Shown one piece after another: positions 1 through 64,000 of a stretch of DNA of 64,000 nt. Position numbers and translations under genes: made by a program. Numbering within the stretch: position 1 is the stretch's first letter; each line of letters begins with the position of its first letter. The DNA lies in NCBI GenBank assembly GCA_017430925.1, contig JAFRMA010000053.1, positions 51,338-115,337 of the forward strand, in the 5' to 3' direction. Below the pieces are notes generated by a model. The model was not told where the DNA came from. It did no database searches and was given only the letters and a program-made list of their open reading frames with translations. Origin of the DNA: Solobacterium sp. (lineage in GTDB: Bacteria; Bacillota_I; Bacilli_A; Erysipelotrichales; Erysipelotrichaceae).

Positions 1-1
1 C

Positions 2-517
2 CGGTGTGCCTACGGTAAATTCTTCCGGAACAAGGCGGCGTTTATCTCCCGTAAATGGTTTTATGACTTTGCGAATTACCGCCGGGATGGCTATGACTAC
101 GAAGCACGGTGTGAGGACGGACTGGCCACATATCCTGAACAATATCTGTATGAGCTGATTTCCTCTCACAGATCCATGTTGTCTAAGGATGCCAAGGCAG
201 TCGGCGGATATGTCAAACCCAGAACTGCCGGACCGGATCAGTGGGAACCCCGGAAAGGCTTTGACACAACGATCACAAAACTGCAGATGCAGACGTATAT
301 CATCACCAGTGATTTTGAGTATGAACTGGATAAGAAGGGGAATTTCTACGGCTGGGGTATTGCCAGATATACTACTCCTGAGGTATTCTTCGGCAAGTCT
401 TTCGCTTCGCATGTCTATAAAAGAACCCCGGAAGAATCACAGAAGCGGGTACTCAGGCAATTAAAAAAGATCCTGCCGGATGCGGATCCGGAGGACCTCA
501 GAAGATTTCTTGGTTAG
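2..517 (+). CDS. AlkZ-related winged-helix protein, 3' part
   Basis: The reading frame is open from the left edge and ends with TAG, so only the last 171 codons are present and the true start lies outside the window. The sequence is soluble and rich in aromatic and basic residues, with a stretch near GFDTTITKLQMQTYI and YGWGIARY that I associate with the AlkZ-related proteins of Firmicutes. AlkZ itself is a DNA glycosylase, but members of this related family have no settled role that I know of. The gene converges on the lipoprotein gene that follows, and the two stop codons overlap. The family call is from memory of sequence style, so it is tentative. Confidence 0.5.
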   Translation, partial: RCAYGKFFRNKAAFISRKWFYDFANYRRDGYDYEARCEDGLATYPEQYLYELISSHRSMLSKDAKAVGGYVKPRTAGPDQWEPRKGFDTTITKLQMQTYIITSDFEYELDKKGNFYGWGIARYTTPEVFFGKSFASHVYKRTPEESQKRVLRQLKKILPDADPEDLRRFLG

Positions 518-1122
518 TCTGAATTGAGCGAATAATTTGTTACTTCGTAAGTACCGTCACTGTTTCCGGTAACTGTAATCGTTCCGGATACGGTGATGGT
601 TTTCTTTTCCTCTGATGCTTTACCGATCAGTGCGCTGCCGTAATCCAGAGCACTTTTCATCAGGAATAACTGATACTCTTCTTCCGGAAGTTTCTCTGCG
701 TCATGGAATTCATCCTTGTGATCATCGGCATAGTCATCCAGGGTATAACTTGTGTCCATACCATCAAGATCCAGCTGTATTACTTCAATCTGGAAGACGG
801 TCTGATTGGTATCCTTGTCTTTTTCCTTGCTTTTGATTGTGTAACTCTGGCACTGGGAGAAGATTGCCTTGGTGCGGTATTCCTCAAATGCCTGGCGTAA
901 TTCTTCATCGGGATAGTTTTCCAGAAGCGTATCCGTGCTGTAGGTATTCTCCAGAAGCAGGGAGATCTCTGCGTCTGCTTCGCTGACCATTCCCTCATAG
1001 TTGCCCTCATGCATGGCATCAAGAAAAGCTTTCACTGCCGTTTCGGCAGGATCTTCTTTCTTACATCCGTATAGTCCGATACAAGTGATGACCAATAGTA
1101 TCTGTATAAGTTTCCTGACCAT
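514..1122 (-). CDS. Small secreted lipoprotein of unknown function
   Basis: This is a 202-residue protein with a basic N-terminus, a short hydrophobic stretch and a lipobox ending LYGC, so it should be cleaved by signal peptidase II and lipid-anchored outside the membrane. The mature part is acidic and mixed alpha/beta, resembling the small NTF2-like or DUF4878-type lipoproteins of Firmicutes, but I cannot name a family. I chose the ATG at 1122 because GGGAGA lies 6-7 bases upstream; an upstream TTG at 1134 overlaps that ribosome site. It is transcribed away from the PASTA gene and converges with the AlkZ-related gene. Confidence 0.75.
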   Translation of the reverse strand: MVRKLIQILLVITCIGLYGCKKEDPAETAVKAFLDAMHEGNYEGMVSEADAEISLLLENTYSTDTLLENYPDEELRQAFEEYRTKAIFSQCQSYTIKSKEKDKDTNQTVFQIEVIQLDLDGMDTSYTLDDYADDHKDEFHDAEKLPEEEYQLFLMKSALDYGSALIGKASEEKKTITVSGTITVTGNSDGTYEVTNYSLNSD

Positions 1123-1268
1123 GAAATCTCCCAAAGATTAAGATTGATTTAAGTTTTCCGGCTGTTCTCTCCTGAAGTAATTTGGACAAACCGCAGAACC
1201 AAGCCTTTTTCGCTATGTTTAAAGTTTAACACAGGATAATTCCGCAGGAAAGTGTATCCTCAGCTCCG

Positions 1269-1296
1269 TTGTAATTCAACAGATAAATGATAAAAT
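1269..1296 (+). promoter_or_regulatory. Sigma-A-type promoter of the PASTA/ABC operon
   Basis: TTGTAA (1269-1274) and TAAAAT (1291-1296) are separated by 16 bases, with a TG one base before the -10 box. Transcription would begin near 1303, about 18 bases upstream of the GTG start at 1321. Confidence 0.45.
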
Positions 1297-1320
1297 ACTA
1301 ATTAAATGTGAGGTTGTTTC

Positions 1321-3402
1321 GTGGCAGGTAAGAAAGATTTTATGACTGCTTTGGCCGAACAGGTTGAAGCGCAGAAAAGAGGGGAAAAAAAGCAGCTGGA
1401 CGGGATCGACAGCTTTGTGCCCGCAAAGAAAAAAGAACCCGTACAGTCTTTTCAGGAACCGGTAAAAGAGAAAGAACCGGAAGTTGTTCAAGTACCTGAG
1501 GAACCGGTGATGTCTTCTGCCGAGAAGGAAGAATTCGTCAACAGTTATAATGAAGAACCAGAAGATGATCGCCCCGCAAGTTTCCGTGAAGAAGAGTTAA
1601 AACCCATTGTTACCCCGAAGCATTCCATGTCTCCGGTTGGTATCGGATTGATTGCGTTGGCTGCTCTGGCTTTGGCATTTGGAATCTGGTGGTTCAAGTT
1701 TGCGGCACATATCGTGCTTCCGAACTTTGTCGGCCGGAGTATTAACGAAGTATCTTCCTGGGCAAGACAGAACAAGATGGAAACGACGGCAATTGCCATG
1801 TCCGACTCTGTTTTCAGTATGGAATATGACAAGGATATCGTTGTGTCCCAAAGTGTTCCTGCAGGAAAGAAAGTACGTCCGAATACTCCGATCACCATTA
1901 CCGTATCCAAAGGTCCGGATCCCAGTGAAGAGATTGCTTTCCCGGATATCCGGAATATGACCCAGGGTGAACTGAATGACTGGATCAAGGAAAATAAACT
2001 GTCGAAGACCAAGCTGACCACGCAGTACAGTACCACGGTGGAAGCCGGGAATGTCATATCTTATGAGTTAAAGAATGTGGATGAGGGTGATTTTACCCGT
2101 GGATCTACACTGAATATTGTTTGTTCGAAAGGACCTGCGCCGGCAGGACAGGCTACCGTAGAAGACTTTAAGGGTAAATCTGTCGCCGAGGTAGAGAACT
2201 GGGCGAAACAGAAGAAGATCCGTCTTGTACAGACCGAAGCGTTTAGTGATACCGTACAGACCGGGATGATCATCTCACAGAGTGTGGCTTCCGGACAGGC
2301 ACTGAAAGAAGGAGAAACCCTCTCCGTAGTTGTATCCAAGGGTAAGGGCGTGCGTATCCCGAATATGGTGGGATATTCCGCGGAACAGCTGGATGCCTGG
2401 AGAGCGGGTAAGAATAACAATGTCACTGTCGTTACGAAGTCAATCTATCATGATGAACTTGAAGGAACGGTCATCAGTCAGTCTCTGGTACCCGGATCTG
2501 TTGTGGAAGCGGGAGATGTACTGGAGCTGACCATCTCCAAATATCTGCCGATTCTGGAGAAGCACTCTCGTGAATGGCTCGGTAAGGATTACCTTCAGTT
2601 AGTCTATTGGGTAGATGAAGTGAATGCGCAGGGCGGCAGTCTGATGGCCGGCGAGTATGGCGCGTTTGCGGAGAGACAATGCAGCGATGAATATCCGATT
2701 CCGGGTCAGATCATTAACTATGCCTGTGAATACGGCACAAAGAACTCTGACGGGGAATTCTGGACCTCATCCGGATGTGAACGTCCTTTAAACCTGTACA
2801 GCCGTATCGGTTATCAGGTATCCACAGGCGCATGTTCCGTACAGAAGATCTTGTTAAACGCTTCGGATATGCGTGACCTGAATACGATCCAGAACTTCTG
2901 TTCCGGACATTATCTCCAGTTCAGTACAGATTCCTGGGATTCCGGGACATTCTCCGGTTCGCATTGGGACTGGACAGTTCAGATACAGTTATCTGATGGC
3001 TCTGTATATACAAACTCTGAAGATGACATCAATTCCAAATATCCGATCATGATCGATCCGAAAGATGTCATTGCCATTCACTGGAAGAAGTTTGAACAGG
3101 GAGATCCGCAGCCTACGCCTACACCGACACCGGAACCTACACCTGTACCTACGGTCGTTCTGACAAACGCGGAACTGACAGATCTGCAGACGCTGATCTC
3201 TTTCTGTGACAGTAATGATATCGAGTATACACTGAATGGTATATCCACAAGTGAAGCAGAATGGTACGGTACGGAAGCCGGCAAGCATGACAGTAAAATA
3301 GAAATGGAATTTGAAGGGAATAAATACTATTCCGACCAGGGTTTTACACTTGTCCTTAAAGATAACAAGTCTGTAACGATCAACTATCTTACAGATCAAT
3401 AA
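1321..3402 (+). CDS. Membrane protein with four PASTA domains, no kinase domain
   Basis: The 693-residue protein has a charged cytoplasmic N-terminus (1-104), one transmembrane helix (about 105-126), and four extracellular PASTA repeats (roughly 131-197, 203-273, 277-344 and 345-413). A cysteine-containing globular region of unknown fold follows, then a Pro-Thr linker near 597-612 and a short C-terminal domain. PASTA domains bind muropeptides or lipid II in Ser/Thr kinases and penicillin-binding proteins, but neither a kinase nor a transpeptidase domain is present here. The start is GTG, preceded by GAGGT. The next gene, an FtsX-type permease, begins 16 bases after the stop, so a cell-wall-linked role with that exporter is likely but not shown. 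Confidence 0.85.
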   Translation: MAGKKDFMTALAEQVEAQKRGEKKQLDGIDSFVPAKKKEPVQSFQEPVKEKEPEVVQVPEEPVMSSAEKEEFVNSYNEEPEDDRPASFREEELKPIVTPKHSMSPVGIGLIALAALALAFGIWWFKFAAHIVLPNFVGRSINEVSSWARQNKMETTAIAMSDSVFSMEYDKDIVVSQSVPAGKKVRPNTPITITVSKGPDPSEEIAFPDIRNMTQGELNDWIKENKLSKTKLTTQYSTTVEAGNVISYELKNVDEGDFTRGSTLNIVCSKGPAPAGQATVEDFKGKSVAEVENWAKQKKIRLVQTEAFSDTVQTGMIISQSVASGQALKEGETLSVVVSKGKGVRIPNMVGYSAEQLDAWRAGKNNNVTVVTKSIYHDELEGTVISQSLVPGSVVEAGDVLELTISKYLPILEKHSREWLGKDYLQLVYWVDEVNAQGGSLMAGEYGAFAERQCSDEYPIPGQIINYACEYGTKNSDGEFWTSSGCERPLNLYSRIGYQVSTGACSVQKILLNASDMRDLNTIQNFCSGHYLQFSTDSWDSGTFSGSHWDWTVQIQLSDGSVYTNSEDDINSKYPIMIDPKDVIAIHWKKFEQGDPQPTPTPTPEPTPVPTVVLTNAELTDLQTLISFCDSNDIEYTLNGISTSEAEWYGTEAGKHDSKIEMEFEGNKYYSDQGFTLVLKDNKSVTINYLTDQ

Positions 3403-3418
3403 TACAGGAGGCTAACCA

Positions 3419-4993
3419 ATGAACGCATTGAACAGAGCCTGGAAATATATCACAAGAAGACCTACAAAATCCGTCTTACTGATGATTACATTCTTTCTTA
3501 TTGGTAATCTGGTAATTCTGGGGCTTGGTATTTCACAGGCTGCGGAGAACGCAAAGGTTTTGACCCGCAAACAGATGCGGGCGGCTGTCAGTTATGAAGT
3601 TGATTATGAAAAGTTCTGGGACTATATCAATACACTGACCGATGAAGATGAGATCAATAACGCATACAACAACTATCCCAGGATCAATAAGGAAACCGCG
3701 GAAGCCCTGACCCAGGACTCCCGTGTCAAAGCTTTTAACTTTACACAGACTGCGATTGGATACTCCCTTGGGTTTGATCATGTGCCGGTAGGCAATGAAG
3801 ATACCAAGAATACAGATTACGGTTCCTACATCGATGAAAACGGAGTCGCGCATGAATACCGTGAACCGGACATCATGATCTACGGAACACAGTATCCGAA
3901 TATGATCGAGATTGCGGATGAGACATACACGATTACTTCCGGCAGATTTATCAACCAGGACGACATCGATTCCGCGTCACCTCACGTATGCATCACGGAA
4001 GAAATGGCAGACGTGAATAACCTGCGTGTGGGAGATACGATCGCATTCTCATACAATGATCTGAATTATATTGACAGTCTGGTTCAGGAGTCCGGCGGAG
4101 AAGTATCCGCGGATGATTTCCGTGAAGAGTATGAGATCGTCGGTATCTTTAACAACAAGAACCAGGTAGATCCCAACAGTGAGAACTTCCGCTGGATGAG
4201 TCCCTATGAATCTCCGCAGAATATCCTGGTCGTTCCGATGAGCGCCTATGTTGAGTCCATGTTGAAGATGACGACTACGGAACAGAAACTTCATCCGGAA
4301 TACTATACAGACTTTGACGAAGAGGAATACCGCAGGAGTATGACGGAACCTTCAAGAATCATCTATTTACTGAATGATCCTCTGGAAGTAGAAGACTTTG
4401 TCCGTGATCATCAGGCAGACCTTGGAGAATACCTGAAACTGAACGCAAATAACGAAACATTCAAGAAACTTGCCAGACCTCTGGATACCCTGAGTTTCTT
4501 CTCCAACGTCATTGTCTGGATCGTGATCATCAACGCTGTAGTCATTATTTCACTGGTCACAGCGCTGACCCTGAAAACCAGAGAGTATGAGATCGGTGTT
4601 ATGTTGTCCCTGGGTGTATCCAAGGTGAAGATCGTCCTGCAGTTATTCGCGGAGTTATTCCTGATCGCTCTGTTGTCTTTTACTCTGGCATCTGCCAGCG
4701 GATCCATGCTGGCGGGAAGAGTCGGAGACATGGTACTGGATTATCAGACTGCCAGTGAAGCGGAATACTCCGATCTGAATAATGAGGGCAACTATTACTG
4801 GTACGGGGATAACAATTACTTTACCAATGTAACTCAGGAAGATCTGCTGTCCCAGTATGAAGTGAAAGTATCGCCGGTATTGATTGCGGAGATCTATGTA
4901 ATCGGTACACTGGTCGTCATGATTTCCATTATTATTCCTTCCTTTATGATCATGAGGCTGAATCCCAAGCAGATTCTGCTGGAACAGAATTAG
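3419..4993 (+). CDS. ABC transporter permease, FtsX/MacB type
   Basis: This 524-residue membrane protein has an N-terminal helix (about 17-40), a large extracytoplasmic domain (about 45-350), and three C-terminal transmembrane helices with the FtsX fold (about 360-520, including the conserved KTREYEIGVMLSLGVSK region). The layout is that of MacB/LolC-type permeases, which act as mechanotransmitters or exporters instead of classical importers. AGGAGG lies before the ATG. The ATPase gene follows after 8 bases and the PASTA gene precedes it, so the three probably form one system at the membrane. The substrate is unknown. Confidence 0.88.
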   Translation: MNALNRAWKYITRRPTKSVLLMITFFLIGNLVILGLGISQAAENAKVLTRKQMRAAVSYEVDYEKFWDYINTLTDEDEINNAYNNYPRINKETAEALTQDSRVKAFNFTQTAIGYSLGFDHVPVGNEDTKNTDYGSYIDENGVAHEYREPDIMIYGTQYPNMIEIADETYTITSGRFINQDDIDSASPHVCITEEMADVNNLRVGDTIAFSYNDLNYIDSLVQESGGEVSADDFREEYEIVGIFNNKNQVDPNSENFRWMSPYESPQNILVVPMSAYVESMLKMTTTEQKLHPEYYTDFDEEEYRRSMTEPSRIIYLLNDPLEVEDFVRDHQADLGEYLKLNANNETFKKLARPLDTLSFFSNVIVWIVIINAVVIISLVTALTLKTREYEIGVMLSLGVSKVKIVLQLFAELFLIALLSFTLASASGSMLAGRVGDMVLDYQTASEAEYSDLNNEGNYYWYGDNNYFTNVTQEDLLSQYEVKVSPVLIAEIYVIGTLVVMISIIIPSFMIMRLNPKQILLEQN

Positions 4994-5001
4994 GAGGCTT
5001 T

Positions 5002-5676
5002 ATGAGTACAATACTGAAACTGGAAAATATCTGTTACGGGTATATTGACGGAGGCTTCAAACGTGAGATTCTGAAGAACCTGAGTTATGAATTTGAGGAA
5101 GGAACCTTCTATACGATCCTGGGACCTTCAGGTTCAGGTAAGACTACCTTGTTAAGTATCATGGCAGGTCTGGATAAACAGGAATCCGGGAAGGTATACT
5201 TTGACGGAGAAGATGTCGATAAGATCGGCTTATACAAGTATCGCCGGAATAAAGTCGGAGTTGTCTTCCAATCCTATAACCTGATCAATTACCTGACCGG
5301 GCTGGAGAATATCTTACTGGCGATGACAGAAACCGACAACAAGCTTCCCGGCAATAAATCGGAACTGGCGTATGCGTTGCTGGAAATGGTTGGTATAACC
5401 AAAACCAAGGCAGATCGTATGATCAATAAACTGTCCGGTGGTGAACAGCAGCGTGTGGCAATTGCCCGGGCAATCGCATCCAACGTTGATTTGATCTTCG
5501 CGGATGAGCCTACGGGAAACCTGGATACGGAAACAGAGAAAGAGATCATCAAGTTATTCCAGATGCTTGCCCAGCAGTACGGCAAGACGATCATTGCGGT
5601 AACACACTCCAACGAAGTATCCAATCTCAGTGATCATCGTGTATTCCTGAATCAGGGGAAACTTACAGATCTTTAA
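5002..5676 (+). CDS. ABC transporter ATP-binding protein, MacB/LolD family
   Basis: This 224-residue ATPase contains Walker A (GPSGSGKTT, about 42-50), a Q-loop, the signature LSGGEQQRVAIARA, Walker B (LIFADEPTGNLD) and the switch histidine (AVTHS). It should power the permease encoded directly upstream. The gene starts 8 bases after the permease stop with AGGAGG overlapping the junction, so the pair is translated together. LolD/MacB-type ATPases usually pair with FtsX-domain permeases, which matches the neighbour. Confidence 0.92.
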   Translation: MSTILKLENICYGYIDGGFKREILKNLSYEFEEGTFYTILGPSGSGKTTLLSIMAGLDKQESGKVYFDGEDVDKIGLYKYRRNKVGVVFQSYNLINYLTGLENILLAMTETDNKLPGNKSELAYALLEMVGITKTKADRMINKLSGGEQQRVAIARAIASNVDLIFADEPTGNLDTETEKEIIKLFQMLAQQYGKTIIAVTHSNEVSNLSDHRVFLNQGKLTDL

Positions 5677-5771
5677 TCAGTTGTGATAATCGGAACTGTC
5701 CGTATGAATTTGTTTTGTGTAATTGACAGAATTGTGTGATGATATAGGAAAGTATCTGGAGGATAAATCAT

Positions 5772-6608
5772 ATGAAATGTTTCAAATGTGGTGCGGAAAA
5801 CGATAATGATGCGTTGTTCTGTTCTAACTGCGGGACAAAACTTGTGACTGGTGAAGAAGTTGCGCAGGCAGCGGAGGAAGCTGTGGAAGAAACTGTGGAA
5901 GAAGTGAAGGAAACTGTCACAGAAGCAGCGGAAACCGTCAAGAATGTAAGTCTTGAACTGGAAGAATCGATTGACGCGCATATGGCCAAGATGGAGGCAG
6001 AACTGGAAGAAGAACCGGATCTTTCTGCAATCCTGACACAGCAGCCGGGTGTACAGACAGCAGGCAATGCCCAGGCGCAGATCAGTATTACACCAACCGT
6101 CAATCTGGATATGCCGGAGAATCATCTGAATGAGAAACCGGAACCTAAACTGGAGATGCGTACTTCCAAGACAGAAGAATTAATTGCGCTGAAAGAAAAA
6201 GAACGTGAAGAACGTCGTGCCCGTGTTGAACAGTACGAAAGAGAAAGAGCCCGTGAACAGGCGAAGAAAGCAGAACAGAAGGAAACGGTAAGACCGGCTC
6301 AGCAGGCAGCCGCAAAGCCTAAGACTGCAGGCTCCAACCAGAAACTGCTGGCCATTATCAGTTATATTACCTGGATCGGCTGGGCGATCGGCTTCTTCAG
6401 TACCAGCAGTGAACGTTCAGAATATATGAAGACTGTACTGAATCGTGCCCTGATCCTGAACCTGTTATCTCTGTTGAGATATCTGCCGATCATCGGCAGA
6501 CCAATCTACTGGGTCACCGGTATACTGTGGCTTGTGGCTGTGGTATATACAGCTCTGGATAAGACCGATAAGTTACCGGTTCTGGATGATTTCAAGGTTA
6601 TCCCGTAA
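5772..6608 (+). CDS. Zinc-ribbon membrane protein
   Basis: The 278-residue protein opens with a zinc ribbon (Cys3, Cys6, Cys17, Cys20), followed by a long Glu/Ala-rich segment likely to be helical or coiled (about 25-85), a charged Arg/Glu/Lys helix (about 135-180), and two or three C-terminal hydrophobic helices (about 195-265). Firmicutes encode many such zinc-ribbon membrane proteins of undefined role. CTGGAGGA precedes the ATG. It lies 95 bases after the ABC operon and ends in its own strong terminator, so it is probably a separate unit. A TTGACA at 5723-5728 has no well-spaced -10 partner. Confidence 0.75.
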   Translation: MKCFKCGAENDNDALFCSNCGTKLVTGEEVAQAAEEAVEETVEEVKETVTEAAETVKNVSLELEESIDAHMAKMEAELEEEPDLSAILTQQPGVQTAGNAQAQISITPTVNLDMPENHLNEKPEPKLEMRTSKTEELIALKEKEREERRARVEQYERERAREQAKKAEQKETVRPAQQAAAKPKTAGSNQKLLAIISYITWIGWAIGFFSTSSERSEYMKTVLNRALILNLLSLLRYLPIIGRPIYWVTGILWLVAVVYTALDKTDKLPVLDDFKVIP

Positions 6609-6614
6609 AACCAT

Positions 6615-6647
6615 AAACCTGTGCTGAAAAACGCACAGGTTTTCTTA
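6615..6647 (+). terminator. Rho-independent terminator after the zinc-ribbon gene
   Basis: A perfect 10-bp stem (AAACCTGTGC, 6615-6624, with GCACAGGTTT, 6633-6642) is followed by TCTT. It overlaps a possible upstream GTG of the polymerase gene at 6621, which argues against that start. Confidence 0.8.
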
Positions 6648-6659
6648 TACAATAATACT

Positions 6660-8177
6660 GTGGAAGAAAACAGAGTCTATGTATGTATCGATCTGAAGTC
6701 TTTCTATGCCAGTGTGGAATGCGTAGAAAGAGGATTGGATCCCCTGACCACAAACCTGGTTGTGGCAGATTTAAGCCGGACGGTAAAGACCATCTGTCTG
6801 GCTGTTTCACCGTCCATGAAAGCCTACGGGATCTCCGGCAGAGCCAGATTATTTGAAGTCGTGCAGAAGGTGAAAGAGATCAACCGTGAACGCAGTAAGA
6901 AGATCTCTTACCGGGCATTCCGGGGGAAATCTTATCATGATCCGGAGGTCAGGGCAGATGAGGAACTGGAACTGGATTATATTACGGCTGTACCCAGAAT
7001 GGCTTTTTACATGGAGTATAGTACGATCATCTATGATATCTACCTGAAGTACATTGCGCCGGAAGATATCCATGTATACTCTGTGGATGAAGTATTCATG
7101 GATGTGACAGATTACCTGAAGATCTACAAGATGACTGCGCATGAGCTGACTATTCACATCATCCGGGATGTCCTGAGAACTACGGGAATCACAGCTACAG
7201 CAGGAATCGGCACAAACATGTACCTGGCAAAGGTGGCGATGGATATCGTGGCCAAGCGCATGCCGGCAGACAGTGACGGAGTGAGAATTGCCGAACTGGA
7301 TGAAATCTCTTACCGGAAAGTTCTCTGGGACCACCGTCCCCTGGATGATTTCTGGAGAGTAGGAAGAGGCTATATGCGGCGTCTGGAAGAAATCGGTCTG
7401 AATACCATGGGAGATATTGCGAGATGTTCCCTGGGTAAATTTGAAGACCGGTATAACGAAGACCTGTTATACAAGATGTTCGGAATCAACGCGGAATTAC
7501 TGATAGATCATGCCTGGGGCTATGAACCATGTACGATGCAGGATATCAAGAATTACCGGCCATCCTCCAACAGCGTCGGTATCGGGCAGGTACTATCTGA
7601 GCCATATACATATGAGAAAGCCATGATCATCGTACGGGAGATGCTGGATACGCTGACCCTGGATCTGGTGGCGAAAGGACTGGTCACCAGTCAGGCCGTA
7701 CTATCTATCGGCTATGATACTGCCAGCCTGGACAATCCCAATGCCAAAAGCCAGTATCAGGGAGAAATTGCGAAAGACTACTACGGACGACCGACGCCCA
7801 AACATGCGCATGGTACGGCGAATATGCGCTTTGCGAGTGCTTCGTCGAAGTATATTACGGACGCTGTGCTGAAATTATACCGGGAGATCGTCGACCCGGC
7901 ATTGCTGGTGCGCAGAATATCTGTAACAGCCATCAACGTGAAGAAACAAGCTGATCTGCCGGAAGTACAACATGAACAGCTGGATCTCTTCGCAGAGCCG
8001 GGAGACACTACGGCAGAGAAAGAAAAAGAAGAACTGCAGAAAGAAAAAAGAGTACAGGAAGCGATACTCACCATCAAGAAGAAATACGGGAAAAACGCGG
8101 TACTCAAGGGAACCGATTTTGAAGAAGGAGCCACCCAGAGAGACCGGAACAAACAGATCGGAGGACATCGTTCATGA
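6660..8177 (+). CDS. Y-family DNA polymerase (UmuC/DinB-like)
   Basis: This 505-residue translesion polymerase has the catalytic motifs IDLKSFYASVE near the N-terminus and YSVDEVFMD around residue 140, supplying the metal-binding acids, followed by thumb and little-finger domains. In Firmicutes this subgroup is SOS- or element-associated and sits next to a YolD-like gene, as here (4-base overlap). A GTG at 6621 is in frame but falls within the preceding terminator. The GTG at 6660 starts just before the family's normal N-terminus. No ribosome site precedes it, and TACAAT at 6648-6653 would place transcription start at about the GTG, so the message may be leaderless. No LexA box was recognised. 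Confidence 0.9.
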   Translation: MEENRVYVCIDLKSFYASVECVERGLDPLTTNLVVADLSRTVKTICLAVSPSMKAYGISGRARLFEVVQKVKEINRERSKKISYRAFRGKSYHDPEVRADEELELDYITAVPRMAFYMEYSTIIYDIYLKYIAPEDIHVYSVDEVFMDVTDYLKIYKMTAHELTIHIIRDVLRTTGITATAGIGTNMYLAKVAMDIVAKRMPADSDGVRIAELDEISYRKVLWDHRPLDDFWRVGRGYMRRLEEIGLNTMGDIARCSLGKFEDRYNEDLLYKMFGINAELLIDHAWGYEPCTMQDIKNYRPSSNSVGIGQVLSEPYTYEKAMIIVREMLDTLTLDLVAKGLVTSQAVLSIGYDTASLDNPNAKSQYQGEIAKDYYGRPTPKHAHGTANMRFASASSKYITDAVLKLYREIVDPALLVRRISVTAINVKKQADLPEVQHEQLDLFAEPGDTTAEKEKEELQKEKRVQEAILTIKKKYGKNAVLKGTDFEEGATQRDRNKQIGGHRS

Positions 8178-8587
8178 GCAGTAAATATGAAGATATCCTG
8201 TATCTGCCCCACCATGTGTCCAAGGTACATCCGCAGATGTCCAGAGCTGACAGAGCAGCCCAGTTTGCGCCGTTTGCGGCACTGACCGGGTATGATTCCA
8301 TGGTGAAGGAAACCGCCAGGTTAACCGATAAGAAGATTGAACAAGATGAAAATGAACGGGAAAATCTGGACCGAATCCTGCAGTACCTGAAAACCAGGAT
8401 CGAAGAACAGCTGAAGATCATCGTAACCTACTTTGAACCAGATGAGTATAAACAAGGCGGGAGATATGTGACCAGAACGATCTTACTCAAGGCCGTTGAT
8501 GAGATCACACATACGCTGGTCAGCACAGACAGGCAGTATATCCCGGCAGAAGATATTCTGGATATCCAGATGGAGGAAGAAGAATGA
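8174..8587 (+). CDS. YolD-like protein
   Basis: This 137-residue soluble protein has the YolD-like signature: LPHHVSKVHPQMS, then a R(A)AQFAPFAALTGYD segment, and a C-terminal beta-rich WYL/YolD half. YolD-like proteins are regularly encoded beside UmuC-type polymerases and are thought to act as a UmuD-like or regulatory partner. Its ATG overlaps the polymerase stop as ATGA, and its own stop overlaps the next small gene the same way, so all three are translationally coupled. Confidence 0.85.
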   Translation: MSSKYEDILYLPHHVSKVHPQMSRADRAAQFAPFAALTGYDSMVKETARLTDKKIEQDENERENLDRILQYLKTRIEEQLKIIVTYFEPDEYKQGGRYVTRTILLKAVDEITHTLVSTDRQYIPAEDILDIQMEEEE

Positions 8588-8730
8588 AAAGAAGATTTGG
8601 ATTAGGATTAAGTTTAAGTGTACTGATTTCCGCATCACTATGTGTAGTTGCGGCAATCCTGGACAACCTTGTCACAAAAGAAGAAAAACCAAAAGAAGAG
8701 AAAAAAAAGGATCATCCTGATCAGGAATGA
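8584..8730 (+). CDS. 48-residue single-pass membrane micro-protein
   Basis: A 48-codon frame starts at the ATGA overlap with the YolD-like stop. It encodes a basic start (MKRRF), a hydrophobic helix (about residues 6-26), and a highly charged Lys/Glu tail (from about 31). The tight coupling and clean topology support a real gene. Its last 10 bases overlap the 3' end of the converging gene, whose terminator hairpin lies in the same DNA. The function is unknown; a membrane-anchored partner of the polymerase/YolD pair is a guess. Confidence 0.6.
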   Translation: MKRRFGLGLSLSVLISASLCVVAAILDNLVTKEEKPKEEKKKDHPDQE

Positions 8731-8733
8731 TCC
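8701..8733 (-). terminator. Terminator of the muiA-like operon, overlapping two coding ends
   Basis: GGATCAT (8709-8715) pairs with ATGATCC (8727-8733) around an inner CCTGATCAGG palindrome. Read on the minus strand, it is followed by eight Ts (8708-8701). It overlaps the stop of the minus-strand gene and the last codons of the plus-strand micro-protein. Confidence 0.75.
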
Positions 8734-9500
8734 TCCTCTGAAAGCCATAGTTCCAGACTTAACGCAAAGTCTTCCGTTTCATCGTATTTCGGTTCGATGG
8801 AGATCACCGGCTGATCCAGCAAATCGGAAGGAATATCCCGATAGGAGAGAAGATCCTCATAGAGTATTCTTTTCCTGAGGTCTGTGACAGGCTTTTCGAA
8901 ACAACATATCTTCAGATTTGTATTCTCCGGTATCAGATACAAGATATTCCGTAAGTGAGTCCTGACAGGAGTAATCTTCTCCTCAGGACTTTTTCTTTTC
9001 AAAAATGCCTTTAACGTTTCCGCAGGTTCGATCATCATGGAGGTCATGCCTATGCTTAAGGCATGGCCAAGGCTATCCATGGTACGGCAGAGATCTTCGT
9101 TGTAGTGACGTTCCCTGCCCATCTTTGCCAGATTCAGGATTGTTTGGCCTGCTTCACTGAATAAGATATCGTGATTCAGATATAACTGGTAGATATCCAG
9201 GCATCCCTGCGCAAAACCATTCTCTGATTCATCGATATGTAAACGGGTATCCGGTTTCTGTATGCGGATGTAATGGTCTTCCCAACTTTTTAAAGCAGCC
9301 AGAAGACGTGAATCCGAGTAATGATTCGTCCACTCATCCAGACCACGGATGATCTCTTCAGCCGCATCTTTGATCTTCGGATCCCGGATCTCTTCAAACA
9401 AGGATAATGCCGCATAGTACAGAGATAGTGATTCATAGCTTTCCAGGGCCTTCTCACCATTCCTGTAGATCTGTACGAATAATTCCTGATCTTGTGTCAT
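8721..9500 (-). CDS. Conserved-looking protein of unknown function
   Basis: This 259-residue, largely helical and acidic soluble protein has no signal peptide, membrane segment or motif that I recognise. The N-terminal two thirds look like packed helices (repeated Leu/Tyr/Ala-rich stretches); the C-terminus is more mixed and ends with an acidic tail. It begins 9 bases after the stop of the MuiA-like gene and shares its terminator, so the two are co-transcribed and may act together. Confidence 0.6.
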   Translation of the reverse strand: MTQDQELFVQIYRNGEKALESYESLSLYYAALSLFEEIRDPKIKDAAEEIIRGLDEWTNHYSDSRLLAALKSWEDHYIRIQKPDTRLHIDESENGFAQGCLDIYQLYLNHDILFSEAGQTILNLAKMGRERHYNEDLCRTMDSLGHALSIGMTSMMIEPAETLKAFLKRKSPEEKITPVRTHLRNILYLIPENTNLKICCFEKPVTDLRKRILYEDLLSYRDIPSDLLDQPVISIEPKYDETEDFALSLELWLSEEDHS

Positions 9501-9509
9501 AGGAACCGG

Positions 9510-11087
9510 TTATTCCACTCTGGTGCCGCATTCCGGACAGAATGTGCCGTATACTTTAGAACCGCAAACCGGGCAGAAACGATTACTGTTTTTTGTCTCA
9601 AAGATCGTTTTATCTTTCGGCCAGCTGACTTTATACGCATTGACCAGAGTCCTGGACTGACCTGCCGGTACGGTAATATTCCAGGTCAGGATACCGCGGT
9701 CATCCGCACTTGCATGATCATTGTTTATGACTTCGGTCACAATACTCTTATCCTGGGATACCGGCATCTGATCGTATACTGTTATCTTGACTTCCTGATC
9801 TTTGTTGTTTATGACAGACAGTTCATACGTATATTCTGTTGTCTTCTGGTTTTTAAGCAGTGCTTCGGTTGTCTTTTTCTTTTTCTCGGTACGGCTGACA
9901 TGGATGGCTTCTTCCTTGCCTAAGGAGATGGAGAGGGTATCCTTATCACGGTCAGACTTGATGGATGTAGAACCTACATAAGTATCATCAAGATAGATGG
10001 AAGTTTTTCCGCTGACCATTGCCGGAAGATCCGCACTTTTGAAATCGGCGGTAAGGAACGCCCGGGGATTCAGTTTCGGGAAAGCTGTGATCCGGTACTC
10101 ACAGGGGATCTCGTACTTCTGCAGGTCTGCCATGGTGCCTTCGGTATCGGCAGGGATGTCCTTTGTGCCTGGAAGTACATACTCTGTCATTGTCTCGGAA
10201 GTGTTGATCTCCGCTTCCGGCATCTCCATCATATCCAGTTCGGCAGTTTCTTCTACGGCAGTATCTTCCATAGCCATCATCGGCATGGCTGCCTTGGCCA
10301 TATTCCTGCCTCCGGCCATTGCGGAAGAGAGCGTTCTCCGCTTTGGCTCAGGACGGGAGAAACTCAGATATACGGGATCCAGTACAGGTAAGTCACTCTG
10401 TACGGAAGGGTTGCCGGTAAACAGGGATACCTTGATATCCTTCCAGTCTTCCGCGGTATTCTGGAAGATCCGCGCGCGTACTTTCAGGGTCATCGGGTCT
10501 TTCGCGTTTGTATGAAGCTCATAGACCGGCATCCAGGATGCGGCGTTGTCATGGTAGGTCAGTTCAAAAGGATATGTACCGGCTTTCTCAGAAATAATCT
10601 CAGCGCAGAGAACCGGCTGCTGTTCCTTACGGAGAACTTCATTCAGTCGTTTCTCCAGACGTTTGAGTTCTTTCTTTTCCAGGATGATCTTTTTCTGAAG
10701 CATGGAAATCTGCCCGGGGAGAGAAGTGATGTATTTCTGGATCTCCTGGATATTCTGTTCACTGCGTCCGGAAAAATTGCCGTTTTCTTTCCAGAGATTG
10801 ATCTGTAACTCACAGAGTTCAATATTCTGTTTCCGTTCATTGATTTCTTCACGAATCTGATCACTTTCGGTTTCTTCATCATCATCCTGGTAGAAGAAGC
10901 GGATATCTGTCAGCTGGATCCCGGCCGGGAAATAGAGTCTGGCACTGTCAAAATCGGACTGTGTACTTAATCCACAGATGTGTAAGGTGTTCTGTCCTTC
11001 CTGAAGGTCAGCTTTACCATTCCGGGTGATTTCCGCACCCTGACGGTAGATCTGTACCTGTCTGATATCTGTCTGAATCATTGTCAT
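9510..11087 (-). CDS. MuiA-family (DUF4139) protein with a C-terminal zinc ribbon
   Basis: The 525-residue protein has the N-terminal DUF4140-like beta domain (about 5-100), a coiled-coil arm (about 75-150), and the DUF4139 beta-rich domain seen in the mucoidy-inhibitor MuiA family (about 165-500). The family's biochemical role is not established. The C-terminus carries a zinc ribbon with two CxxC pairs (FCPVCG and FCPECG), which is not a usual MuiA feature as far as I recall. ACGGAGGT lies 8 bases before the ATG, and TACAAT further upstream may be the -10 box. The gene is the first of a two-gene operon. Confidence 0.8.
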   Translation of the reverse strand: MTMIQTDIRQVQIYRQGAEITRNGKADLQEGQNTLHICGLSTQSDFDSARLYFPAGIQLTDIRFFYQDDDEETESDQIREEINERKQNIELCELQINLWKENGNFSGRSEQNIQEIQKYITSLPGQISMLQKKIILEKKELKRLEKRLNEVLRKEQQPVLCAEIISEKAGTYPFELTYHDNAASWMPVYELHTNAKDPMTLKVRARIFQNTAEDWKDIKVSLFTGNPSVQSDLPVLDPVYLSFSRPEPKRRTLSSAMAGGRNMAKAAMPMMAMEDTAVEETAELDMMEMPEAEINTSETMTEYVLPGTKDIPADTEGTMADLQKYEIPCEYRITAFPKLNPRAFLTADFKSADLPAMVSGKTSIYLDDTYVGSTSIKSDRDKDTLSISLGKEEAIHVSRTEKKKKTTEALLKNQKTTEYTYELSVINNKDQEVKITVYDQMPVSQDKSIVTEVINNDHASADDRGILTWNITVPAGQSRTLVNAYKVSWPKDKTIFETKNSNRFCPVCGSKVYGTFCPECGTRVE

Positions 11088-11190
11088 GTTCGGGTACCTC
11101 CGTTAATACTATTGTAGCAGAACGGTATACACAAAAACCCCGGAAACAGAGATATAATAAATTAAGAATAATTATCAGGAGAACATGATC

Positions 11191-11943
11191 ATGGAAGAAT
11201 TCTATATTGTTGAGGATGGTCTGCGGCTTCATGCGAAACTCGAGAAACCGGAGGGAAAGAATCACTGTCCTTTAATGATTCTGGTTCACGGCTTAACCGG
11301 GAATATGGAAGAGAGACATATCCTGGGAATCAAGGATGCGGTATTATCTGCGGGGATTGCGGTCCTCCGGGTAGAGATGTACGGACACGGACAGAGTGAC
11401 GGGAACTTCTACGATCATACGATCTTGAAGTGGCTCACGAACGCGATGACCGTAACAGACTATGTACAGACCCTGGACTTTGTGACAGATGTATACCTGT
11501 GCGGACATTCCCAGGGAGGATTACTGACCCTGATTGCTTCAGGTGTACGTCCGGATGCGTACAAGGCAGCGATCCTGTTGTCTCCGGGAATCAATATCGT
11601 GGATATCGGCAAACGCGGGTGGGACGGAGGTTTCCTGTTTTACCCGGAAAGACCAACTGATGACCTGGTGTTCAAGGGACTCCGGATCGGCGGAAATTAT
11701 GTCCGTGCCGCGCGCCTGATCAACGTCAATGAACTGGCGGAACATTACCATAGACCGGTATTGATCGTTCACGGAGATCAGGATATCACCGTACCGTTGG
11801 CGTATTCTGTGGATATTGCGGAAAAGTACGCCGATAGTAAGTTGGTCATCATTCCTGGAGATACGCACTGTTATGACAATCATCTGGACCAGGTAGAAAA
11901 AACCGTAAAAGAATTCCTGTTATCTTTACCGCAGGAATTGTGA
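11191..11943 (+). CDS. Alpha/beta hydrolase, likely esterase
   Basis: This is a 250-residue serine hydrolase. The catalytic triad is visible as Ser107 in GHSQGG, Asp198 in GDQDITVP, and His226 in GDTHCYD. The oxyanion region is HGLTGN. The overall pattern is close to the cinnamoyl/feruloyl esterases of gut bacteria (Est1E/LJ0536 style), but the substrate cannot be told from sequence. No signal peptide is present, so it acts in the cytosol. AGGAG lies 9 bases before the ATG at 11191; an ATG two codons earlier (11185) is too close to it. A TATAAT lies upstream near 11153. Confidence 0.85.
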   Translation: MEEFYIVEDGLRLHAKLEKPEGKNHCPLMILVHGLTGNMEERHILGIKDAVLSAGIAVLRVEMYGHGQSDGNFYDHTILKWLTNAMTVTDYVQTLDFVTDVYLCGHSQGGLLTLIASGVRPDAYKAAILLSPGINIVDIGKRGWDGGFLFYPERPTDDLVFKGLRIGGNYVRAARLINVNELAEHYHRPVLIVHGDQDITVPLAYSVDIAEKYADSKLVIIPGDTHCYDNHLDQVEKTVKEFLLSLPQEL

Positions 11944-11967
11944 AACAAGTCAGATTTACAGTATAAT
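11938..11967 (+). promoter_or_regulatory. Promoter of the UMF1-type transporter operon
   Basis: TTGTGA (11938-11943) and TATAAT (11962-11967) are spaced by 18 bases, overlapping the end of the esterase gene. Transcription would begin near 11974, ahead of AAGGGGATAACT and the ATG at 12006. Confidence 0.5.
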
Positions 11968-12005
11968 GACTAAAGTAACGTGTATCAAACAATAAGGGGA
12001 TAACT

Positions 12006-13277
12006 ATGTTTAAGAATTTAACGAAAACAGAACGTGCCTGGGTCCTTTACGATGTAGGAAACAGTGCTTTTACCATGTTAGCCTGTTCCCTGATCCCGAT
12101 CTGGTTTAAACAACTGGCGATCGGTGACGCTCCGGGACAAATCTCTTCCGACAACGCGACGGCGTATTATTCACTATCTATTGCGATTGTTACAGTAATA
12201 GTAGCGATCCTCGGCCCGATCTGCGGAGCTCTGGCAGATCATAAGGGAAGAAAGAAGATCTTCTTTACCACGGCAGTAGCACTTGGTGTCGTTGGCTGTA
12301 TCCTGAACGGTTTTGCGACCGGATGGATGTCTTTCCTGGTAATTTATGTACTGGCCAAGATCTTCTATTCCGCGTCATTGACCTTCTACGATTCCATGTT
12401 AAACGATGTTACGACCGAAGAAAGAATGGACCAGGTATCTTCCTACGGCTATGCCTGGGGTTATATCGGATCCTGTATACCGTTTACTCTGGCTTTGATC
12501 GCGTATATCCTCAGCGGCGGTCTGAGTGAGAATCTGATGTGGTTCTCTCCGTCTGTAGGTAAGATCATCGGCTTTACGATTACAGCTGTATGGTGGTTTA
12601 TCGTTACCGTACCTCTGATCAAGAATTATAAACAGATCAACTATGTAGAGAATACCAAGGGATCTGTCCGTCATGTCTTCGCACAGATCGGAAATACACT
12701 GAAAAAGATCGTTACCAGAGACAAAAAGGTCATGTACTTCCTGATCGCCTTCTTCCTGTATATTGACGGTGTCGGAACGATTATTGACAACTGTATCAAT
12801 ATCGGTACAGACCTGGGTCTTCCTACAGTAGGACAGGTGATCTTCCTGCTGGCAACACAGGTCGTTGCCTGGATCGGTTCTCTGGTCTTTGCGAATCTCT
12901 CCAAGAAGTATGATACTGTTACTCTGATCCTGATTTGTATCGTTGGTTATTTCGCTGTATGCCTCTATGCGCTGACCTTGAAGACATTACTCCACTTCGG
13001 TATCCTGGCATTCGGTGTAGGATGTTTCCAGGGTTCGATTCAGTCCATGTCAAGAAGTTACTTCTCCAAGATCATTCCGGCAGAGAATTCCGGTGAATAC
13101 TTCGGTATTTATGATATCTTCGCGAAAGGCGCAAGTTTCCTGGGTTCTGCGGTAATTGCGGCAGTCAAGCTGATGGGTGGTACGATCAATATCGCGGTTG
13201 CGTCCCTGGCAATCTTCTTCCTGCTTGGATTCATTTTCCTGAAGATCTCCGACCGTCAGGAAAAGGCTCTTAACTGA
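12006..13277 (+). CDS. MFS transporter, UMF1/Atg22 family
   Basis: This 423-residue membrane protein has about twelve hydrophobic helices and the family's typical N-terminus (LTKTERAWVLYDVGNSAF), with the MFS loop motif ADHKGRKK after helix 3. The family resembles yeast Atg22, and bacterial substrates are mostly unknown. It ends as TGATG, so the stop shares a base with the next ATG. The phosphodiester glycosidase gene is therefore coupled to it, hinting that the transporter handles a sugar-linked compound. Confidence 0.85.
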   Translation: MFKNLTKTERAWVLYDVGNSAFTMLACSLIPIWFKQLAIGDAPGQISSDNATAYYSLSIAIVTVIVAILGPICGALADHKGRKKIFFTTAVALGVVGCILNGFATGWMSFLVIYVLAKIFYSASLTFYDSMLNDVTTEERMDQVSSYGYAWGYIGSCIPFTLALIAYILSGGLSENLMWFSPSVGKIIGFTITAVWWFIVTVPLIKNYKQINYVENTKGSVRHVFAQIGNTLKKIVTRDKKVMYFLIAFFLYIDGVGTIIDNCINIGTDLGLPTVGQVIFLLATQVVAWIGSLVFANLSKKYDTVTLILICIVGYFAVCLYALTLKTLLHFGILAFGVGCFQGSIQSMSRSYFSKIIPAENSGEYFGIYDIFAKGASFLGSAVIAAVKLMGGTINIAVASLAIFFLLGFIFLKISDRQEKALN

Positions 13278-14611
13278 TGTTTACCTCTGAAATAAAAACC
13301 TATACGTACACAAACAAGGAAATACAGCGTGTACAGATCCTCCACTTGGAAGACTGGCACCATATTTCCTTTTTTAAGCCTGCGTACTCCGAAGATGCCT
13401 TCCGCCAGCTTTGCGACCTCTACAGTAACTACATGGTTAAGAAGTATGCGTATGTTCAGGGCATGAACCTGTTGTTTACACTGCCGGAAGATCTTCGTCT
13501 GCCATGGACAGATCATCCACGTTACGGAGTACTGTATGATCCGCTCTGTGTGGTCAGCGCGATGTTCCGGGACCATATCACGTTGAAAAACAAGCGCCTG
13601 GTGTTCCGGGATAAACATACCGAAGAACTGTATCATCAGTTACATGAGAAGGGATGTATACACCTTGCCGGCGGTAAACTGCCTGTACTGTCGGTACTTC
13701 CTGTACGCAAAAGCTTCGGTTTCCTGAGTCAGGAGAAAAAAGATGCCCGGATGAAAGTCAACGCGTCTTTCTTTACCATGAACTCTCTTGATATCGGTAC
13801 GGTATATGACAGTCTGGCGACAGGCATAGGATTGTGCGTACAACGCGGAGAAATTCTGAATCCGCCGTTGTTTGACCGGGAAGTATTCACAGTTGATTTA
13901 CTGGGTAGGACTGCTGTACGAAAGATCAGTCTCAAAGACCTGGATATCCGGATCGGGAATAAGCGGTACCATGACGGTGAAAACTGCCGGATTCTGACCA
14001 GACCGGAACATATTTATACACCCCGGCATGGATATGATTTGATCGTGGTTGACAAGCAGGTGACAGCTTTCCGCAGAGGCGGCGGAATGATTCCTTCTTC
14101 CGGTTTTGTGATCCATACGGATATCCTTCCGGAACTACCTGACACACAGGTACGTTATGAAGGCCTGGAAGACTTGTTGTTTGCGGTGCAGGCAGGGAAC
14201 AGTACAGTGATCAACGGAGTGCCGGCAAACCGCTTCCATTCCTCATTCCATGACCTGAAGAAGCCCTGGATCCCTCCGTATCCGCCAACATTATATCCGC
14301 TGGATTACGCGGGAGATCGTGCTCCCCGGATCGTGATTGGGGCAGACATGCAGGACCGGCTGATGATCCTGTGGTTTGAAGGCGCAGGCAAATACGGATA
14401 TCAGCCCGGGCAGGAAAGCTGCGGCGCAACCTTGAAGGAAGCCGCAGAAATCTGTGCAGAACTGGGAATGAAAAACGGAGTTCACCTGGACGGAGGCGGA
14501 TCAGCCCAGATCTTATGCGCAAACAAGAGGGAGTTACTTCTGTCTGACCGTGATCCGGTCACATACCGGGAGAATGAAAGGGCAGTCGCTAACGGTCTGA
14601 TCGTGCAATGA
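13277..14611 (+). CDS. Phosphodiester glycosidase (NAGPA-domain) family protein
   Basis: This 444-residue protein has a C-terminal half with NAGPA-domain hallmarks: an ESCGATLKEAAEIC helix and the glycine-rich LDGGGSAQ motif near residue 400. The domain cleaves GlcNAc-phosphodiester bonds in the mammalian uncovering enzyme, and bacterial forms may act on wall or lipid phosphodiesters. No signal peptide or membrane helix is evident, so it appears cytosolic, which is unusual for the family. The N-terminal half (1-200) has no domain that I know. It overlaps the upstream transporter gene by one base. Confidence 0.8.
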   Translation: MFTSEIKTYTYTNKEIQRVQILHLEDWHHISFFKPAYSEDAFRQLCDLYSNYMVKKYAYVQGMNLLFTLPEDLRLPWTDHPRYGVLYDPLCVVSAMFRDHITLKNKRLVFRDKHTEELYHQLHEKGCIHLAGGKLPVLSVLPVRKSFGFLSQEKKDARMKVNASFFTMNSLDIGTVYDSLATGIGLCVQRGEILNPPLFDREVFTVDLLGRTAVRKISLKDLDIRIGNKRYHDGENCRILTRPEHIYTPRHGYDLIVVDKQVTAFRRGGGMIPSSGFVIHTDILPELPDTQVRYEGLEDLLFAVQAGNSTVINGVPANRFHSSFHDLKKPWIPPYPPTLYPLDYAGDRAPRIVIGADMQDRLMILWFEGAGKYGYQPGQESCGATLKEAAEICAELGMKNGVHLDGGGSAQILCANKRELLLSDRDPVTYRENERAVANGLIVQ

Positions 14612-14641
14612 TTCCCTGCTTGTTTATGTTAGAATAATTTC

Positions 14642-15565
14642 ATGCAGGAAATGAACGGGATAAACAACGATATGCAGAAGAAAACATTGATTATCGGTTC
14701 TGCTGTTGCCGATATTACCATCCGGGTGGATCATCTTCCCGGTCTTGAGGAAGATGTCAATCCCTATTCCCAGACCATGCATCTGGGTGGATGTGCATAC
14801 AATACAGCCAATATGTTCAGGCTGATGAAGGAACCCTTTGACTTATGCGCACCGGTGGGGACAGGCATCTACGGAGACTTTGTCCGAAGAAAGCTGGAGG
14901 AAAAGGGTGTCAGGATCTTGTTTGACAGCCCGGACGAGAACGGATGCTGCTACTGCATAGTGGATGAACAGGGGAGGAGAACTTTCCTGAGTGTCCATGG
15001 TGCTGAATACCGCTTTGAAAAGAAATGGTTCGATCGTCTGGATGCGGATGCCTATACCATGGGCTACTGCTGCGGCTTTGAACTTGAAGAAGACAGCGGG
15101 GAATACATTCTGGACTTTTTCAGAAACCATCCGTCACTGCCGTTCTGCTACGCACCCGGTCCGAGAATCATGAGTGTTCCGCAGGATCGCCAGGAAGCCC
15201 TGCTGGATCTTCATCCGCTGCTTCATCTCAACTTGAAGGAAGCCCGTGCTCTTCTGCGCAGAACGAAGACAGAACCGGAAGAAATGCGTATCTGTGCAGG
15301 CCTGCTGGCGGAAAGAACCGGGAATACCGTAATTATTACGGACGGTGCGAACGGCTGCGGTTGTATGGAAAACGGACAGTGGATGTTCGTGCCCGCTGAA
15401 CCTCTGGATCATGTGATCGACAGTACCGGTGCCGGGGATGCGCATATTGGTACTTATCTTGCCTGCCGGCAGAAGGGCATGTGCACATATGATGCTCTTG
15501 TGCAGGCATCCCATATCGGGGCCAGAGTATGTACTGTCCACGGGGCAGTCCTGGAAGATTTGTAA
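14642..15565 (+). CDS. PfkB-family carbohydrate kinase
   Basis: This 307-residue sugar or nucleoside kinase has the N-terminal GSAVADI strand, the GG(C)AYNTA motif, and the C-terminal IDSTGAGDAHIG signature with the catalytic Asp. The acceptor could be fructose, ribose, a nucleoside or another sugar. The ATG at 14642 sits at the predicted transcription start of an extended -10 (TGT-TAGAAT, TAGAAT at 14630-14635) and lacks a ribosome site, so a leaderless message is possible. The ATG at 14672 gives the more usual N-terminus (MQKKTLIIGS). The gene is single and ends in a strong hairpin. Confidence 0.85.
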   Translation: MQEMNGINNDMQKKTLIIGSAVADITIRVDHLPGLEEDVNPYSQTMHLGGCAYNTANMFRLMKEPFDLCAPVGTGIYGDFVRRKLEEKGVRILFDSPDENGCCYCIVDEQGRRTFLSVHGAEYRFEKKWFDRLDADAYTMGYCCGFELEEDSGEYILDFFRNHPSLPFCYAPGPRIMSVPQDRQEALLDLHPLLHLNLKEARALLRRTKTEPEEMRICAGLLAERTGNTVIITDGANGCGCMENGQWMFVPAEPLDHVIDSTGAGDAHIGTYLACRQKGMCTYDALVQASHIGARVCTVHGAVLEDL

Positions 15566-15582
15566 AACGTTTATGAATAAGA

Positions 15583-15612
15583 AAAGCCCGCTGTTCATGC
15601 GGGCTTTCTGTA
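15583..15612. terminator. Bidirectional terminator between pfkB-like gene and tRNA-Leu
   Basis: AAAGCCCGC (15583-15591) pairs perfectly with GCGGGCTTT (15599-15607). T-rich tracts follow on both strands, so it can end the kinase message and, from the other side, the tRNA transcript. Confidence 0.8.
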
Positions 15613-15618
15613 TTTAAG

Positions 15619-15702
15619 TGGTGCGGATGACAGGACTTGAACCTGCACGTCGGAGACACCAGATTCTAAGTCTGGCGCGTCTGCCAGTTCCGCCACATCC
15701 GC
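15619..15702 (-). tRNA. tRNA-Leu (anticodon TAG), CCA encoded
   Basis: On the minus strand the acceptor stem GCGGATG pairs with CATCCGC, followed by A and an encoded CCA (15621-15619). The T arm reads GTTCAAGTC, the anticodon stem is CCAGA/TCTGG with loop CTTAGAA (anticodon TAG, reading CUA and other CUN codons), and there is a long variable arm as expected for class II tRNA-Leu. Total length is 84 bases including CCA. Confidence 0.96.
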
Positions 15703-15756
15703 AGGCAACGGTATTATAGCATATTCCTGCGTAAGAATACCGTTATCCGGCAATTG

Positions 15757-16971
15757 TTATTTACTCTTTTTCTTCGGAGCTTTCTCTTTCGCAAAGATGT
15801 AGGACGCGAATTTCTGTACTTCTTTTTCCGTCTTGAAGCGGGCGATAAATACCATGTTTCCCATTGCGGAAGACAGGATCTCCGGCATACGTTCGTGCAT
15901 CATGATGTTTTCTCCGTATTTCTGATAGATTTCTTCATCATCGTGCGCATACTGGTAATGATCACGACGTCCCGCATGTACGCAGAAGTACGGGCGTTCC
16001 TGCGAGTACTCCGCATGGTTGTACATAGCCATCTGGGCATAGATCCGGTATACGCTGATATCATTCGCAAAGTTCATCATATCCGGTGTATATCCTCCCG
16101 GCGGACGCATGTTGACTTCCAGACCGACAAGGTCTCCGACCTTGCCCAAGCCGGGCTTATCTTCGGTCAGACGGAAATATTCTGTATGGAAGAAACGGCC
16201 GCGGATATTGAATTCACGGATGACTGCGGAACCATAACGTTCCAGATCTTCCGGAATCTTACGTACGGAATAGTATACAAGTTCATCCTTGTTGTTTACG
16301 ATATCCATGATCGGTTCCGGGAAGATATGCGAGGTCTTGAAGATGATCTTACCGTCCTGGTCAGTAATACCGTCATAGGATACGATATAACCGGGGATAA
16401 ACTCTTCCATGATATAAGACACATCCGGCTTTTCTTCGTAGAATTTTGCCAGTTCTTCATCGTTGCTGATCTTCCACGTAGCGTTGGCACCGACACCGTC
16501 ATCCGGTTTTACAATGACAGGATAACCAACCAGTTCAATAAACTTCTTTCCGTTCTCGTAAGTATCGGTCAGGTGATATCTGGCTGTAGGCACGCCGGCT
16601 CTTTCATAGAATGCCTTCATGTTGGACTTCAGTTTAAAACGCATGACATCTTCAGTTTTATCTCCGGTAGTGATGTTGAAGTCTGTACGTAACCGGGCAT
16701 CCTGTTCCAGCCAGAATTCATTGTTGGATTCCAGCCAGTCAATCTTTCCGTGTTTATGCGCAAACCAGGCAACCGCGCGGTACACTTCATCGTAGTCTTG
16801 AAGAGAACGTACCTGATAGTATTCCGAAGCAGCTTGTTTCATTTCCTCAGGCAGATAATCGTACGGGTCTTCAGCGATACACAGAGAAGTACCTCCGAGT
16901 TCTTTCCAGGCCTGCGGGAACTGATAATAAGATTTAGGGAATGTTGGTGAGATAAATACAAAGTTCTTCAT
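15757..16971 (-). CDS. ATP-grasp domain carboxylate-amine ligase-like protein
   Basis: The 404-residue protein has an N-terminal Rossmann-like region and an ATP-grasp core: the GYPVIVKPDDGVGANAT lysine strand, YIMEEFIPG, and a metal-binding LEVNMRPPGGY near residue 290. It should activate a carboxylate as acyl-phosphate and join it to an amine or thiol; the substrate is unknown. The C-terminus is Lys-rich. I take the ATG at 16971 because GAGG lies 8 bases upstream; a longer frame to 17007 begins with a non-ATG codon. It is divergent from chorismate mutase and stands alone. Confidence 0.82.
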   Translation of the reverse strand: MKNFVFISPTFPKSYYQFPQAWKELGGTSLCIAEDPYDYLPEEMKQAASEYYQVRSLQDYDEVYRAVAWFAHKHGKIDWLESNNEFWLEQDARLRTDFNITTGDKTEDVMRFKLKSNMKAFYERAGVPTARYHLTDTYENGKKFIELVGYPVIVKPDDGVGANATWKISNDEELAKFYEEKPDVSYIMEEFIPGYIVSYDGITDQDGKIIFKTSHIFPEPIMDIVNNKDELVYYSVRKIPEDLERYGSAVIREFNIRGRFFHTEYFRLTEDKPGLGKVGDLVGLEVNMRPPGGYTPDMMNFANDISVYRIYAQMAMYNHAEYSQERPYFCVHAGRRDHYQYAHDDEEIYQKYGENIMMHERMPEILSSAMGNMVFIARFKTEKEVQKFASYIFAKEKAPKKKSK

Positions 16972-17000
16972 TGTGTGGTCCTCAACTATTATTAAGAATT

Positions 17001-17030
17001 TTAACACAGGTCAAGTCTCTGGACTATAAT
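17001..17030 (+). promoter_or_regulatory. Promoter of the chorismate mutase gene
   Basis: TTAACA (17001-17006) and TATAAT (17025-17030) are 18 bases apart, placing the start of transcription near 17037, ahead of AAAGGAAA and the ATG at 17060. The ATP-grasp gene is transcribed the other way from the same interval. Confidence 0.5.
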
Positions 17031-17059
17031 GAAACATAATCAAATGAAAGGAAATGTTT

Positions 17060-17329
17060 ATGAATGATCTGGAATACGCAAGAAATATCATCGATGAAAC
17101 AGACAAGGAACTCGTCCATCTATTTGAAAAGCGAATGAATGCCGTGCAGATCATTCTGCAGTACAAACAGGAACACGGACTGCCGGTATACGATCCGGAA
17201 AGGGAAAAGAATAATCTGGAACAGAGAAGTAAACTGATTAAGTCCGAAGACCTGAAACCGTATTTCCTGCAGTTCTACCAGAGTCTGATGGATATATCCA
17301 GGACATGGCAGGAAGAACACATGGAGTAG
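17060..17329 (+). CDS. Chorismate mutase, AroQ type
   Basis: The 89-residue all-helical protein has the AroQ pattern: R in the first helix (EYARNIIDETDKELVHLF), EKRM, K in ILQYKQEHGLPVYDPERE, and a Gln/Ser-containing last helix (QFYQSLMDISRTWQ). It converts chorismate to prephenate for Phe/Tyr synthesis, though such free-standing copies can be regulatory or detoxifying. AAAGGAAA is 8 bases before the ATG at 17060; the ATG at 17054 is too near it. The YbaK-like gene starts 2 bases after the stop. Confidence 0.85.
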   Translation: MNDLEYARNIIDETDKELVHLFEKRMNAVQIILQYKQEHGLPVYDPEREKNNLEQRSKLIKSEDLKPYFLQFYQSLMDISRTWQEEHME

Positions 17330-17331
17330 TT

Positions 17332-17811
17332 ATGGCAGAGAAGAAAACCAATGCGATGAGGATCCTGGACAGTCAAGGGATCACTTATACAGAACATACC
17401 TATGACTACAGTGACGGGATACTGGACGGTGTATCTGTCGCGAGGAAGGTAGGAGAAAACCCTGACCATGTGTTCAAGACGCTGGTGACCCGTGGGGATG
17501 ACCGGAATTACTATGTCTTTGTGATCCCGGTGGCCGCAAAACTGGATCTGAAGGCAGCCGCCAGAAGTGTCGAAGTCAAGAATATTGAGATGATCCCGCA
17601 GAAGGAACTGTTTCCGCTGACCGGATATGTCCATGGAGGGTGTTCACCCATAGGCATGAAGAAAAAATTCAGGACTGTCATCGATGAAACAGCCCTGATC
17701 ATTGACACGATTATCGTTTCCGGAGGGAAGCTGGGATTCCAGATCGAAGTAGATCCTGAAGATCTGATCCGTGTTACTGAAGCAGAACTTGCCGCAATCA
17801 CCGTTTCCTGA
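17332..17811 (+). CDS. ybaK: Cys-tRNA(Pro)/Cys-tRNA(Cys) deacylase, YbaK/EbsC family
   Basis: The 159-residue protein has the YbaK fold: an N-terminal helix with a Thr/His strand, the conserved K in VFKTLV, the AAKLDLKAAAR helix and the GYVHGGCSPIGMKKK loop. The family hydrolyses Cys mischarged on tRNA-Pro by prolyl-tRNA synthetase. It starts two bases after the aroQ stop using GGAG within that gene's last codons, so the two are co-transcribed. Its 3' end overlaps the converging vanZ-like gene by 14 bases. Confidence 0.88.
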   Translation: MAEKKTNAMRILDSQGITYTEHTYDYSDGILDGVSVARKVGENPDHVFKTLVTRGDDRNYYVFVIPVAAKLDLKAAARSVEVKNIEMIPQKELFPLTGYVHGGCSPIGMKKKFRTVIDETALIIDTIIVSGGKLGFQIEVDPEDLIRVTEAELAAITVS

Positions 17812-18253
17812 AGAGATCGTTGAAGATCAGAATCAGTACGTAGATGACAAATCCCCCGAAGAGGATCCCGGCACCGTCAATGAACATATCCGTGACCTGT
17901 GTGGATCTACCCTCATAGAAGTGCTGTATAAGTTCATCACTGACCGGGATCGTAAACAGGAAGAGCACAAAGTTCAGAAAGCGGTATTTGAATAACGGGC
18001 ACAGATGAATCGCCCAGCCGACCAGAAAACCCAGTCCGGAAAACTCCGCGAAGTGCGCCAGTTTGCGGATATAGCGGTTCAGAACGTAGGGATCTGCCCA
18101 GTATAAACCGAAACGCTGCAGGAATTCCATAACTTTCCCGGTCACGCCCAGAGACATCTGCTCAGAAGCTTCCGCAATCATCATGGAATTCCGGAAGATC
18201 AGCCAGATATACCCGGCAACGATCAGCCATGCCCACCAATGTCTTTTTCTCAT
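17798..18253 (-). CDS. VanZ-like membrane protein
   Basis: This 151-residue protein has about four transmembrane helices and VanZ-family signatures: an IRKLAHFAEFSGLGFLVGW helix and SDELIQHFYEGRSTQVTDMFIDGAG, with the conserved acidic and His residues. VanZ gives low-level teicoplanin resistance in enterococci; the general cellular role of the family is not known. AAAGGAGA is placed correctly before the ATG. It is divergent from yitT, and the two promoters must overlap within about 48 bases. Confidence 0.88.
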   Translation of the reverse strand: MRKRHWWAWLIVAGYIWLIFRNSMMIAEASEQMSLGVTGKVMEFLQRFGLYWADPYVLNRYIRKLAHFAEFSGLGFLVGWAIHLCPLFKYRFLNFVLFLFTIPVSDELIQHFYEGRSTQVTDMFIDGAGILFGGFVIYVLILIFNDLFRKR

Positions 18254-18287
18254 AGGTTCTCCTTTTGTGAGTAGTATAGTAACACAT

Positions 18288-18295
18288 GATATAAT
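18288..18295 (+). promoter_or_regulatory. Extended -10 of the yitT gene, giving a leaderless message
   Basis: TGA-TATAAT reads through 18288-18295 (TATAAT at 18290-18295). Seven bases downstream is the A of the yitT ATG (18302), and there is no ribosome site between, so transcription and translation probably begin at the same base. Confidence 0.55.
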
Positions 18296-18301
18296 ACTTT
18301 T

Positions 18302-19150
18302 ATGAAAAATCTTAATCTTCCTGATTTAATACAAATCTTCACCGGAACCCTGATCCTGGCCGTATCTGTTGTCTGGTTCATCATTCCGTACAATATATTA
18401 TCCGGCGGTGTGGCGGGTATTGCCGTCGCCCTGGAACCGTTATTACATCTGAACAAGATGGTGTTCGCAAACGTCCTGGTTATCGTTCTGCTCGGGGCAG
18501 GAACCATGGTTCTGGGTAAACAGTTCTTCCTGACCACAGCATTATCATCTCTGTTGTATCCGGTATTTACTTCTTTGCTTAGCAGGACTGCGTATATACC
18601 GCAGATCGATCCGGTTCTGGCTTCCTTCTACGGAGGATTGCTGGGAGGCGTGGGAATCGGTATTGTCATGCGTACCGGTGCCAGTACAGGCGGTATGGAT
18701 ATCCCTCCGATGATCATCCATAAATTGACAGGGATGAAGATCAATACACTGGTAATGATTACCGATGGTCTTACGGTATTGCTGGGACTGAGCTTGTATG
18801 GAATCGAAGAAGTTCTGGTCGGAATGATCTCGGTATTCGCTTCTTCCTATGCGATTGGCAAAGTATTGACCTTCGGATCCGCAACATCCAAATCTGTACA
18901 GATCATCTCCAGGGAGTGGCAGAAGATCACCACAGAAATCAACATGACATTCGAACGAGGAGCTACAGTATTCGACGCAATCGGGAGTTACAGCGGTGAA
19001 CCAAAGAAGGTAATTCTTGTCGTTGTGTCGGAGAGACAATACAACCACCTGATCGATACGATCAAGTCCATTGATCCGACAGCGTTTATTATTACTACGG
19101 ATGCGGCAGATATGCATGGGGAAGGGTTTACCTACGGAGCCCGGATATGA
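18302..19150 (+). CDS. yitT: YitT family membrane protein
   Basis: This 282-residue protein has five or six N-terminal helices (YitT_membrane domain, about 8-190, with TGGMDIPPMI and GGVAGIAVAL motifs) and a C-terminal DUF2179 cytosolic domain (about 200-280, with VVSERQYNHLIDTIKSID). The family is widespread in Firmicutes and has no assigned transport substrate. No ribosome site precedes the ATG; a perfect extended -10 ends six bases before it. It lies upstream of ftsE but separate from it. Confidence 0.9.
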   Translation: MKNLNLPDLIQIFTGTLILAVSVVWFIIPYNILSGGVAGIAVALEPLLHLNKMVFANVLVIVLLGAGTMVLGKQFFLTTALSSLLYPVFTSLLSRTAYIPQIDPVLASFYGGLLGGVGIGIVMRTGASTGGMDIPPMIIHKLTGMKINTLVMITDGLTVLLGLSLYGIEEVLVGMISVFASSYAIGKVLTFGSATSKSVQIISREWQKITTEINMTFERGATVFDAIGSYSGEPKKVILVVVSERQYNHLIDTIKSIDPTAFIITTDAADMHGEGFTYGARI

Positions 19151-19152
19151 TT

Positions 19153-19180
19153 TTGAAAACAGGCAACTCTGCTATATAAT
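19153..19180 (+). promoter_or_regulatory. Promoter of the ftsEX operon
   Basis: TTGAAA (19153-19158) and TATAAT (19175-19180) have a 16-base spacer. Transcription would begin near 19187, ahead of ACGGAGG and the ATG at 19208. Confidence 0.6.
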
Positions 19181-19207
19181 GAATAAGACCTTTGACGGAG
19201 GTGCGCG

Positions 19208-19900
19208 ATGATTGAATGTACACACGTATATAAAAAGTATAAGAACGGCGTAAATGCGCTGTATGACATAAATGTAAAGATCGACCAGGGAGAGTTCGTC
19301 TATATCATCGGACCTACAGGTTCCGGGAAAAGTACGTTTATCAAACTGCTTGACGGCGAAGAAATCCCTACGAAGGGAACCGTTAAAGTCGTTGGTATTG
19401 ATGTCGGCAAACTGAGACATTCCAAAGTGCCGGTATACCGCAGAAATATCGGGGTTGTCTTCCAGGATTTCCGTTTACTGCCTTCAAAGACAGTATTTGA
19501 GAATATTTCCTATGCGCTGGAAGTTATCAATATGGATAAGGATCTGATCCGGCGCCGTGTAAGAGCCGTAATGAATCTTGTCGGGCTGGAAGACAGGGGG
19601 AGTTCCTTCCCCGGACAGTTATCCGGCGGACAACAGCAGAGAGTTGCGATTGCCAGAGCGATTGCGAATCGTCCCAAGGTACTGATCGCGGACGAGCCGA
19701 CCGGTAACCTTGACCCGGGCATGTCTGATGAAATCATGAGTCTGCTGGAGAAGATCAACGAAGCTTACGGCACAACGATCCTGATGGTTACACATGATAT
19801 GGCCATCGTAAACAAGCATACAAAGCGTACGATCGTCCTGGAACACGGACATATCGTCGCAGATCTGGAAAGCGGAGGTTATGTACGTCATGATCGGTAG
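19208..19900 (+). CDS. ftsE: Cell division ATP-binding protein FtsE
   Basis: This 230-residue ABC ATPase has FtsE-specific style: Walker A GPTGSGKSTF, YRRNIGVVFQDFRLLPSKTVFEN, signature LSGGQQQRVAIARAIA, Walker B VLIADEPTGNLDP and the switch His in MVTHD. FtsE binds FtsX and uses ATP to signal across the membrane so that the wall hydrolase cuts septal peptidoglycan. The ftsX start lies inside its end, and the partner hydrolase follows, giving the usual Gram-positive division module. Confidence 0.95.
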   Translation: MIECTHVYKKYKNGVNALYDINVKIDQGEFVYIIGPTGSGKSTFIKLLDGEEIPTKGTVKVVGIDVGKLRHSKVPVYRRNIGVVFQDFRLLPSKTVFENISYALEVINMDKDLIRRRVRAVMNLVGLEDRGSSFPGQLSGGQQQRVAIARAIANRPKVLIADEPTGNLDPGMSDEIMSLLEKINEAYGTTILMVTHDMAIVNKHTKRTIVLEHGHIVADLESGGYVRHDR

Positions 19901-20795
19901 ATTATTCCGTCCCATAAAAGAAGGATTCCGGGGTGTGGTCCGGCATGGGTCCATGTCTTTTTCCAGTGCTTCCGCAGTAACGATCACATTGGTCATCATC
20001 AGTTTATTCCTGATCTTTACAACGAATGTCAGCCGTTTTACCCAGGGATTGGAACAGGTAGTACAGATTTCTGTTCTGGTGGATTATGACTATGAGGCAG
20101 CGGAAGAAGAAGACCGTATCAGTCTGGAAATCGGTAATATTGAAGGAGTTTCGGAAGTAAACTTCTCCAGTAAGGAAGATGAATTCCAGTATTATATTGA
20201 CAGTTTCAAGGATGAAAAGACCAAGGAAGCGTTTGAACCGTTCCGTGAGTCAAATCCCATGCATGACGCATTCTACGTAGAAGTAAAAAACGGCAGCGCT
20301 CTGGAAGAGATTGCCTCAAAAATTGAAACAGTTGAAGGTGTATACCGGGTCAATTTCGGCGGTTCCAGTGCCGTGAAGATGATTTCCGCATTGCGTACGA
20401 TCCGCTGGGCAGGCGGACTGCTGGCTCTGGCTTTATCGATTCTGGCAGTATCTCTGATCCAGAATACGATCAAGTTAACGATTCAGGCACGTGCGGATGA
20501 AATTGCGATCATGCGCAGTGTCGGCGCGAAGAATGGTTTTATCCGTTCCCCGTTCCTTGTGGAAGGAATCCTGATTGGTATTCTCGGTTCCGTGATTCCG
20601 GTTGCGGTCATCTACTTTGGCTATAAATATCTGTATGAAATGACCGGCGGTTATGTGATCTCCAACATGTTTGAACTGATTCCTCCGATTCCGTATGTTT
20701 ACTATGTTGCGGGTGTGATTCTCCTGATCGGTATTATTGTCGGTTTCCTGGGAAGTTTCTTCTCCGTATCCAGATATCTGAGGTGGAAGAGATAA
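19890..20795 (+). CDS. ftsX: Cell division protein FtsX
   Basis: This 301-residue protein has an N-terminal cytoplasmic stretch with a first helix (about 30-50), an extracellular loop (about 55-170), and three C-terminal helices. GGAGG at 19874-19878 fits the ATG at 19890 (MIGRLF) better than the ATG at 19881. It overlaps ftsE by 11 bases. In Gram-positives the extracellular loop contacts a PcsB- or CwlO-type hydrolase, and such a gene follows here with a one-base overlap (TAATG). Confidence 0.94.
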   Translation: MIGRLFRPIKEGFRGVVRHGSMSFSSASAVTITLVIISLFLIFTTNVSRFTQGLEQVVQISVLVDYDYEAAEEEDRISLEIGNIEGVSEVNFSSKEDEFQYYIDSFKDEKTKEAFEPFRESNPMHDAFYVEVKNGSALEEIASKIETVEGVYRVNFGGSSAVKMISALRTIRWAGGLLALALSILAVSLIQNTIKLTIQARADEIAIMRSVGAKNGFIRSPFLVEGILIGILGSVIPVAVIYFGYKYLYEMTGGYVISNMFELIPPIPYVYYVAGVILLIGIIVGFLGSFFSVSRYLRWKR

Positions 20796-22180
20796 TGAAG
20801 AAATTACTCTCGGTAATTACTGTGCTTTTTCTGGCTGTCGGTATGATCATGCCGGTTACAGCAGAAGATGACTTCAGTGATACCACATACTGGACAAATC
20901 TGTGCACCGGTGCCGGCGGTGTATCTTTGACGATTGCCCAGAAGAAATCCTGCGCAGCCTTCATGAACTACATGAAGTCACAAAGTAAGGATCTGGAGAA
21001 AGCGCTGGAAGACATTGACAACAAGATGCAGGATGCGGCTGCGGAACTGGCGCGTCTTGGACGGGAAGTACAGAACTACCAGGCTCAGGTCTATCAGCTG
21101 AATCAGACAATTGCGATGTATAACGGACAGATCGCAGTCAAGGAACAGGAAATTGAAAGACTTGAGGGAGAGATTGCGGACAGTGAAGCACAGATCAATG
21201 CGGCTGAAGAGAAGATCAAGGAACGTATGGTCATGGCGCAGGAAACCATGCGTCTGAATCCCTATCTGGATATTCTGATGGGAGCCAGAAGTTTCAATGA
21301 TTTTATCCGTATCACCAACGGACTAAGTGATATCACTGCCTATGATGAAAAGACCATGCAGGATCTTCAGGTCCTGATTGAAAAACTGAATAACGATAAG
21401 ATCCAGGTAGAGAAAGAAAAAGAAGATATCGAAGCACTCAAGGTGGAAGTTGTTGCCAAGCAGGCGGAAGTACTGGCATTGTTGTATCAGGTACAGCTGC
21501 TGGAAGAAGAACAGTACAGGCAATACGCGGAATTACAGGCACAGGGCAACAAGATTGCGTCTAATATCGATGCGATCAAGGCTACCATGGACAGTATCCA
21601 GGAGAAACTGAACGAAGTCGTGGCGGCAGGTGGATGGACATATCCGGTAGCCGGAGGTCATATCAATCCGAACGCAGGGACCTGGCATTACTATTCCGGA
21701 GCGTTACATCTCGGTGCTGACTTTGTCGGCAGTAAGGGTACCCCTGTCGTAGCCGCAGGTAATGGTGTTATCCTGCACAGTACAGACGGCTGTGATGACG
21801 GTTATATCGGCAACGGCTGTACGTACGGCGGTGCCTGGGGCGGCGGGAATCAGGTATTTGCGTTGTTTAAGATCAGCGGCGGCCTGTACGGTATGTCCTA
21901 CAGTCACTTGTTAAAAGGTACGACGATTGCGGCAGGTACCGTGGTTAAATCCGGGGATATCATTGCGTCTCTGGGAACCTCCGGTAATAGTTCGGGACCG
22001 CACTGTCATATCGAAATCTATTATCTCGGAAGCGCGGACAACTTCGCTTATTATGCGTCACACTGGAACGGTGATCTCGCGTTTAACGCCGGTTGGGGTG
22101 TGACCGGATACAATCTGCGTTGTGAAGCAGGAAACAGCGCACCTTGCAGAGTCAGACCGGAATCGGTCTACGGAGGCTGA
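20795..22180 (+). CDS. PcsB-like coiled-coil M23 peptidase, likely FtsX-controlled
   Basis: The 461-residue secreted protein has a signal peptide (1-23, ending VTAED), a long coiled coil (about 60-275) like PcsB and EnvC, and a C-terminal M23 (LytM) domain. The metal ligands look intact: HLGAD supplies His and Asp, and GPHCHIE the HxH pair, so it should be an active peptidoglycan endopeptidase and not a degenerate activator. Cysteines in the catalytic domain (DGCDDGYIGNGC) could form a disulfide. The start overlaps the ftsX stop (TAATG). Confidence 0.9.
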   Translation: MKKLLSVITVLFLAVGMIMPVTAEDDFSDTTYWTNLCTGAGGVSLTIAQKKSCAAFMNYMKSQSKDLEKALEDIDNKMQDAAAELARLGREVQNYQAQVYQLNQTIAMYNGQIAVKEQEIERLEGEIADSEAQINAAEEKIKERMVMAQETMRLNPYLDILMGARSFNDFIRITNGLSDITAYDEKTMQDLQVLIEKLNNDKIQVEKEKEDIEALKVEVVAKQAEVLALLYQVQLLEEEQYRQYAELQAQGNKIASNIDAIKATMDSIQEKLNEVVAAGGWTYPVAGGHINPNAGTWHYYSGALHLGADFVGSKGTPVVAAGNGVILHSTDGCDDGYIGNGCTYGGAWGGGNQVFALFKISGGLYGMSYSHLLKGTTIAAGTVVKSGDIIASLGTSGNSSGPHCHIEIYYLGSADNFAYYASHWNGDLAFNAGWGVTGYNLRCEAGNSAPCRVRPESVYGG

Positions 22181-22181
22181 T

Positions 22182-22970
22182 ATGGAAAAAGGATATCGCA
22201 GCAAACTGATTACGATCATTATTTTAACGTTACTGATTTTTCTGGGACTGATCTATCTGAAGTTCTTTGCGAAGCCGTCCCCAAAACCGGCAAAGCCAAC
22301 ATCAAGTCCTGCGGCAGAGACAACAACACCAACGCCGGATGAAACAGAAGAACCGACGCCGGAAATTATACCAACACCGGAACCTACGCCGGAGATCGTA
22401 GTTGATCTGGACTCCAATGACAGTATCAACAAGTTTGTGAATAAGAATTACACGATAGATTCAGGCTATGTACCGTCGGATCTGCGGAAAGTGAATGTAC
22501 GCTGTAACTCTGACCAGATGCTTCGTGCCGAAGCTGCAGATGCCCTGGAAAAGATGATGGGAGCGGCTCTGGATCAGGGACTCACCCTGAAACTGCTCAG
22601 CGGTTATCGTTCCTATAAAGAACAGGTATCTCTGTACAACACCTATCTGAACCGTTACGGGAAAGCCAAGACAGCGACCATGGACGCCTATCCCGGAGGA
22701 AGTGAACACCAGCTTGGACTGGCGGTAGATCTGGGCAACGTGAGCGGAAAATGTGAACTGATCACCTGCTTTGTGGAATATCCGACTTATACATGGCTGC
22801 ACGAACATGCGCATGAATACGGATATATTGAACGTTATCCGCAGGGAAAGGAAAACATTACCGGAATCATGTTCTCACCTTGGCATTTCCGCTCTGTCGG
22901 CATAGAGGAAGCGAAGAGAATTCATGACAGCGGATTAACGATGGAAGAATTTTACGGACGTACACAATAA
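22182..22970 (+). CDS. D-alanyl-D-alanine carboxypeptidase, VanY family
   Basis: The 262-residue protein has an N-terminal membrane anchor (about 9-28), a Pro/Thr/Glu-rich linker (about 30-75), and a peptidase domain with the zinc motifs SEHQLGLAVD and SPWHFR. It should trim D-Ala from peptidoglycan stem peptides outside the cell. GGAGG is 5 bases before the ATG at 22182; the frame extends upstream into the pcsB-like gene but without its own ribosome site. It is the last gene of the ftsEX operon before a terminator. Confidence 0.92.
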   Translation: MEKGYRSKLITIIILTLLIFLGLIYLKFFAKPSPKPAKPTSSPAAETTTPTPDETEEPTPEIIPTPEPTPEIVVDLDSNDSINKFVNKNYTIDSGYVPSDLRKVNVRCNSDQMLRAEAADALEKMMGAALDQGLTLKLLSGYRSYKEQVSLYNTYLNRYGKAKTATMDAYPGGSEHQLGLAVDLGNVSGKCELITCFVEYPTYTWLHEHAHEYGYIERYPQGKENITGIMFSPWHFRSVGIEEAKRIHDSGLTMEEFYGRTQ

Positions 22971-22976
22971 GATGAA

Positions 22977-23015
22977 AAAAGATCAGCGGGAAGTTCAACG
23001 CTGGTCTTTTCTTTT
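22977..23015 (+). terminator. Terminator of the ftsEX-pcsB-vanY operon
   Basis: AAAAGATCAGCG (22977-22988) pairs with CGCTGGTCTTTT (22999-23010) with one G-U pair, followed by CTTTT. Confidence 0.75.
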
Positions 23016-23123
23016 CCTGTTGATAAACAAGATTTGTGACAAAACCACAGTATCTGTATAACGATACATGGAGAAATTGAAAAAAGTTGATCACTAATCA
23101 TAGTTTTTCTTACAAGAATACGG

Positions 23124-23129
23124 TAAAAT
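23124..23129 (+). promoter_or_regulatory. -10 box directly before the first MATE gene
   Basis: TAAAAT at 23124-23129 would start transcription near 23136, next to the ATG at 23137. No Shine-Dalgarno sequence is visible and no good -35 box was found. Confidence 0.35.
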
Positions 23130-23136
23130 TTTTCAT

Positions 23137-24522
23137 ATGTCATCAAACATAACGGAAGAAAACAAGAGTAAATATTTCGGAGACGCAGAGTTCTACAGCA
23201 GAAGTGCCCGCCTGGCGATTCCGTCCATGTTGCAGCAGCTGCTGAGCAGTGCCATGGGTATTGTCGATACCATGTTTGTGTCATGGATCGGCAAGGTATC
23301 CGCAGTAGGTGTCGGCAGTCAGCTGGAAGCGCTGGCAATCGGTGTCTGTTTCGGTGTCATGGAAGGTGTAGGAATCTTCTCTGCGCAGTTCTTCGGTGCC
23401 AAGGACTTCCATAATATGCGGAAATCTTTCGGACTGGCTCTGCTTCTGTGCTTTATGATTACCGGTACCTGGTTCCTGAGTGTATCCTTCTTCGGTCCTC
23501 AGATCATGCATTTCTATGTCAAGGATCCGCAGGTAATTGCGGATGGTCTGATCTATCTGAAGATCGTGCGTTTCTCGTATGTGCCGATGGCTCTGGCCCT
23601 GGTATTCAACCATATGTTCCGGTGTATTCACCGTACTGCCATCCCGATGTGGATCGGTATCGGAAGTATGTCCTGTAACTGTTTCTTCAACTATGTGCTG
23701 ATCTTCGGCAAACTTGGTTTCCCGGAGATGGGTGTTGCCGGTGCAGCTATGGGTACGTTGATTGCCCAGCTGGTATCTCTTACTTCCTATATAATCGTTT
23801 CCATCTATCTGAAGGTACCGTTTATCGGACCTCTGAAGGAAATCTTCACGATGAATTATCACTTTGTGAAACCGATCATGGGCAGAACGATTCCGACAAT
23901 TATCAATGAGACATTCTTCAGTTTCGGTTCTTCCATGTTTATCAAGGCTTATGCGTTGTTAGGCACCCAGGTTACGGATGCCTACTATGTAGGAAATACC
24001 ATCACCCGGATGTTCTTCAGCGTATGTAACGGTCTTGGCGTAGCGACTTCGATGATGCTTGGCGCGGAACTCGGGGCCGGCAGAAGGGATGACGCGATCC
24101 GCATGAGTCGGTACTTCCTTACCATGTCCCTGATCCTTGCCTTAGGCTTTACGGGAGTTATCGTAGCCTGTGCAAGACCTCTGGTGAATCTCTTTGGTAT
24201 GAGTGATCCTGAAGTATATAAGATGGCGATCGGTGTTGTCAGGGTATCTGCTTTACGTATTGCGCTGCGTCTGGTGATCGTGGTTGTCTTCTCATCCCTG
24301 CGGTCCGGCGGAGACGCAAGATACCTGATGTTCCTGGATTCCGGAATGATGTGGATGGTCGGCATTCCGCTGGCATATCTCTGCGTCACGGTATTCGGTC
24401 TGACGAACTTTGTGGTCGTCTTCCTGATCGTACAGATGGAACAGTTAGTCCGTGCCTTGTTGGGAATTCGCAGATTATTGTCAAACAAATGGGCAATTAA
24501 TTTAACAAAATTAGTGAACTAA
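23137..24522 (+). CDS. MATE family efflux transporter
   Basis: This 461-residue membrane protein has about twelve helices in two similar halves, with the MATE start (RLAIPSMLQQLLSSAMGIVDTMFVSWIG). It belongs to the NorM/DinF superfamily, which uses Na+ or H+ gradients to export drugs or metabolites; the substrate is unknown. It has no ribosome site and may be leaderless. A second MATE gene lies 1.6 kb downstream; the two are too different to be a recent duplication. Confidence 0.9.
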   Translation: MSSNITEENKSKYFGDAEFYSRSARLAIPSMLQQLLSSAMGIVDTMFVSWIGKVSAVGVGSQLEALAIGVCFGVMEGVGIFSAQFFGAKDFHNMRKSFGLALLLCFMITGTWFLSVSFFGPQIMHFYVKDPQVIADGLIYLKIVRFSYVPMALALVFNHMFRCIHRTAIPMWIGIGSMSCNCFFNYVLIFGKLGFPEMGVAGAAMGTLIAQLVSLTSYIIVSIYLKVPFIGPLKEIFTMNYHFVKPIMGRTIPTIINETFFSFGSSMFIKAYALLGTQVTDAYYVGNTITRMFFSVCNGLGVATSMMLGAELGAGRRDDAIRMSRYFLTMSLILALGFTGVIVACARPLVNLFGMSDPEVYKMAIGVVRVSALRIALRLVIVVVFSSLRSGGDARYLMFLDSGMMWMVGIPLAYLCVTVFGLTNFVVVFLIVQMEQLVRALLGIRRLLSNKWAINLTKLVN

Positions 24523-24573
24523 CAGAAATATTTTGATATAGAATATAGGTATATTTGAGTTTAGGAGAAAGTT

Positions 24574-25944
24574 ATGGATTGGAAAGATTTAAGTGGTTTT
24601 GATGAAAAGTATGCCAAGGTCAGAATTCGTGAGCATAAGACCTTCGGCGGAAAGGTGGTGGAGGTACTCTACGGAGCCAAAGATGAAAACGGTAATCCGG
24701 TAATGGCCAGAGAAGGTGCGGATGACGGACACGGTCGTTGGTTCGGTATTGACATTAACGGTGACCACCGTATGTTTTCGTTACAGAAACCCGCTTCTGA
24801 AGGAGGCGAGATCGAGTACGCTACTGAGAGTGGTGATCATGCCCTGGAAGATATGGAAAACACAATCATAAGAAAACAGGAGATCTGCCGCGAATTGCTC
24901 GGTATCCTTAACAGTAATGAAAGTGATTCCATGCAGGAAAGAATCAGTGCCCTGGAAGAAGAATGGAACGGTCTGAAAGACTGGAATACACCGAAAGAAG
25001 AAAACTTCGCCAGGCGTTATGCGCAGCTGATGGATGAGTTCGCTCATCACCAGAATGTCATCAAGCAGAATGTTCTGGATAAGCAGGCAATCGTGGAAAA
25101 GGCAAAAGAACTTGCGGAATCCACCAGCTGGAAAACAGCTCAGCAGGGGTTTGAAAACCTGTTGAAGGAACTGAAGAATATCGGTTCTGCAGGAAGTCTG
25201 GATGATGAGATCTACCAGCAGTTCAAGGAAGCCAGAAGCGCATTCAACAAGAAGCGTTCGGAATACTTCAGCCAGCTGGATGAGATCCGTGCTGCCAGCA
25301 AGGTCAAGAAAGAAGAACTGATCGGACAGGCAAAAGAAGTTCTCGAAAACAAGAACTTCAAGGCTGCGACAGATAAGATGAACGCGCTGATGGAAGAGTG
25401 GAAGAAAGCGGGCAGTTCCGGACGTGACTTCGACGATATCCTGTGGGAACAGTTCAACGGTATCCGCAAGGAATTCTTCGATAAGAGAAAAGCATTCTAC
25501 AACGAGATGCGCGAAGCTCAGAAGAAGAGTTCTGAGATCAAGAACAGCCTGATCGATGAAGTAAAGAAGATTGTCGAAAACGCAGACTTCTCCAAGGATA
25601 TCACGGAGAGAATGAAAGAAATCGACAAGGAATGGAAAGCAGCCGGATTCTCCGGAAAAGAGATCAACGATGCGCTGTGGGAAACCTTCAAGGAAGTCAA
25701 GAACCAGTTCTGGGATGCGAAGCACGCAAACAGCCAGGATCGTTTCCGCGAAATCATCAGCCGTAAGGAAGATACACTGAAGAAGATCCGTACAGAAATC
25801 GATGACCTTCAGGTAAAGGAATACGAGACAGAAGACTATGACCGTATTCATTCCATTCAGAAACGGATCGAAGAGAAGAAAGTTACCGCAGAATCCATAG
25901 AAAACGATATTAAAGAATTAAACGAAAAACTGGACAAGCAGTAA
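24574..25944 (+). CDS. DUF349 repeat protein
   Basis: The 456-residue hydrophilic, almost entirely helical protein has a short N-terminal domain (1-85) and at least three DUF349 repeats of about 75 residues (from about 180 onward), each marked by a W(K)xAG(F/S)SG...LWExF pattern followed by a charged helix. The C-terminus is a Lys/Glu coiled coil. DUF349 proteins are widespread in bacteria but lack a firm function. AGGAGAAAG precedes the ATG. It lies alone between two MATE genes and ends in a strong terminator. Confidence 0.85.
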   Translation: MDWKDLSGFDEKYAKVRIREHKTFGGKVVEVLYGAKDENGNPVMAREGADDGHGRWFGIDINGDHRMFSLQKPASEGGEIEYATESGDHALEDMENTIIRKQEICRELLGILNSNESDSMQERISALEEEWNGLKDWNTPKEENFARRYAQLMDEFAHHQNVIKQNVLDKQAIVEKAKELAESTSWKTAQQGFENLLKELKNIGSAGSLDDEIYQQFKEARSAFNKKRSEYFSQLDEIRAASKVKKEELIGQAKEVLENKNFKAATDKMNALMEEWKKAGSSGRDFDDILWEQFNGIRKEFFDKRKAFYNEMREAQKKSSEIKNSLIDEVKKIVENADFSKDITERMKEIDKEWKAAGFSGKEINDALWETFKEVKNQFWDAKHANSQDRFREIISRKEDTLKKIRTEIDDLQVKEYETEDYDRIHSIQKRIEEKKVTAESIENDIKELNEKLDKQ

Positions 25945-25951
25945 ACATTAC

Positions 25952-25982
25952 AACCGTGTCATTACGACACGGTTTTCCTTTC
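25952..25982 (+). terminator. Terminator after the DUF349 gene
   Basis: AACCGTGTC (25952-25960) and GACACGGTT (25966-25974) form a perfect 9-bp stem with a 5-base loop, followed by TTCCTTTCC. Confidence 0.85.
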
Positions 25983-26073
25983 CTTTGAATGAAAACAATT
26001 ACAGAATATTAGTGTTTTCTTTCTGTAAACACATTGTATAATGGGCTTTGACACTTGTTCAGGGGATAAGAGT

Positions 26074-27444
26074 ATGAATAACAAATCACAGACTATAGAT
26101 ATGATCAACGGGCCGCTGATCAGGAATATGTTCATCTTCGCGATACCGCTGATGTTATCGTCGTTAATGCAGATGTTGTTTAATTCTGCGGATACCATCA
26201 TCGTCGGTAAGTTTGCCGGTCAGGAAGCTCTGGCTGCTGTCGGTGCCACCGGTTCGATCATATTCTTTCTGACTGCGACATTTATGGGCATGAGTATGGG
26301 TGCGAATGTGACGATTGCCCGGATGATCGGGAGAGGACAGCTGGACAAGATCAGAGCTGCCGTACATACTTCGTATTTCCTGGCAATCGCCGGTGGTACG
26401 ATCATGATCATCCTGGGTCTCTTATTCTCTCCGTTTATGCTCAGACTGGTGGAAACTCCGGCGAATATTATCGATCGTTCTCTGCTGTATATGCGGATAT
26501 TCTTCTCCGGTTCAATATTCAATATGATTTATAACTTCGGCTCTGCTGTCCTGAGAAGCCAAGGCGACACCAAAAGACCGACGTTGTTTCTGGCACTGAG
26601 CGGGGTGATCAACGTCTTGTTAAACCTGTTCTTCGTTGTTGTGCTGAAGATCAGTGTGGCAGGGGTAGCCATTGCGACAGTGATCTCGCAGTTTGTTGCC
26701 TGCTCGCTGGTAACGAGATCTCTGATGCTTGAAACAGGTCCTACACATCTTGATTTGAAAGAAATACGCATGGATCCCCAGATGGCAAAGGATATCATCT
26801 CCATCGGGCTTCCTGCGGGACTGCAGGGGATGATGTTCTCTCTCTCCAACGTGGTGATTCAGTCCGGCGTCAATTCCTTCGGTTCTACCGTGGTGGCGGG
26901 CAACAGCGCTGCCGCAAATATTGAAAACTATGTCTATATCGGAACCGGCGCGTTTACTTCCGCGTGTATGACGTTTACCGGGCAGAATGCCGGCGCGGGA
27001 AGGCTGGACAACATCCGGAAGATCATGTTTACGACGTTGTGGCTGACGGTACTCTCCGGAATGGTTATCGGGTTTATCGGCTGGTATAAAGGAGAGTTCT
27101 TCCTGTCCCTGTTTACGAACAGTCATGAAGTTATTGATGCCGGTATGTACCGGTTACAACTGGTATGTTTGTTCCTGTTCCTGAACGGGTTACTGGATGT
27201 ATTTGTGGCATCCATGCGTGGTATGGGGTACTCCTCCTTTCCCACAGTGATGACTTTGGCAGGAATCTGCGGTCTGCGTCTGATCTATCTCTGGACATAT
27301 TTCCCGGCGCATAAGACATTATCGGCATTATACTTCTGTTTCCCGCTGAGCTGGACGGTAACCTCCATCCTTCAGGCAGGTCTCTGGATCATCCTGTTCC
27401 GGAAATATCAGAGATCATTGGATAAAGAGATACAGGCAGGATAA
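26074..27444 (+). CDS. MATE family efflux transporter
   Basis: This 456-residue protein has about twelve helices with MATE motifs (FAIPLMLSSLMQMLFNSADTIIVGKF near the N-terminus and FVASMRGMGYSSFP in the second half). It is likely a cation-coupled exporter of unknown substrate. GGGGATAAGAGT precedes the ATG at 26074. A TATAAT at 26036-26041 overlaps the alternative ATG at 26041, which rules that start out. The gene is flanked by terminators and stands alone. Confidence 0.9.
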   Translation: MNNKSQTIDMINGPLIRNMFIFAIPLMLSSLMQMLFNSADTIIVGKFAGQEALAAVGATGSIIFFLTATFMGMSMGANVTIARMIGRGQLDKIRAAVHTSYFLAIAGGTIMIILGLLFSPFMLRLVETPANIIDRSLLYMRIFFSGSIFNMIYNFGSAVLRSQGDTKRPTLFLALSGVINVLLNLFFVVVLKISVAGVAIATVISQFVACSLVTRSLMLETGPTHLDLKEIRMDPQMAKDIISIGLPAGLQGMMFSLSNVVIQSGVNSFGSTVVAGNSAAANIENYVYIGTGAFTSACMTFTGQNAGAGRLDNIRKIMFTTLWLTVLSGMVIGFIGWYKGEFFLSLFTNSHEVIDAGMYRLQLVCLFLFLNGLLDVFVASMRGMGYSSFPTVMTLAGICGLRLIYLWTYFPAHKTLSALYFCFPLSWTVTSILQAGLWIILFRKYQRSLDKEIQAG

Positions 27445-27464
27445 ATACAATACCTCACAAATAT

Positions 27465-27500
27465 AAAACAGAATGAAAATATCATTCTGTTTTTTAAATT
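27465..27500 (+). terminator. Terminator between MATE gene and maltodextrin locus
   Basis: AAAACAGAATGA (27465-27476) pairs perfectly with TCATTCTGTTTT (27482-27493), a 12-bp stem with a 5-base loop, followed by TT. Confidence 0.85.
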
Positions 27501-27514
27501 TCATAAAATCCATA

Positions 27515-27543
27515 TTGACAAGATGAAAACGGTATCATAAGAT
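27515..27543 (+). promoter_or_regulatory. Promoter of the LacI-type regulator / maltodextrin operon
   Basis: A consensus TTGACA (27515-27520) and TAAGAT (27538-27543) are spaced by exactly 17 bases. Transcription would begin near 27550, just before the operator. Confidence 0.75.
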
Positions 27544-27554
27544 AAAATCGTAAA

Positions 27555-27582
27555 TTGTAAACGTTTCCGATAACGTTTACAA
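27555..27582 (+). promoter_or_regulatory. Operator: perfect inverted repeat, LacI/CcpA type
   Basis: TTGTAAACGTT (27555-27565) and AACGTTTACAA (27572-27582) are exact reverse complements around a 6-base spacer. Each arm also contains a TGTAAACGTTNNC core fitting the LacI-family/cre consensus in 13 of 14 positions, so two overlapping half-palindromic sites face each other. It lies immediately after the predicted transcription start, suiting a roadblock or initiation repressor. The regulator encoded next is the obvious binder, with CcpA as the alternative. Confidence 0.8.
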
Positions 27583-27605
27583 AAAGTGTTCTGGGAAGGT
27601 GTTAT

Positions 27606-28625
27606 ATGATAACGATTAAAGACATTGCACGCCTTTCTGGCTACAGCATTGGAACGGTATCCCGTGTGATCAATCATCATCACGATGTCAGCACTGCTGC
27701 CAGAGAAAAGATTGAACAGGTGATTGCGGAAAACAATTTTCAGCCGAACACAAATGCGAAGATGTTAAAGCAGGCAGTTTCCTCCAATATCTCGGTATTG
27801 GTCAAGGGAACGTCAAACCTGTTCCTGGAAACGATTCTGGAGGAGATCCAGCATCTGCTTAGAGAATCTGATCACGGAATCGACGTCATGTTTCTGGATG
27901 AAACAGCGAATGAAGTAGAAACCGCGATACAGATCTGTAATACGCATAAACCTCTGGGAATTATCTTCCTGGGAGGCAACCTGAATTATTTCCGGGAAAG
28001 TTTTGGCGGAATTGATATTCCCTGCGTACTGATCGCAGATACTGCTTCACAGCTGGGATATGAAAATCTCTCCAGTTTTGCGACTAACGATATTGATGGT
28101 TCCAGAGAAGCTGTACGTTATCTCTGCCGTCAGGGGCATACCAGGATCGGTATCGTCGGAGGCAGTTCGGATAACGAGAGAGGATATATCGGGAGCCGGA
28201 GGATTCAAGGTGCCGTATCTGTACTGAAAGAAAACAATCTGGTATTCGATCTGGAGAAACAGTATGAACCGAGTCTGTTCTCTGTACAGGATGGTTACCG
28301 GGCGATGACAAATCTGATCCGGAAATCTCCGGAGATCACCGGTGTATTCGCAATCTCGGATATGGTGGCGATCGGAGCAATCCGGGCTGTACATGATATG
28401 GGTCTGCGGGTACCGGAGGACATCTCTGTCATCGGTTATGACGGTATTGAGTACACAAAGTATTACGTACCGCGTTTAACGACAATCGAACAAAACACCA
28501 TGCAGCTGGCGCAGAAGAGTGTGGATGATCTTCTGCTGAGAATCAATTATCCACGAACAGCAGTACACGAAGAATTACCGTTTAGTGTCATTTATGGGGA
28601 AAGCGTAGCGGAACCGCGTAAATAA
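27606..28625 (+). CDS. LacI-family transcriptional regulator of the maltodextrin locus
   Basis: This 339-residue repressor has an N-terminal LacI helix-turn-helix ([24 protein letters not shown], 2-26), the hinge (about 45-60) and a periplasmic-binding-like effector domain ending with the typical [21 protein letters not shown] region. It probably senses a sugar such as maltose or maltodextrin. GAAGGTGTTAT precedes the ATG. A perfect inverted-repeat operator lies just upstream, so it is likely autoregulated, and the transport genes follow from 11 bases downstream. Confidence 0.9.
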
Positions 28626-28636
28626 GGGAGGAACTT

Positions 28637-29809
28637 ATGGCAACGATCAGTTTAAGGCATATTCAGAAGATTTATCCACAATCGGCGGAAGACAAGAAAA
28701 AGAATACGCACAGAACGAACAATCTGAAGATCACGGATGAAGGTGTAGTCGCAGTCGATGATTTCAATCTGGAAATCGCAGACAGAGAGTTTATCGTCTT
28801 CGTCGGACCTTCCGGCTGTGGTAAATCCACAACTCTGCGAATGGTTGCAGGTCTGGAAGAGATCACCCGCGGGGAGTTGTATATTGACGGAAAACTCATG
28901 AACGATATAGAACCGAAAGACAGAGATATCGCGATGGTCTTCCAGAACTACGCGTTATATCCGCATATGTCTGTACGTCAGAACCTGCAGTTCCCTCTGG
29001 AACTGAGAAAAGTGCCGAAGGATGAAATGGACCGCAGAGTCAATGAAGCTGCAGAGATCCTCAGTATTACAGAATATCTGGAACGTAAGCCGAAGGCATT
29101 ATCCGGCGGTCAGAGACAGCGTGTTGCCATTGGTAGAGCGATCGTCCGTGATCCGAAAGTATTACTGATGGATGAACCGTTATCCAACCTTGACGCGAAA
29201 TTACGTAACCAGATGCGTGCTGAGATCATCAAGCTCCGTCAGAAGATCAACTCTACGTTTATCTATGTCACGCATGACCAGACCGAAGCAATGACTCTGG
29301 GTGACCGTATTGTCATCATGAAAGACGGTGAAATCCAGCAGATCGGTACGCCGCAGGAAGTCTTCGATGAACCGAAGAACCTGTTTGTCGCAGGATTCAT
29401 CGGTATGCCTCAGATGAACTTCTATAACGGCAGACTGGTGAAGAATAAGGCAGGTAAATATGCCGTACAGGTAGAAAACGCAGAGATCGAACTGTCCGAA
29501 GAAAAGCAGAAGAACCTGAAGGACAGAAATACAGAACCGCAGGAGATCACAGTTGGTGTAAGACCGGAACATATCTCACTGCATGAAAAAGAAGGCGCAA
29601 TGATTGAAGGAACCGTTGATGTTAGTGAAATGATGGGTTCTTCCGTACATCTTCACATCAATGCCTGTGGCAAGGATGGAATCATCATCGTACCTACACT
29701 GGAACTGAAGAATAAGTCCTATGGTATAGGATCCAAAGTCAGATTTACCTTCGGAGATAATGTCATTCATATGTTTGATACCGAAGGAATGAATCTGGAG
29801 TATAAATAA
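28637..29809 (+). CDS. Sugar ABC transporter ATP-binding protein, MalK/MsmK/UgpC family
   Basis: This 390-residue ATPase has Walker A ([10 protein letters not shown]), signature ([16 protein letters not shown]), Walker B ([12 protein letters not shown]), switch His (VTHDQTEA) and the C-terminal OB-fold regulatory (TOBE) domain with VGVRPEHI. These shared ATPases energise MalFG-type importers. An insert of about 20 charged residues (about 15-35) separates the first strand from the rest. GGGAGGAACTT precedes the ATG. It sits between the regulator and malE. Confidence 0.93.
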
Positions 29810-29814
29810 GGCGT

Positions 29815-29837
29815 CATCGTAGTTTTAAACTTACGAT
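29815..29837 (+). other. Inverted repeat between malK-like gene and malE
   Basis: ATCGTA and TACGAT flank a 10-base A/T-rich centre in this interval. It may form a small hairpin that modulates the malK-malE junction; it has no U tract, so it is not a good terminator. Confidence 0.4.
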
Positions 29838-29860
29838 ACATATATAGGAGGAAAAGAGAG

Positions 29861-31102
29861 ATGAACGCAAAGAAATTATTAGCAGGTATGCTTAGTATTG
29901 CGCTGCTTGCTGGTTGTTCCGGAGGTGGATCAACCGCACCCAGTGCTACACCGTCCGGTGACAACAAAGAAACGATTACAGTCACTGTATGGAGCCCGCA
30001 GGAAGACCAGTCTGAAGAAAAAGGTAACTGGTTAGGAAAAGAACTGGATGCCTTCAAAGCAGCACATCCGGAATGGAACCTTGAATTCAAGCTTGGTACA
30101 TGTGGTGAAGGTGATGCTGGCACCATGGTTACACAGGACCCGGAAGCAGCAGCGGATGTTTATCTGTTTGCAAATGACCAGATTCCCACATTGTTAAATG
30201 CAGGTGCTCTGGCAGAACTTGGCGGAAGCACACTGGATGATATTAAAGCTCGTAATGATGCTGGTATCGTCAACTATCTGACATATGAAGGTGGTGTCTA
30301 TGGTGTTCCGTTCACCACAAATACATGGTTCATGTTTTATGACAAGAGAGTCTTCTCTGAAGAAGATGTCAAGAGCCTCGATACAATGCTCGAAAAGGGT
30401 AAGGTAGCATTCCCTCTGAACAATGGATGGTATATCGCCTCCTTCTTCCTGGCAAACGGATGTAAGATGTTCGGTGATGACGGAACGGATGGTTCTGCAG
30501 GTATTCAGTTTGGCGGAGAAGCAGGTGCACAGGTTGTGAATTATCTAGTTGACCTGGTTGCTAACCCGAATTTCATCAATGATGAAAATGGTGTAGGTAT
30601 TGGTGGTCTTGGTTCTGGTACAGTCAATGCAATCTTCTCCGGTTCCTGGGATTACGGAAATGTTGTTGATGCTCTTGGCAAAGAGAATGTCGGTGTAGCA
30701 GTTCCTCCGACAGCGAATATCAATGGTTCTCCGAAACAGCTCCTTGCATTCGCAGGTGTTAAGGGTATCGGTGTCAATGCACATTCTGCACATCCGGAAG
30801 TTGCTGTAGCACTTGCTTCCTTCCTCGGCAGCACACAGGCTCAGTAGGATCACTTTGATCTCAGAGATACAGTTCCTACAGATAAGACTATCAAGGTTGA
30901 AGGAAACGCAATGATCGATGCGCAGAATAATACTGTTGCTTATGCATCCTTCTTGCAGCCGTTTGTCCCGGAAATGGGTCAGTATTGGACACCTGCAGCT
31001 GACTTAGGTAAGAACATTGTTGACGGTGCTGTTACTCATGACAATGCCGAAGAAATGATCGAAGCTGCGGTTGAACTCTTCAATAGCTCTGCTGTTCAGT
31101 AA
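29861..31102 (+). pseudogene. malE: Maltodextrin-binding lipoprotein MalE with an in-frame amber codon
   Basis: The frame starts at ATG 29861 after AGGAGGAAAAGAG with a lipoprotein signal (lipobox LLAGC) and reads as a MalE-type solute-binding protein: TITVTVWSPQEDQ at the start, AADVYLFANDQ, and GVYGVPFTTNTWFMFYDK. At codon 329 a TAG (30845-30847) interrupts it. The same frame then continues for 84 codons with normal binding-protein sequence (DHFDLRDTVPTDK...) to TAA at 31100-31102. Without readthrough the product loses its last fifth, part of the C-lobe. A single base change from CAG, AAG or TTG would explain it. The alternatives are a sequencing error, a natural nonsense allele, or stop readthrough. 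Confidence 0.85.
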
Positions 31103-31119
31103 ATAGATATTATTCTGAT

Positions 31120-31156
31120 ACGAAGGAAGCGATGTTTCCATCGCCTCCTTCGTTTT
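31120..31156 (+). terminator. Intercistronic hairpin between malE and malF
   Basis: ACGAAGGAAGCGATG (31120-31134) and CATCGCCTCCTTCGT (31139-31153) form a 15-bp stem with one mismatch and a 4-base loop, followed by TTTCCC. The weak U tract suggests partial termination or mRNA stabilisation, which would keep binding-protein mRNA above permease mRNA as in many mal operons. Confidence 0.65.
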
Positions 31157-31173
31157 CCCAGAAAGGAGATTAT

Positions 31174-32526
31174 ATGGCTCAAACAAAGAATGAAATTACA
31201 TTAAAAGACGCAGTTGTAAAAGGTGATGTTTGGACAAAATTATCCATGATCTTCATGGGTGCAGGATTGTTTGGCCATAAACAGAAAGCAAAAGGACTGC
31301 TTGTATTCCTGATTGAGATTGCGTATATCCTCTTTATGATCAATGTAGGCTTTGTCAACCTGGCAAAACTGCCGGGGCTTGGTGAAGCGGAACAGGCGAA
31401 AGTGTGGAATGAAGCAAAAGGAATCTTTGAGTATACCAAAGGAGATAACTCACTTCTGATTCTGTTGTTTGGTATTGTGACAATCTTTGTGACAGCGGCG
31501 ATTATTCTTTTGTGGGTCTTACAGATGAAGAAGTCCTACAAGAATCAGACCAACATCGAAAAGGGAGTTCACGTACCGACACTCAAGGAAGATCTTGTGT
31601 CTTTGATCAATGGTAATTTACATATTACGTTGATGACACTTCCGTGCCTGGGAATTCTGATCTTCAACATCATTCCTCTGGTGTACATGATCTGTATGGC
31701 GTTCACCAGTTATTCCAAGGAAGATAGTCATCTGACTTTGTTTGACTGGAATGGTCTTACCCAATTCAAACGTGTACTGAACATGAATGGTTCCATGGGA
31801 CGTCAGTTCTGGAGAGTACTTGCCTGGACTATTGTATGGGCGATATTTGCGACCTTCCTGAACTATATTCTCGGTATGATCCTGGCTTTGATCATCAACC
31901 GGAAAGATACTAAAGGAAAAGGTTTCTGGAGATTCTGCTTTATTCTCAGTATTGCAGTTCCGCAATTCGTTTCCTTGCTGATTATGAGAACCATGTTACA
32001 GCCTCAAGGTGCAATTAACGTTATGCTGCAAAACGCTGGATTGATTTCCTCTCCGTTACCGTTCTGGACAAATGCTACCTGGGCTAGAGTTACAGTCATT
32101 GCTATTAACCTGTGGGTAGGTATCCCATATACCTTGCTGCAGATTACCGGTATTCTTCAGAACATTCCGGGAGAATTGTACGAAGCAGCTAAGATGGATG
32201 GTGCCGGACCGGTGAAGATCTTCTTCAAGATTACATTACCGTATATGCTGTTTGTTACTACTCCGTATCTGATTGCTTCATTTGTCGGTAACATCAATAA
32301 CTTCAATGTCATTTACCTCTTATCCGGAGGCGGACCTACAAATGTCGGCGACACAGCAGGTCAAACCGATTTGCTTGTTACCTGGCTGTATAAGCTGACT
32401 GTAGACCAGCAATACTACAACATCGGTGCTGTAATCGGTATTCTGACATTCGTTGTGTTAACTATTGTCACGCTGATTACTTACCGGAACAGTAGTTCCT
32501 ATAAGAATGAGGAGGCGTTCATGTAA
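31174..32526 (+). CDS. malF: Maltodextrin ABC transporter permease MalF
   Basis: This 450-residue membrane protein has about eight helices, the MalF-type extra N-terminal helices, and the EAA loop (ELYEAAKMDGAGPVKIFFKITLP) that docks the ATPase. AAAGGAGA precedes the ATG at 31174; the ATG at 31132 lies inside the intercistronic hairpin. The C-terminus ends in EEAFM, and malG begins one base after the stop. It should form the import channel with MalG. Confidence 0.92.
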   Translation: MAQTKNEITLKDAVVKGDVWTKLSMIFMGAGLFGHKQKAKGLLVFLIEIAYILFMINVGFVNLAKLPGLGEAEQAKVWNEAKGIFEYTKGDNSLLILLFGIVTIFVTAAIILLWVLQMKKSYKNQTNIEKGVHVPTLKEDLVSLINGNLHITLMTLPCLGILIFNIIPLVYMICMAFTSYSKEDSHLTLFDWNGLTQFKRVLNMNGSMGRQFWRVLAWTIVWAIFATFLNYILGMILALIINRKDTKGKGFWRFCFILSIAVPQFVSLLIMRTMLQPQGAINVMLQNAGLISSPLPFWTNATWARVTVIAINLWVGIPYTLLQITGILQNIPGELYEAAKMDGAGPVKIFFKITLPYMLFVTTPYLIASFVGNINNFNVIYLLSGGGPTNVGDTAGQTDLLVTWLYKLTVDQQYYNIGAVIGILTFVVLTIVTLITYRNSSSYKNEEAFM

Positions 32527-32527
32527 T

Positions 32528-33412
32528 ATGAGTACCGTAAAAGTTACAGGAAAAAAGAATAAGAGAAGCGGAAGAAGAGTTTTCGTAAATGTACTTGTAC
32601 ATATATTCCTGGCTGTTCTTTCAGTAGTTTGGGTACTTCCGATTTTCTGGATCATCTTGACAAGCTTCCGTAAGGAACCAGGTTCTTATGTCAGTACATT
32701 CTTCCCTAAAGGGTATACATTGAATAACTACATTAAGTTATTTACAGACAGAAATATTCTGAACTTCCCCAAGATGTTCACGAATACATTGATTATCGCA
32801 ATCTTTACTTGTCTGATTTCTACATTCTTTGTGATGAGCGTAGGTTATTCCTTATCAAGAATGCGTTTCAAATTTCGTAAGCCTTATATGAATATGGCGA
32901 TGATTCTGGGTTTATTCCCCGGCTTCATGGCAATGATCGCACAGTATTATTTGTTGAAGGCTATGGGACTTACCGAAGGTGGATTGATTCGTCTCGCATT
33001 AATTATTGCGTATACTGCATCAACTGGTCTTGGGTTCCAGATCGTAAAGGGATTCTTTGATACGATACCGCGGTCAATTGATGAGGCTGCTGTCATTGAT
33101 GGTGCTTCACAGTGGACAGTCTTCACAAGGATAACTCTGCCTCTGTCTAAACCGATCTTGATTTATACCTTGTTAACAAGTTTTATGGCTCCGTGGGTAG
33201 ACTTTATCTTCGCAAAGGTAATCTGCCGTGCGACCGCTAGTCAATATACTGTAGCTATCGGTCTTTGGAATATGCTTCAGAAAGAGTATGTTACACAATG
33301 GTATACATGTTTCGCGGCTGGTGCTGTAGTTGTCTCAATTCCTATTTCAATCTTGTTCTTACTCACACAGAAGTATTATGTTGACGGAATGAGCGGAGCC
33401 GTTAAGGGATAA
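32528..33412 (+). CDS. malG: Maltodextrin ABC transporter permease MalG
   Basis: This 294-residue protein has six helices and the EAA loop (SIDEAAVIDGASQWTVFTRI). The ATG at 32528 follows the malF stop with one base between; the ribosome site GAGGAGG lies inside the end of malF. It has the family's C-terminal YYVDGMSGAVKG, which inserts toward the partner subunits. The amylase gene follows 2 bases later. Confidence 0.92.
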   Translation: MSTVKVTGKKNKRSGRRVFVNVLVHIFLAVLSVVWVLPIFWIILTSFRKEPGSYVSTFFPKGYTLNNYIKLFTDRNILNFPKMFTNTLIIAIFTCLISTFFVMSVGYSLSRMRFKFRKPYMNMAMILGLFPGFMAMIAQYYLLKAMGLTEGGLIRLALIIAYTASTGLGFQIVKGFFDTIPRSIDEAAVIDGASQWTVFTRITLPLSKPILIYTLLTSFMAPWVDFIFAKVICRATASQYTVAIGLWNMLQKEYVTQWYTCFAAGAVVVSIPISILFLLTQKYYVDGMSGAVKG

Positions 33413-33414
33413 CT

Positions 33415-35028
33415 ATGAAAAAGATCTGGCAGATTGTGTTAACACTGATCACAATACTGCTGGTCTGGTTTGTATTGACTACACAAACAGCAGGTCCTAA
33501 GGGATCTGCTGTTGTCATGTCACAGGCGAACGCAGGCTTGCAGGAACAGAGAATTGATGATCAGTATCGTTCAACCTATGAAATATTCGTATATTCTTTC
33601 TATGATACCGACAATGACGGAATCGGTGATCTGAAGGGTGTAGACCAGAAACTGGATTACATCAAGGATCTTGGTTTTAACCAGATCTGGCTGATGCCTG
33701 TTTCTCCGTCGCCCACATATCATAAGTATGATGTAACGGATTATATGGAGATTGATCCGGAATATGGTACGATGCAGGATTTTGATCAGCTGCTGAAGGA
33801 TTGCCATGAACGTGGAATTAACGTCATCATTGATCTTGTGTTGAATCATACTTCTTCCCGACATCCCTGGTTTCTGGAAGCTTGTGATTATCTGCGCAGT
33901 CTTCCTGCAGGGAGTATGCCTGATCCGGCAGTATGCCCGTATGTGCAGTATTACCGTTTTGACCGTGAACGGCAGAATGGTTATACTCCGTTATCCGGAA
34001 CAGACTGGTATTACGAAGCCCGGTTCTGGGACCAGATGCCGGATCTGAATCTGGATGAACCCATGGTACGGGAAGAAATCGCAAAGATCATCGCATTCTG
34101 GTTTGACCGTGGTGTAGATGGTTTCCGTCTTGATGCGGTAACTTCTTACTATACCGGGAATGATGAGAAGAATATTCAATTCCTTTCCTGGCTGAATGAT
34201 ACCGTAGATACCTGTGCACCCGGCAAATATATTGTCTGTGAAGGCTGGGACGCTCAGGGAAAATATGCGCAGTATTATGCCAGTGGCGTAGACTCCATGT
34301 TTGACTTCGCGTTTGCGGGGCCGGACGGAGTGATTGCCAGTACGCTGAAAGGCAAATATACAGCACGTGATTTCGGCAATGCCCTGGAGAAAGAATGGCA
34401 GTTATACGAGAACTATGATCCGGACGCAGTCAACGCGCCGTTCTATACCAATCATGATATGGCAAGAGGAGCGGGATACTATGCCGGAGATGACGGCAGT
34501 AAGACAAAACTCGCGCTGGCAATGAATATGTTAACCAGCGGAAATGCCTTCCTCTACTACGGGGAAGAACTGGGAATGAAGGGTTCCGGGAAAGATGAAA
34601 ACAAGCGGGCGCCCATGTACTGGAGTGATTCCGATACCGGTGGTATGACACAGGGACCGAAAGACATGGATTCCTTCGAGATGAAGTTCCCTTCCCTGGA
34701 AGACCAGGAAGAAGATCCATATTCGATTTATAACTACGTAAAAGAGATCCTCCGGATACGGAATGCCTTACCGGTAATTGCCCGGGGAAGAACCTGGGTC
34801 CATCAGGATCTGACAACAGATCATGTATGTATGATCATGAAAGAAGATGGTGAACACGCACCTGCCGCAATACTGATGAATCTATCCGATACGGAAGAAA
34901 CCGTAGATTTAAGCAGTACGGAGTTCCATCATCTGTTAGGTATCCTGATCGTCAATGATCAGGGAGTCACATTTAAAAACGATGCGCTGGTATTGCCTCC
35001 GTATGCGGTGGCGGTACTGGGAGAATAA
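33415..35028 (+). CDS. Membrane-anchored GH13 alpha-amylase-family hydrolase
   Basis: This 537-residue glycoside hydrolase has an N-terminal hydrophobic helix (about 4-24) and no lipobox, so it is either secreted or held on the outer face. The GH13 catalytic residues are visible: Asp240 in GFRLDA, Glu276 in VCEGWD and Asp348 in TNHDMA. It should cut alpha-1,4-glucans or maltodextrins outside the cell and supply the ABC importer. It begins 2 bases after malG with AAGGGATAACT as its ribosome site, so it belongs to the operon. Confidence 0.9.
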   Translation: MKKIWQIVLTLITILLVWFVLTTQTAGPKGSAVVMSQANAGLQEQRIDDQYRSTYEIFVYSFYDTDNDGIGDLKGVDQKLDYIKDLGFNQIWLMPVSPSPTYHKYDVTDYMEIDPEYGTMQDFDQLLKDCHERGINVIIDLVLNHTSSRHPWFLEACDYLRSLPAGSMPDPAVCPYVQYYRFDRERQNGYTPLSGTDWYYEARFWDQMPDLNLDEPMVREEIAKIIAFWFDRGVDGFRLDAVTSYYTGNDEKNIQFLSWLNDTVDTCAPGKYIVCEGWDAQGKYAQYYASGVDSMFDFAFAGPDGVIASTLKGKYTARDFGNALEKEWQLYENYDPDAVNAPFYTNHDMARGAGYYAGDDGSKTKLALAMNMLTSGNAFLYYGEELGMKGSGKDENKRAPMYWSDSDTGGMTQGPKDMDSFEMKFPSLEDQEEDPYSIYNYVKEILRIRNALPVIARGRTWVHQDLTTDHVCMIMKEDGEHAPAAILMNLSDTEETVDLSSTEFHHLLGILIVNDQGVTFKNDALVLPPYAVAVLGE

Positions 35029-35040
35029 GAGGTAACTTCT

Positions 35041-36579
35041 ATGCCGGAATGGTTAAAAGACGCGGTATTCTATGAGATTTATCCGCAATCTTTCTATGAT
35101 ACAAACGGAGACGGAATCGGAGATCTGCAGGGTATCATACAAAAATTAGACTATATCAAAGACCTTGGCTGTAATGCGCTGTGGATCAATCCCTGCTTTG
35201 ATTCTCCGTTCATGGACGCGGGATACGACGTACGGGATTACAAGAAAGTAGCACCCCGTTACGGTACCAACGAAGATCTTATTCAGTTATTCACGGAAGC
35301 GCATCAGAAAGGAATCCATGTTCTTCTGGACCTGGTGCCGGGACACACTTCGGATACACATCCATGGTTCAGGGAATCCTGCAAGGCAGAACTGAACGAA
35401 TACTCCGGAAGATATATCTGGACATCGCATGTTTTTGAAGGGATTGAAGGACGTCCGTATATTGCCGGAATGGCAGACAGAAACGGATGTTACATGTTGA
35501 ATTTCTTTGCCAGTCAGCCGGCATTGAACTACGGATGGCTGAACCGCACACGCCCGTGGATGTCATCCGTGGATTCTCCGGAAGCTTTAGCCACAAGAGA
35601 TGCCATGCTGGATATCATGCGTTTCTGGCTGGATCAAGGCTGCGATGGTTTCCGTGTAGACATGGCAGATTCTCTGGTTAAGAACGATGATGAGAGAAAG
35701 TCCGCGACATCCCGGATCTGGCAGGAAGCCCGCAAGATGCTGGATAAAGAGTATCCGGAAGCAGTATTCGTCAGTGAATGGTCCAATCCGGAACTGGCTG
35801 TAGCACAGGCCGGTTTCCATATGGACTTCCTCCTGGATCATGCCGGACATGGCTATAATTCCCTGTTCCGTGATTATGAAACAGAAACAGAAGATCACAG
35901 TTATTTCAAGGGTAACGGAGATATTCAGCGCTTTCTGGGCGAATACCTGTACCAGTACAATAAGACAAAAGAGAAAGGTTATATCAGTCTGATTACGGGT
36001 AACCATGATACTCCCCGGATTGCCAGAACTCTGACAGAAAGACAGCTGAAACTTGGCTATGCGCTGATCCTGACGATGCCCGGAGTACCGTTTATCTATT
36101 ACGGAGATGAGATTGGTATGCGTTACCTGGATATCCCCACAAAGGAAGGCGGATACGCAAGAACCGGAAGCCGTACACCGATGCAGTGGGATAACACAAA
36201 GAGTATGGGTTTCTCTGAGGCAGATGCGGAACAATTATACCTACCGCAGGATCTCTCGGATGACGCGCCTACCGTGCAGAAACAAGCCCATACTCCGGAA
36301 TCCCTTTACCAGGTGACCAGGCAGATGACAGCACTGAGGCACAGATACACAGATCTTCAGGCAGACGGCAGTTTTGAAGTACTCCATGCGGAAAGCGGGC
36401 AGGATCCCTTTGTCTACAGAAGGGGCAGTCTGATTCTGGCAGTAAATCCATCCTGTGAGACTGTCAAATACACCAATGAAGTACTGCGAAATAAACAGAT
36501 CCTCTACCGGATCGGAGATGTATCCCTGCAGGAAGATACCGTGACTGCAGGACCGGAATCCTTTGCGGTTTTCGGCTGA
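35041..36579 (+). CDS. Cytosolic GH13 alpha-glucosidase / oligo-1,6-glucosidase-like
   Basis: This 512-residue GH13 enzyme has the typical opening (WLKDAVFYEIYPQSFYDTNGDG), nucleophile Asp207 in GFRVDM, acid/base Glu246 in VSEWSN and Asp323 in GNHDTPR. The usual NHTS of region I reads GHTS here. No signal peptide is present, so it should hydrolyse imported maltooligosaccharides to glucose in the cytosol. AGAGGT lies ahead of the ATG, 12 bases after the amylase stop. It is the last gene of the maltodextrin operon. Confidence 0.9.
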   Translation: MPEWLKDAVFYEIYPQSFYDTNGDGIGDLQGIIQKLDYIKDLGCNALWINPCFDSPFMDAGYDVRDYKKVAPRYGTNEDLIQLFTEAHQKGIHVLLDLVPGHTSDTHPWFRESCKAELNEYSGRYIWTSHVFEGIEGRPYIAGMADRNGCYMLNFFASQPALNYGWLNRTRPWMSSVDSPEALATRDAMLDIMRFWLDQGCDGFRVDMADSLVKNDDERKSATSRIWQEARKMLDKEYPEAVFVSEWSNPELAVAQAGFHMDFLLDHAGHGYNSLFRDYETETEDHSYFKGNGDIQRFLGEYLYQYNKTKEKGYISLITGNHDTPRIARTLTERQLKLGYALILTMPGVPFIYYGDEIGMRYLDIPTKEGGYARTGSRTPMQWDNTKSMGFSEADAEQLYLPQDLSDDAPTVQKQAHTPESLYQVTRQMTALRHRYTDLQADGSFEVLHAESGQDPFVYRRGSLILAVNPSCETVKYTNEVLRNKQILYRIGDVSLQEDTVTAGPESFAVFG

Positions 36580-36602
36580 TCCGAAAACAAATCTGTAAGA
36601 AT

Positions 36603-36643
36603 ATCCCCGATACAGGTTAAAATATCTGCGTACGGGGATTTTA
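36603..36643 (+). other. Hairpin covering the ribosome site of the HAD gene
   Basis: ATCCCCG (36603-36609) pairs with CGGGGAT (36633-36639), and TAC with GTA inside, followed by TTTATT. It may end the operon upstream, but it also contains the only GGGGA ribosome site of the next gene, so it could restrict its translation. Confidence 0.45.
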
Positions 36644-36645
36644 TT

Positions 36646-37479
36646 ATGAGTAAGATTATATTTTTGGATGTGGACGGAACCCTGGTGGATTATGAAGGAA
36701 AGATCCCGGAATCTGCCGTAACAGCGATCCGTCTGGCAAGAAACGCAGGACACCGTGTATATATCTGTACCGGACGTTCGGAAGCGGAGGTATACCCGGA
36801 GATCTGGGATATCGGTCTGGATGGAATCATCGGAGGTAACGGCGCATATATCCGTGATCATGAAACAGTGGTCATGCACAGGCATATCAGCGCTGAACAA
36901 TGCCGGAAGATCGTAGACTGGCTCCATCAGAAGAACCTTGAATTCTACCTGGAATCCAACAGTGGTTTATATGCCAGCGAGAATTTTGAGACAGCAGGAG
37001 CACCGGTGATCCAGGAGTATTCCAGACGAAAGGGAAACTCCGGAAATCTGACTGTACGCACGGCATTTCCGACAATGATCTTCGGTGCAGATCTGTACCG
37101 GGATGATGTAAACAAAATCAGTTTTATCCTGTCTTCTTATCAGGACTATGAAGACGCGAAACGTGACTTCCCGGAGATGAATACAGGCACCTGGGGAGGC
37201 GCCGGAGAAACGGCATTATTCGGAGATTTCGGGGTAAAGAATATCACAAAGAGAGAAGCAGTAGATGTACTGCTGGAGTATCTTCACAGAGACAGGGAAG
37301 ATACCATTGCGTTTGGTGATGCCAAGGTGGATATACCGATGTTTGAGGCATGCGCGTACAGTGTAGCCATGGGCTCCGGCGGGGAAGAATGCAAGGCAGC
37401 CGCAGATTATATCGCCGATGATGTGGATAATGACGGCTTGTACAAAGCGTTCGTATATCTTGGCCTGACAGGGAAGTAA
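36646..37479 (+). CDS. HAD-superfamily phosphatase, Cof type
   Basis: This 277-residue enzyme has the four HAD motifs: DVDGTLVD (1), CTGRS (2), the K of VNKISF... and KNITKREA (3), and FGDAKVDIPMFE (4), with a type IIb cap between about 85 and 190. Cof-type phosphatases remove phosphate from sugar phosphates, flavins or thiamine intermediates; the substrate cannot be told here. The GGGGA site before its ATG lies within a hairpin. It is adjacent to the maltodextrin operon, so a sugar-phosphate substrate is plausible but only inferred. Confidence 0.88.
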   Translation: MSKIIFLDVDGTLVDYEGKIPESAVTAIRLARNAGHRVYICTGRSEAEVYPEIWDIGLDGIIGGNGAYIRDHETVVMHRHISAEQCRKIVDWLHQKNLEFYLESNSGLYASENFETAGAPVIQEYSRRKGNSGNLTVRTAFPTMIFGADLYRDDVNKISFILSSYQDYEDAKRDFPEMNTGTWGGAGETALFGDFGVKNITKREAVDVLLEYLHRDREDTIAFGDAKVDIPMFEACAYSVAMGSGGEECKAAADYIADDVDNDGLYKAFVYLGLTGK

Positions 37480-37553
37480 AACCGGCAATTTAATTAGTGA
37501 TTCCGGTTGTATTAACGTAAGAATTAAAATTTCATTAATATATTCCTTTGTGG

Positions 37554-37582
37554 TTGAATCCCGTATTTTCATCATGTAAAAT
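37554..37582 (+). promoter_or_regulatory. Promoter of the OB-fold-like gene
   Basis: TTGAAT (37554-37559) and TAAAAT (37577-37582) are separated by 17 bases. The message would begin near 37589, 18 bases before the ATG at 37607. Confidence 0.6.
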
Positions 37583-37606
37583 GTGTCTATTAAAAGGGGC
37601 AGTATC

Positions 37607-38062
37607 ATGGAAGTAAAGTACAGAGATTATTTTTCTTTTGAATCCATCCGGGACAAAGAAGGCGAAATCATCTGCTATCATGTAACAATGATTGGTACGA
37701 TCGAAGAACCTGTACGTGTTAATGAAGACCGTACGATCGCTTTCGGCAAGCTCACTCTGCACAACCTCGACCGTAAGATCGGTACTCTGCTGGAGATCAC
37801 CGGCAGCCGTACATATTACCACGAAAACACCTATCTTGAAGGAGTAGTCAATATTATCCGTTTTGCGGCGCATAAGCATCATATTGAAGCCGTGGAAGAG
37901 TTCACGGAAGGAGATCGTGTACTTCTGGAAGGACGTGCCTATATCCGTGAATCCAAACATGAAGAAGTACGTCCGGAACTGACCGTAAGTATTACCGGCA
38001 CCTTCCTGCTCGGAAAAAAACGGACAGTATACAGACGTCAGAATCTATTACCTCAGGAATAA
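37607..38062 (+). CDS. Possible OB-fold (SSB-like) protein of unknown function
   Basis: This 151-residue soluble, beta-rich and basic protein contains strands resembling single-stranded-DNA-binding OB folds: a central LEITGSRTYYHENTYLEG stretch and GDRVLLEGRAYIRES, which parallels the SSB GDRVLVEGR turn. It lacks the acidic SSB tail; the C-terminus is basic (KKRTVYRRQNLLPQE). RNA or DNA binding is plausible. AAAAGGGG precedes the ATG at 37607. It has its own promoter and terminator and is single. I do not recognise the family. Confidence 0.6.
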   Translation: MEVKYRDYFSFESIRDKEGEIICYHVTMIGTIEEPVRVNEDRTIAFGKLTLHNLDRKIGTLLEITGSRTYYHENTYLEGVVNIIRFAAHKHHIEAVEEFTEGDRVLLEGRAYIRESKHEEVRPELTVSITGTFLLGKKRTVYRRQNLLPQE

Positions 38063-38063
38063 A

Positions 38064-38097
38064 AAGAACTCAATTGTAAAAAATTGAGTTTTTTTGC
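38064..38097 (+). terminator. Terminator after the OB-fold-like gene
   Basis: AACTCAAT (38067-38074) pairs with ATTGAGTT (38083-38090), followed by TTTTT. Confidence 0.8.
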
Positions 38098-38130
38098 GTC
38101 ATTTTCTTTTCTTGTGGTGTTTCTATAGTG

Positions 38131-38160
38131 TAAGAGGAAAAAAACCTCTTAGGCTATAAT
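38131..38160 (+). promoter_or_regulatory. Palindromic site over the -35 region of the ECF sigma operon
   Basis: TAAGAGG (38131-38137) and CCTCTTA (38145-38151) are perfect reverse complements around seven As, and TATAAT follows at 38155-38160. The -35 position (38132-38137) has no consensus hexamer and is filled by the left arm, so promoter use may depend on a protein bound to the palindrome. Confidence 0.5.
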
Positions 38161-38182
38161 GATAGTAAAGGGAATACCGGTA

Positions 38183-38671
38183 ATGACCAGAACGATCAAG
38201 GAGCTGAAAATACAGAGAATACTGGACACATATGGTGACAGTCTTTTCCGCCTGGCTTGTTCATACCTGCACAATGAAGCAGACGCCCAGGAAGTGGTAC
38301 AGGATACGATCATCCAGTTACTCCGGTATGAACCGGATCTTCCGGATAGTGATAAGGAGAAAGCCTGGCTGATGAAAACAGCAGCCAATCTCTCACGGAA
38401 TAAACTCAGGTTTAACCGCAGACATGATACGGAAGAAATTGATGAACGTTTCGCTGCCATACAGAATGAAGATCTCTCCTACGTCTGGGATGCGGTAAAG
38501 CAATTACCGGTAAAGTACCGGGAAGTGGTCCACCTGTATTATCAGGAAGGATATACGACGGCAGAGATTGCAGGAATCCTGGACCGCAGAGAATCCACGA
38601 TACGTTCCGATCTGTCCCGGGCAAGAGAGAAACTGAGACTCATACTGAAGGAGGTGTATGATTTTGAATAA
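38183..38671 (+). CDS. RNA polymerase sigma factor, ECF subfamily
   Basis: This 162-residue protein has sigma region 2 (LFRLACSYLHNEADAQEVVQDTI, about 22-45) and region 4 helix-turn-helix (QLPVKYREVVHLYYQEGYTTAEIAGIL, about 105-135). It should direct RNA polymerase to envelope or stress promoters when released by the membrane protein encoded next. The ATG at 38183 follows AAAGGGA; an ATG at 38159 overlaps the TATAAT box and is excluded. Its end overlaps the anti-sigma-like gene, so the pair is coupled. Confidence 0.92.
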   Translation: MTRTIKELKIQRILDTYGDSLFRLACSYLHNEADAQEVVQDTIIQLLRYEPDLPDSDKEKAWLMKTAANLSRNKLRFNRRHDTEEIDERFAAIQNEDLSYVWDAVKQLPVKYREVVHLYYQEGYTTAEIAGILDRRESTIRSDLSRAREKLRLILKEVYDFE

Positions 38672-39230
38672 CTATCAGAAAGCGATGAAGGAAATACGCC
38701 TCAGTGATACGCAGAAAGAAGAAATCCTGCAGAATATCCTGGCAAAGGATATCCAGCCGGTAAAGAAGAGAAATGTCTGGCTTAAGCCTTCCCTGGCTCT
38801 GGTGATGGTCGTGATCCTGGCTGTACTGATCATGCCTAAAGGGATGGGGAAAGGAAGTACTGGCGGCGGGTTTGCCAGCAGTAATGCAGCACCGATGGCC
38901 GTCCCTGCTGAAGCAGCCCGGGATGTAGAAACGAAAGAATCACCCGAGTATGCGGCACAGGAGTCCTCTCCGGAAGCGCCTGTGAATGAGGAAATACACT
39001 TCACCACAGACATCACGACAAACGATTTCATGGGAGCGGCAAAAGAAGCGGAATACGCGGAAACAGAAGTTGACGGTATTGCGGTAATGGTCGATCCATC
39101 ACACAAGACAGCCAGGTTTACGATTAATGAAACAGAGTATGAATTTACATACGATACCGATGACGACGAAGTATTTCAGGAAGAACTGCAGAAGTTCATA
39201 GAATCGATTAGAGGGAAAGAAAATGAATAA
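38664..39230 (+). CDS. Membrane-anchored anti-sigma-like protein
   Basis: This roughly 188-residue protein has a short cytoplasmic N-terminus (about 1-40), one helix (about 43-60: SLALVMVVILAVLIMP), a Gly/Ala/Glu-rich linker and an extracellular beta domain. The position directly after an ECF sigma gene, with overlap, indicates the anti-sigma partner, although no zinc motif is present. AAGGAGG is 9 bases before a TTG at 38664 (NNYQKAM) but only 3 bases before an ATG at 38658, so I prefer the TTG. It overlaps the next gene by 8 bases. Confidence 0.75.
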   Translation: MNNYQKAMKEIRLSDTQKEEILQNILAKDIQPVKKRNVWLKPSLALVMVVILAVLIMPKGMGKGSTGGGFASSNAAPMAVPAEAARDVETKESPEYAAQESSPEAPVNEEIHFTTDITTNDFMGAAKEAEYAETEVDGIAVMVDPSHKTARFTINETEYEFTYDTDDDEVFQEELQKFIESIRGKENE

Positions 39231-40227
39231 GAAATGGTTGGCGCTGTTATTAGGTATATGTCTTGTCGGCTGCGGCGGAAAGAGCGCAAGTAACAGTTAT
39301 TACGAAAAACCGGCAGCTGTGGAGGACGCTTCATACGCTGCGGAAACTTCATACGCATCCGGGGCAGCTGCATACGAAAACAACTATCAATACACAAACG
39401 AAGCGAAGGAAGAAGAGAGCACCGATCCCTCTTCTCCGGTAATCACCACAGAGAAATTAGTCTATACCGGCAATCTGACGATTGAGACTCTGGACTATGC
39501 GGAAACCCTGAAAACTATCCGCGCACGTATCCAGGAACTCAAGGGAATCATTGAATACGAGTATGAGACAAACAATGACCGCAGCTGGTATCGTCCGGAT
39601 TACGGTAAAGGCACCAGTTATATGGAGATGACAGTAAGAATACCGACAAATTCCTTCCAGGATTTCATGAACAACATGGAAGGCAGCGGTAAGGTAACCA
39701 ACCGTTCCACCAACGTGGAAAACATCTCCCGTCAGTACGCGGACAACGAAGCTGTAATTACCGCCTTACGTAAGCAGGAAGAACGTCTGCTGGAAATGAT
39801 GGACAAGGCAGAGACAATCGAAGACATGATCGCGATCGAAGCCAGGCTCACCGATGTACAGACAGAGTTAAACAGAAAACTCAGCTATAAGAGTTCCATG
39901 GATACGGATGTGGAATATTCCACCGTACACCTGTATATCAACGAAGTCGCAGAGTATACACCGGATCCGGAAATTCAGAGAAGAGGAACATTCATGTACA
40001 GGCTGGAGAAGAACCTGAAAGAAGCCTGGAGAGAATTCCAGGATTATCTGGAAGGCTTACTATTCGGTATTATCCACCTGATTCCGTTCCTGCTTGTATT
40101 TGTGCCAGTGATACTGTTACTGGTCTGGCTGTGGCGTAAATTGACGAAAGACAGAAATATACATCTGCCTTTCCGTAAAAAAAAGAATAATACGGAGGTG
40201 AAGAACCATGACACCGATACTGAATAA
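39223..40227 (+). CDS. DUF4349 lipoprotein
   Basis: This 334-residue lipoprotein has lipobox LVGC (Cys17), a Tyr/Ala/Glu-rich linker (20-75), the DUF4349 domain (about 80-285) with a coiled-coil centre (RKQEERLLEMMDKAETIEDMIAIE), and a C-terminal transmembrane helix (about 285-305) followed by a basic tail. The family is often found beside ECF sigma/anti-sigma pairs, possibly as an envelope-stress sensor or effector; its mechanism is unknown. ATGAATAA overlaps the preceding stop. Two membrane attachments, lipid and helix, would arch it on the outer face. Confidence 0.88.
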   Translation: MNKKWLALLLGICLVGCGGKSASNSYYEKPAAVEDASYAAETSYASGAAAYENNYQYTNEAKEEESTDPSSPVITTEKLVYTGNLTIETLDYAETLKTIRARIQELKGIIEYEYETNNDRSWYRPDYGKGTSYMEMTVRIPTNSFQDFMNNMEGSGKVTNRSTNVENISRQYADNEAVITALRKQEERLLEMMDKAETIEDMIAIEARLTDVQTELNRKLSYKSSMDTDVEYSTVHLYINEVAEYTPDPEIQRRGTFMYRLEKNLKEAWREFQDYLEGLLFGIIHLIPFLLVFVPVILLLVWLWRKLTKDRNIHLPFRKKKNNTEVKNHDTDTE

Positions 40228-40492
40228 AGAAAACAGATCTGTACAGAAGGAAGGAAGAGAAATCTCACTTACACCAAAAGAATATGAGATCCTGGAATTT
40301 CTCACAGAGCACCCCAACCGGATCTTTCCGGCAGAAGAAATCTACCGGGAAGTCTGGGAACAAGAACCTTTCCAGATCAAGGGAATGATGGCAGTACATC
40401 TGCACAATCTCCGGGAAAAGATCGAGAACAATCCTGCAAGACCGGTATATCTCCGTTCTTTCCGCGGGAAAGGATATGTATTTGTAAAGTAA
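40208..40492 (+). CDS. Stand-alone OmpR/PhoB-type winged-helix DNA-binding protein
   Basis: The 94-residue protein is essentially one winged-helix domain: ISLTPKEYEILEFLTEHPNRIFPAEEIYREVWEQ, a recognition helix (MMAVHLHNLREKIE) and the wing (PVYLRSFRGKGYVF). This is the effector domain of OmpR-type response regulators, but no receiver domain is encoded and no histidine kinase is nearby. GGAGGTG precedes the ATG, which lies 20 bases inside the DUF4349 gene, so it is the last cistron of the ECF operon. It may bind the palindrome upstream of that operon. Confidence 0.88.
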   Translation: MTPILNKENRSVQKEGREISLTPKEYEILEFLTEHPNRIFPAEEIYREVWEQEPFQIKGMMAVHLHNLREKIENNPARPVYLRSFRGKGYVFVK

Positions 40493-40498
40493 AAGATG

Positions 40499-40527
40499 TT
40501 TACATTCACGAAAAACACTGATAATAT
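40499..40527 (+). promoter_or_regulatory. Promoter of the rpsF-ssb-rpsR operon
   Basis: TTTACA (40499-40504) and TAATAT (40522-40527) are spaced by 17 bases. The transcript would begin near 40534 and carry a leader of about 67 bases. Confidence 0.7.
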
Positions 40528-40555
40528 ATTTCAGCGAGTAGAAACGTGAATTCTG

Positions 40556-40591
40556 CTCCTTGCCAGAGATGGCCGATAGACCAGAAGGAGG
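40556..40591 (+). promoter_or_regulatory. Possible S6:S18 autoregulatory leader masking the rpsF ribosome site
   Basis: CTCCTT (40556-40561) is complementary to AAGGAG (40585-40590), which is the rpsF ribosome site. Inside, GCCA-GAGA-TGGC makes a GNRA-capped hairpin, followed by CCGATAGACCAG. Published rpsF leaders bind the S6:S18 complex through a CCG placed at a helix junction, and a CCG occurs at the equivalent place here. The fold would hide the ribosome site when the proteins are in excess. Confidence 0.55.
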
Positions 40592-40600
40592 TGTACAAAC

Positions 40601-40912
40601 GTGAAAAGATATGAAGTCATGTACATCATCAACGCGTCCGTAGAGGAAGAAAAGCGTACAGCCCTGATTGAAACTCTGTCCGGTATTATTACCAATGAAG
40701 GTGGCAACATCATCAAGACAGATGAATGGGGAATGCGTGATTTTGCGTACCGTATTGATGATATGTACAAAGGTTATTATGTAGTAACAACCTTTGAAGC
40801 TGACAACGACTGTGTTAAAGAGTATGACCGTTTGATGGGCATTAACCCGAATGTTGTTCGCTACATGATCATCCGCAGAGATGACGAAGCGGCACAGGGA
40901 GCCAAGAAGTGA
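40601..40912 (+). CDS. rpsF: 30S ribosomal protein S6
   Basis: The 103-residue protein has the S6 sequence: YEVMYIINASVEEE, GGNIIKTDEWGMRDFAYRI and the GINPNVVRYMIIR strand. It binds the central domain of 16S rRNA with S18. The start is GTG with AAGGAGG 9 bases upstream. Its stop overlaps the ssb start as GTGA. The leader before it can fold over the ribosome site. Confidence 0.97.
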   Translation: MKRYEVMYIINASVEEEKRTALIETLSGIITNEGGNIIKTDEWGMRDFAYRIDDMYKGYYVVTTFEADNDCVKEYDRLMGINPNVVRYMIIRRDDEAAQGAKK

Positions 40913-41370
40913 TCAATCGAGTTGTATTAGTCGGAAGACTGACAAGAGACGTTGAAGTGCGGAAGACCCAGTCCGGCTTGTCTGTCGCAACATTCACGGT
41001 TGCGTGTGACCGCCGTGGTTCCCGGGATGCGCAGGGTCAGTCACAGGCTGATTTCATCAGCTGTGTGGCATGGCGTCAGAGCGCGGATTTCCTTGGTGCA
41101 TATGCCCGCAAAGGTGCATTGATCGCCGTAGACGGAAAAATCCAGACCAGAAACTACGATGACAGAGACGGTAAGAAAGTATATGTTACGGAAGTCGTGG
41201 CAGATACTGTGCAGCTGCTTGAATCACGCTCACAGTCACAGAACCGTCAGGATAATATCCCGGCATATACACCGGATCCGGAGTACCGCGGAGGTTCCGA
41301 TCCGTTTTCCGCAGATGATTTTAACACAGGCCCCACACTTGATATCTCAAGTGATGACCTGCCATTCTAG
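40909..41370 (+). CDS. ssb: Single-stranded DNA-binding protein
   Basis: The 153-residue protein has an OB fold (INRVVLVGRLTRDVEVRKTQSG, FISCVAWRQSADF, KGALIAVDGKIQTRNYDD), a Gln/Ser/Asn-rich linker and the acidic tail ending DDLPF that recruits repair and replication proteins. It begins with GTG overlapping the rpsF stop and lies between rpsF and rpsR, the normal arrangement in Firmicutes. Confidence 0.97.
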   Translation: MINRVVLVGRLTRDVEVRKTQSGLSVATFTVACDRRGSRDAQGQSQADFISCVAWRQSADFLGAYARKGALIAVDGKIQTRNYDDRDGKKVYVTEVVADTVQLLESRSQSQNRQDNIPAYTPDPEYRGGSDPFSADDFNTGPTLDISSDDLPF

Positions 41371-41385
41371 AATAAGGAGAAAACA

Positions 41386-41616
41386 ATGGCTTTTAAGAAA
41401 CAGAGAGTCGGTGGCAGAAAAGTTTGTTACTTCACAAAGAACAACATTACCTATATCGACTATAAAGATGTTGAACTGTTAAAGAAATTTATCGCTCCCA
41501 ACGGAAAGATCATGCCTCGCCGTGCAACAGGCACAAAAGCAAAATACCAGAGAGAACTGGCAGTTGCGATCAAGCGTGCGCGTCAGATGGCATTGTTACC
41601 GTACGTACAGGACTAA
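41386..41616 (+). CDS. rpsR: 30S ribosomal protein S18
   Basis: The 76-residue basic protein has S18 sequence: [25 protein letters not shown] and [33 protein letters not shown]. It pairs with S6 in the 30S platform. AAGGAGAAAACA precedes the ATG. The zinc-type Cys motif of some S18 proteins is absent. It is the last gene of the operon before the terminator. Confidence 0.97.
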
Positions 41617-41620
41617 CAAG

Positions 41621-41643
41621 AAGCAGGGTGACCTGCTTTTTTT
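41621..41643 (+). terminator. Terminator of the rpsF operon
   Basis: AAGCAGG (41621-41627) pairs with CCTGCTT (41632-41638) with a 4-base loop, followed by TTTTT. Confidence 0.85.
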
Positions 41644-41647
41644 ACGT

Positions 41648-41682
41648 ATAAGAAAAGGCTGTGTTCTTTAAGCACAGCCTGT
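41648..41682 (-). terminator. Terminator of the glycosyltransferase gene
   Basis: On the minus strand AGGCTGTG pairs with CACAGCCT (41673-41680 and 41656-41663) and is followed by TTTCTTAT. It lies just past the gene's stop. Confidence 0.75.
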
Positions 41683-41687
41683 TTATG

Positions 41688-42767
41688 TTATTTTCCGAGA
41701 GCTTTGCGGTAGATGAGGTCATACCCCTCAGCCATCTTTTCCACGGTGTAGTTCTCCAGTACTTCTTCTCTGGCATTTGCGGTCAGATCTTCCATACCCT
41801 CACTGCGGTACTGGTGGATCGCGTTCACAAAGGCGGCCGCTGAGTTACAGACGAAGCCGTTCTCTCCGTTGACGATCAGATCACGGGAACCTGCCACATT
41901 TGTGACAACACACAGATTCTTCATATACATGGCTTCCAGCAGGGTAAGAGGAAGACCCTCCCAGAGAGATGTCAGGATGAATACATCCGCTTTATCCGCT
42001 TCTTTCAGCGCGTCTTCACGGCTCAGCCAGCCGGTGATCCTTGTGTTCGGAGCTGTCAGTTTATATTTGAGTTCTCCGTCACCGATCCAAACAAACTGTA
42101 CATCCGGCATAGCCAGGGCAATCTCATTAAAGAGTTCCGGGTTCTTCTGGGGATTGATCAATCCCATGGTATAGACAGTCAGAGGATGTTCCGGAACAAC
42201 GGAATCCTTCAGGATTCGGTCAATCTCTTCAGGGTCAATACCGTTATTGACATACACTGCTGTATTGGAGAATGCCAGTGCTTCCGCATACTCACTGCGG
42301 CTGCAGGCTATCGTGATACAGTTCGTCTTTGCCAGATTCTTCTCCGTACGCCTGTACAAAGACTTGGAGATCATGTTGTGATCTTCCGCCAGGAATAAAT
42401 ATCCGTGAGGTGTATAGAACAAGGGTATACCACTATTCCCGAAGATCTTCCTGCCGATGCGGCCTGCCCCGAAACCATGTAAGTGGATAATATCCGGATG
42501 GATCTCTTCACACAGTGCTTTTAGTTCTGCGCCTGTACCTCCGTCAGACAACGGATTGCCGTCACTCTCAAAGGAATTTACACGGTACATCTGTACCCGG
42601 GAATCAAATAAAGAACGTAGCTGCTGCGGTGTCTCATTATCCGGATAGAATGCGATACAAATATCATACGTTTCAATCAGACGATTGGACAATTCTGTCA
42701 GATAGGTCAGAATACCACCGCTCAGCCGTTTTACAACATAGAATAAAGTCGGCTTTTTCTCAGTCAT
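41688..42767 (-). CDS. Family 4 glycosyltransferase
   Basis: This 359-residue GT-B enzyme has an N-terminal acceptor domain (LFYVVKRLSGGILTYLTELS; DIIHLHGFGAG) and a C-terminal nucleotide-sugar domain (VYTMGLINPQKNPELF; VFILTSLWEGLPLTLLEAM with the conserved Glu pair). It likely transfers a sugar onto a cell-surface glycan or lipid. It has no partner genes and lies opposite to its neighbours, ending in its own hairpin. The donor and acceptor are unknown. Confidence 0.9.
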   Translation of the reverse strand: MTEKKPTLFYVVKRLSGGILTYLTELSNRLIETYDICIAFYPDNETPQQLRSLFDSRVQMYRVNSFESDGNPLSDGGTGAELKALCEEIHPDIIHLHGFGAGRIGRKIFGNSGIPLFYTPHGYLFLAEDHNMISKSLYRRTEKNLAKTNCITIACSRSEYAEALAFSNTAVYVNNGIDPEEIDRILKDSVVPEHPLTVYTMGLINPQKNPELFNEIALAMPDVQFVWIGDGELKYKLTAPNTRITGWLSREDALKEADKADVFILTSLWEGLPLTLLEAMYMKNLCVVTNVAGSRDLIVNGENGFVCNSAAAFVNAIHQYRSEGMEDLTANAREEVLENYTVEKMAEGYDLIYRKALGK

Positions 42768-42894
42768 ACAATTATCTCGCTTTCACCATTATTTCTGTAT
42801 TTATTGTACATCATGATATAGAGCATAAGTTTAAAATGTGTTATGATTTTCTAGAATTCCGTTTGATTCCATATAATTTAGTGAGGAGGCAAAT

Positions 42895-45024
42895 ATGCAA
42901 TACTGGCTGATCATTTTGTGTATCTGTATTCTTTCCATGGTGTATGTCTTTGTGAATTACAGGAAGATTCAAAACATGGAAGAAGGCACAGAAGAGATGA
43001 AAGAACTCTCCGGGATTATCCGTGAAGGCGCGAATACCTTCCTGAAGACAGAGTTCCGTTCCATCTTCATCGTTGTGATTATCATCGCCGTGGTGTTCTC
43101 TCTGTTTGTTGAAGTTACTTCCGGGCTGACACTTGTTCTGGGTGCCGCAATGAGCAGCTTTGTCTGTATTCTCGGCATGCGCAGCGCTACGTATGCGAAT
43201 GTACGCACTTCCAACACAGCGCGGAAGACACTGTCAATCGGTGAGACGGTCAAGGTCGCTCTCTGCGGAGGCGCGATCAGCGGTCTCAGCGTACAGGCAA
43301 TGGGTCTGCTTGGATTGACTCTGATATTGATCGTCTTCGGCGGTGTTTCGGAGACAGCGACAGGTCATGGACTCCTGACGAGTTTCGAGTGTAATCCGAC
43401 AATCACACGACTGACCACATATTCTCTGGGATGTTCCCTGGTAGCCATGTTCAACCGTGTTGCCGGAGGTAACTATACTAAAGCGGCGGATATCTCTGCA
43501 GATATTCTCGGTAAGATCCGTCATGATCTGCCGGAAGATGACAGCCGTGTTCCGAACACGATTGCGGACTTCATCGGTGACAATGTCAATGATATTGCCG
43601 GTAACTGTTCTGACTTGTTAGAAAGCTTTGTGGCTACGATTGCCGCAAGCCTGATGATTGCGGTAACGGTCTATGCCAACGCGATCACCAACGGTACCAC
43701 AAACAGTGAAGCATTGTTCAATGCGACCACGTTGTTCCCGGTGATCTTTGCCGGTGCCGGAATGTTATCTTGTACAGCAGCGTTATTCCTTGCCCAGCAG
43801 ACCAAGATGGGTGATAATCCGGCAAGAGAACTGGATAAGGCTACCTGGTTCTCCGCAGGTATAACCCTGGTTCTCGGTTTCTTTGCCTGCAGGATGATCT
43901 TCGGAAATGTAGAACTTTATGAAACCTTCAAGTTTGGCTGGATCTCTCCATGGCTTTCTGCCGTATTAGGTATTATCAGCGGTATTGCCATCGGGTCCAT
44001 CACGGAATACTACACAAGTACAGACTATAAACCGACACGTGAACTGGCAGGAATCGCTCATGAAGGTGAAGCATTCGTTGTGACCAAAGGTGACGCGATC
44101 GGTTCCCGTTCCTGCCTGCCGCCGATTCTGGTCATTGGTGTAGCGTTGTTCCTTTCCGGCACAATGTGCGGTACATACGGTATCGCAATCAGCGCACTGG
44201 GTATGCTGAGCTTTGTCGGTGCGACTGTATCCATTGACGCGTTCGGTCCGATTGCTGATAATGCCGGCGGTATTGCGGAATCCTGCCACCTCGATGAAAA
44301 AGTACGCGCGATCACCGACAAACTGGATGCGGTAGGAAATACCACAGCCGCAATCGGTAAGGGCTTCGCGATTGGTTCTGCCGCATTTGCGACAGTATCT
44401 CTGATCGTTGCCTATGTCTCCAACTACACCACCAGCGGAGGTGAACCGGTACTGAATATCGCTTCTTATGTTGTTATTGCCGGTGGTATCATCGGCGGTG
44501 CTCTTGTGGAATACTTCAGTGCGTTACTTACGGATAATACGATCGATGCCGCAAAACTGATGGCTGATGAAGGTGACAGACAGTTATCGATTCCGGGTGT
44601 TCTGGAAGGCAAAGTAAAACCGGATTATAACCGGATGATCGAAATGGCTGCGAAAGAAGCTCTGCGGAAGATGCTGCTGCCGTCTGTCCTGGCAATCCTG
44701 ATTCCGATTCTGGGCGGATTCCTGTTCGGCGTAAGCTTTGTCGGCGGTTTGCTTGTCGGTGCTACGATTGCCGCAATTCCGCGGGCGATCTTCATGGGCA
44801 ACTCCGGCGGTGCTTTTGATAACGCGAAGAAATACATTGAGAGCGGTGCTATCGAAGGCTCGGAAAAAGGTACACCTGCACATAAAGCAGCGGTTACCGG
44901 AGATACTGTCGGTGATACGAGAAAAGACGTGGTCGGTGTCGCCCTGGATATCTTTATCAAGACCATGTCTACCGTAGCCAACTCCATGGCAGTGCTATTT
45001 ACCCACTTCACTTTATTCCGCTGA
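42895..45024 (+). CDS. hppA: Membrane-bound ion-translocating pyrophosphatase, divergent type
   Basis: This 709-residue protein has about 16 helices; it couples pyrophosphate hydrolysis to H+ or Na+ pumping. The catalytic Asp triplet is kept (Asp225, Asp229, Asp233 in ADFIGDNVNDIAG), but the usual DX7KXE motif reads D199...K207-I-R209, with Arg in place of Glu, and the GMGADLFES region reads GNCSDLLES. Ala485 in GNTTAAIGKG is the residue type of K+-dependent enzymes. The pattern resembles a divergent clostridial H+-PPase subgroup. GAGGAGG precedes the ATG, and TATAAT lies a little further upstream. Confidence 0.93.
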   Translation: MQYWLIILCICILSMVYVFVNYRKIQNMEEGTEEMKELSGIIREGANTFLKTEFRSIFIVVIIIAVVFSLFVEVTSGLTLVLGAAMSSFVCILGMRSATYANVRTSNTARKTLSIGETVKVALCGGAISGLSVQAMGLLGLTLILIVFGGVSETATGHGLLTSFECNPTITRLTTYSLGCSLVAMFNRVAGGNYTKAADISADILGKIRHDLPEDDSRVPNTIADFIGDNVNDIAGNCSDLLESFVATIAASLMIAVTVYANAITNGTTNSEALFNATTLFPVIFAGAGMLSCTAALFLAQQTKMGDNPARELDKATWFSAGITLVLGFFACRMIFGNVELYETFKFGWISPWLSAVLGIISGIAIGSITEYYTSTDYKPTRELAGIAHEGEAFVVTKGDAIGSRSCLPPILVIGVALFLSGTMCGTYGIAISALGMLSFVGATVSIDAFGPIADNAGGIAESCHLDEKVRAITDKLDAVGNTTAAIGKGFAIGSAAFATVSLIVAYVSNYTTSGGEPVLNIASYVVIAGGIIGGALVEYFSALLTDNTIDAAKLMADEGDRQLSIPGVLEGKVKPDYNRMIEMAAKEALRKMLLPSVLAILIPILGGFLFGVSFVGGLLVGATIAAIPRAIFMGNSGGAFDNAKKYIESGAIEGSEKGTPAHKAAVTGDTVGDTRKDVVGVALDIFIKTMSTVANSMAVLFTHFTLFR

Positions 45025-45045
45025 TTTGTATTGATGATTATCTAT

Positions 45046-45082
45046 GCCTGATTCCTGAATGGTGGGAATCAGGCTTTTTATT
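45046..45082 (+). terminator. Terminator of the pyrophosphatase gene
   Basis: GCCTGATTCC (45046-45055) pairs perfectly with GGAATCAGGC (45065-45074), followed by TTTTTATTCTTTT. Confidence 0.88.
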
Positions 45083-45129
45083 CTTTTCCCTGCATGCTAT
45101 ATTTATAATGATTTTTTGGAGGTGTTTTT

Positions 45130-46245
45130 ATGCGTGTAGGCTGCGTTAAGGAAATCAAAAACAACGAATATCGTGTCGGACTGACACCGGATAATGTCAA
45201 GAGTTATGTATCTGCCGGTCATGAGGTATACATACAGAAAGGCGCAGGTATCGGGTCTGGATTTACCGATGAAGAGTATCGGGCAGCCGGAGCGAATCTG
45301 TTGAATCACCCAGAAGAAGTATGGGCAGCTTCAGAATTGATGGTCAAAGTCAAGGAACCCCTGGAAGAAGAATTCCCTTACTTCCATGAAGGATTGATTC
45401 TATATACGTATCTGCATCTTGCGGCAGACAAAACCGAACTGGATGCCCTGATCGACGGGAAAGTAAAGAGTGTCGCGTATGAAACTCTGATGGAAAGAGA
45501 CGGGAGTCTTCCGTGCCTGATTCCGATGAGTCAGATTGCCGGACGTTTATGTATACAGGAAGGCGCGAAGTATCTGGAGAAGCGTTTTGGCGGAGAGGGG
45601 ATTCTTCTCGCCGGTGTACCGGGTACACCCAAAGCGAATGTCGTGATCCTGGGCGGCGGTACCGTAGGAATGAATGCGTGCAAGATTGCGACAGGTATGG
45701 GCGCCAGCGTGACGATCCTGGATGTTAACCTGAAGCGTCTGGAGTATCTGGACAATATGTTCGGAGCCCAGATCCAGACATTATATTCCAATGATTCGAA
45801 CATCGAGAAAGTCGTCAAAGAAGCAGACCTGGTCATCGGCAGTGTGCTGATTCCGGGAGGATCTACCCCGAAAGTATTCAAGAAGAAATACCTGAAGGAA
45901 ATGAAACCTGGCGCGGTATTTGTGGACGTGGCGGTTGACCAGGGAGGCTGCGGAGAAAGCACCCGTGTAACGACCCATGACGATCCTGTATATGTGGAAG
46001 ATGGTGTCGTCCACTACTGTGTCGGAAATATGCCCGGTGCCGTACCGCGTACATCAACGATCGCGCTGACAAATGCGACGATCAAGTACGGTTTACAGAT
46101 CGCGGACCGAGGTCTGGAACAGGCCTGCCGTGACAACCACGTGTTATATTCCGCAATCAATACCTATGACGGCAAGGTTACCTGCAAGAATGTTGCGGAT
46201 GCGTTTGAAGATCTGGAGTATACCGATATTCATACATTGTTCTGA
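45130..46245 (+). CDS. ald: Alanine dehydrogenase
   Basis: This 371-residue NAD-dependent enzyme interconverts L-alanine with pyruvate and ammonia. Landmarks are the N-terminal RVGLTPDNVKSYV and HEVYIQKGAG, the conserved Lys in LMVKVKEP, His in LYTYLHLA, the Rossmann motif VVILGGGTVGMNACKIA and the DVAVDQGGC segment. TTGGAGGTG precedes the ATG, and TATAAT lies nearby upstream. It is a single gene between two strong transcription units and suggests alanine fermentation or nitrogen assimilation. Confidence 0.96.
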   Translation: MRVGCVKEIKNNEYRVGLTPDNVKSYVSAGHEVYIQKGAGIGSGFTDEEYRAAGANLLNHPEEVWAASELMVKVKEPLEEEFPYFHEGLILYTYLHLAADKTELDALIDGKVKSVAYETLMERDGSLPCLIPMSQIAGRLCIQEGAKYLEKRFGGEGILLAGVPGTPKANVVILGGGTVGMNACKIATGMGASVTILDVNLKRLEYLDNMFGAQIQTLYSNDSNIEKVVKEADLVIGSVLIPGGSTPKVFKKKYLKEMKPGAVFVDVAVDQGGCGESTRVTTHDDPVYVEDGVVHYCVGNMPGAVPRTSTIALTNATIKYGLQIADRGLEQACRDNHVLYSAINTYDGKVTCKNVADAFEDLEYTDIHTLF

Positions 46246-46273
46246 GGGGCAGTCGCTTTATCAGAGTTAACTA

Positions 46274-46281
46274 TGATATAA
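46274..46281 (+). promoter_or_regulatory. Extended -10 promoter of the yybS-rlmH operon
   Basis: TGA-TATAAT occurs at about 46274-46281, after the ald gene. Transcription would begin near 46288, ahead of the AAAGGATAGGA ribosome site and the ATG at 46324. This is the only good promoter seen for the eight-gene run that follows. Confidence 0.5.
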
Positions 46282-46323
46282 TAATTGTCATTCAAAGAGT
46301 TTTTGTGTACGCAAAGGATAGGA

Positions 46324-47268
46324 ATGAATACGAATGTCCGAAAAATAACCGACGGCGCCATGATGTGTGCCATTGTCGGTGTCATGCTTCTGATCAACCG
46401 TCAGTTTGCAGGATTGCTGGAAGAGATGCTGCTGTTTGCTTTCCCTCTTCCGATGGTCTTTTTTGCGGCTAAATACGGTTGGAAGGATGCACTGCTTCCC
46501 TTTGCGGCGATGGTGCTTCTCAGTGTTGTCCTGGGTACACCGCAGACGATTTTCTACGTTGCGTCAGAATCCTTATTAGGTCTGGTATACGGCGGCGGTA
46601 TCTACCTGAAACAGGGGAGAAAGAGACTTCTTGTTTCGGCGATGATCATTGCCATTCTGGCCAATATTATCTCTACGATCATCTACGCCAGTTTCTTCGG
46701 CTATGATATTCCGGCAGAGATTGCAGAACTGCAGAACATCATGGAGAACATGTTTGCGCAGACAGGGATGGGTATGCCCGCTACGCTGGATATGCCGCGT
46801 TTCCTGCTGACGATCTATATTGCTTCCACGATCCTGATCGGGATCCTGCAGGGATTTGTTACACATGTATTGTCCCTGACGATGCTGAAAAGAATGCGTT
46901 TTGAGGTTCCCGCAGCCGGTGGTGATAACCTGCGTAATCCGCCCAAATGGTCCGGTTATGTTGCTCTTGCCTGTATGATGGGATATTTCTATGCCGTCAG
47001 CCGTGGTATCGGCAATCCTGCTCTTGAGAGTGCTCTGCAGGGTCTTGGTGTTTTCGGCATCATGTATCTTGTGTTCTACGGATATATCTGTTTTCTCACG
47101 ATATTCCGCGGACGTACAAAACTGTCACGTTTACTCTTCATGCTTCTGGCTTTATTCTTCATGATGACAGCGACACTGGCTATGGCTTTTGTCGGCTTCC
47201 TCTATATCACTACAGGTATGTACAAAAGGATAATGGAAGGAAGGGAAAATGCTGAAAAAAATCAATGA
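46324..47268 (+). CDS. yybS: YybS-family (DUF2232) membrane protein
   Basis: This 314-residue protein has about eight helices and the DUF2232 pattern seen in Bacillus YybS. Position upstream of gdpP is the normal arrangement. The family is thought to be a transporter component, possibly ECF-like; its substrate is unknown. The ATG at 46324 is preceded by AAAGGATAGGA, better than the frame extension to 46285, which overlaps the promoter. Its end overlaps gdpP by 20 bases. Confidence 0.85.
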   Translation: MNTNVRKITDGAMMCAIVGVMLLINRQFAGLLEEMLLFAFPLPMVFFAAKYGWKDALLPFAAMVLLSVVLGTPQTIFYVASESLLGLVYGGGIYLKQGRKRLLVSAMIIAILANIISTIIYASFFGYDIPAEIAELQNIMENMFAQTGMGMPATLDMPRFLLTIYIASTILIGILQGFVTHVLSLTMLKRMRFEVPAAGGDNLRNPPKWSGYVALACMMGYFYAVSRGIGNPALESALQGLGVFGIMYLVFYGYICFLTIFRGRTKLSRLLFMLLALFFMMTATLAMAFVGFLYITTGMYKRIMEGRENAEKNQ

Positions 47269-49219
47269 CATGAGAATTGTATATACGATTACCCTTGCTG
47301 AAGCCCTGGCATTATTCTTCTTCCGGGAAGCATTGGGAAGAATGGCTGTTGTCGGCGGTGTGATCGTTGTTCTGCAGGCAGTGATCTTTTATCTGCTTTT
47401 TGACCGCTTTGAGAGTCTTACTTCCGAACAGATGACAACGGTAAGAGATATGGTCGGGAATGCGGAGACAGAAGCGTTTGTCTACGGAGAAGTAGGCATG
47501 GTCGGCTATGATGATGATCATGTGATCACCTGGATGAGTGATCTGTTTGCGCAGAGAGGAATCAACCGGGTTGGTTTTAAAGTACTTCCCTGGCTTCCGG
47601 AAGCGGAAGATCTGGTCAACGGTGTTTCCGATAAGGCTGTTGTACAACTGGATGAACGGAAATATGAAATCACGAAAAAAGAGGATGACCGGGTATTGTT
47701 CTTCCGGGATATTACCGATACCAGTTATTACATGGAGCGTTATAACGATGAGAAACCGGTCGTAGGACTGGCTTCTCTGGATAACTATGAAGAAAGTACG
47801 ATGTATGAAGATGAGGCGGTAGTCTCTGCTATCAATGTGGCTGTACGTACACCGTTGATCGAATACTGTAAGGAACACGGAATATTGATCCGCAGATTGA
47901 ATAACTACCGGTATATGTTATTGCTGAATGAGAAGATCTTCCGTTCACTGGTCGAAGATAATTTCTCTATCGTGAATACTGTCCGCAGAGCAGCGCTGAA
48001 GCAGGATGTTTCCATTACACTGTCCATGGCGTTCGCAATGGATGCGGATAACTATCAGAATCTGGATGAGATGGTAACCAGGCTGCTGGATCTTGCGCAG
48101 ACCCGCGGCGGTGACCAGGTGGCGGTACAGCGCGGACAGGAAGATGTCCGGTACTTCGGCGGTTCCAGCGAAGCGGCAGAGAAACGTTCCCGTGTACGTG
48201 TACGTGTTATGGCACATACCTTCCGGGAATTGATTGCCCGATCCAGTAATGTGATCATCTGTGGGCATAAGGAGATGGATTTTGACTGTCTTGGTGCCGC
48301 AATAGGTACGGCGAGGATCTGCCAGGCGATGCATAAGCCCTGCGCGATCATTGAGAAGACCGGCGGTGTTGAACAGAAGCTGAAAGACGCGATTGCCCTG
48401 AATGCTGAAGAACTGGAAGCGGAAATGAATTTTGTGACCGAAAGTGAAGCTTTGAATCTGCTTCAGGAGAAGTCCCTGGTCGTTATGGTGGATCATTACT
48501 CCACCAGTAATTCCAACGGAGCCAGAGTGCTGGAAACCGCGCAGAAGATCGCTGTAATCGACCATCACCGCAGAAGCAGTGAGATGGGAGTCAAACCGGT
48601 ATTTGTCTATATTGAAGCCGGCGCCAGCAGTGCCTGTGAATTAATCACAGAATTGATCCCCTATATATCCAACCGTATAGAACTCAGTGAACTAGACGCG
48701 ACATTCATGCTGGCAGGCATGACGATCGATACCGGACGTTTCCGTGTCAGAACCGGTGTCAGAACATATGAGGCAGCCAGTACATTACGCAGATACGGGG
48801 CGAATCCGCAGAACGTGGATGAATACCTGAAAGACAGTTATCAGGAATTCTCCAAAAAAGCGACCATGATCGCGCGCAGTAAGCGTGTCCGTGACAATGT
48901 GATCGTGGTACCGTATGAGGATGTTGCCTCACGTACGCTGATCTCCCAGGTGGCAGACAGCCTGATGGAGATTCAAGGCGTGGAAGCTGTCTTCGTGATA
49001 GCGCAGACACCGGATGAGAAGACCTCTGTCAGCGCCAGGTCCAACGGAAGTGTCAATGTACAGGTAATTATGGAAAAGATGCGCGGAGGCGGGCATATGA
49101 CAGCCGCCGGCGTACAGCTGGAGAATACAACGGTCAAAGAAATGGAAAAAGTCTTATTGACTGAACTGGATCGTTATTTTGAAGAGGTGCAGAAAAATGA
49201 AAGTAATACTAAAGAGTGA
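47249..49219 (+). CDS. gdpP: Cyclic-di-AMP phosphodiesterase GdpP
   Basis: This 656-residue protein has two N-terminal transmembrane helices (about 8-55), a PAS-like sensor, a degenerate GGDEF domain (about 170-300), and a DHH/DHHA1 phosphodiesterase (about 335-650). Visible metal motifs are CGHKEMDFD, MVDHYS and VIDHHRRS. It hydrolyses c-di-AMP to pApA, controlling osmotic and wall homeostasis. It overlaps yybS and also the following rplI start, so the operon is tightly coupled. Confidence 0.95.
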   Translation: MLKKINDMRIVYTITLAEALALFFFREALGRMAVVGGVIVVLQAVIFYLLFDRFESLTSEQMTTVRDMVGNAETEAFVYGEVGMVGYDDDHVITWMSDLFAQRGINRVGFKVLPWLPEAEDLVNGVSDKAVVQLDERKYEITKKEDDRVLFFRDITDTSYYMERYNDEKPVVGLASLDNYEESTMYEDEAVVSAINVAVRTPLIEYCKEHGILIRRLNNYRYMLLLNEKIFRSLVEDNFSIVNTVRRAALKQDVSITLSMAFAMDADNYQNLDEMVTRLLDLAQTRGGDQVAVQRGQEDVRYFGGSSEAAEKRSRVRVRVMAHTFRELIARSSNVIICGHKEMDFDCLGAAIGTARICQAMHKPCAIIEKTGGVEQKLKDAIALNAEELEAEMNFVTESEALNLLQEKSLVVMVDHYSTSNSNGARVLETAQKIAVIDHHRRSSEMGVKPVFVYIEAGASSACELITELIPYISNRIELSELDATFMLAGMTIDTGRFRVRTGVRTYEAASTLRRYGANPQNVDEYLKDSYQEFSKKATMIARSKRVRDNVIVVPYEDVASRTLISQVADSLMEIQGVEAVFVIAQTPDEKTSVSARSNGSVNVQVIMEKMRGGGHMTAAGVQLENTTVKEMEKVLLTELDRYFEEVQKNESNTKE

Positions 49220-49643
49220 TGTAAAGAAAGTCGGGAAAAAGGGCGAGATCGTCGATGTGTCAGATGGTTATGCCAGAAATTTCCTGATTGCCAGAGGTCT
49301 TGCGGTACCTTCCACTGACAGAAGTCTGGAGATTCTCGCACATCAGAAAGAAGAAGAGAAAAAAGAAGATGATAAGCGCAGAGCAGAAGCACAGGCTCTG
49401 GCAGATAAACTGAGTACGATGATTTTCAACTTCCATGTAAAATCCGGAAGTGAAGGAAGGGTATTCGGTTCAGTATCTACAAAACAGATCGTAGAAGAAC
49501 TTGCCAAACAAGATATCAAGGTAGATAAGAAGAAGTTCATCGATACAGCACCGATTAACAGTCTTGGAGTAACCAAGGTCAGAGTAGATCTTTACCGGGG
49601 TGTGATCGCAACGATCGCCTGTAATCTGATCGGGAGCGAATAA
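49197..49643 (+). CDS. rplI: 50S ribosomal protein L9
   Basis: This 148-residue protein has the L9 N-domain (MKVILKSDVKKVGKKGEIVDVSDGYARNF) joined by a long helix to the C-domain (GSEGRVFGSVS; KFIDTAPINSLGVTKV). It lies at the base of the L1 stalk. The ATG at 49197 is preceded by GAGGTG and lies within the end of gdpP (23-base overlap). dnaB follows 5 bases later, matching the Bacillus gene order. Confidence 0.97.
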   Translation: MKVILKSDVKKVGKKGEIVDVSDGYARNFLIARGLAVPSTDRSLEILAHQKEEEKKEDDKRRAEAQALADKLSTMIFNFHVKSGSEGRVFGSVSTKQIVEELAKQDIKVDKKKFIDTAPINSLGVTKVRVDLYRGVIATIACNLIGSE

Positions 49644-49648
49644 CGATC

Positions 49649-51019
49649 ATGCCGGTTAGATCTTTACCGTCTGCTCTGGAAGCAGAAGCCAGCCTGCTTG
49701 GCACAATGATGTTTTTTCCGGGGTCTGCCAGAATTGCCATGGAAGAGGGGATTACGGCAGATGATTTTGTTGCGCCCGCAAACCGGATTATCTTCCTGGC
49801 TATTGAATCCTTGTACAGAGAAGGGGAAAAGATCGATATTACTACGACAGCTACACGTCTTCAGGATAACGGTACACTGGATATGTCCGGAGGAATCGCT
49901 TATCTGACAACATTGACAGATTCGGCAGTAAGCAGTGTCAACACAAAGACGTATGTCAATATGATCAAGGATAAGACGATCTTGCGCAATCTGATCGAAG
50001 TTGCCGGTAAGATCATCGAAGATAGTTCTGCCGGACAGCCGGATGTGAATGAATATCTGGACAGTGTAGAGAAGTCGATCCTGAATATTTCACATAACCG
50101 CAGAACCGATGAGTTCAAGGCACCGACAGAAGTACTGAACCAGATCGTAGACAATATCCACAAGATGGAAGAAAACAAGTCGGATATTACGGGACTGGCT
50201 ACCGGGTATACACGTTTTGACCATATTACTCATGGCTTGCAGAGAGGGGATCTGATCATCCTGGCTGCCCGTCCTTCCATGGGTAAGACAGCTGTAGCGC
50301 TGAATATGGCTCTGCGTGTAGCTGAAAGAAACAGAGATAAAGCGGTAGCGATCTTCTCTCTGGAAATGGGTGCGGATCAGCTGATGATGCGTCTTCTGGC
50401 AATGAAGAGCCGGGTTGAATCCGACAGCCTTCGTACCGGAAGATTAAGCAACGCGGACTGGAACGCAGTTAATGAAGCAGTATCCGATCTGAAAGCACTG
50501 AAGATCTATATCGATGATACTTCACAGATCCGGATGCCGGAGATCTTCAGCAAGTGCCGCCGTTTACAGAATGAACAAGGACTGGGGATGATCGTTCTGG
50601 ACTATATCCAGCTGGTTTCTGCCACCACCAACAGAGAAGGAAACAGACAACAGGAAGTATCCGAGATCTCCCGTAATCTTAAGGCATTAGCGCGTGAATT
50701 CAACGTGCCGGTGATTGCCTTGTCACAGCTCAGCCGTAACGTGGAAGCCAGAGAAAACAAGCATCCGATCTTAAGTGACCTGCGTGAATCCGGTGCAATC
50801 GAACAGGATGCGGATATCGTTCTGATGTTATACCGCGGCGCATATTATAACGAAGCAGAAAGAAAACAGGCAGATGAAACCGGCAGTGAGATTATTGAAA
50901 TCAATATAGCCAAACATCGTAATGGTCAGACAGGAACTTTCTCTCTTGCCTTTGAGGCCAAGACCAACGTATGCCTGAATATCTCTTCGAACAGTTACCG
51001 ACAGGAGCCTGCGCAATGA
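49649..51019 (+). CDS. dnaB: Replicative DNA helicase DnaB
   Basis: This 456-residue hexameric helicase has an N-terminal primase-binding domain (SLPSALEAEASLLGTMM) and a RecA-like core with Walker A ARPSMGKTA, Walker B IVLDYIQL, and the C-terminal arginine-finger region (SDLRESGAIEQDADIV). In Bacillus the orthologue is called DnaC. The ATG is 5 bases after rplI. Its stop overlaps the start of the next gene as ATGA. Confidence 0.97.
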   Translation: MPVRSLPSALEAEASLLGTMMFFPGSARIAMEEGITADDFVAPANRIIFLAIESLYREGEKIDITTTATRLQDNGTLDMSGGIAYLTTLTDSAVSSVNTKTYVNMIKDKTILRNLIEVAGKIIEDSSAGQPDVNEYLDSVEKSILNISHNRRTDEFKAPTEVLNQIVDNIHKMEENKSDITGLATGYTRFDHITHGLQRGDLIILAARPSMGKTAVALNMALRVAERNRDKAVAIFSLEMGADQLMMRLLAMKSRVESDSLRTGRLSNADWNAVNEAVSDLKALKIYIDDTSQIRMPEIFSKCRRLQNEQGLGMIVLDYIQLVSATTNREGNRQQEVSEISRNLKALAREFNVPVIALSQLSRNVEARENKHPILSDLRESGAIEQDADIVLMLYRGAYYNEAERKQADETGSEIIEINIAKHRNGQTGTFSLAFEAKTNVCLNISSNSYRQEPAQ

Positions 51020-52539
51020 AGAAATTCCTGACGATTCTTTTCAGTCTGATTGCGGCAGTAGGGATCGTTATGTTTAGTCAGAAATATTTCGGAAAGATCA
51101 GTGAACAGGATATTTCCGGTATTTTTGTGCGTGAAAAGACCATTCTTCCGCAGAAGGTGGAAAGGGTTACCACACAGGCAGGAAGTATCCACAAGGTATA
51201 CCATAACGGCCAGCTGGTCGGAATCATCAGTGATGAAGGGAAACTCGGCCGTTTCCTGAAACAGAAGTATAAAGAAGAATACGCGGATCAGTACCCGGAT
51301 TCTCATCTGATTTTGGATACAGATATGTATATCACCCATGAACAGAGTTATTTTGTCTATGAGAATATCGATGACAGTATCCTGAAGTATGTGGAAGCGT
51401 ATGGCTTGTACGCGATTCATACAACAGCCGTGGAATTTGCGGAAAACAATCATATCTATGCCCAGATCTATGTCGCAGAAGAGAGTCTCTATCAAGAAGC
51501 TCTGGAGCGGTATCTTTCCTATTTTGTGGATCCTACGGAACTGGCTTTGTTGAATCAGGGACAGGATGTTCCTGCGTTAAAGACTTATGGAAGCCGTACT
51601 GTAGGTCTATCTATCTTACAGACGATTACCGTAAAGGAAGCCTATGCCAAACCTTCGGAAATCATGACCACAGTCGAAGAAGTCCTGGAGTATCTGGAAT
51701 ACGGAGAAGAAACAGAAAAGGAATACTACACGGTAGAGAAGTACGATACGGTAGCCGGTGTCGGCTGGAAGAACCATGGTCTTTCCGCAACACAGGTTTT
51801 GAATATCAACAGTGATAAACTTACCAGTGTAGACCAGGTACTGAGTGAGGGAATGGAACTCTGTGTAACTTACTTTAAACCTGTAATTGATGTTGTCGTA
51901 AACAAGGAAAGTATGAAGAAAGAAATCATCTATCCGGAAACGATCTATATGGAAGATGAATCTATACGGGTAGGAGTAGTTGAACAGAAACAGGTCGGAG
52001 TCAACGGTTCCAAGAACTCCTTATATCTGGAAAGATGGATCAACGGTGTACTGATCAGCGGTACATTGCAGTCCAGTGTAGATACACTGCGTCCGGTCAA
52101 TGAAATCATCGCGGTAGGTACACTGGAGATTCCGGGCGTCGGTACCGGCACATTCCGCTGGCCTGTAGATAATCCGTATATTTCCTGCGGATGGGGTTGT
52201 TATTGGGGACATCAGGCAATCGACATTCAGAACGCCTATGATCATTGGGGTAACATCTATGCGGCAGACCGTGGCGTAATCATTGAAAACAGCTATAACT
52301 GGATCAGCGGCAACTATGTCTATATCGATCATAACAACGGATATATCAGTTATTACGGACATATGAACGTACCGAGCCCTCTGCCTGTAGGTACGATCGT
52401 AGACAAGGGAGATATTATCGGTCAGCTGGGAATGACCGGAAGAGCTACCGGACCGCATACCCATTTCTGGATCGGTACAGACTACTACAATAAACTGAAT
52501 CCATGTAACGGATTCCTGGATTGTGAAGTGATCCGATGA
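51016..52539 (+). CDS. M23 peptidase with LysM and G5-like domains
   Basis: This 507-residue secreted protein has an N-terminal anchor or signal (about 1-22), a long unassigned region (25-230), a LysM-like stretch (about 237-285), a G5-like domain (about 285-365) and a C-terminal M23 domain. Zinc ligands appear intact: GHQAID and GPHTHF. It should cut peptidoglycan cross-bridges outside the membrane. It is inserted between dnaB and walJ, where Bacillus carries purA and walRKHI. It starts by ATGA overlap with dnaB, and its stop overlaps walJ in the same way. Confidence 0.88.
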   Translation: MKKFLTILFSLIAAVGIVMFSQKYFGKISEQDISGIFVREKTILPQKVERVTTQAGSIHKVYHNGQLVGIISDEGKLGRFLKQKYKEEYADQYPDSHLILDTDMYITHEQSYFVYENIDDSILKYVEAYGLYAIHTTAVEFAENNHIYAQIYVAEESLYQEALERYLSYFVDPTELALLNQGQDVPALKTYGSRTVGLSILQTITVKEAYAKPSEIMTTVEEVLEYLEYGEETEKEYYTVEKYDTVAGVGWKNHGLSATQVLNINSDKLTSVDQVLSEGMELCVTYFKPVIDVVVNKESMKKEIIYPETIYMEDESIRVGVVEQKQVGVNGSKNSLYLERWINGVLISGTLQSSVDTLRPVNEIIAVGTLEIPGVGTGTFRWPVDNPYISCGWGCYWGHQAIDIQNAYDHWGNIYAADRGVIIENSYNWISGNYVYIDHNNGYISYYGHMNVPSPLPVGTIVDKGDIIGQLGMTGRATGPHTHFWIGTDYYNKLNPCNGFLDCEVIR

Positions 52540-53345
52540 GATTCGCGTTACTGGCAAGCGGCTCCAAGGGCAACAGCTGTATCATCTATGATGAAAACAT
52601 GACCTTGATGATCGACTGCGGCACAACGAAGAACTATCTGAGTAAGGCAATGGCAGAAGTCGGCACAACTGTGGAAGATCTGGACGCAGTACTGATCACC
52701 CATACGCACAGTGATCATATTTCACAGCTCCGGATGGTGAAGGATTGCCGGATCTATTCTCCGGAAAAGCTCATCGTTCCTTCAACACAGGTAATTCCCG
52801 AGATGCCTTTTCAGATCAATCATGTGACGGTTACTCCGCTCGCTCTTTCCCATGATACGGAGATCACGGTGGGCTATGTCCTGCGGAGCTGGAAAGAAAA
52901 ACTGGTATATATTACCGATACCGGATATCTGAAAGACAGTTATCTGTCTCTGCTGAAAGATGCGGATTATATCCTTCTGGAGAGTAATCATGATATAGAA
53001 ATGTTGATGCATACCTCCAGACCACCGTATCTGAAGATGCGTATCGCTTCCGACAGCGGCCATCTCTGCAACGAAAACTGCGCCAACATCCTGGCGAATA
53101 TCGTTTCTGTCAAGACGAAACATATCGTGCTTTCCCATATCAGCCAGGAAGCGAATACACCCCAGAAAGCCCTGGAAGTCAACTGTAACTATCTGAGGGA
53201 ACACTGTCCCGGCAGATTACATCCGCAGCTGGTAGTCACAGCCGCGCAGCAATACGAAATCATTAAAGGAGGAGACTGGCATGAAAAAAGCAATTACGGT
53301 GTTTATCGCCGCTATCCTGGCATGGAACGGATGGCTGACGTATAA
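52536..53345 (+). CDS. walJ: MBL-fold metallohydrolase WalJ/YycJ
   Basis: This 269-residue beta-lactamase-fold nuclease-like protein has FALLASGSKGNS, metal motif THTHSDHIS, LSHDT and the C-terminal HIVLSHISQEANTP. YycJ is the usual last or next-to-last member of the wal operon and acts in DNA or wall maintenance; its exact substrate is debated. Its last 21 codons overlap the next gene by 65 bases, unusually long for this operon, where other joins are 4-base overlaps. walR and walK are not in the window. Confidence 0.93.
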   Translation: MRFALLASGSKGNSCIIYDENMTLMIDCGTTKNYLSKAMAEVGTTVEDLDAVLITHTHSDHISQLRMVKDCRIYSPEKLIVPSTQVIPEMPFQINHVTVTPLALSHDTEITVGYVLRSWKEKLVYITDTGYLKDSYLSLLKDADYILLESNHDIEMLMHTSRPPYLKMRIASDSGHLCNENCANILANIVSVKTKHIVLSHISQEANTPQKALEVNCNYLREHCPGRLHPQLVVTAAQQYEIIKGGDWHEKSNYGVYRRYPGMERMADV

Positions 53346-54366
53346 GCTGTACAATACCGAGCATCCTCATACCCCGAGTACTCCTGAAGAGAATCCCGGA
53401 GATACGATCATATATAACACCGTAAACGGATATACGACGGATATTACCCAGGCAATCGAGAAAGTACAGCCTGCCCTGGTATTGGTTACTGGTGTATCCC
53501 AGGATGAGAGAGAAACCTATGCCAGCGGAGTGATCTACCAGTCCAACGCAACAGAGACATATATCGTAACCAGTGCTTCCGTCACCGATGGTGCAGAGGT
53601 GATCAAAGTCACATTTGATAATTACGTGGAAATGGAAGCGGAAGTTATCGGCGCAGATCCTATGTCGGATATTGTCCTGCTGTCTGTACATCCGGAATTC
53701 TCTGCCGGCGCAATCGAACTGGGAAACGCATCCTTGATCAAACCCGGAGAATATGTATTCTCCCTGACCGGCAGGAATCAGCGCACACAGAGTTCTACGA
53801 CCAGTTTCGGCGTGGTTTCCATGGAAGCGCAGCTGCCCAGAGAATTCGGAGAAGATTCCTCCTGGATCATCAGTACGTATATGACAGATACGGTATTATC
53901 GGAATACAGTAACGGAGCGCCGGTATTGAATCTTGACGGAGAGATGATCGGAATACTGTCCAGACGTCTTTCCAGGATAGAGTCATCCGCGAATCTATCC
54001 TGTGCTGTCAGTGTGCAGGAGATCCGCCTGATCTGTGACAATCTGATCCGTACCGGTTCCGTAGACAGAGGATATCTGGGAATTACCGGAAGAAATATCT
54101 CGGATATGACTGTGTATGAAAAGAATACACTGGGAATCTCCCTGGATCAGAATACCGGTATCTTGTGTACGGGAGTAGAAGAGAATTCTCCGGCAGCAGG
54201 CATGGGTATTACCGAAGGATATATCCTGTTGACCATAGATGAAGAAGAGCTGACCAATCTTGGCAAACTGAAGGAGATCCTGTATCGGCATCTGCCGGAA
54301 GATACCATCGTGATTGGGGTGAATACCGGTGCGGCTGAATTATCTGTCAGTGTGGTGCTGAAATGA
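53281..54366 (+). CDS. HtrA-like membrane-anchored pseudoprotease with PDZ domain
   Basis: This 361-residue protein has an N-terminal anchor (4-20), a trypsin-like domain (about 50-255) and a PDZ domain (about 260-355). Alignment by eye to HtrA puts Ser100 (VTSAS) at the catalytic His, keeps Asp130 (MSDIVLL), and places Asn211 (EYSNGAP) at the catalytic Ser of GNSGG. Both key residues are missing, so it should be non-proteolytic and act as a chaperone or scaffold. GGAGGAG lies ahead of the ATG. It is where htrC lies in Bacillus, between walJ and rlmH. Confidence 0.85.
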   Translation: MKKAITVFIAAILAWNGWLTYKLYNTEHPHTPSTPEENPGDTIIYNTVNGYTTDITQAIEKVQPALVLVTGVSQDERETYASGVIYQSNATETYIVTSASVTDGAEVIKVTFDNYVEMEAEVIGADPMSDIVLLSVHPEFSAGAIELGNASLIKPGEYVFSLTGRNQRTQSSTTSFGVVSMEAQLPREFGEDSSWIISTYMTDTVLSEYSNGAPVLNLDGEMIGILSRRLSRIESSANLSCAVSVQEIRLICDNLIRTGSVDRGYLGITGRNISDMTVYEKNTLGISLDQNTGILCTGVEENSPAAGMGITEGYILLTIDEEELTNLGKLKEILYRHLPEDTIVIGVNTGAAELSVSVVLK

Positions 54367-54839
54367 TACGTATCGTTGCCTGTGGTTCCGTCCGGGAGAA
54401 ATGGCTGGCAGATGGAATCAAAGAATACCTGAAGCGCCTCAGTGCCTACGATAAGATTGAAATCACGGAAGTCAGGGATGAAAAAGCTCCTGCCTCAAAC
54501 AGTCCTGCCGAGAATCTGCAGGTGATCAACAAAGAAGGGGAGAAGATCCTGAACCGGATCACCCGCCAGGAATATGTGATCCTGCTGGACCTGGGCGGTA
54601 AAGAGATGGATTCCGTACAATTCTCAGATACATTAGATCATTTATATGCGCAGGGACAGACAAAACTCACATTTGTGATCGGTGGTTCGCTTGGTGTAAG
54701 TGATGAACTAAGAAAGCGTGCAGATATGCGCTGGCAGGTCTCGGAAATGACATTTCCGCACCAGTTATGCAGATTGATCGTTCTGGAACAGATCTACAGG
54801 GCATTTAAGATCATTCATCATGAACCCTATCATAAATGA
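54363..54839 (+). CDS. rlmH: 23S rRNA pseudouridine-1915 N3-methyltransferase
   Basis: This 158-residue SPOUT methyltransferase has the family's pattern: IRIVACGSVREKWL, YVILLDLGGKEMDS, FVIGGSLGVSDELR and the C-terminal MTFPHQLCRLIVLEQIYRAFKI. It modifies helix 69 of 23S rRNA. The ATG overlaps the preceding stop (ATGA). It is the last gene of the operon; no clear terminator follows before the HPr gene. Confidence 0.96.
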   Translation: MIRIVACGSVREKWLADGIKEYLKRLSAYDKIEITEVRDEKAPASNSPAENLQVINKEGEKILNRITRQEYVILLDLGGKEMDSVQFSDTLDHLYAQGQTKLTFVIGGSLGVSDELRKRADMRWQVSEMTFPHQLCRLIVLEQIYRAFKIIHHEPYHK

Positions 54840-54905
54840 TTCATTGATTTTATGTATACCAGTTATTTCTGTGATAGAATAAGACTGGAAACTGGAGGTA
54901 TAAAT

Positions 54906-55172
54906 ATGAAAGAATTAAAAGCGAAAATCATCGATCCAGTGGGCTTACATGCAAGTCCGGCAACCGTAGCAGTGAATGCGGCAACGAAATTCGTGAGTGA
55001 TGTTAAGATTTCCTTTAAAGGGAAAACTGTGAATATGAAATCAATCATGGGTGTAATGTCATTGGGTATACCCACAGAATCAGAAATTCTGATTACCTGT
55101 GACGGGGAAGATGAAGAACAAGCTATGGAGATGATTTCTTCTGTGCTGCGTACACAGAAAGTTATTGAGTAA
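54906..55172 (+). CDS. ptsH: HPr-like phosphocarrier protein with Ser at position 17
   Basis: This 88-residue protein has the HPr fold: phosphorylatable His15 in GLHASPAT and Ser46 in NMKSIMGV, the HPr kinase site. The usual active-site Arg17 (GLHARPA) is Ser17 here, which should weaken phosphotransfer from Enzyme I. AACTGGAGG precedes the ATG at 54906. The frame extends to 54852, but without a ribosome site. It is a single gene with its own terminator and no PTS genes next to it; a regulatory (Crh-like) role or a main PTS carrier both remain possible. Confidence 0.88.
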   Translation: MKELKAKIIDPVGLHASPATVAVNAATKFVSDVKISFKGKTVNMKSIMGVMSLGIPTESEILITCDGEDEEQAMEMISSVLRTQKVIE

Positions 55173-55176
55173 CATT

Positions 55177-55200
55177 TTAGATGCTTTTGCATCTTTTTTA
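55177..55200 (+). terminator. Terminator of the HPr gene
   Basis: AGATGC (55179-55184), TTTT loop, GCATCT (55189-55194), followed by TTTTT. Confidence 0.78.
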
Positions 55201-55217
55201 CATTAAGGAGAGAGAAT

Positions 55218-56915
55218 ATGAGCGCAAAAGAACAATTTGAACGTTGGATGAATCACCCGAATCTGGACCCTGCTTTAAAAGAAGAAATGGGGAAGATGGA
55301 CCCGCAGCAGATCAATGATGCTTTCTATACGAACATTGAATTCGGTACTGCCGGTATGCGTGGTGTGCTTGGTGCAGGCACAAACAGAATCAATATTCAT
55401 ACGATTCGTAAGGCAACCCTGGGATTTGCAAACTATATCAATGCGAATGGTCCGGAAGCAGCCAAGCGTGGTGTAGCCATCGGCTATGACAACCGTCACA
55501 TGTCCAGAGAATTCGCCTTTGACAGTGCCAAGGTTCTTGCGGCAAACGGTATCCAGAGCTATGTCTTTGACAGTCTGCGTCCTACACCGGAGTTATCCTT
55601 TGCGGTAAGACATCATCACTGCTTCGGCGGTATCATGATCACAGCATCCCATAATCCGAGAGAATATAACGGTTATAAACTGTATGATGAACTGGGATGT
55701 CAGTTGGTTCCGGCATTGGCAGATGCGGTAATCAAAGAAGTCAATGCGGTAGCAGATGAACTGTCCGTAAGCGCAGATGTTACTGCTGAACAGGAAAAAC
55801 TGATTCGTGTTATCGGCGAAGAAACCGATCAGGAATACTACAAGATGGTGAAGTCCATCCAGCTGAATCCGGATGTAGTCAAGGATCAGGTAAAGATCGT
55901 CTTCTCTCCGGAACACGGCACATCCAATATCCCGGTAAGAACGATTCTCGGTGACTGCGGTTACCAGGTCATTCCGGTTCTTGAACAGTGTGATCCGAAT
56001 CCTGACTTCGCAAATACACCTACACCGAACCCTGAACAGCCGGGTGCGTATGAACTTGCGCTGAAGTATGCGGCTGAGAATGACGCGGATATCATCCTTG
56101 TCTGTGACCCGGATGCGGACCGTATGGGTGTTGTGGCTAAGCGTAACGGCGAGCTGAAACTGATGACAGGTAACCAGTCCGGCGCATTGTTGATTGAGTA
56201 TATCTTCAATCAGCTGACAGCGAAGGGAAAGATGCCTGCGAATCCTGTAATGTTCAATACGGTAGTTACCGGGGATCTTGGTGAAATGATTGCGGCAGGT
56301 TATGGCGTAGAGACAGAGAAGACATTGACCGGATTCAAGTTCATTGGTGAGAAGGTTGCCAAGTATGAGAAGAACCATGAAAAGAACTATGTCTTCGGTT
56401 ATGAAGAATCCTATGGCTCACTGATCGCTCCGTTCGTCCGTGACAAGGATGCGCCTCAGGCATGTCTGATGCTTGCGGAAGCAGCTTGCTGGTACAAGGC
56501 ACAGGGCAAGACATTGTGGGATGTCCTGGAAGAATGCTATGACAAGTACGGACACTACTTCGAGACACAGACATCTGTTACCCTGGCAGGTGAAGCCGGC
56601 GCTGCACGTATTAAAGAGATCATGAACGGTCTGCGTGTAAACAGACTGAATGAAATCAGCGGTGTAAAGGTAGTCCGCTGGCAGGACTTCGAAACACAGG
56701 AAGAGGGAGATGACAACGGAATTACGGAACTGACCGGATTCACCGTATCCAACGTACTGAAATACTTCCTGGAAGATGGTTCCTGGATTGCAATCCGTCC
56801 GAGTGGTACAGAACCGAAGGTAAAGGTATATTACTGCATTAAGGGAAATACCGAAGCTGAAGCTGAACAACTGGCAGATAAGTACATCGAAGTCATGAAG
56901 AAAGTCATGGCTTAA
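55218..56915 (+). CDS. Phosphoglucomutase/phosphomannomutase
   Basis: This 565-residue enzyme is of the alpha-D-phosphohexomutase family, PgcA-like by length. The phosphoserine motif is MITASHNPREYNGYK, the metal loop DPDADRMGV, the sugar-binding loop GYEESYGS and the phosphate loop RPSGTEPKVKVY. It interconverts glucose-1- and glucose-6-phosphate, feeding wall and glycan precursors and linking to maltodextrin use. AAGGAGAGAGAAT precedes the ATG. It is a single gene with its own terminator. Confidence 0.95.
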   Translation: MSAKEQFERWMNHPNLDPALKEEMGKMDPQQINDAFYTNIEFGTAGMRGVLGAGTNRINIHTIRKATLGFANYINANGPEAAKRGVAIGYDNRHMSREFAFDSAKVLAANGIQSYVFDSLRPTPELSFAVRHHHCFGGIMITASHNPREYNGYKLYDELGCQLVPALADAVIKEVNAVADELSVSADVTAEQEKLIRVIGEETDQEYYKMVKSIQLNPDVVKDQVKIVFSPEHGTSNIPVRTILGDCGYQVIPVLEQCDPNPDFANTPTPNPEQPGAYELALKYAAENDADIILVCDPDADRMGVVAKRNGELKLMTGNQSGALLIEYIFNQLTAKGKMPANPVMFNTVVTGDLGEMIAAGYGVETEKTLTGFKFIGEKVAKYEKNHEKNYVFGYEESYGSLIAPFVRDKDAPQACLMLAEAACWYKAQGKTLWDVLEECYDKYGHYFETQTSVTLAGEAGAARIKEIMNGLRVNRLNEISGVKVVRWQDFETQEEGDDNGITELTGFTVSNVLKYFLEDGSWIAIRPSGTEPKVKVYYCIKGNTEAEAEQLADKYIEVMKKVMA

Positions 56916-56927
56916 GCCTGAACTACA

Positions 56928-56955
56928 TAAGAGACCTGCGGGTCTCTTTTTTTAT
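56928..56955 (+). terminator. Terminator of the phosphoglucomutase gene
   Basis: AGAGACC (56930-56936), TGCG loop, GGTCTCT (56941-56947), followed by a run of Ts. Confidence 0.85.
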
Positions 56956-56992
56956 TTCGGACAGATATAAGGCAGAAATGTAAACCTATACC

Positions 56993-57001
56993 TGTTATAA
57001 T
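56993..57001 (+). promoter_or_regulatory. Extended -10 promoter of the LRR surface protein gene
   Basis: TGT-TATAAT reads through 56993-57001 (TATAAT at 56996-57001). The -35 region has no good match. Transcription would begin near 57008, leaving a leader of about 174 bases. Confidence 0.55.
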
Positions 57002-57007
57002 GTAGAC

Positions 57008-57181
57008 GTAAATACGGCACACGAGATAGTAAGGAAAAGATACACTGTGTGCAGGATATACAATACATCTGTTTTCAGATTCGGAACTGACTGTTTCCTG
57101 TCATGATACGGGGTCATGTCTGTTTTGTGTTTGATTATTCAAATCTATAATTGATGACACACTGTGTCGAAGGAGAAACGT
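57008..57181 (+). other. Long 5' leader of the LRR surface protein gene
   Basis: The leader contains GCACAC near 57019 able to pair with GTGTGC near 57048, a CATGA/GTCATG repeat at about 57102-57118, and an odd palindrome GACACA-C-TGTGTC at about 57154-57167, next to the GAAGGAG ribosome site. I recognise no known riboswitch class. The repeats may regulate translation or mRNA stability. Confidence 0.35.
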
Positions 57182-60100
57182 ATGCACAAAAAGATCTTGA
57201 TCCATATTCTTTCACTGTTGCTTACTATGTCTCTGCCCATGTCAGGGATGATATCTGTCCATGCGGAAGAGCCGGAGAATGAGGAGACACCATCAGAAGT
57301 AGTGGAACTGACGGAAGAGGAACAACCAGAAGAGACTGCTCCGGAGATTGAAGAAGAGATTCCTGAAGAACAGAACGAACAAATCGATCTGTATCAGCCG
57401 GAATCTGAAGAGACGATCACCGAAGAAGAACCCGGGGAGGAAGAACTCGTTCCTGAAGAAGAGGAAGAAGAGACTGTCATCGATGTGACAGATCCGGAAG
57501 AATCAGAACCGGAAGAAGAAGCACCGGAAGAAGAACCCGGGGAGCCGGAAGAGGAACCGGAAGAACCTGCGGAAGTTTTCTCTGATGATGAGCCTGTGTT
57601 CTACGTGGCAGGGACAGTCGTGCCATATGAAGGAACCGGTGTTCTGGAAATCGAGAGTGAGTACATCACTTCCGGTACGGTAACATACGATTATGATACG
57701 AATACTCTGACGCTGGACAATGCGGTGATCGTCAACGATCCTACGGAAACAGTCGCTGACACACCAAACACAAGGTCCATCTATAAATCCGGAACAGAAG
57801 ATCTGACAATCAAACTGATCGGGGAAAACTCCATTACTGTTACGTCAGACGAATATTATGTTTACTATATCCGCGGTATTCAGGTCAACGGTCTGCTTAC
57901 CATCACCAGTGATGACGGTACAGGTTCGCTGGATATGAATGTTCAGAATACCGGCCAAAACGGGTATCCGGAAGCTATTGCGGTCAAAGCTCCCAAAGTA
58001 TTCATCGAAAACTGCACACTTAACGTGACAGGAACGTATTATGCTTTCTACATCTCGAAGGAACTTCATTTCGGTGCCGGAACGAACGTTACCGCAGTTG
58101 CTACAAAGTACTATGCAATCAATTACTCCAGTGATGGGGCAAAAGTAACCCATTCACCGCTTGAATGCGATATGTACGGATATACGAACGTCGATGATGA
58201 AGAGGGTAATTATTTATACAAACCGGAATATGTCTATGACTATTATTCGGGGAATACGTTTGCGAACTATCCTAAGGTCACGGTCAAGGACCGTAAACCT
58301 GCAGGGAATATCGTACAGGAAGGATTCTGCGGAGCAGAAGGTGATAATGTTACATATACCTTGACGGATGAAGGCCTGCTTACGATCTCAGGAACCGGAG
58401 CGATGGCAGATTTCAATACGTTTGATTACAATACATCGACAAATCCTCCGTGGTATAGCGAACAGATCATCCTGGTAACTTCTGTCGTCGTCGAAGAAGG
58501 TGTTACGCATATCGGTGATCACGCGTTCATTAACTGTAAAATGATGACTGATGTGACCCTTTCAGACACTGTGGAATCTATAGGGAACTATGCGTTCTGC
58601 CACTGTCATAATCTCCCGGCAATCGTCCTCCCTTCGGCTTTAAAAACGATTGGACAATATGCTTTTGAATGCTGTTACGGCTTGGAAGAAATCGTCATTC
58701 CGGAAGGCACGGAGACGATCGAACATGGTGGTTTCGACGACTGTGAGAATCTCATACAGATCACGCTTCCCAGTACACTGACATACCTTGGTGACTATGC
58801 GCTTGCGGAGTGCAAAAAACTGCAGTCGATAGAACTCTCGGCAAATCTTACCTATCTCGGAAGCGGTGTGTTCTATGAGTGTGTATCACTTACCGGGCCG
58901 GTAACGATTCCCGCCGGAATCACAGAACTGAAGGAGTCTGCATTCCATTACTGTACGAACCTTGAAAGTGTAATCCTTCCGGAAGGACTGTTATCGATCG
59001 GATATGAAACATTCGAAAGATGCGAGAAACTCACACAGCTTGAACTGCCGTCCACACTCACCTACATCGGAGAAGAAGCGTTCGAAGGTTCAGGACTCAC
59101 TTCCATCAATATTCCGGAAAGTGTTACAACGATCGTTCATGAAGCGTTCCGTAACTGCAGTGATCTGGTAAGCGTCCATCTTCCGGATACTCTGACAGTG
59201 ATCCAGGAGGAAACGTTTGAAGGCTGCAGCAGCCTGAAAACAATAAACTTACCGGAAACACTGACAACAATCAGGTATGAAGCGTTTTCCGGCTGTGCCC
59301 TTGAAGAAGTTGTGATCCCGGACAGCGTAACATCCTGGGACTATATGGCATTTCCCAATAATCCCTCACTTACAAAAGTAACGATCGGTACCGGTGTAAA
59401 GTCGATCCCGTCGTATTCTTTCCAAAACTGTTCTGCTTTGACAGATGTTACGATTCCCAATACGATCCAAACGATCTCGGATCAGGCATTCTCAGGATGT
59501 ACAAGTCTGGAAGAAATCTATATCCCGGACAGTATTTTATACATATACATCGGCACATTCAGCGGATGTACAAGTTTGAAGAATGTCCGGCTGTCACAGA
59601 ATATCCAGTATATCAGTGACTCTGTGTTCTATAACTGTTCCGAACTGGAAGAAATCGAATTGCCTTCAGACCTTCAGAGTATCGGAAGCTATACATTCGC
59701 AGGTTGTTCGAAACTGACTTCACTTACATTTCCTGAAGGGATGACCTATTTCGGCGAAGGGGCGTTCCAGAATTGTTCGGCTCTTACGGAAATAAACTTC
59801 CCTGAAACGATGGAGCAGAATTCCGTTGGTGCTTATACGTTTGATGGCTGTTCCTCCCTGACCGAGATCACGATTCCGGATACCGTAAAGGGATTCGGTG
59901 ATTATGCGTTCCATAACTGTACAAGCCTGGAAAAGATCAATTTCAACGGTGTGCTGGAAAATGTCTCCTACAACAATTATGCGGTAGGTTACTACACATT
60001 TGCCAATTGTACATCACTGACAGAACTTTCTCTGACATTCCGGTATAAAAATGGTATGGTCACCTCCAGTTCGTTCAGCAGTTTCCCTGCAGGATTTGTG

Positions 60101-63100
60101 CAGGTGTACGGTATCCCCGGGGGAAGTCTGGAAAGTTACGCGTCATCCTATAACTATACCTTCCATCCGGTCGGATTCACCGTGCAGTATTTCGCCAACG
60201 GTGCCGAAGGAGAGATGGAAGATCAGATCATTGACTACACAGACTTTACGGATGAGTCAGAACCGTATTACTTCACTCCCAATGTATTCACCAACGGTGA
60301 TCTGACCTTTATCGGCTGGAATACAAAAGCTGACGGAAGCGGAACTAACTATGAAGACGGTCAGGAAGTGCCGATCGACATACCGTCCTCCGGTATCATG
60401 ACGCTGTATGCGCAGTGGGCGGAAGGTTATGATCTCTGGATCAAGGGTAAATTGATTCACAGTAAGAATAAAGATGATATTTATCTGGCTTTGAACGGAT
60501 ACAGCAATCCGTCTTACCCGGTAACCTATGATCCTGATACGAACACATTGACACTAAATCCCGGATTTAATGTGACTAATTATAATTCCATAAAGGAAGG
60601 CGCAGGTCCGGAATACTACAGCGGATTGTACTATGGAGGTGACGGAGAGCTTACTATCGTAGTAAAAAGGACGGCATCTTTCAACGGTTCCAGCGGTCAG
60701 GGCGTCCCTGATATCTGCAACCTGTACAGTGCAGGATCTCTCAGAATCATCTTTAATCAGGACGAGAACTACTACAATACACCGAAGCTTGATGTTGGCA
60801 GTAACTCGCGTTATTACGACGGCAATACAGACATGACCGGTATGTATGTAGGCGGGAATCTCACAATCAGCGGAAGCGGTAACTTCTACGTACGAAGCGA
60901 TTACGCCGGAGAGGGACATAGTTACGCACTCCGGATGGCCGGAGGTATCCTGAGATTGCAGGATCAGACATCTGTAGATCTTATGCCGGGGTATGGCGAA
61001 GCCGGAGCCCATGGTCTCTATCTGGACGGGAATACGACACTCCGTGCTTTGAACTGGGAAAGCCAGATGAGAATCAACGGAAACAATAGTCCTGCAATTG
61101 CCGGAGCTACTGGCATCACTTTGAGTCAGCGTAGTTCAGAACTTAGTTTATTCGGATGTTCTTCAGCGACTTTCCAAAATCCAAAACTCCTGGAAGAGTC
61201 CTCTTATCTCGTCAGTAATCTTGCGCAATACCCCGGTATCCGCGTTGATCGCGTCAATCACGTAATGACGGTATCCCTGGCTTATCCAGACAGGCACTAC
61301 GTTTATACAGGCAGTGCGATCAAGCCTGAAATCATCGTGTCCTGCGCCGGTAATACCTTATACGAAGGCAGAGATTATACAGTCAAATACAAGAACAACA
61401 CCAAAGCCTTTGTGTTACCGGAAGGTATCGAAAAAGATCAGGAAGGTTTCATGGAACTGACTGCCAAGAAGCGTAAGACAGCTCCGCAGATCACGGTGAC
61501 AGGGAAAGGCAATTTCAAAGGCAGTACTACACTGTACTTTGAGATTGGGCAAAAGAGTGTTGCGCCGGGTGATACAGCAGACGGAACAGTGCCTGTAAAG
61601 GCAGCGGATCTGACGATTGTTTCCGGAACCAAAGCATCTCCGATTCTGTACTACGGTACAAACAAGCTGACGACGAAAGACTTTACGACCAGTCCTGCAG
61701 CATCTGTGAAGTACAAGGAAAGCACGGTGATGACCATCACCGGCAAGGGTAATTACACTGGTACTGTTGAAATCCCGGTAACAGTTGTCCCGACCAAAGC
61801 GGACCTGAAGAACATCGCGGTTGATTTCGGACCGAAGTCCATCGTCTACGATGGTACAGACCGGAAAGAAGAGATCCTTGCGGGAATCACGGTTTATGAC
61901 GCGATGGACAAGGTTGAAAAGACCGATATCGGAAAGGAACACTACAGTCTGACTATGTCTGGAAACACGAAAGACGCCGGCACGGTTAAAGTCACCGTTA
62001 CGGGTATCAACGGCTATTCCGGAACCAAGACAGCCAGTATCAAGATCGTACCGGACACAAATATCGACATCAAGGTATACAACTATTATGAAGAGGGTGC
62101 GACCTACAGCGGATATGCCATTAACGGTTTCCTTTCCGTGTATGCGGATGTGGATGGTGAAGGAGAAGGTGACGACAAGTATGAGACCTGCCTGGTCGAA
62201 GGAAAAGACTACAAGGTCACATACAAGAACAATACCAATGTCACTACCGCAAAGAAGAAAGCTTCCTATACGATATCCTTTATCGGCAGCTATAAGGGTA
62301 AGAAAGCCATTACCGGTAAATTCGATATCTTCCCGAAGAAGATCCAGAACGCTAGTATTCGAATCGTTCCTGAAAAAGTATATACAAAACCAGGTGCTTA
62401 TGCGTCTGCGCCGTTTGTCCAGTATAATGGCTTTACTCTGAAAGCAGGGAAAGACTATACGTTATCGTATTACCGGAAGGTAACTTACAAAAACGGTGTC
62501 TATGAGTGTACCGGTCCGATCACGTCCAAGAAAGGACAGATGATCACGGATGCGGATTTCATAGATGAAAACGGAAATGAATTAAGTCAGATCTATGTAT
62601 ACGTCGTGATGCGCGGTAAAGGCAACTTCGCTTCCAGTGATCCCAACGATATCAAGTATCAATCATACAGGATCAGAAAGCAGCAGCCTTCCGAAACAGT
62701 CAAGTATCTGGATATGTCCAAAGCTACCGTTACCATTACCAAGAAGAACGCGAAAGGCAAGACCGTCAAGGTATCCTCGTTCCCGTATACCGGAAATACC
62801 ATTACCTTTGATCCGAACGGGTCAGGTTCTCCGAATTATGCGGCGGACATCAAGATTACTTATAAGTACGATAAAAAAACAACTCTGACTCTTGAATACA
62901 ACAGGGACTTCTACCTCAATTACTATGACAATGTCAATAAAGGTACTGCCACAGTTGTGATCCGGGGAAATAACTCTGCCCGGACGTTCTATGATCAGAA
63001 TGGCCAGCCGGTCAAGGATATGAAAGGTAACGAGATCGGATATATCGGCTTCACCGGTGCCAAGTCAACGAATTATAAGATTATTTCCGAGAAGATCGCT

Positions 63101-63130
63101 AATCTTCTGAAAAAGATCTTCGGCAACTAA
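57182..63130 (+). CDS. Giant secreted BspA-type leucine-rich-repeat surface protein
   Basis: The 1982-residue protein has a signal peptide (1-28), a Glu/Pro-rich acidic segment (about 30-135), a beta domain (about 140-390), about 22 BspA-type LRR units (about 430-1000), a Listeria-Bacteroides (Flg_new) domain ending TLYAQW (about 1000-1080), a second copy of the beta domain beginning LWIKGKLI (about 1085-1360), and several Ig-like repeats with YTG/KYKNNT motifs (about 1360-1982). No LPXTG, transmembrane tail or SLH domain is seen at the end, so attachment is unexplained. Start ATG 57182 follows GAAGGAG; an earlier GTG at 57164 overlaps that site. Likely an adhesin or host-interaction protein. 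Confidence 0.9.
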   Translation: MHKKILIHILSLLLTMSLPMSGMISVHAEEPENEETPSEVVELTEEEQPEETAPEIEEEIPEEQNEQIDLYQPESEETITEEEPGEEELVPEEEEEETVIDVTDPEESEPEEEAPEEEPGEPEEEPEEPAEVFSDDEPVFYVAGTVVPYEGTGVLEIESEYITSGTVTYDYDTNTLTLDNAVIVNDPTETVADTPNTRSIYKSGTEDLTIKLIGENSITVTSDEYYVYYIRGIQVNGLLTITSDDGTGSLDMNVQNTGQNGYPEAIAVKAPKVFIENCTLNVTGTYYAFYISKELHFGAGTNVTAVATKYYAINYSSDGAKVTHSPLECDMYGYTNVDDEEGNYLYKPEYVYDYYSGNTFANYPKVTVKDRKPAGNIVQEGFCGAEGDNVTYTLTDEGLLTISGTGAMADFNTFDYNTSTNPPWYSEQIILVTSVVVEEGVTHIGDHAFINCKMMTDVTLSDTVESIGNYAFCHCHNLPAIVLPSALKTIGQYAFECCYGLEEIVIPEGTETIEHGGFDDCENLIQITLPSTLTYLGDYALAECKKLQSIELSANLTYLGSGVFYECVSLTGPVTIPAGITELKESAFHYCTNLESVILPEGLLSIGYETFERCEKLTQLELPSTLTYIGEEAFEGSGLTSINIPESVTTIVHEAFRNCSDLVSVHLPDTLTVIQEETFEGCSSLKTINLPETLTTIRYEAFSGCALEEVVIPDSVTSWDYMAFPNNPSLTKVTIGTGVKSIPSYSFQNCSALTDVTIPNTIQTISDQAFSGCTSLEEIYIPDSILYIYIGTFSGCTSLKNVRLSQNIQYISDSVFYNCSELEEIELPSDLQSIGSYTFAGCSKLTSLTFPEGMTYFGEGAFQNCSALTEINFPETMEQNSVGAYTFDGCSSLTEITIPDTVKGFGDYAFHNCTSLEKINFNGVLENVSYNNYAVGYYTFANCTSLTELSLTFRYKNGMVTSSSFSSFPAGFVQVYGIPGGSLESYASSYNYTFHPVGFTVQYFANGAEGEMEDQIIDYTDFTDESEPYYFTPNVFTNGDLTFIGWNTKADGSGTNYEDGQEVPIDIPSSGIMTLYAQWAEGYDLWIKGKLIHSKNKDDIYLALNGYSNPSYPVTYDPDTNTLTLNPGFNVTNYNSIKEGAGPEYYSGLYYGGDGELTIVVKRTASFNGSSGQGVPDICNLYSAGSLRIIFNQDENYYNTPKLDVGSNSRYYDGNTDMTGMYVGGNLTISGSGNFYVRSDYAGEGHSYALRMAGGILRLQDQTSVDLMPGYGEAGAHGLYLDGNTTLRALNWESQMRINGNNSPAIAGATGITLSQRSSELSLFGCSSATFQNPKLLEESSYLVSNLAQYPGIRVDRVNHVMTVSLAYPDRHYVYTGSAIKPEIIVSCAGNTLYEGRDYTVKYKNNTKAFVLPEGIEKDQEGFMELTAKKRKTAPQITVTGKGNFKGSTTLYFEIGQKSVAPGDTADGTVPVKAADLTIVSGTKASPILYYGTNKLTTKDFTTSPAASVKYKESTVMTITGKGNYTGTVEIPVTVVPTKADLKNIAVDFGPKSIVYDGTDRKEEILAGITVYDAMDKVEKTDIGKEHYSLTMSGNTKDAGTVKVTVTGINGYSGTKTASIKIVPDTNIDIKVYNYYEEGATYSGYAINGFLSVYADVDGEGEGDDKYETCLVEGKDYKVTYKNNTNVTTAKKKASYTISFIGSYKGKKAITGKFDIFPKKIQNASIRIVPEKVYTKPGAYASAPFVQYNGFTLKAGKDYTLSYYRKVTYKNGVYECTGPITSKKGQMITDADFIDENGNELSQIYVYVVMRGKGNFASSDPNDIKYQSYRIRKQQPSETVKYLDMSKATVTITKKNAKGKTVKVSSFPYTGNTITFDPNGSGSPNYAADIKITYKYDKKTTLTLEYNRDFYLNYYDNVNKGTATVVIRGNNSARTFYDQNGQPVKDMKGNEIGYIGFTGAKSTNYKIISEKIANLLKKIFGN
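58470..60170 (+). repeat. Array of about 22 BspA-type LRR units
   Basis: Each unit is about 23 codons, with pattern L-x-x-(I/V)-x-(I/L)-P-x-(T/S)-(V/L)-x-x-I-(G)-x-x-A-F-x-x-C. The units vary at DNA level, so the array is old and not a fresh tandem duplication. Two units (one around 59325-59360) have lost the FxxC ending, giving possible breaks in the solenoid. Confidence 0.8.
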
Positions 63131-63163
63131 TCAATCATCAGAAAACTTCAAGAATCATTACAC

Positions 63164-63197
63164 AAACCGTATTCCTGCCCGGGAGTACGGTTTTTAA
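63164..63197 (+). terminator. Terminator of the LRR surface protein gene
   Basis: AAACCGTA (63164-63171) pairs with TACGGTTT (63186-63193) with a 14-base loop, followed by TTT. Confidence 0.65.
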
Positions 63198-63248
63198 ACA
63201 GGAATATCTGTGATTTATGGTAATATGTTTCTCGGAGGATGTTTAATT

Positions 63249-63980
63249 ATGAAGAAAGAAGACATCAAGAAGGTCGTTCTGGCGTACAGCGGAGGCCTTG
63301 ACACATCGGTAATCATTCCGTGGCTGAAGGAAAACTACAATAACTGTGAGATCATCGCGGTAAGCGGTAATGTCGGACAGGCAGATGAACTGGAAGGTCT
63401 GGAAGAGAAAGCTCTGAAGACAGGTGCTTCCAAGTTGTATGTCCTGGATCTGATGGATGAATACGCCAATGATTTCATCGTTCCCTGTCTGAAGGCAGAC
63501 GCGAAGTACGAAGAATATCTGCTGGGTACCAGTCATGCCCGTCCGGTCATTGCCAAAGGCTTGGTAGAGATTGCGCTGAAAGAGAACGCGGACGCGATCT
63601 GCCATGGCTGTACCGGCAAGGGAAATGACCAGGTACGCTTTGAACTGGCAATCAAGCATTTTGCGCCGGAGATGCATATCATCGCACCGTGGCGTGAATG
63701 GGATATCAAGTCCAGAGATGAAGAAATCGACTATGCGGAGGCACACAACATCCCTCTGCGTATCTCCAGAGAAACCAATTACTCCAAGGATAAGAATATG
63801 TGGCATCTCAGTCATGAAGGACTAGATCTGGAAGACCCGGGAAACGAACCGCAGTATGAGAAACCTGGTTTCCTGGAAATGTGCGTATCCCCGATGGATG
63901 CGCCGGATACCCCGGAATTAGTTGAGATCGGATTTTGTAAGGGTGTTCCTGTATCTCTGAACGGCCTGATGGGTGTATGA
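63249..63980 (+). pseudogene. argG: Argininosuccinate synthase, frame ends early
   Basis: The 243-residue frame begins with the ArgG ATP-binding motif AYSGGLDTS and keeps the family's [21 protein letters not shown] and [14 protein letters not shown] segments. ArgG is normally about 400 residues. Here the frame meets TGA at 63978-63980, soon after GVPVSLNG, where homologues continue into the C-terminal half. Neither other frame in the remaining 20 bases resumes ArgG-like sequence. It is therefore a truncated or frameshifted gene, or the window edge hides a programmed or assembly-caused break. CGGAGG lies 9 bases before the ATG at 63249, and a TGG-TAATAT -10 lies upstream. Confidence 0.8.
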
Positions 63981-64000
63981 TCATTCACGTGACCTGTACA

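What the first reader, a model, noticed from the sequence alone, without database searches (positions are those of the whole stretch)
53281..54366. HtrA homologue without catalytic His and Ser between walJ and rlmH
The fold and PDZ domain are kept, but the His position holds Ser100 and the nucleophile position holds Asn211 (EYSNGAP in place of GNSGG), while Asp130 is retained. The gene keeps the operon place of htrC and a membrane anchor, so it seems selected as a non-enzymatic chaperone, sensor or PDZ scaffold. A dead HtrA in the Wal neighbourhood could bind misfolded exported proteins without cutting them.
Basis: partly seen in the sequence, partly recalled or inferred. Interest (0 to 1): 0.75.

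Follow-up and report, generated by a model that had tools for sequence, protein, structure and literature searches.

The report
Dead HtrA protease kept genus-wide
A protein built like the quality-control protease HtrA, with a predicted membrane anchor, has lost the residues that cut proteins, yet nearly every sampled species of a gut-bacterial genus keeps it under selection at the same chromosomal spot, so it likely works by binding rather than cutting.

Summary
The ORF at 53281-54366 encodes an HtrA-type protein (hydrophobic N-terminal helix, trypsin-like domain, PDZ) with Ser100 and Asn211 where HtrA has His and Ser; Asp130 is kept. In 67 orthologues from 70 genomes of the window's genus (records: Solobacterium), all beside rlmH, His is at that column in 0 of 64 readable rows, Ser in 5 of 67, Asp in 28 of 66. 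No majority His, Cys or Lys column offers a shifted triad. Related genera carry triad-bearing HtrC between walJ and rlmH, so catalysis was most simply lost in place, and at least twice in the family (one dead clade rejected, AU p 3e-12). Pooled dN/dS is 0.16, near that of the genus's second, triad-bearing HtrA (0.175). The conserved sites lost are mainly the triad and its surroundings; fold, PDZ and two aromatic sites that match HtrA1 trimer contacts by residue offset are mostly kept. Best reading: a membrane-anchored, likely homotrimeric, non-cutting PDZ scaffold or holdase; function is inferred. The exact Ser/Asn pair is not conserved, and the Wal context is only walJ. MamO is the known precedent: a new variant of a known kind.

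The parts
53281..54366 (+). Pseudo-HtrC: HtrA-family protein without catalytic His and Ser
   Evidence: ORF and translation; Pfam; model and fold match
53265..53272 (+). Shine-Dalgarno-like AAAGGAGG, 8 nt before the ATG
   Evidence: read in the sequence
53284..53355 (+). Predicted N-terminal membrane helix, residues 2-25, with WNxxLT motif (W in 65 of 65, N in 62 of 65 readable genus rows)
   Evidence: helix in the model, column counts, hydropathy 1.32; most of it overlaps the 3' end of walJ, so conservation may be partly walJ's
53431..54054 (+). Helix 51-65 plus trypsin-like domain, residues 51-258
   Evidence: Pfam, model, VIA-align
53578..53580 (+). Ser100, in place of catalytic His
   Evidence: alignments
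53668..53670 (+). Asp130, retained catalytic Asp
   Evidence: alignments
53911..53913 (+). Asn211, in place of catalytic Ser; Tyr209 stands in place of the oxyanion-site Gly
   Evidence: alignments
54064..54357 (+). PDZ domain, residues 262-359
   Evidence: Pfam, model
52536..53345 (+). walJ (yycJ-like metallo-beta-lactamase-fold protein), overlaps the gene by 65 nt
54363..54839 (+). rlmH (SPOUT methyltransferase), start overlaps the stop of the gene (ATGA)
50971..52539 (+). Neighbour: G5 + M23 peptidase-domain protein upstream of walJ, also present at several loci without HtrC

Best explanation
The gene encodes an HtrC homologue, with HtrA-type trypsin and PDZ domains, that has lost the catalytic His and Ser but is kept by purifying selection, and it likely works as a membrane-anchored, non-cutting PDZ scaffold or holdase, predicted to be homotrimeric. 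Shown: triad loss across the genus, triad-bearing HtrCs at the same locus in related genera, low dN/dS, and a second HtrA with the full triad elsewhere in the genome. Predicted: the fold and the membrane helix (which would put the domains outside the cell). Inferred: that PDZ binding of C-termini of exported or membrane proteins is the retained task, that cutting is left to the second HtrA, and that the trimer is kept because two aromatic sites that match HtrA1 trimer contacts by residue offset are mostly kept.
Against: No binding, oligomer or phenotype data. Two pairs of triad-bearing HtrC from other genera have lower dN/dS (0.049, near-saturated), so constraint may have eased here. PDZ site G309 is kept in only 31 of 67. 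Position 51 is Phe in only 14 of 31 triad-bearing HtrCs. Two genus genomes (G071, G077; 97 and 99% complete) have lost the gene, so it is dispensable there. In 13 of 48 loci sampled from other genera walJ lies just upstream of rlmH with no HtrC between. One database relative inside the clade, P0014, has His at the column, though Asp replaces Ser. The trimer mapping rests on offsets, not on a solved complex.
Confidence: 0.5

Rival explanations
1. A regulatory partner of the active HtrA: the dead protein binds or co-assembles with the second HtrA and tunes it, as MamO promotes MamE-dependent cleavage.
For: MamO promotes MamE-dependent proteolysis without its own triad (PMC4794232, abstract and passages). 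By my count of the listing, 62 of 70 genus genomes hold a Trypsin_2 hit over 100 bits; of the other 8, seven are under 90% complete and G102 is at 90%. All 30 second-HtrA loci counted, from 29 genomes, have the full triad.
Against: Trimer-site residues differ between the two lineages (Tyr/Tyr against mostly Thr and Thr/Gly/Ser), which speaks against mixed trimers. G071 and G077 keep the triad-bearing HtrA without the dead one. The lineages are not sisters.
Confidence: 0.27
2. A gene in decay, kept only by operon position and translational coupling to walJ and rlmH.
For: Lost in G071 and cut to an 81-residue remnant in G077; no HtrC-type ORF in the stretch read upstream of rlmH in 23 of 48 loci of other genera, one of which (L166) had only about 400 nt to read; short overlaps with both neighbours.
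Against: dN/dS 0.16 over 14 pairs; no stop inside any genus match listed; Trypsin_2 and PDZ_2 matches in 57 of 57 members of alignment A1, 51 of them from the genus; sites newly near-fixed in the genus such as Arg165 in 62 of 67.
Confidence: 0.06
3. A protease with an unusual or relocated catalytic apparatus.
For: 5 of 67 keep Ser211; fold predicted intact.
Against: No majority His, Cys or Lys column in 51-258, oxyanion-site Gly lost in 61 of 67, no full triad in any of the 64 readable rows.
Confidence: 0.04
4. A ligand- or metal-binding pseudoprotease with a new pocket, like MamO.
For: Letters near-fixed in the genus but uncommon in triad-bearing HtrCs (Y51, D113, Y158, R165, G264, L330) hint at a new surface.
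Against: No majority His column in 51-258 that could form a MamO-type di-His site.
Confidence: 0.1

Closest known systems
HtrC (YycK, HtrA3) of Bacillus, beside rlmH
   Same: Locus next to rlmH and trypsin-like plus one PDZ domain (review PMC12826053, passages). Other genera of the family carry triad-bearing versions between walJ and rlmH.
   Different: His and Ser absent. The reported HtrC target YpeB has no match over cut-off in 272 genomes of the family (3 weaker matches, none in the window's genus).
MamO of magnetotactic bacteria
   Same: HtrA-family pseudoprotease with degenerate triad and non-Gly at position 193; convergent losses (PMC4794232, abstract and passages).
   Different: No transporter domain, no majority His columns, other phylum and locus; here the triad-bearing relative in the same genome is a separate old lineage, not a recent duplicate.
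DegS / DegQ
   Same: Nearest solved folds; DegS also has one membrane anchor and one PDZ (PMC12826053, passages).
   Different: Those are proteases with a triad; the NCBIfam cut-offs for DegS and DegQ are not reached.
Second HtrA of the same genome (L001, G000:C44)
   Same: Same domain types.
   Different: 486 aa, full triad, no majority WNxxLT motif in its kind, different trimer-site residues, apart in the tree.

Membership tests
HtrA / S1C family | Trypsin-like domain plus C-terminal PDZ | tested here: met
   Pfam PF13365 and PF13180 over cut-off; DegQ/DegS folds
HtrA / S1C family | His-Asp-Ser catalytic triad | tested here: not met
   Ser100, Asp130, Asn211; no full triad in any of 64 readable genus rows
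HtrA / S1C family | Trimer formation | not testable with these tools
   only an offset match of Tyr51 and Tyr158 to HtrA1 sites
HtrC (walJ-rlmH HtrA) | Gene between walJ and rlmH | tested here: met
   window; genus loci, three rows have no readable walJ because the contig ends
HtrC (walJ-rlmH HtrA) | Does not derive from the genome's second HtrA | tested here: met
   tree: genus clade 100/96, apart from the second HtrA; deep forks weak, some long branches, HtrC of other genera not one group
HtrC (walJ-rlmH HtrA) | Proteolytic activity | not testable with these tools
MamO-type pseudoprotease | Degenerate triad and non-Gly at position 193 | tested here: met
   Tyr209; Gly kept in 6 of 67; criterion from PMC4794232; that residue 209 is position 193 follows from counting back from Ser
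MamO-type pseudoprotease | TauE-like transporter domain | tested here: not met
   only trypsin and PDZ domains found
MamO-type pseudoprotease | Conserved di-His metal site | tested here: not met
   no majority His column in residues 51-258; other metal sites not excluded

The most novel reading that the evidence does not exclude
A genus-wide, repeatedly evolved class of HtrC pseudoproteases that act as homotrimeric, membrane-tethered PDZ scaffolds: the cutting function of HtrC is expendable while its binding function is what the walJ-rlmH locus keeps.
Probability: 0.35. Interest if true: 0.75.

Novelty: new variant of a known kind. Interest (0 to 1): 0.6.

Why it matters
HtrA proteins are both protease and chaperone, and how much of their value lies in binding alone is hard to separate in the active enzymes. 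Here catalysis was lost at one locus at least twice while the rest stayed under selection, with triad-bearing relatives in neighbouring genera, or even within one genus (g57), for comparison. It also shows that public labels such as 'S1C family serine protease' or 'serine protease Do' overstate activity: the three labelled relatives checked (P0009, P0013, P0021) lack His and Ser.

Tried and rejected
Shifted triad: not found, no majority His, Cys or Lys column in residues 51-258 of 65 rows; four of 67 rows have some His in the loop 93-108 but none at the catalytic column.

Recent duplicate of the genome's other HtrA: rejected by the tree.

One dead clade for all sampled dead HtrCs (15 rows): rejected. 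Long branches (L136, L256) share the model's pull.

A triad-bearing protein inside the genus clade: among database relatives P0017 has the full triad but groups with L145 of another genus; P0014 has His and Asp but no Ser and nests inside the clade.

HtrC loss tied to loss of YpeB: not discriminating, no genome of 272 has YpeB over cut-off; of the three weaker matches two (G224, G295) are in genera with triad-bearing HtrC, the third (G266) in a genus where the one locus read (L156) has none.

M23 neighbour as dedicated client: it stays at ten loci without HtrC (L091, L129-L131, L135, L151, L155, L161, L163, L165); it was not found at four others without HtrC (L123, L124, L128, L134) nor at L147 and L160, which have HtrC. 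No clear link.

Promoter scan: no more promoter-like sites than shuffles give; 8 terminator-like sites against a mean of 2.7, not followed up.

Papers: 'HtrA pseudoprotease' listed 12 papers, of which MamO alone was a bacterial HtrA case by title and start of abstract. The listings show no report of this lineage; most listed papers were not opened. PMC4272601 (HtrC and YpeB) is not held; it is known here only through the review.

Full report

Genus survey. The genus held 70 genomes in the Trypsin_2 search. An orthologue beside rlmH was read in 67 of them; in three (L017, L027, L031) the contig ends before a readable walJ. Of the other three genomes, G071 has only a 161-nt gap between the walJ and rlmH frames, G077 has an 81-residue remnant that keeps the start and the hydrophobic helix, and in G011 neither rlmH nor a close HtrC was found. 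In the 67 rows the His column holds no His (0 of 64 readable), the Ser column Ser in 5 of 67 and the Asp column Asp in 28 of 66. No readable row has the full triad. Seventeen loci found by a collection scan are titled Solobacterium sp. (13) or uncultured Erysipelotrichaceae (4); 8 of the 17 titles name a ruminant gut. Solobacterium belongs to Erysipelotrichaceae in the NCBI taxonomy.

Database relatives. A protein search gave 24 hits at E 1e-20 or better. I aligned the first 21 (P0002-P0022); the last three, longer HtrA-type proteins, were left out. Nineteen lack His. P0017 has the full triad and groups with L145, a triad-bearing HtrC of another genus (98/95). P0014 has His and Asp but Asp in place of Ser and nests inside the genus clade, so a His at this column can occur there.

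No shifted triad. In residues 51-258 no column is a majority His, Cys or Lys in 65 genus rows. Majority Ser columns exist (for example S180) but have no conserved His or Lys partner.

Loss in place, and more than once. I sampled 48 rlmH loci from other genera of the family, reading up to about 2.6 kb upstream of rlmH: 25 carry an HtrC-type ORF (20 of them with walJ recognised too) and 23 do not; in 13 of the 23 walJ itself lies upstream, and one (L166) had only about 400 nt to read. HtrC further away or downstream was not looked for. Of the 25, 20 have all three triad residues; L133 and L142 have Thr for Ser, L160 has Asn for Asp, and L136 and L149 lack His and Ser. A second batch added 17 loci, some near-identical to each other: 15 with the triad (L253 among them), and L256 and L257 without His and Ser. 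L149, L253, L256 and L257 are one genus (g57), so loss is seen inside a genus. The first tree places all 36 sampled dead orthologues of the window's genus on one side of a branch (100/96), apart from the genus's second HtrA. A tree holding 15 dead rows (11 of the genus plus L136, L149, L256, L257) as one clade is rejected (AU p 3e-12). Deep forks are weakly supported and some dead rows have long branches.

Selection. Nei-Gojobori dN/dS over 14 close pairs of the genus (one pair per cluster; the most distant near saturation) is 0.16 for the whole protein, 0.141 for helix plus protease, 0.168 for PDZ, 0.15 and 0.119 for the former His and Ser loops. The second, triad-bearing HtrA of the genus gives 0.175 over 4 pairs; two pairs of triad-bearing HtrC from other genera give 0.049, with near-saturated synonymous change, so the dead protein may be under looser constraint than active HtrC. 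Window against nearest relative is 0.098, with walJ 0.048 and rlmH 0.046. The first codons overlap walJ, which lowers synonymous change there, so the conservation of the membrane helix (W15 in 65 of 65, N16 in 62 of 65) may be partly walJ's.

What was lost and kept. I took 32 of the 35 triad-bearing HtrC sequences (L253, L265 and L273 were left out), so their 32 of 32 at H, D and S is by construction. Of 31 columns at 90% or more in them, 24 remain at 50% or more in the genus. The seven that fall below are H100, Q201, S211, G209, D130, E221 and G309: the triad, the oxyanion-site Gly, a Gln and a Glu ten residues either side of Ser211, and one PDZ Gly. Six sites are at 85% or more in the genus with a letter uncommon in the triad-bearing set: Y51, D113, Y158, R165, G264 and L330. 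A review table lists HtrA1 trimer sites Y169, F171 and F278 with H220 and D250 (PMC8509474, passages). Counting residues from His and Asp, these sites fall at 49, 51 and 158 here. Position 158 is Tyr in 58 of 67 and aromatic in 29 of 32 triad-bearing HtrCs, but Thr in 24 of 30 second HtrAs; position 51 is Tyr or Phe in 61 of 64, Phe in only 14 of 31 triad-bearing HtrCs, and mostly Thr, Gly or Ser in the second HtrA. This favours homotrimers over mixed ones, by inference only.

Second HtrA. The window's genome has one other Trypsin_2 match, a 486-residue HtrA with all three triad residues next to a rhomboid gene. In the genus 62 of 70 genomes have a hit over 100 bits, by my count of the listing; the 30 such loci counted, from 29 genomes, and 30 more read, which overlap with them in genomes, all have the triad.

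Context. Of the Wal system only walJ is here. YycI has no match in the genome and WalK matches stay below a cut-off that only one of 14 control genomes reaches. The order M23-walJ-htrC-rlmH holds in all 15 named loci whose contigs reach upstream, of 17, but M23-walJ also stays together at ten loci without HtrC. YpeB, the reported HtrC target (review PMC12826053, passages), has no match over cut-off in 272 genomes of the family; three weaker matches lie outside the window's genus.

Comparison and verdict. HtrA pseudoproteases are known: MamO and convergent MamE copies in magnetotactic bacteria (PMC4794232, abstract and passages). The present lineage differs in locus, phylum and architecture and in keeping its PDZ. 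I judge it a new variant of a known kind. That it does not cut is very likely from sequence; what it binds is unknown.

Noticed in passing
L097 (G077), given-strand 2389-2691: Between walJ and rlmH only an 81-residue remnant is left that keeps the HtrC start and hydrophobic helix with its WN motif; about the first 20 codons overlap walJ.
   Followed up: partly
L253 against L149, L256, L257 (genus g57): One species keeps His, Asp and Ser while three others of the same genus lack His and Ser: catalytic loss caught within a genus.
   Followed up: partly
L137, L138, L169, L267 (genus g33): HtrC-type protein beside rlmH keeps His, Asp and Ser but reads GYSGS in place of GNSGG, an unusual active-site loop.
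   Followed up: no
P0014 (database protein): A relative nested inside the dead clade has His at the catalytic column again, or still, with Asp in place of Ser.
   Followed up: partly
window 57164-63130: 1988-residue protein with BspA-type leucine-rich repeats downstream of the operon.
   Followed up: no
L001 230-787 and 871-2331: The triad-bearing second HtrA lies just after a rhomboid-family membrane protein gene.
   Followed up: no
public protein records P0009, P0013, P0021: Relatives without His and Ser are labelled 'S1C family serine protease', 'serine protease Do' or 'S1-C subfamily serine protease'.
   Followed up: yes
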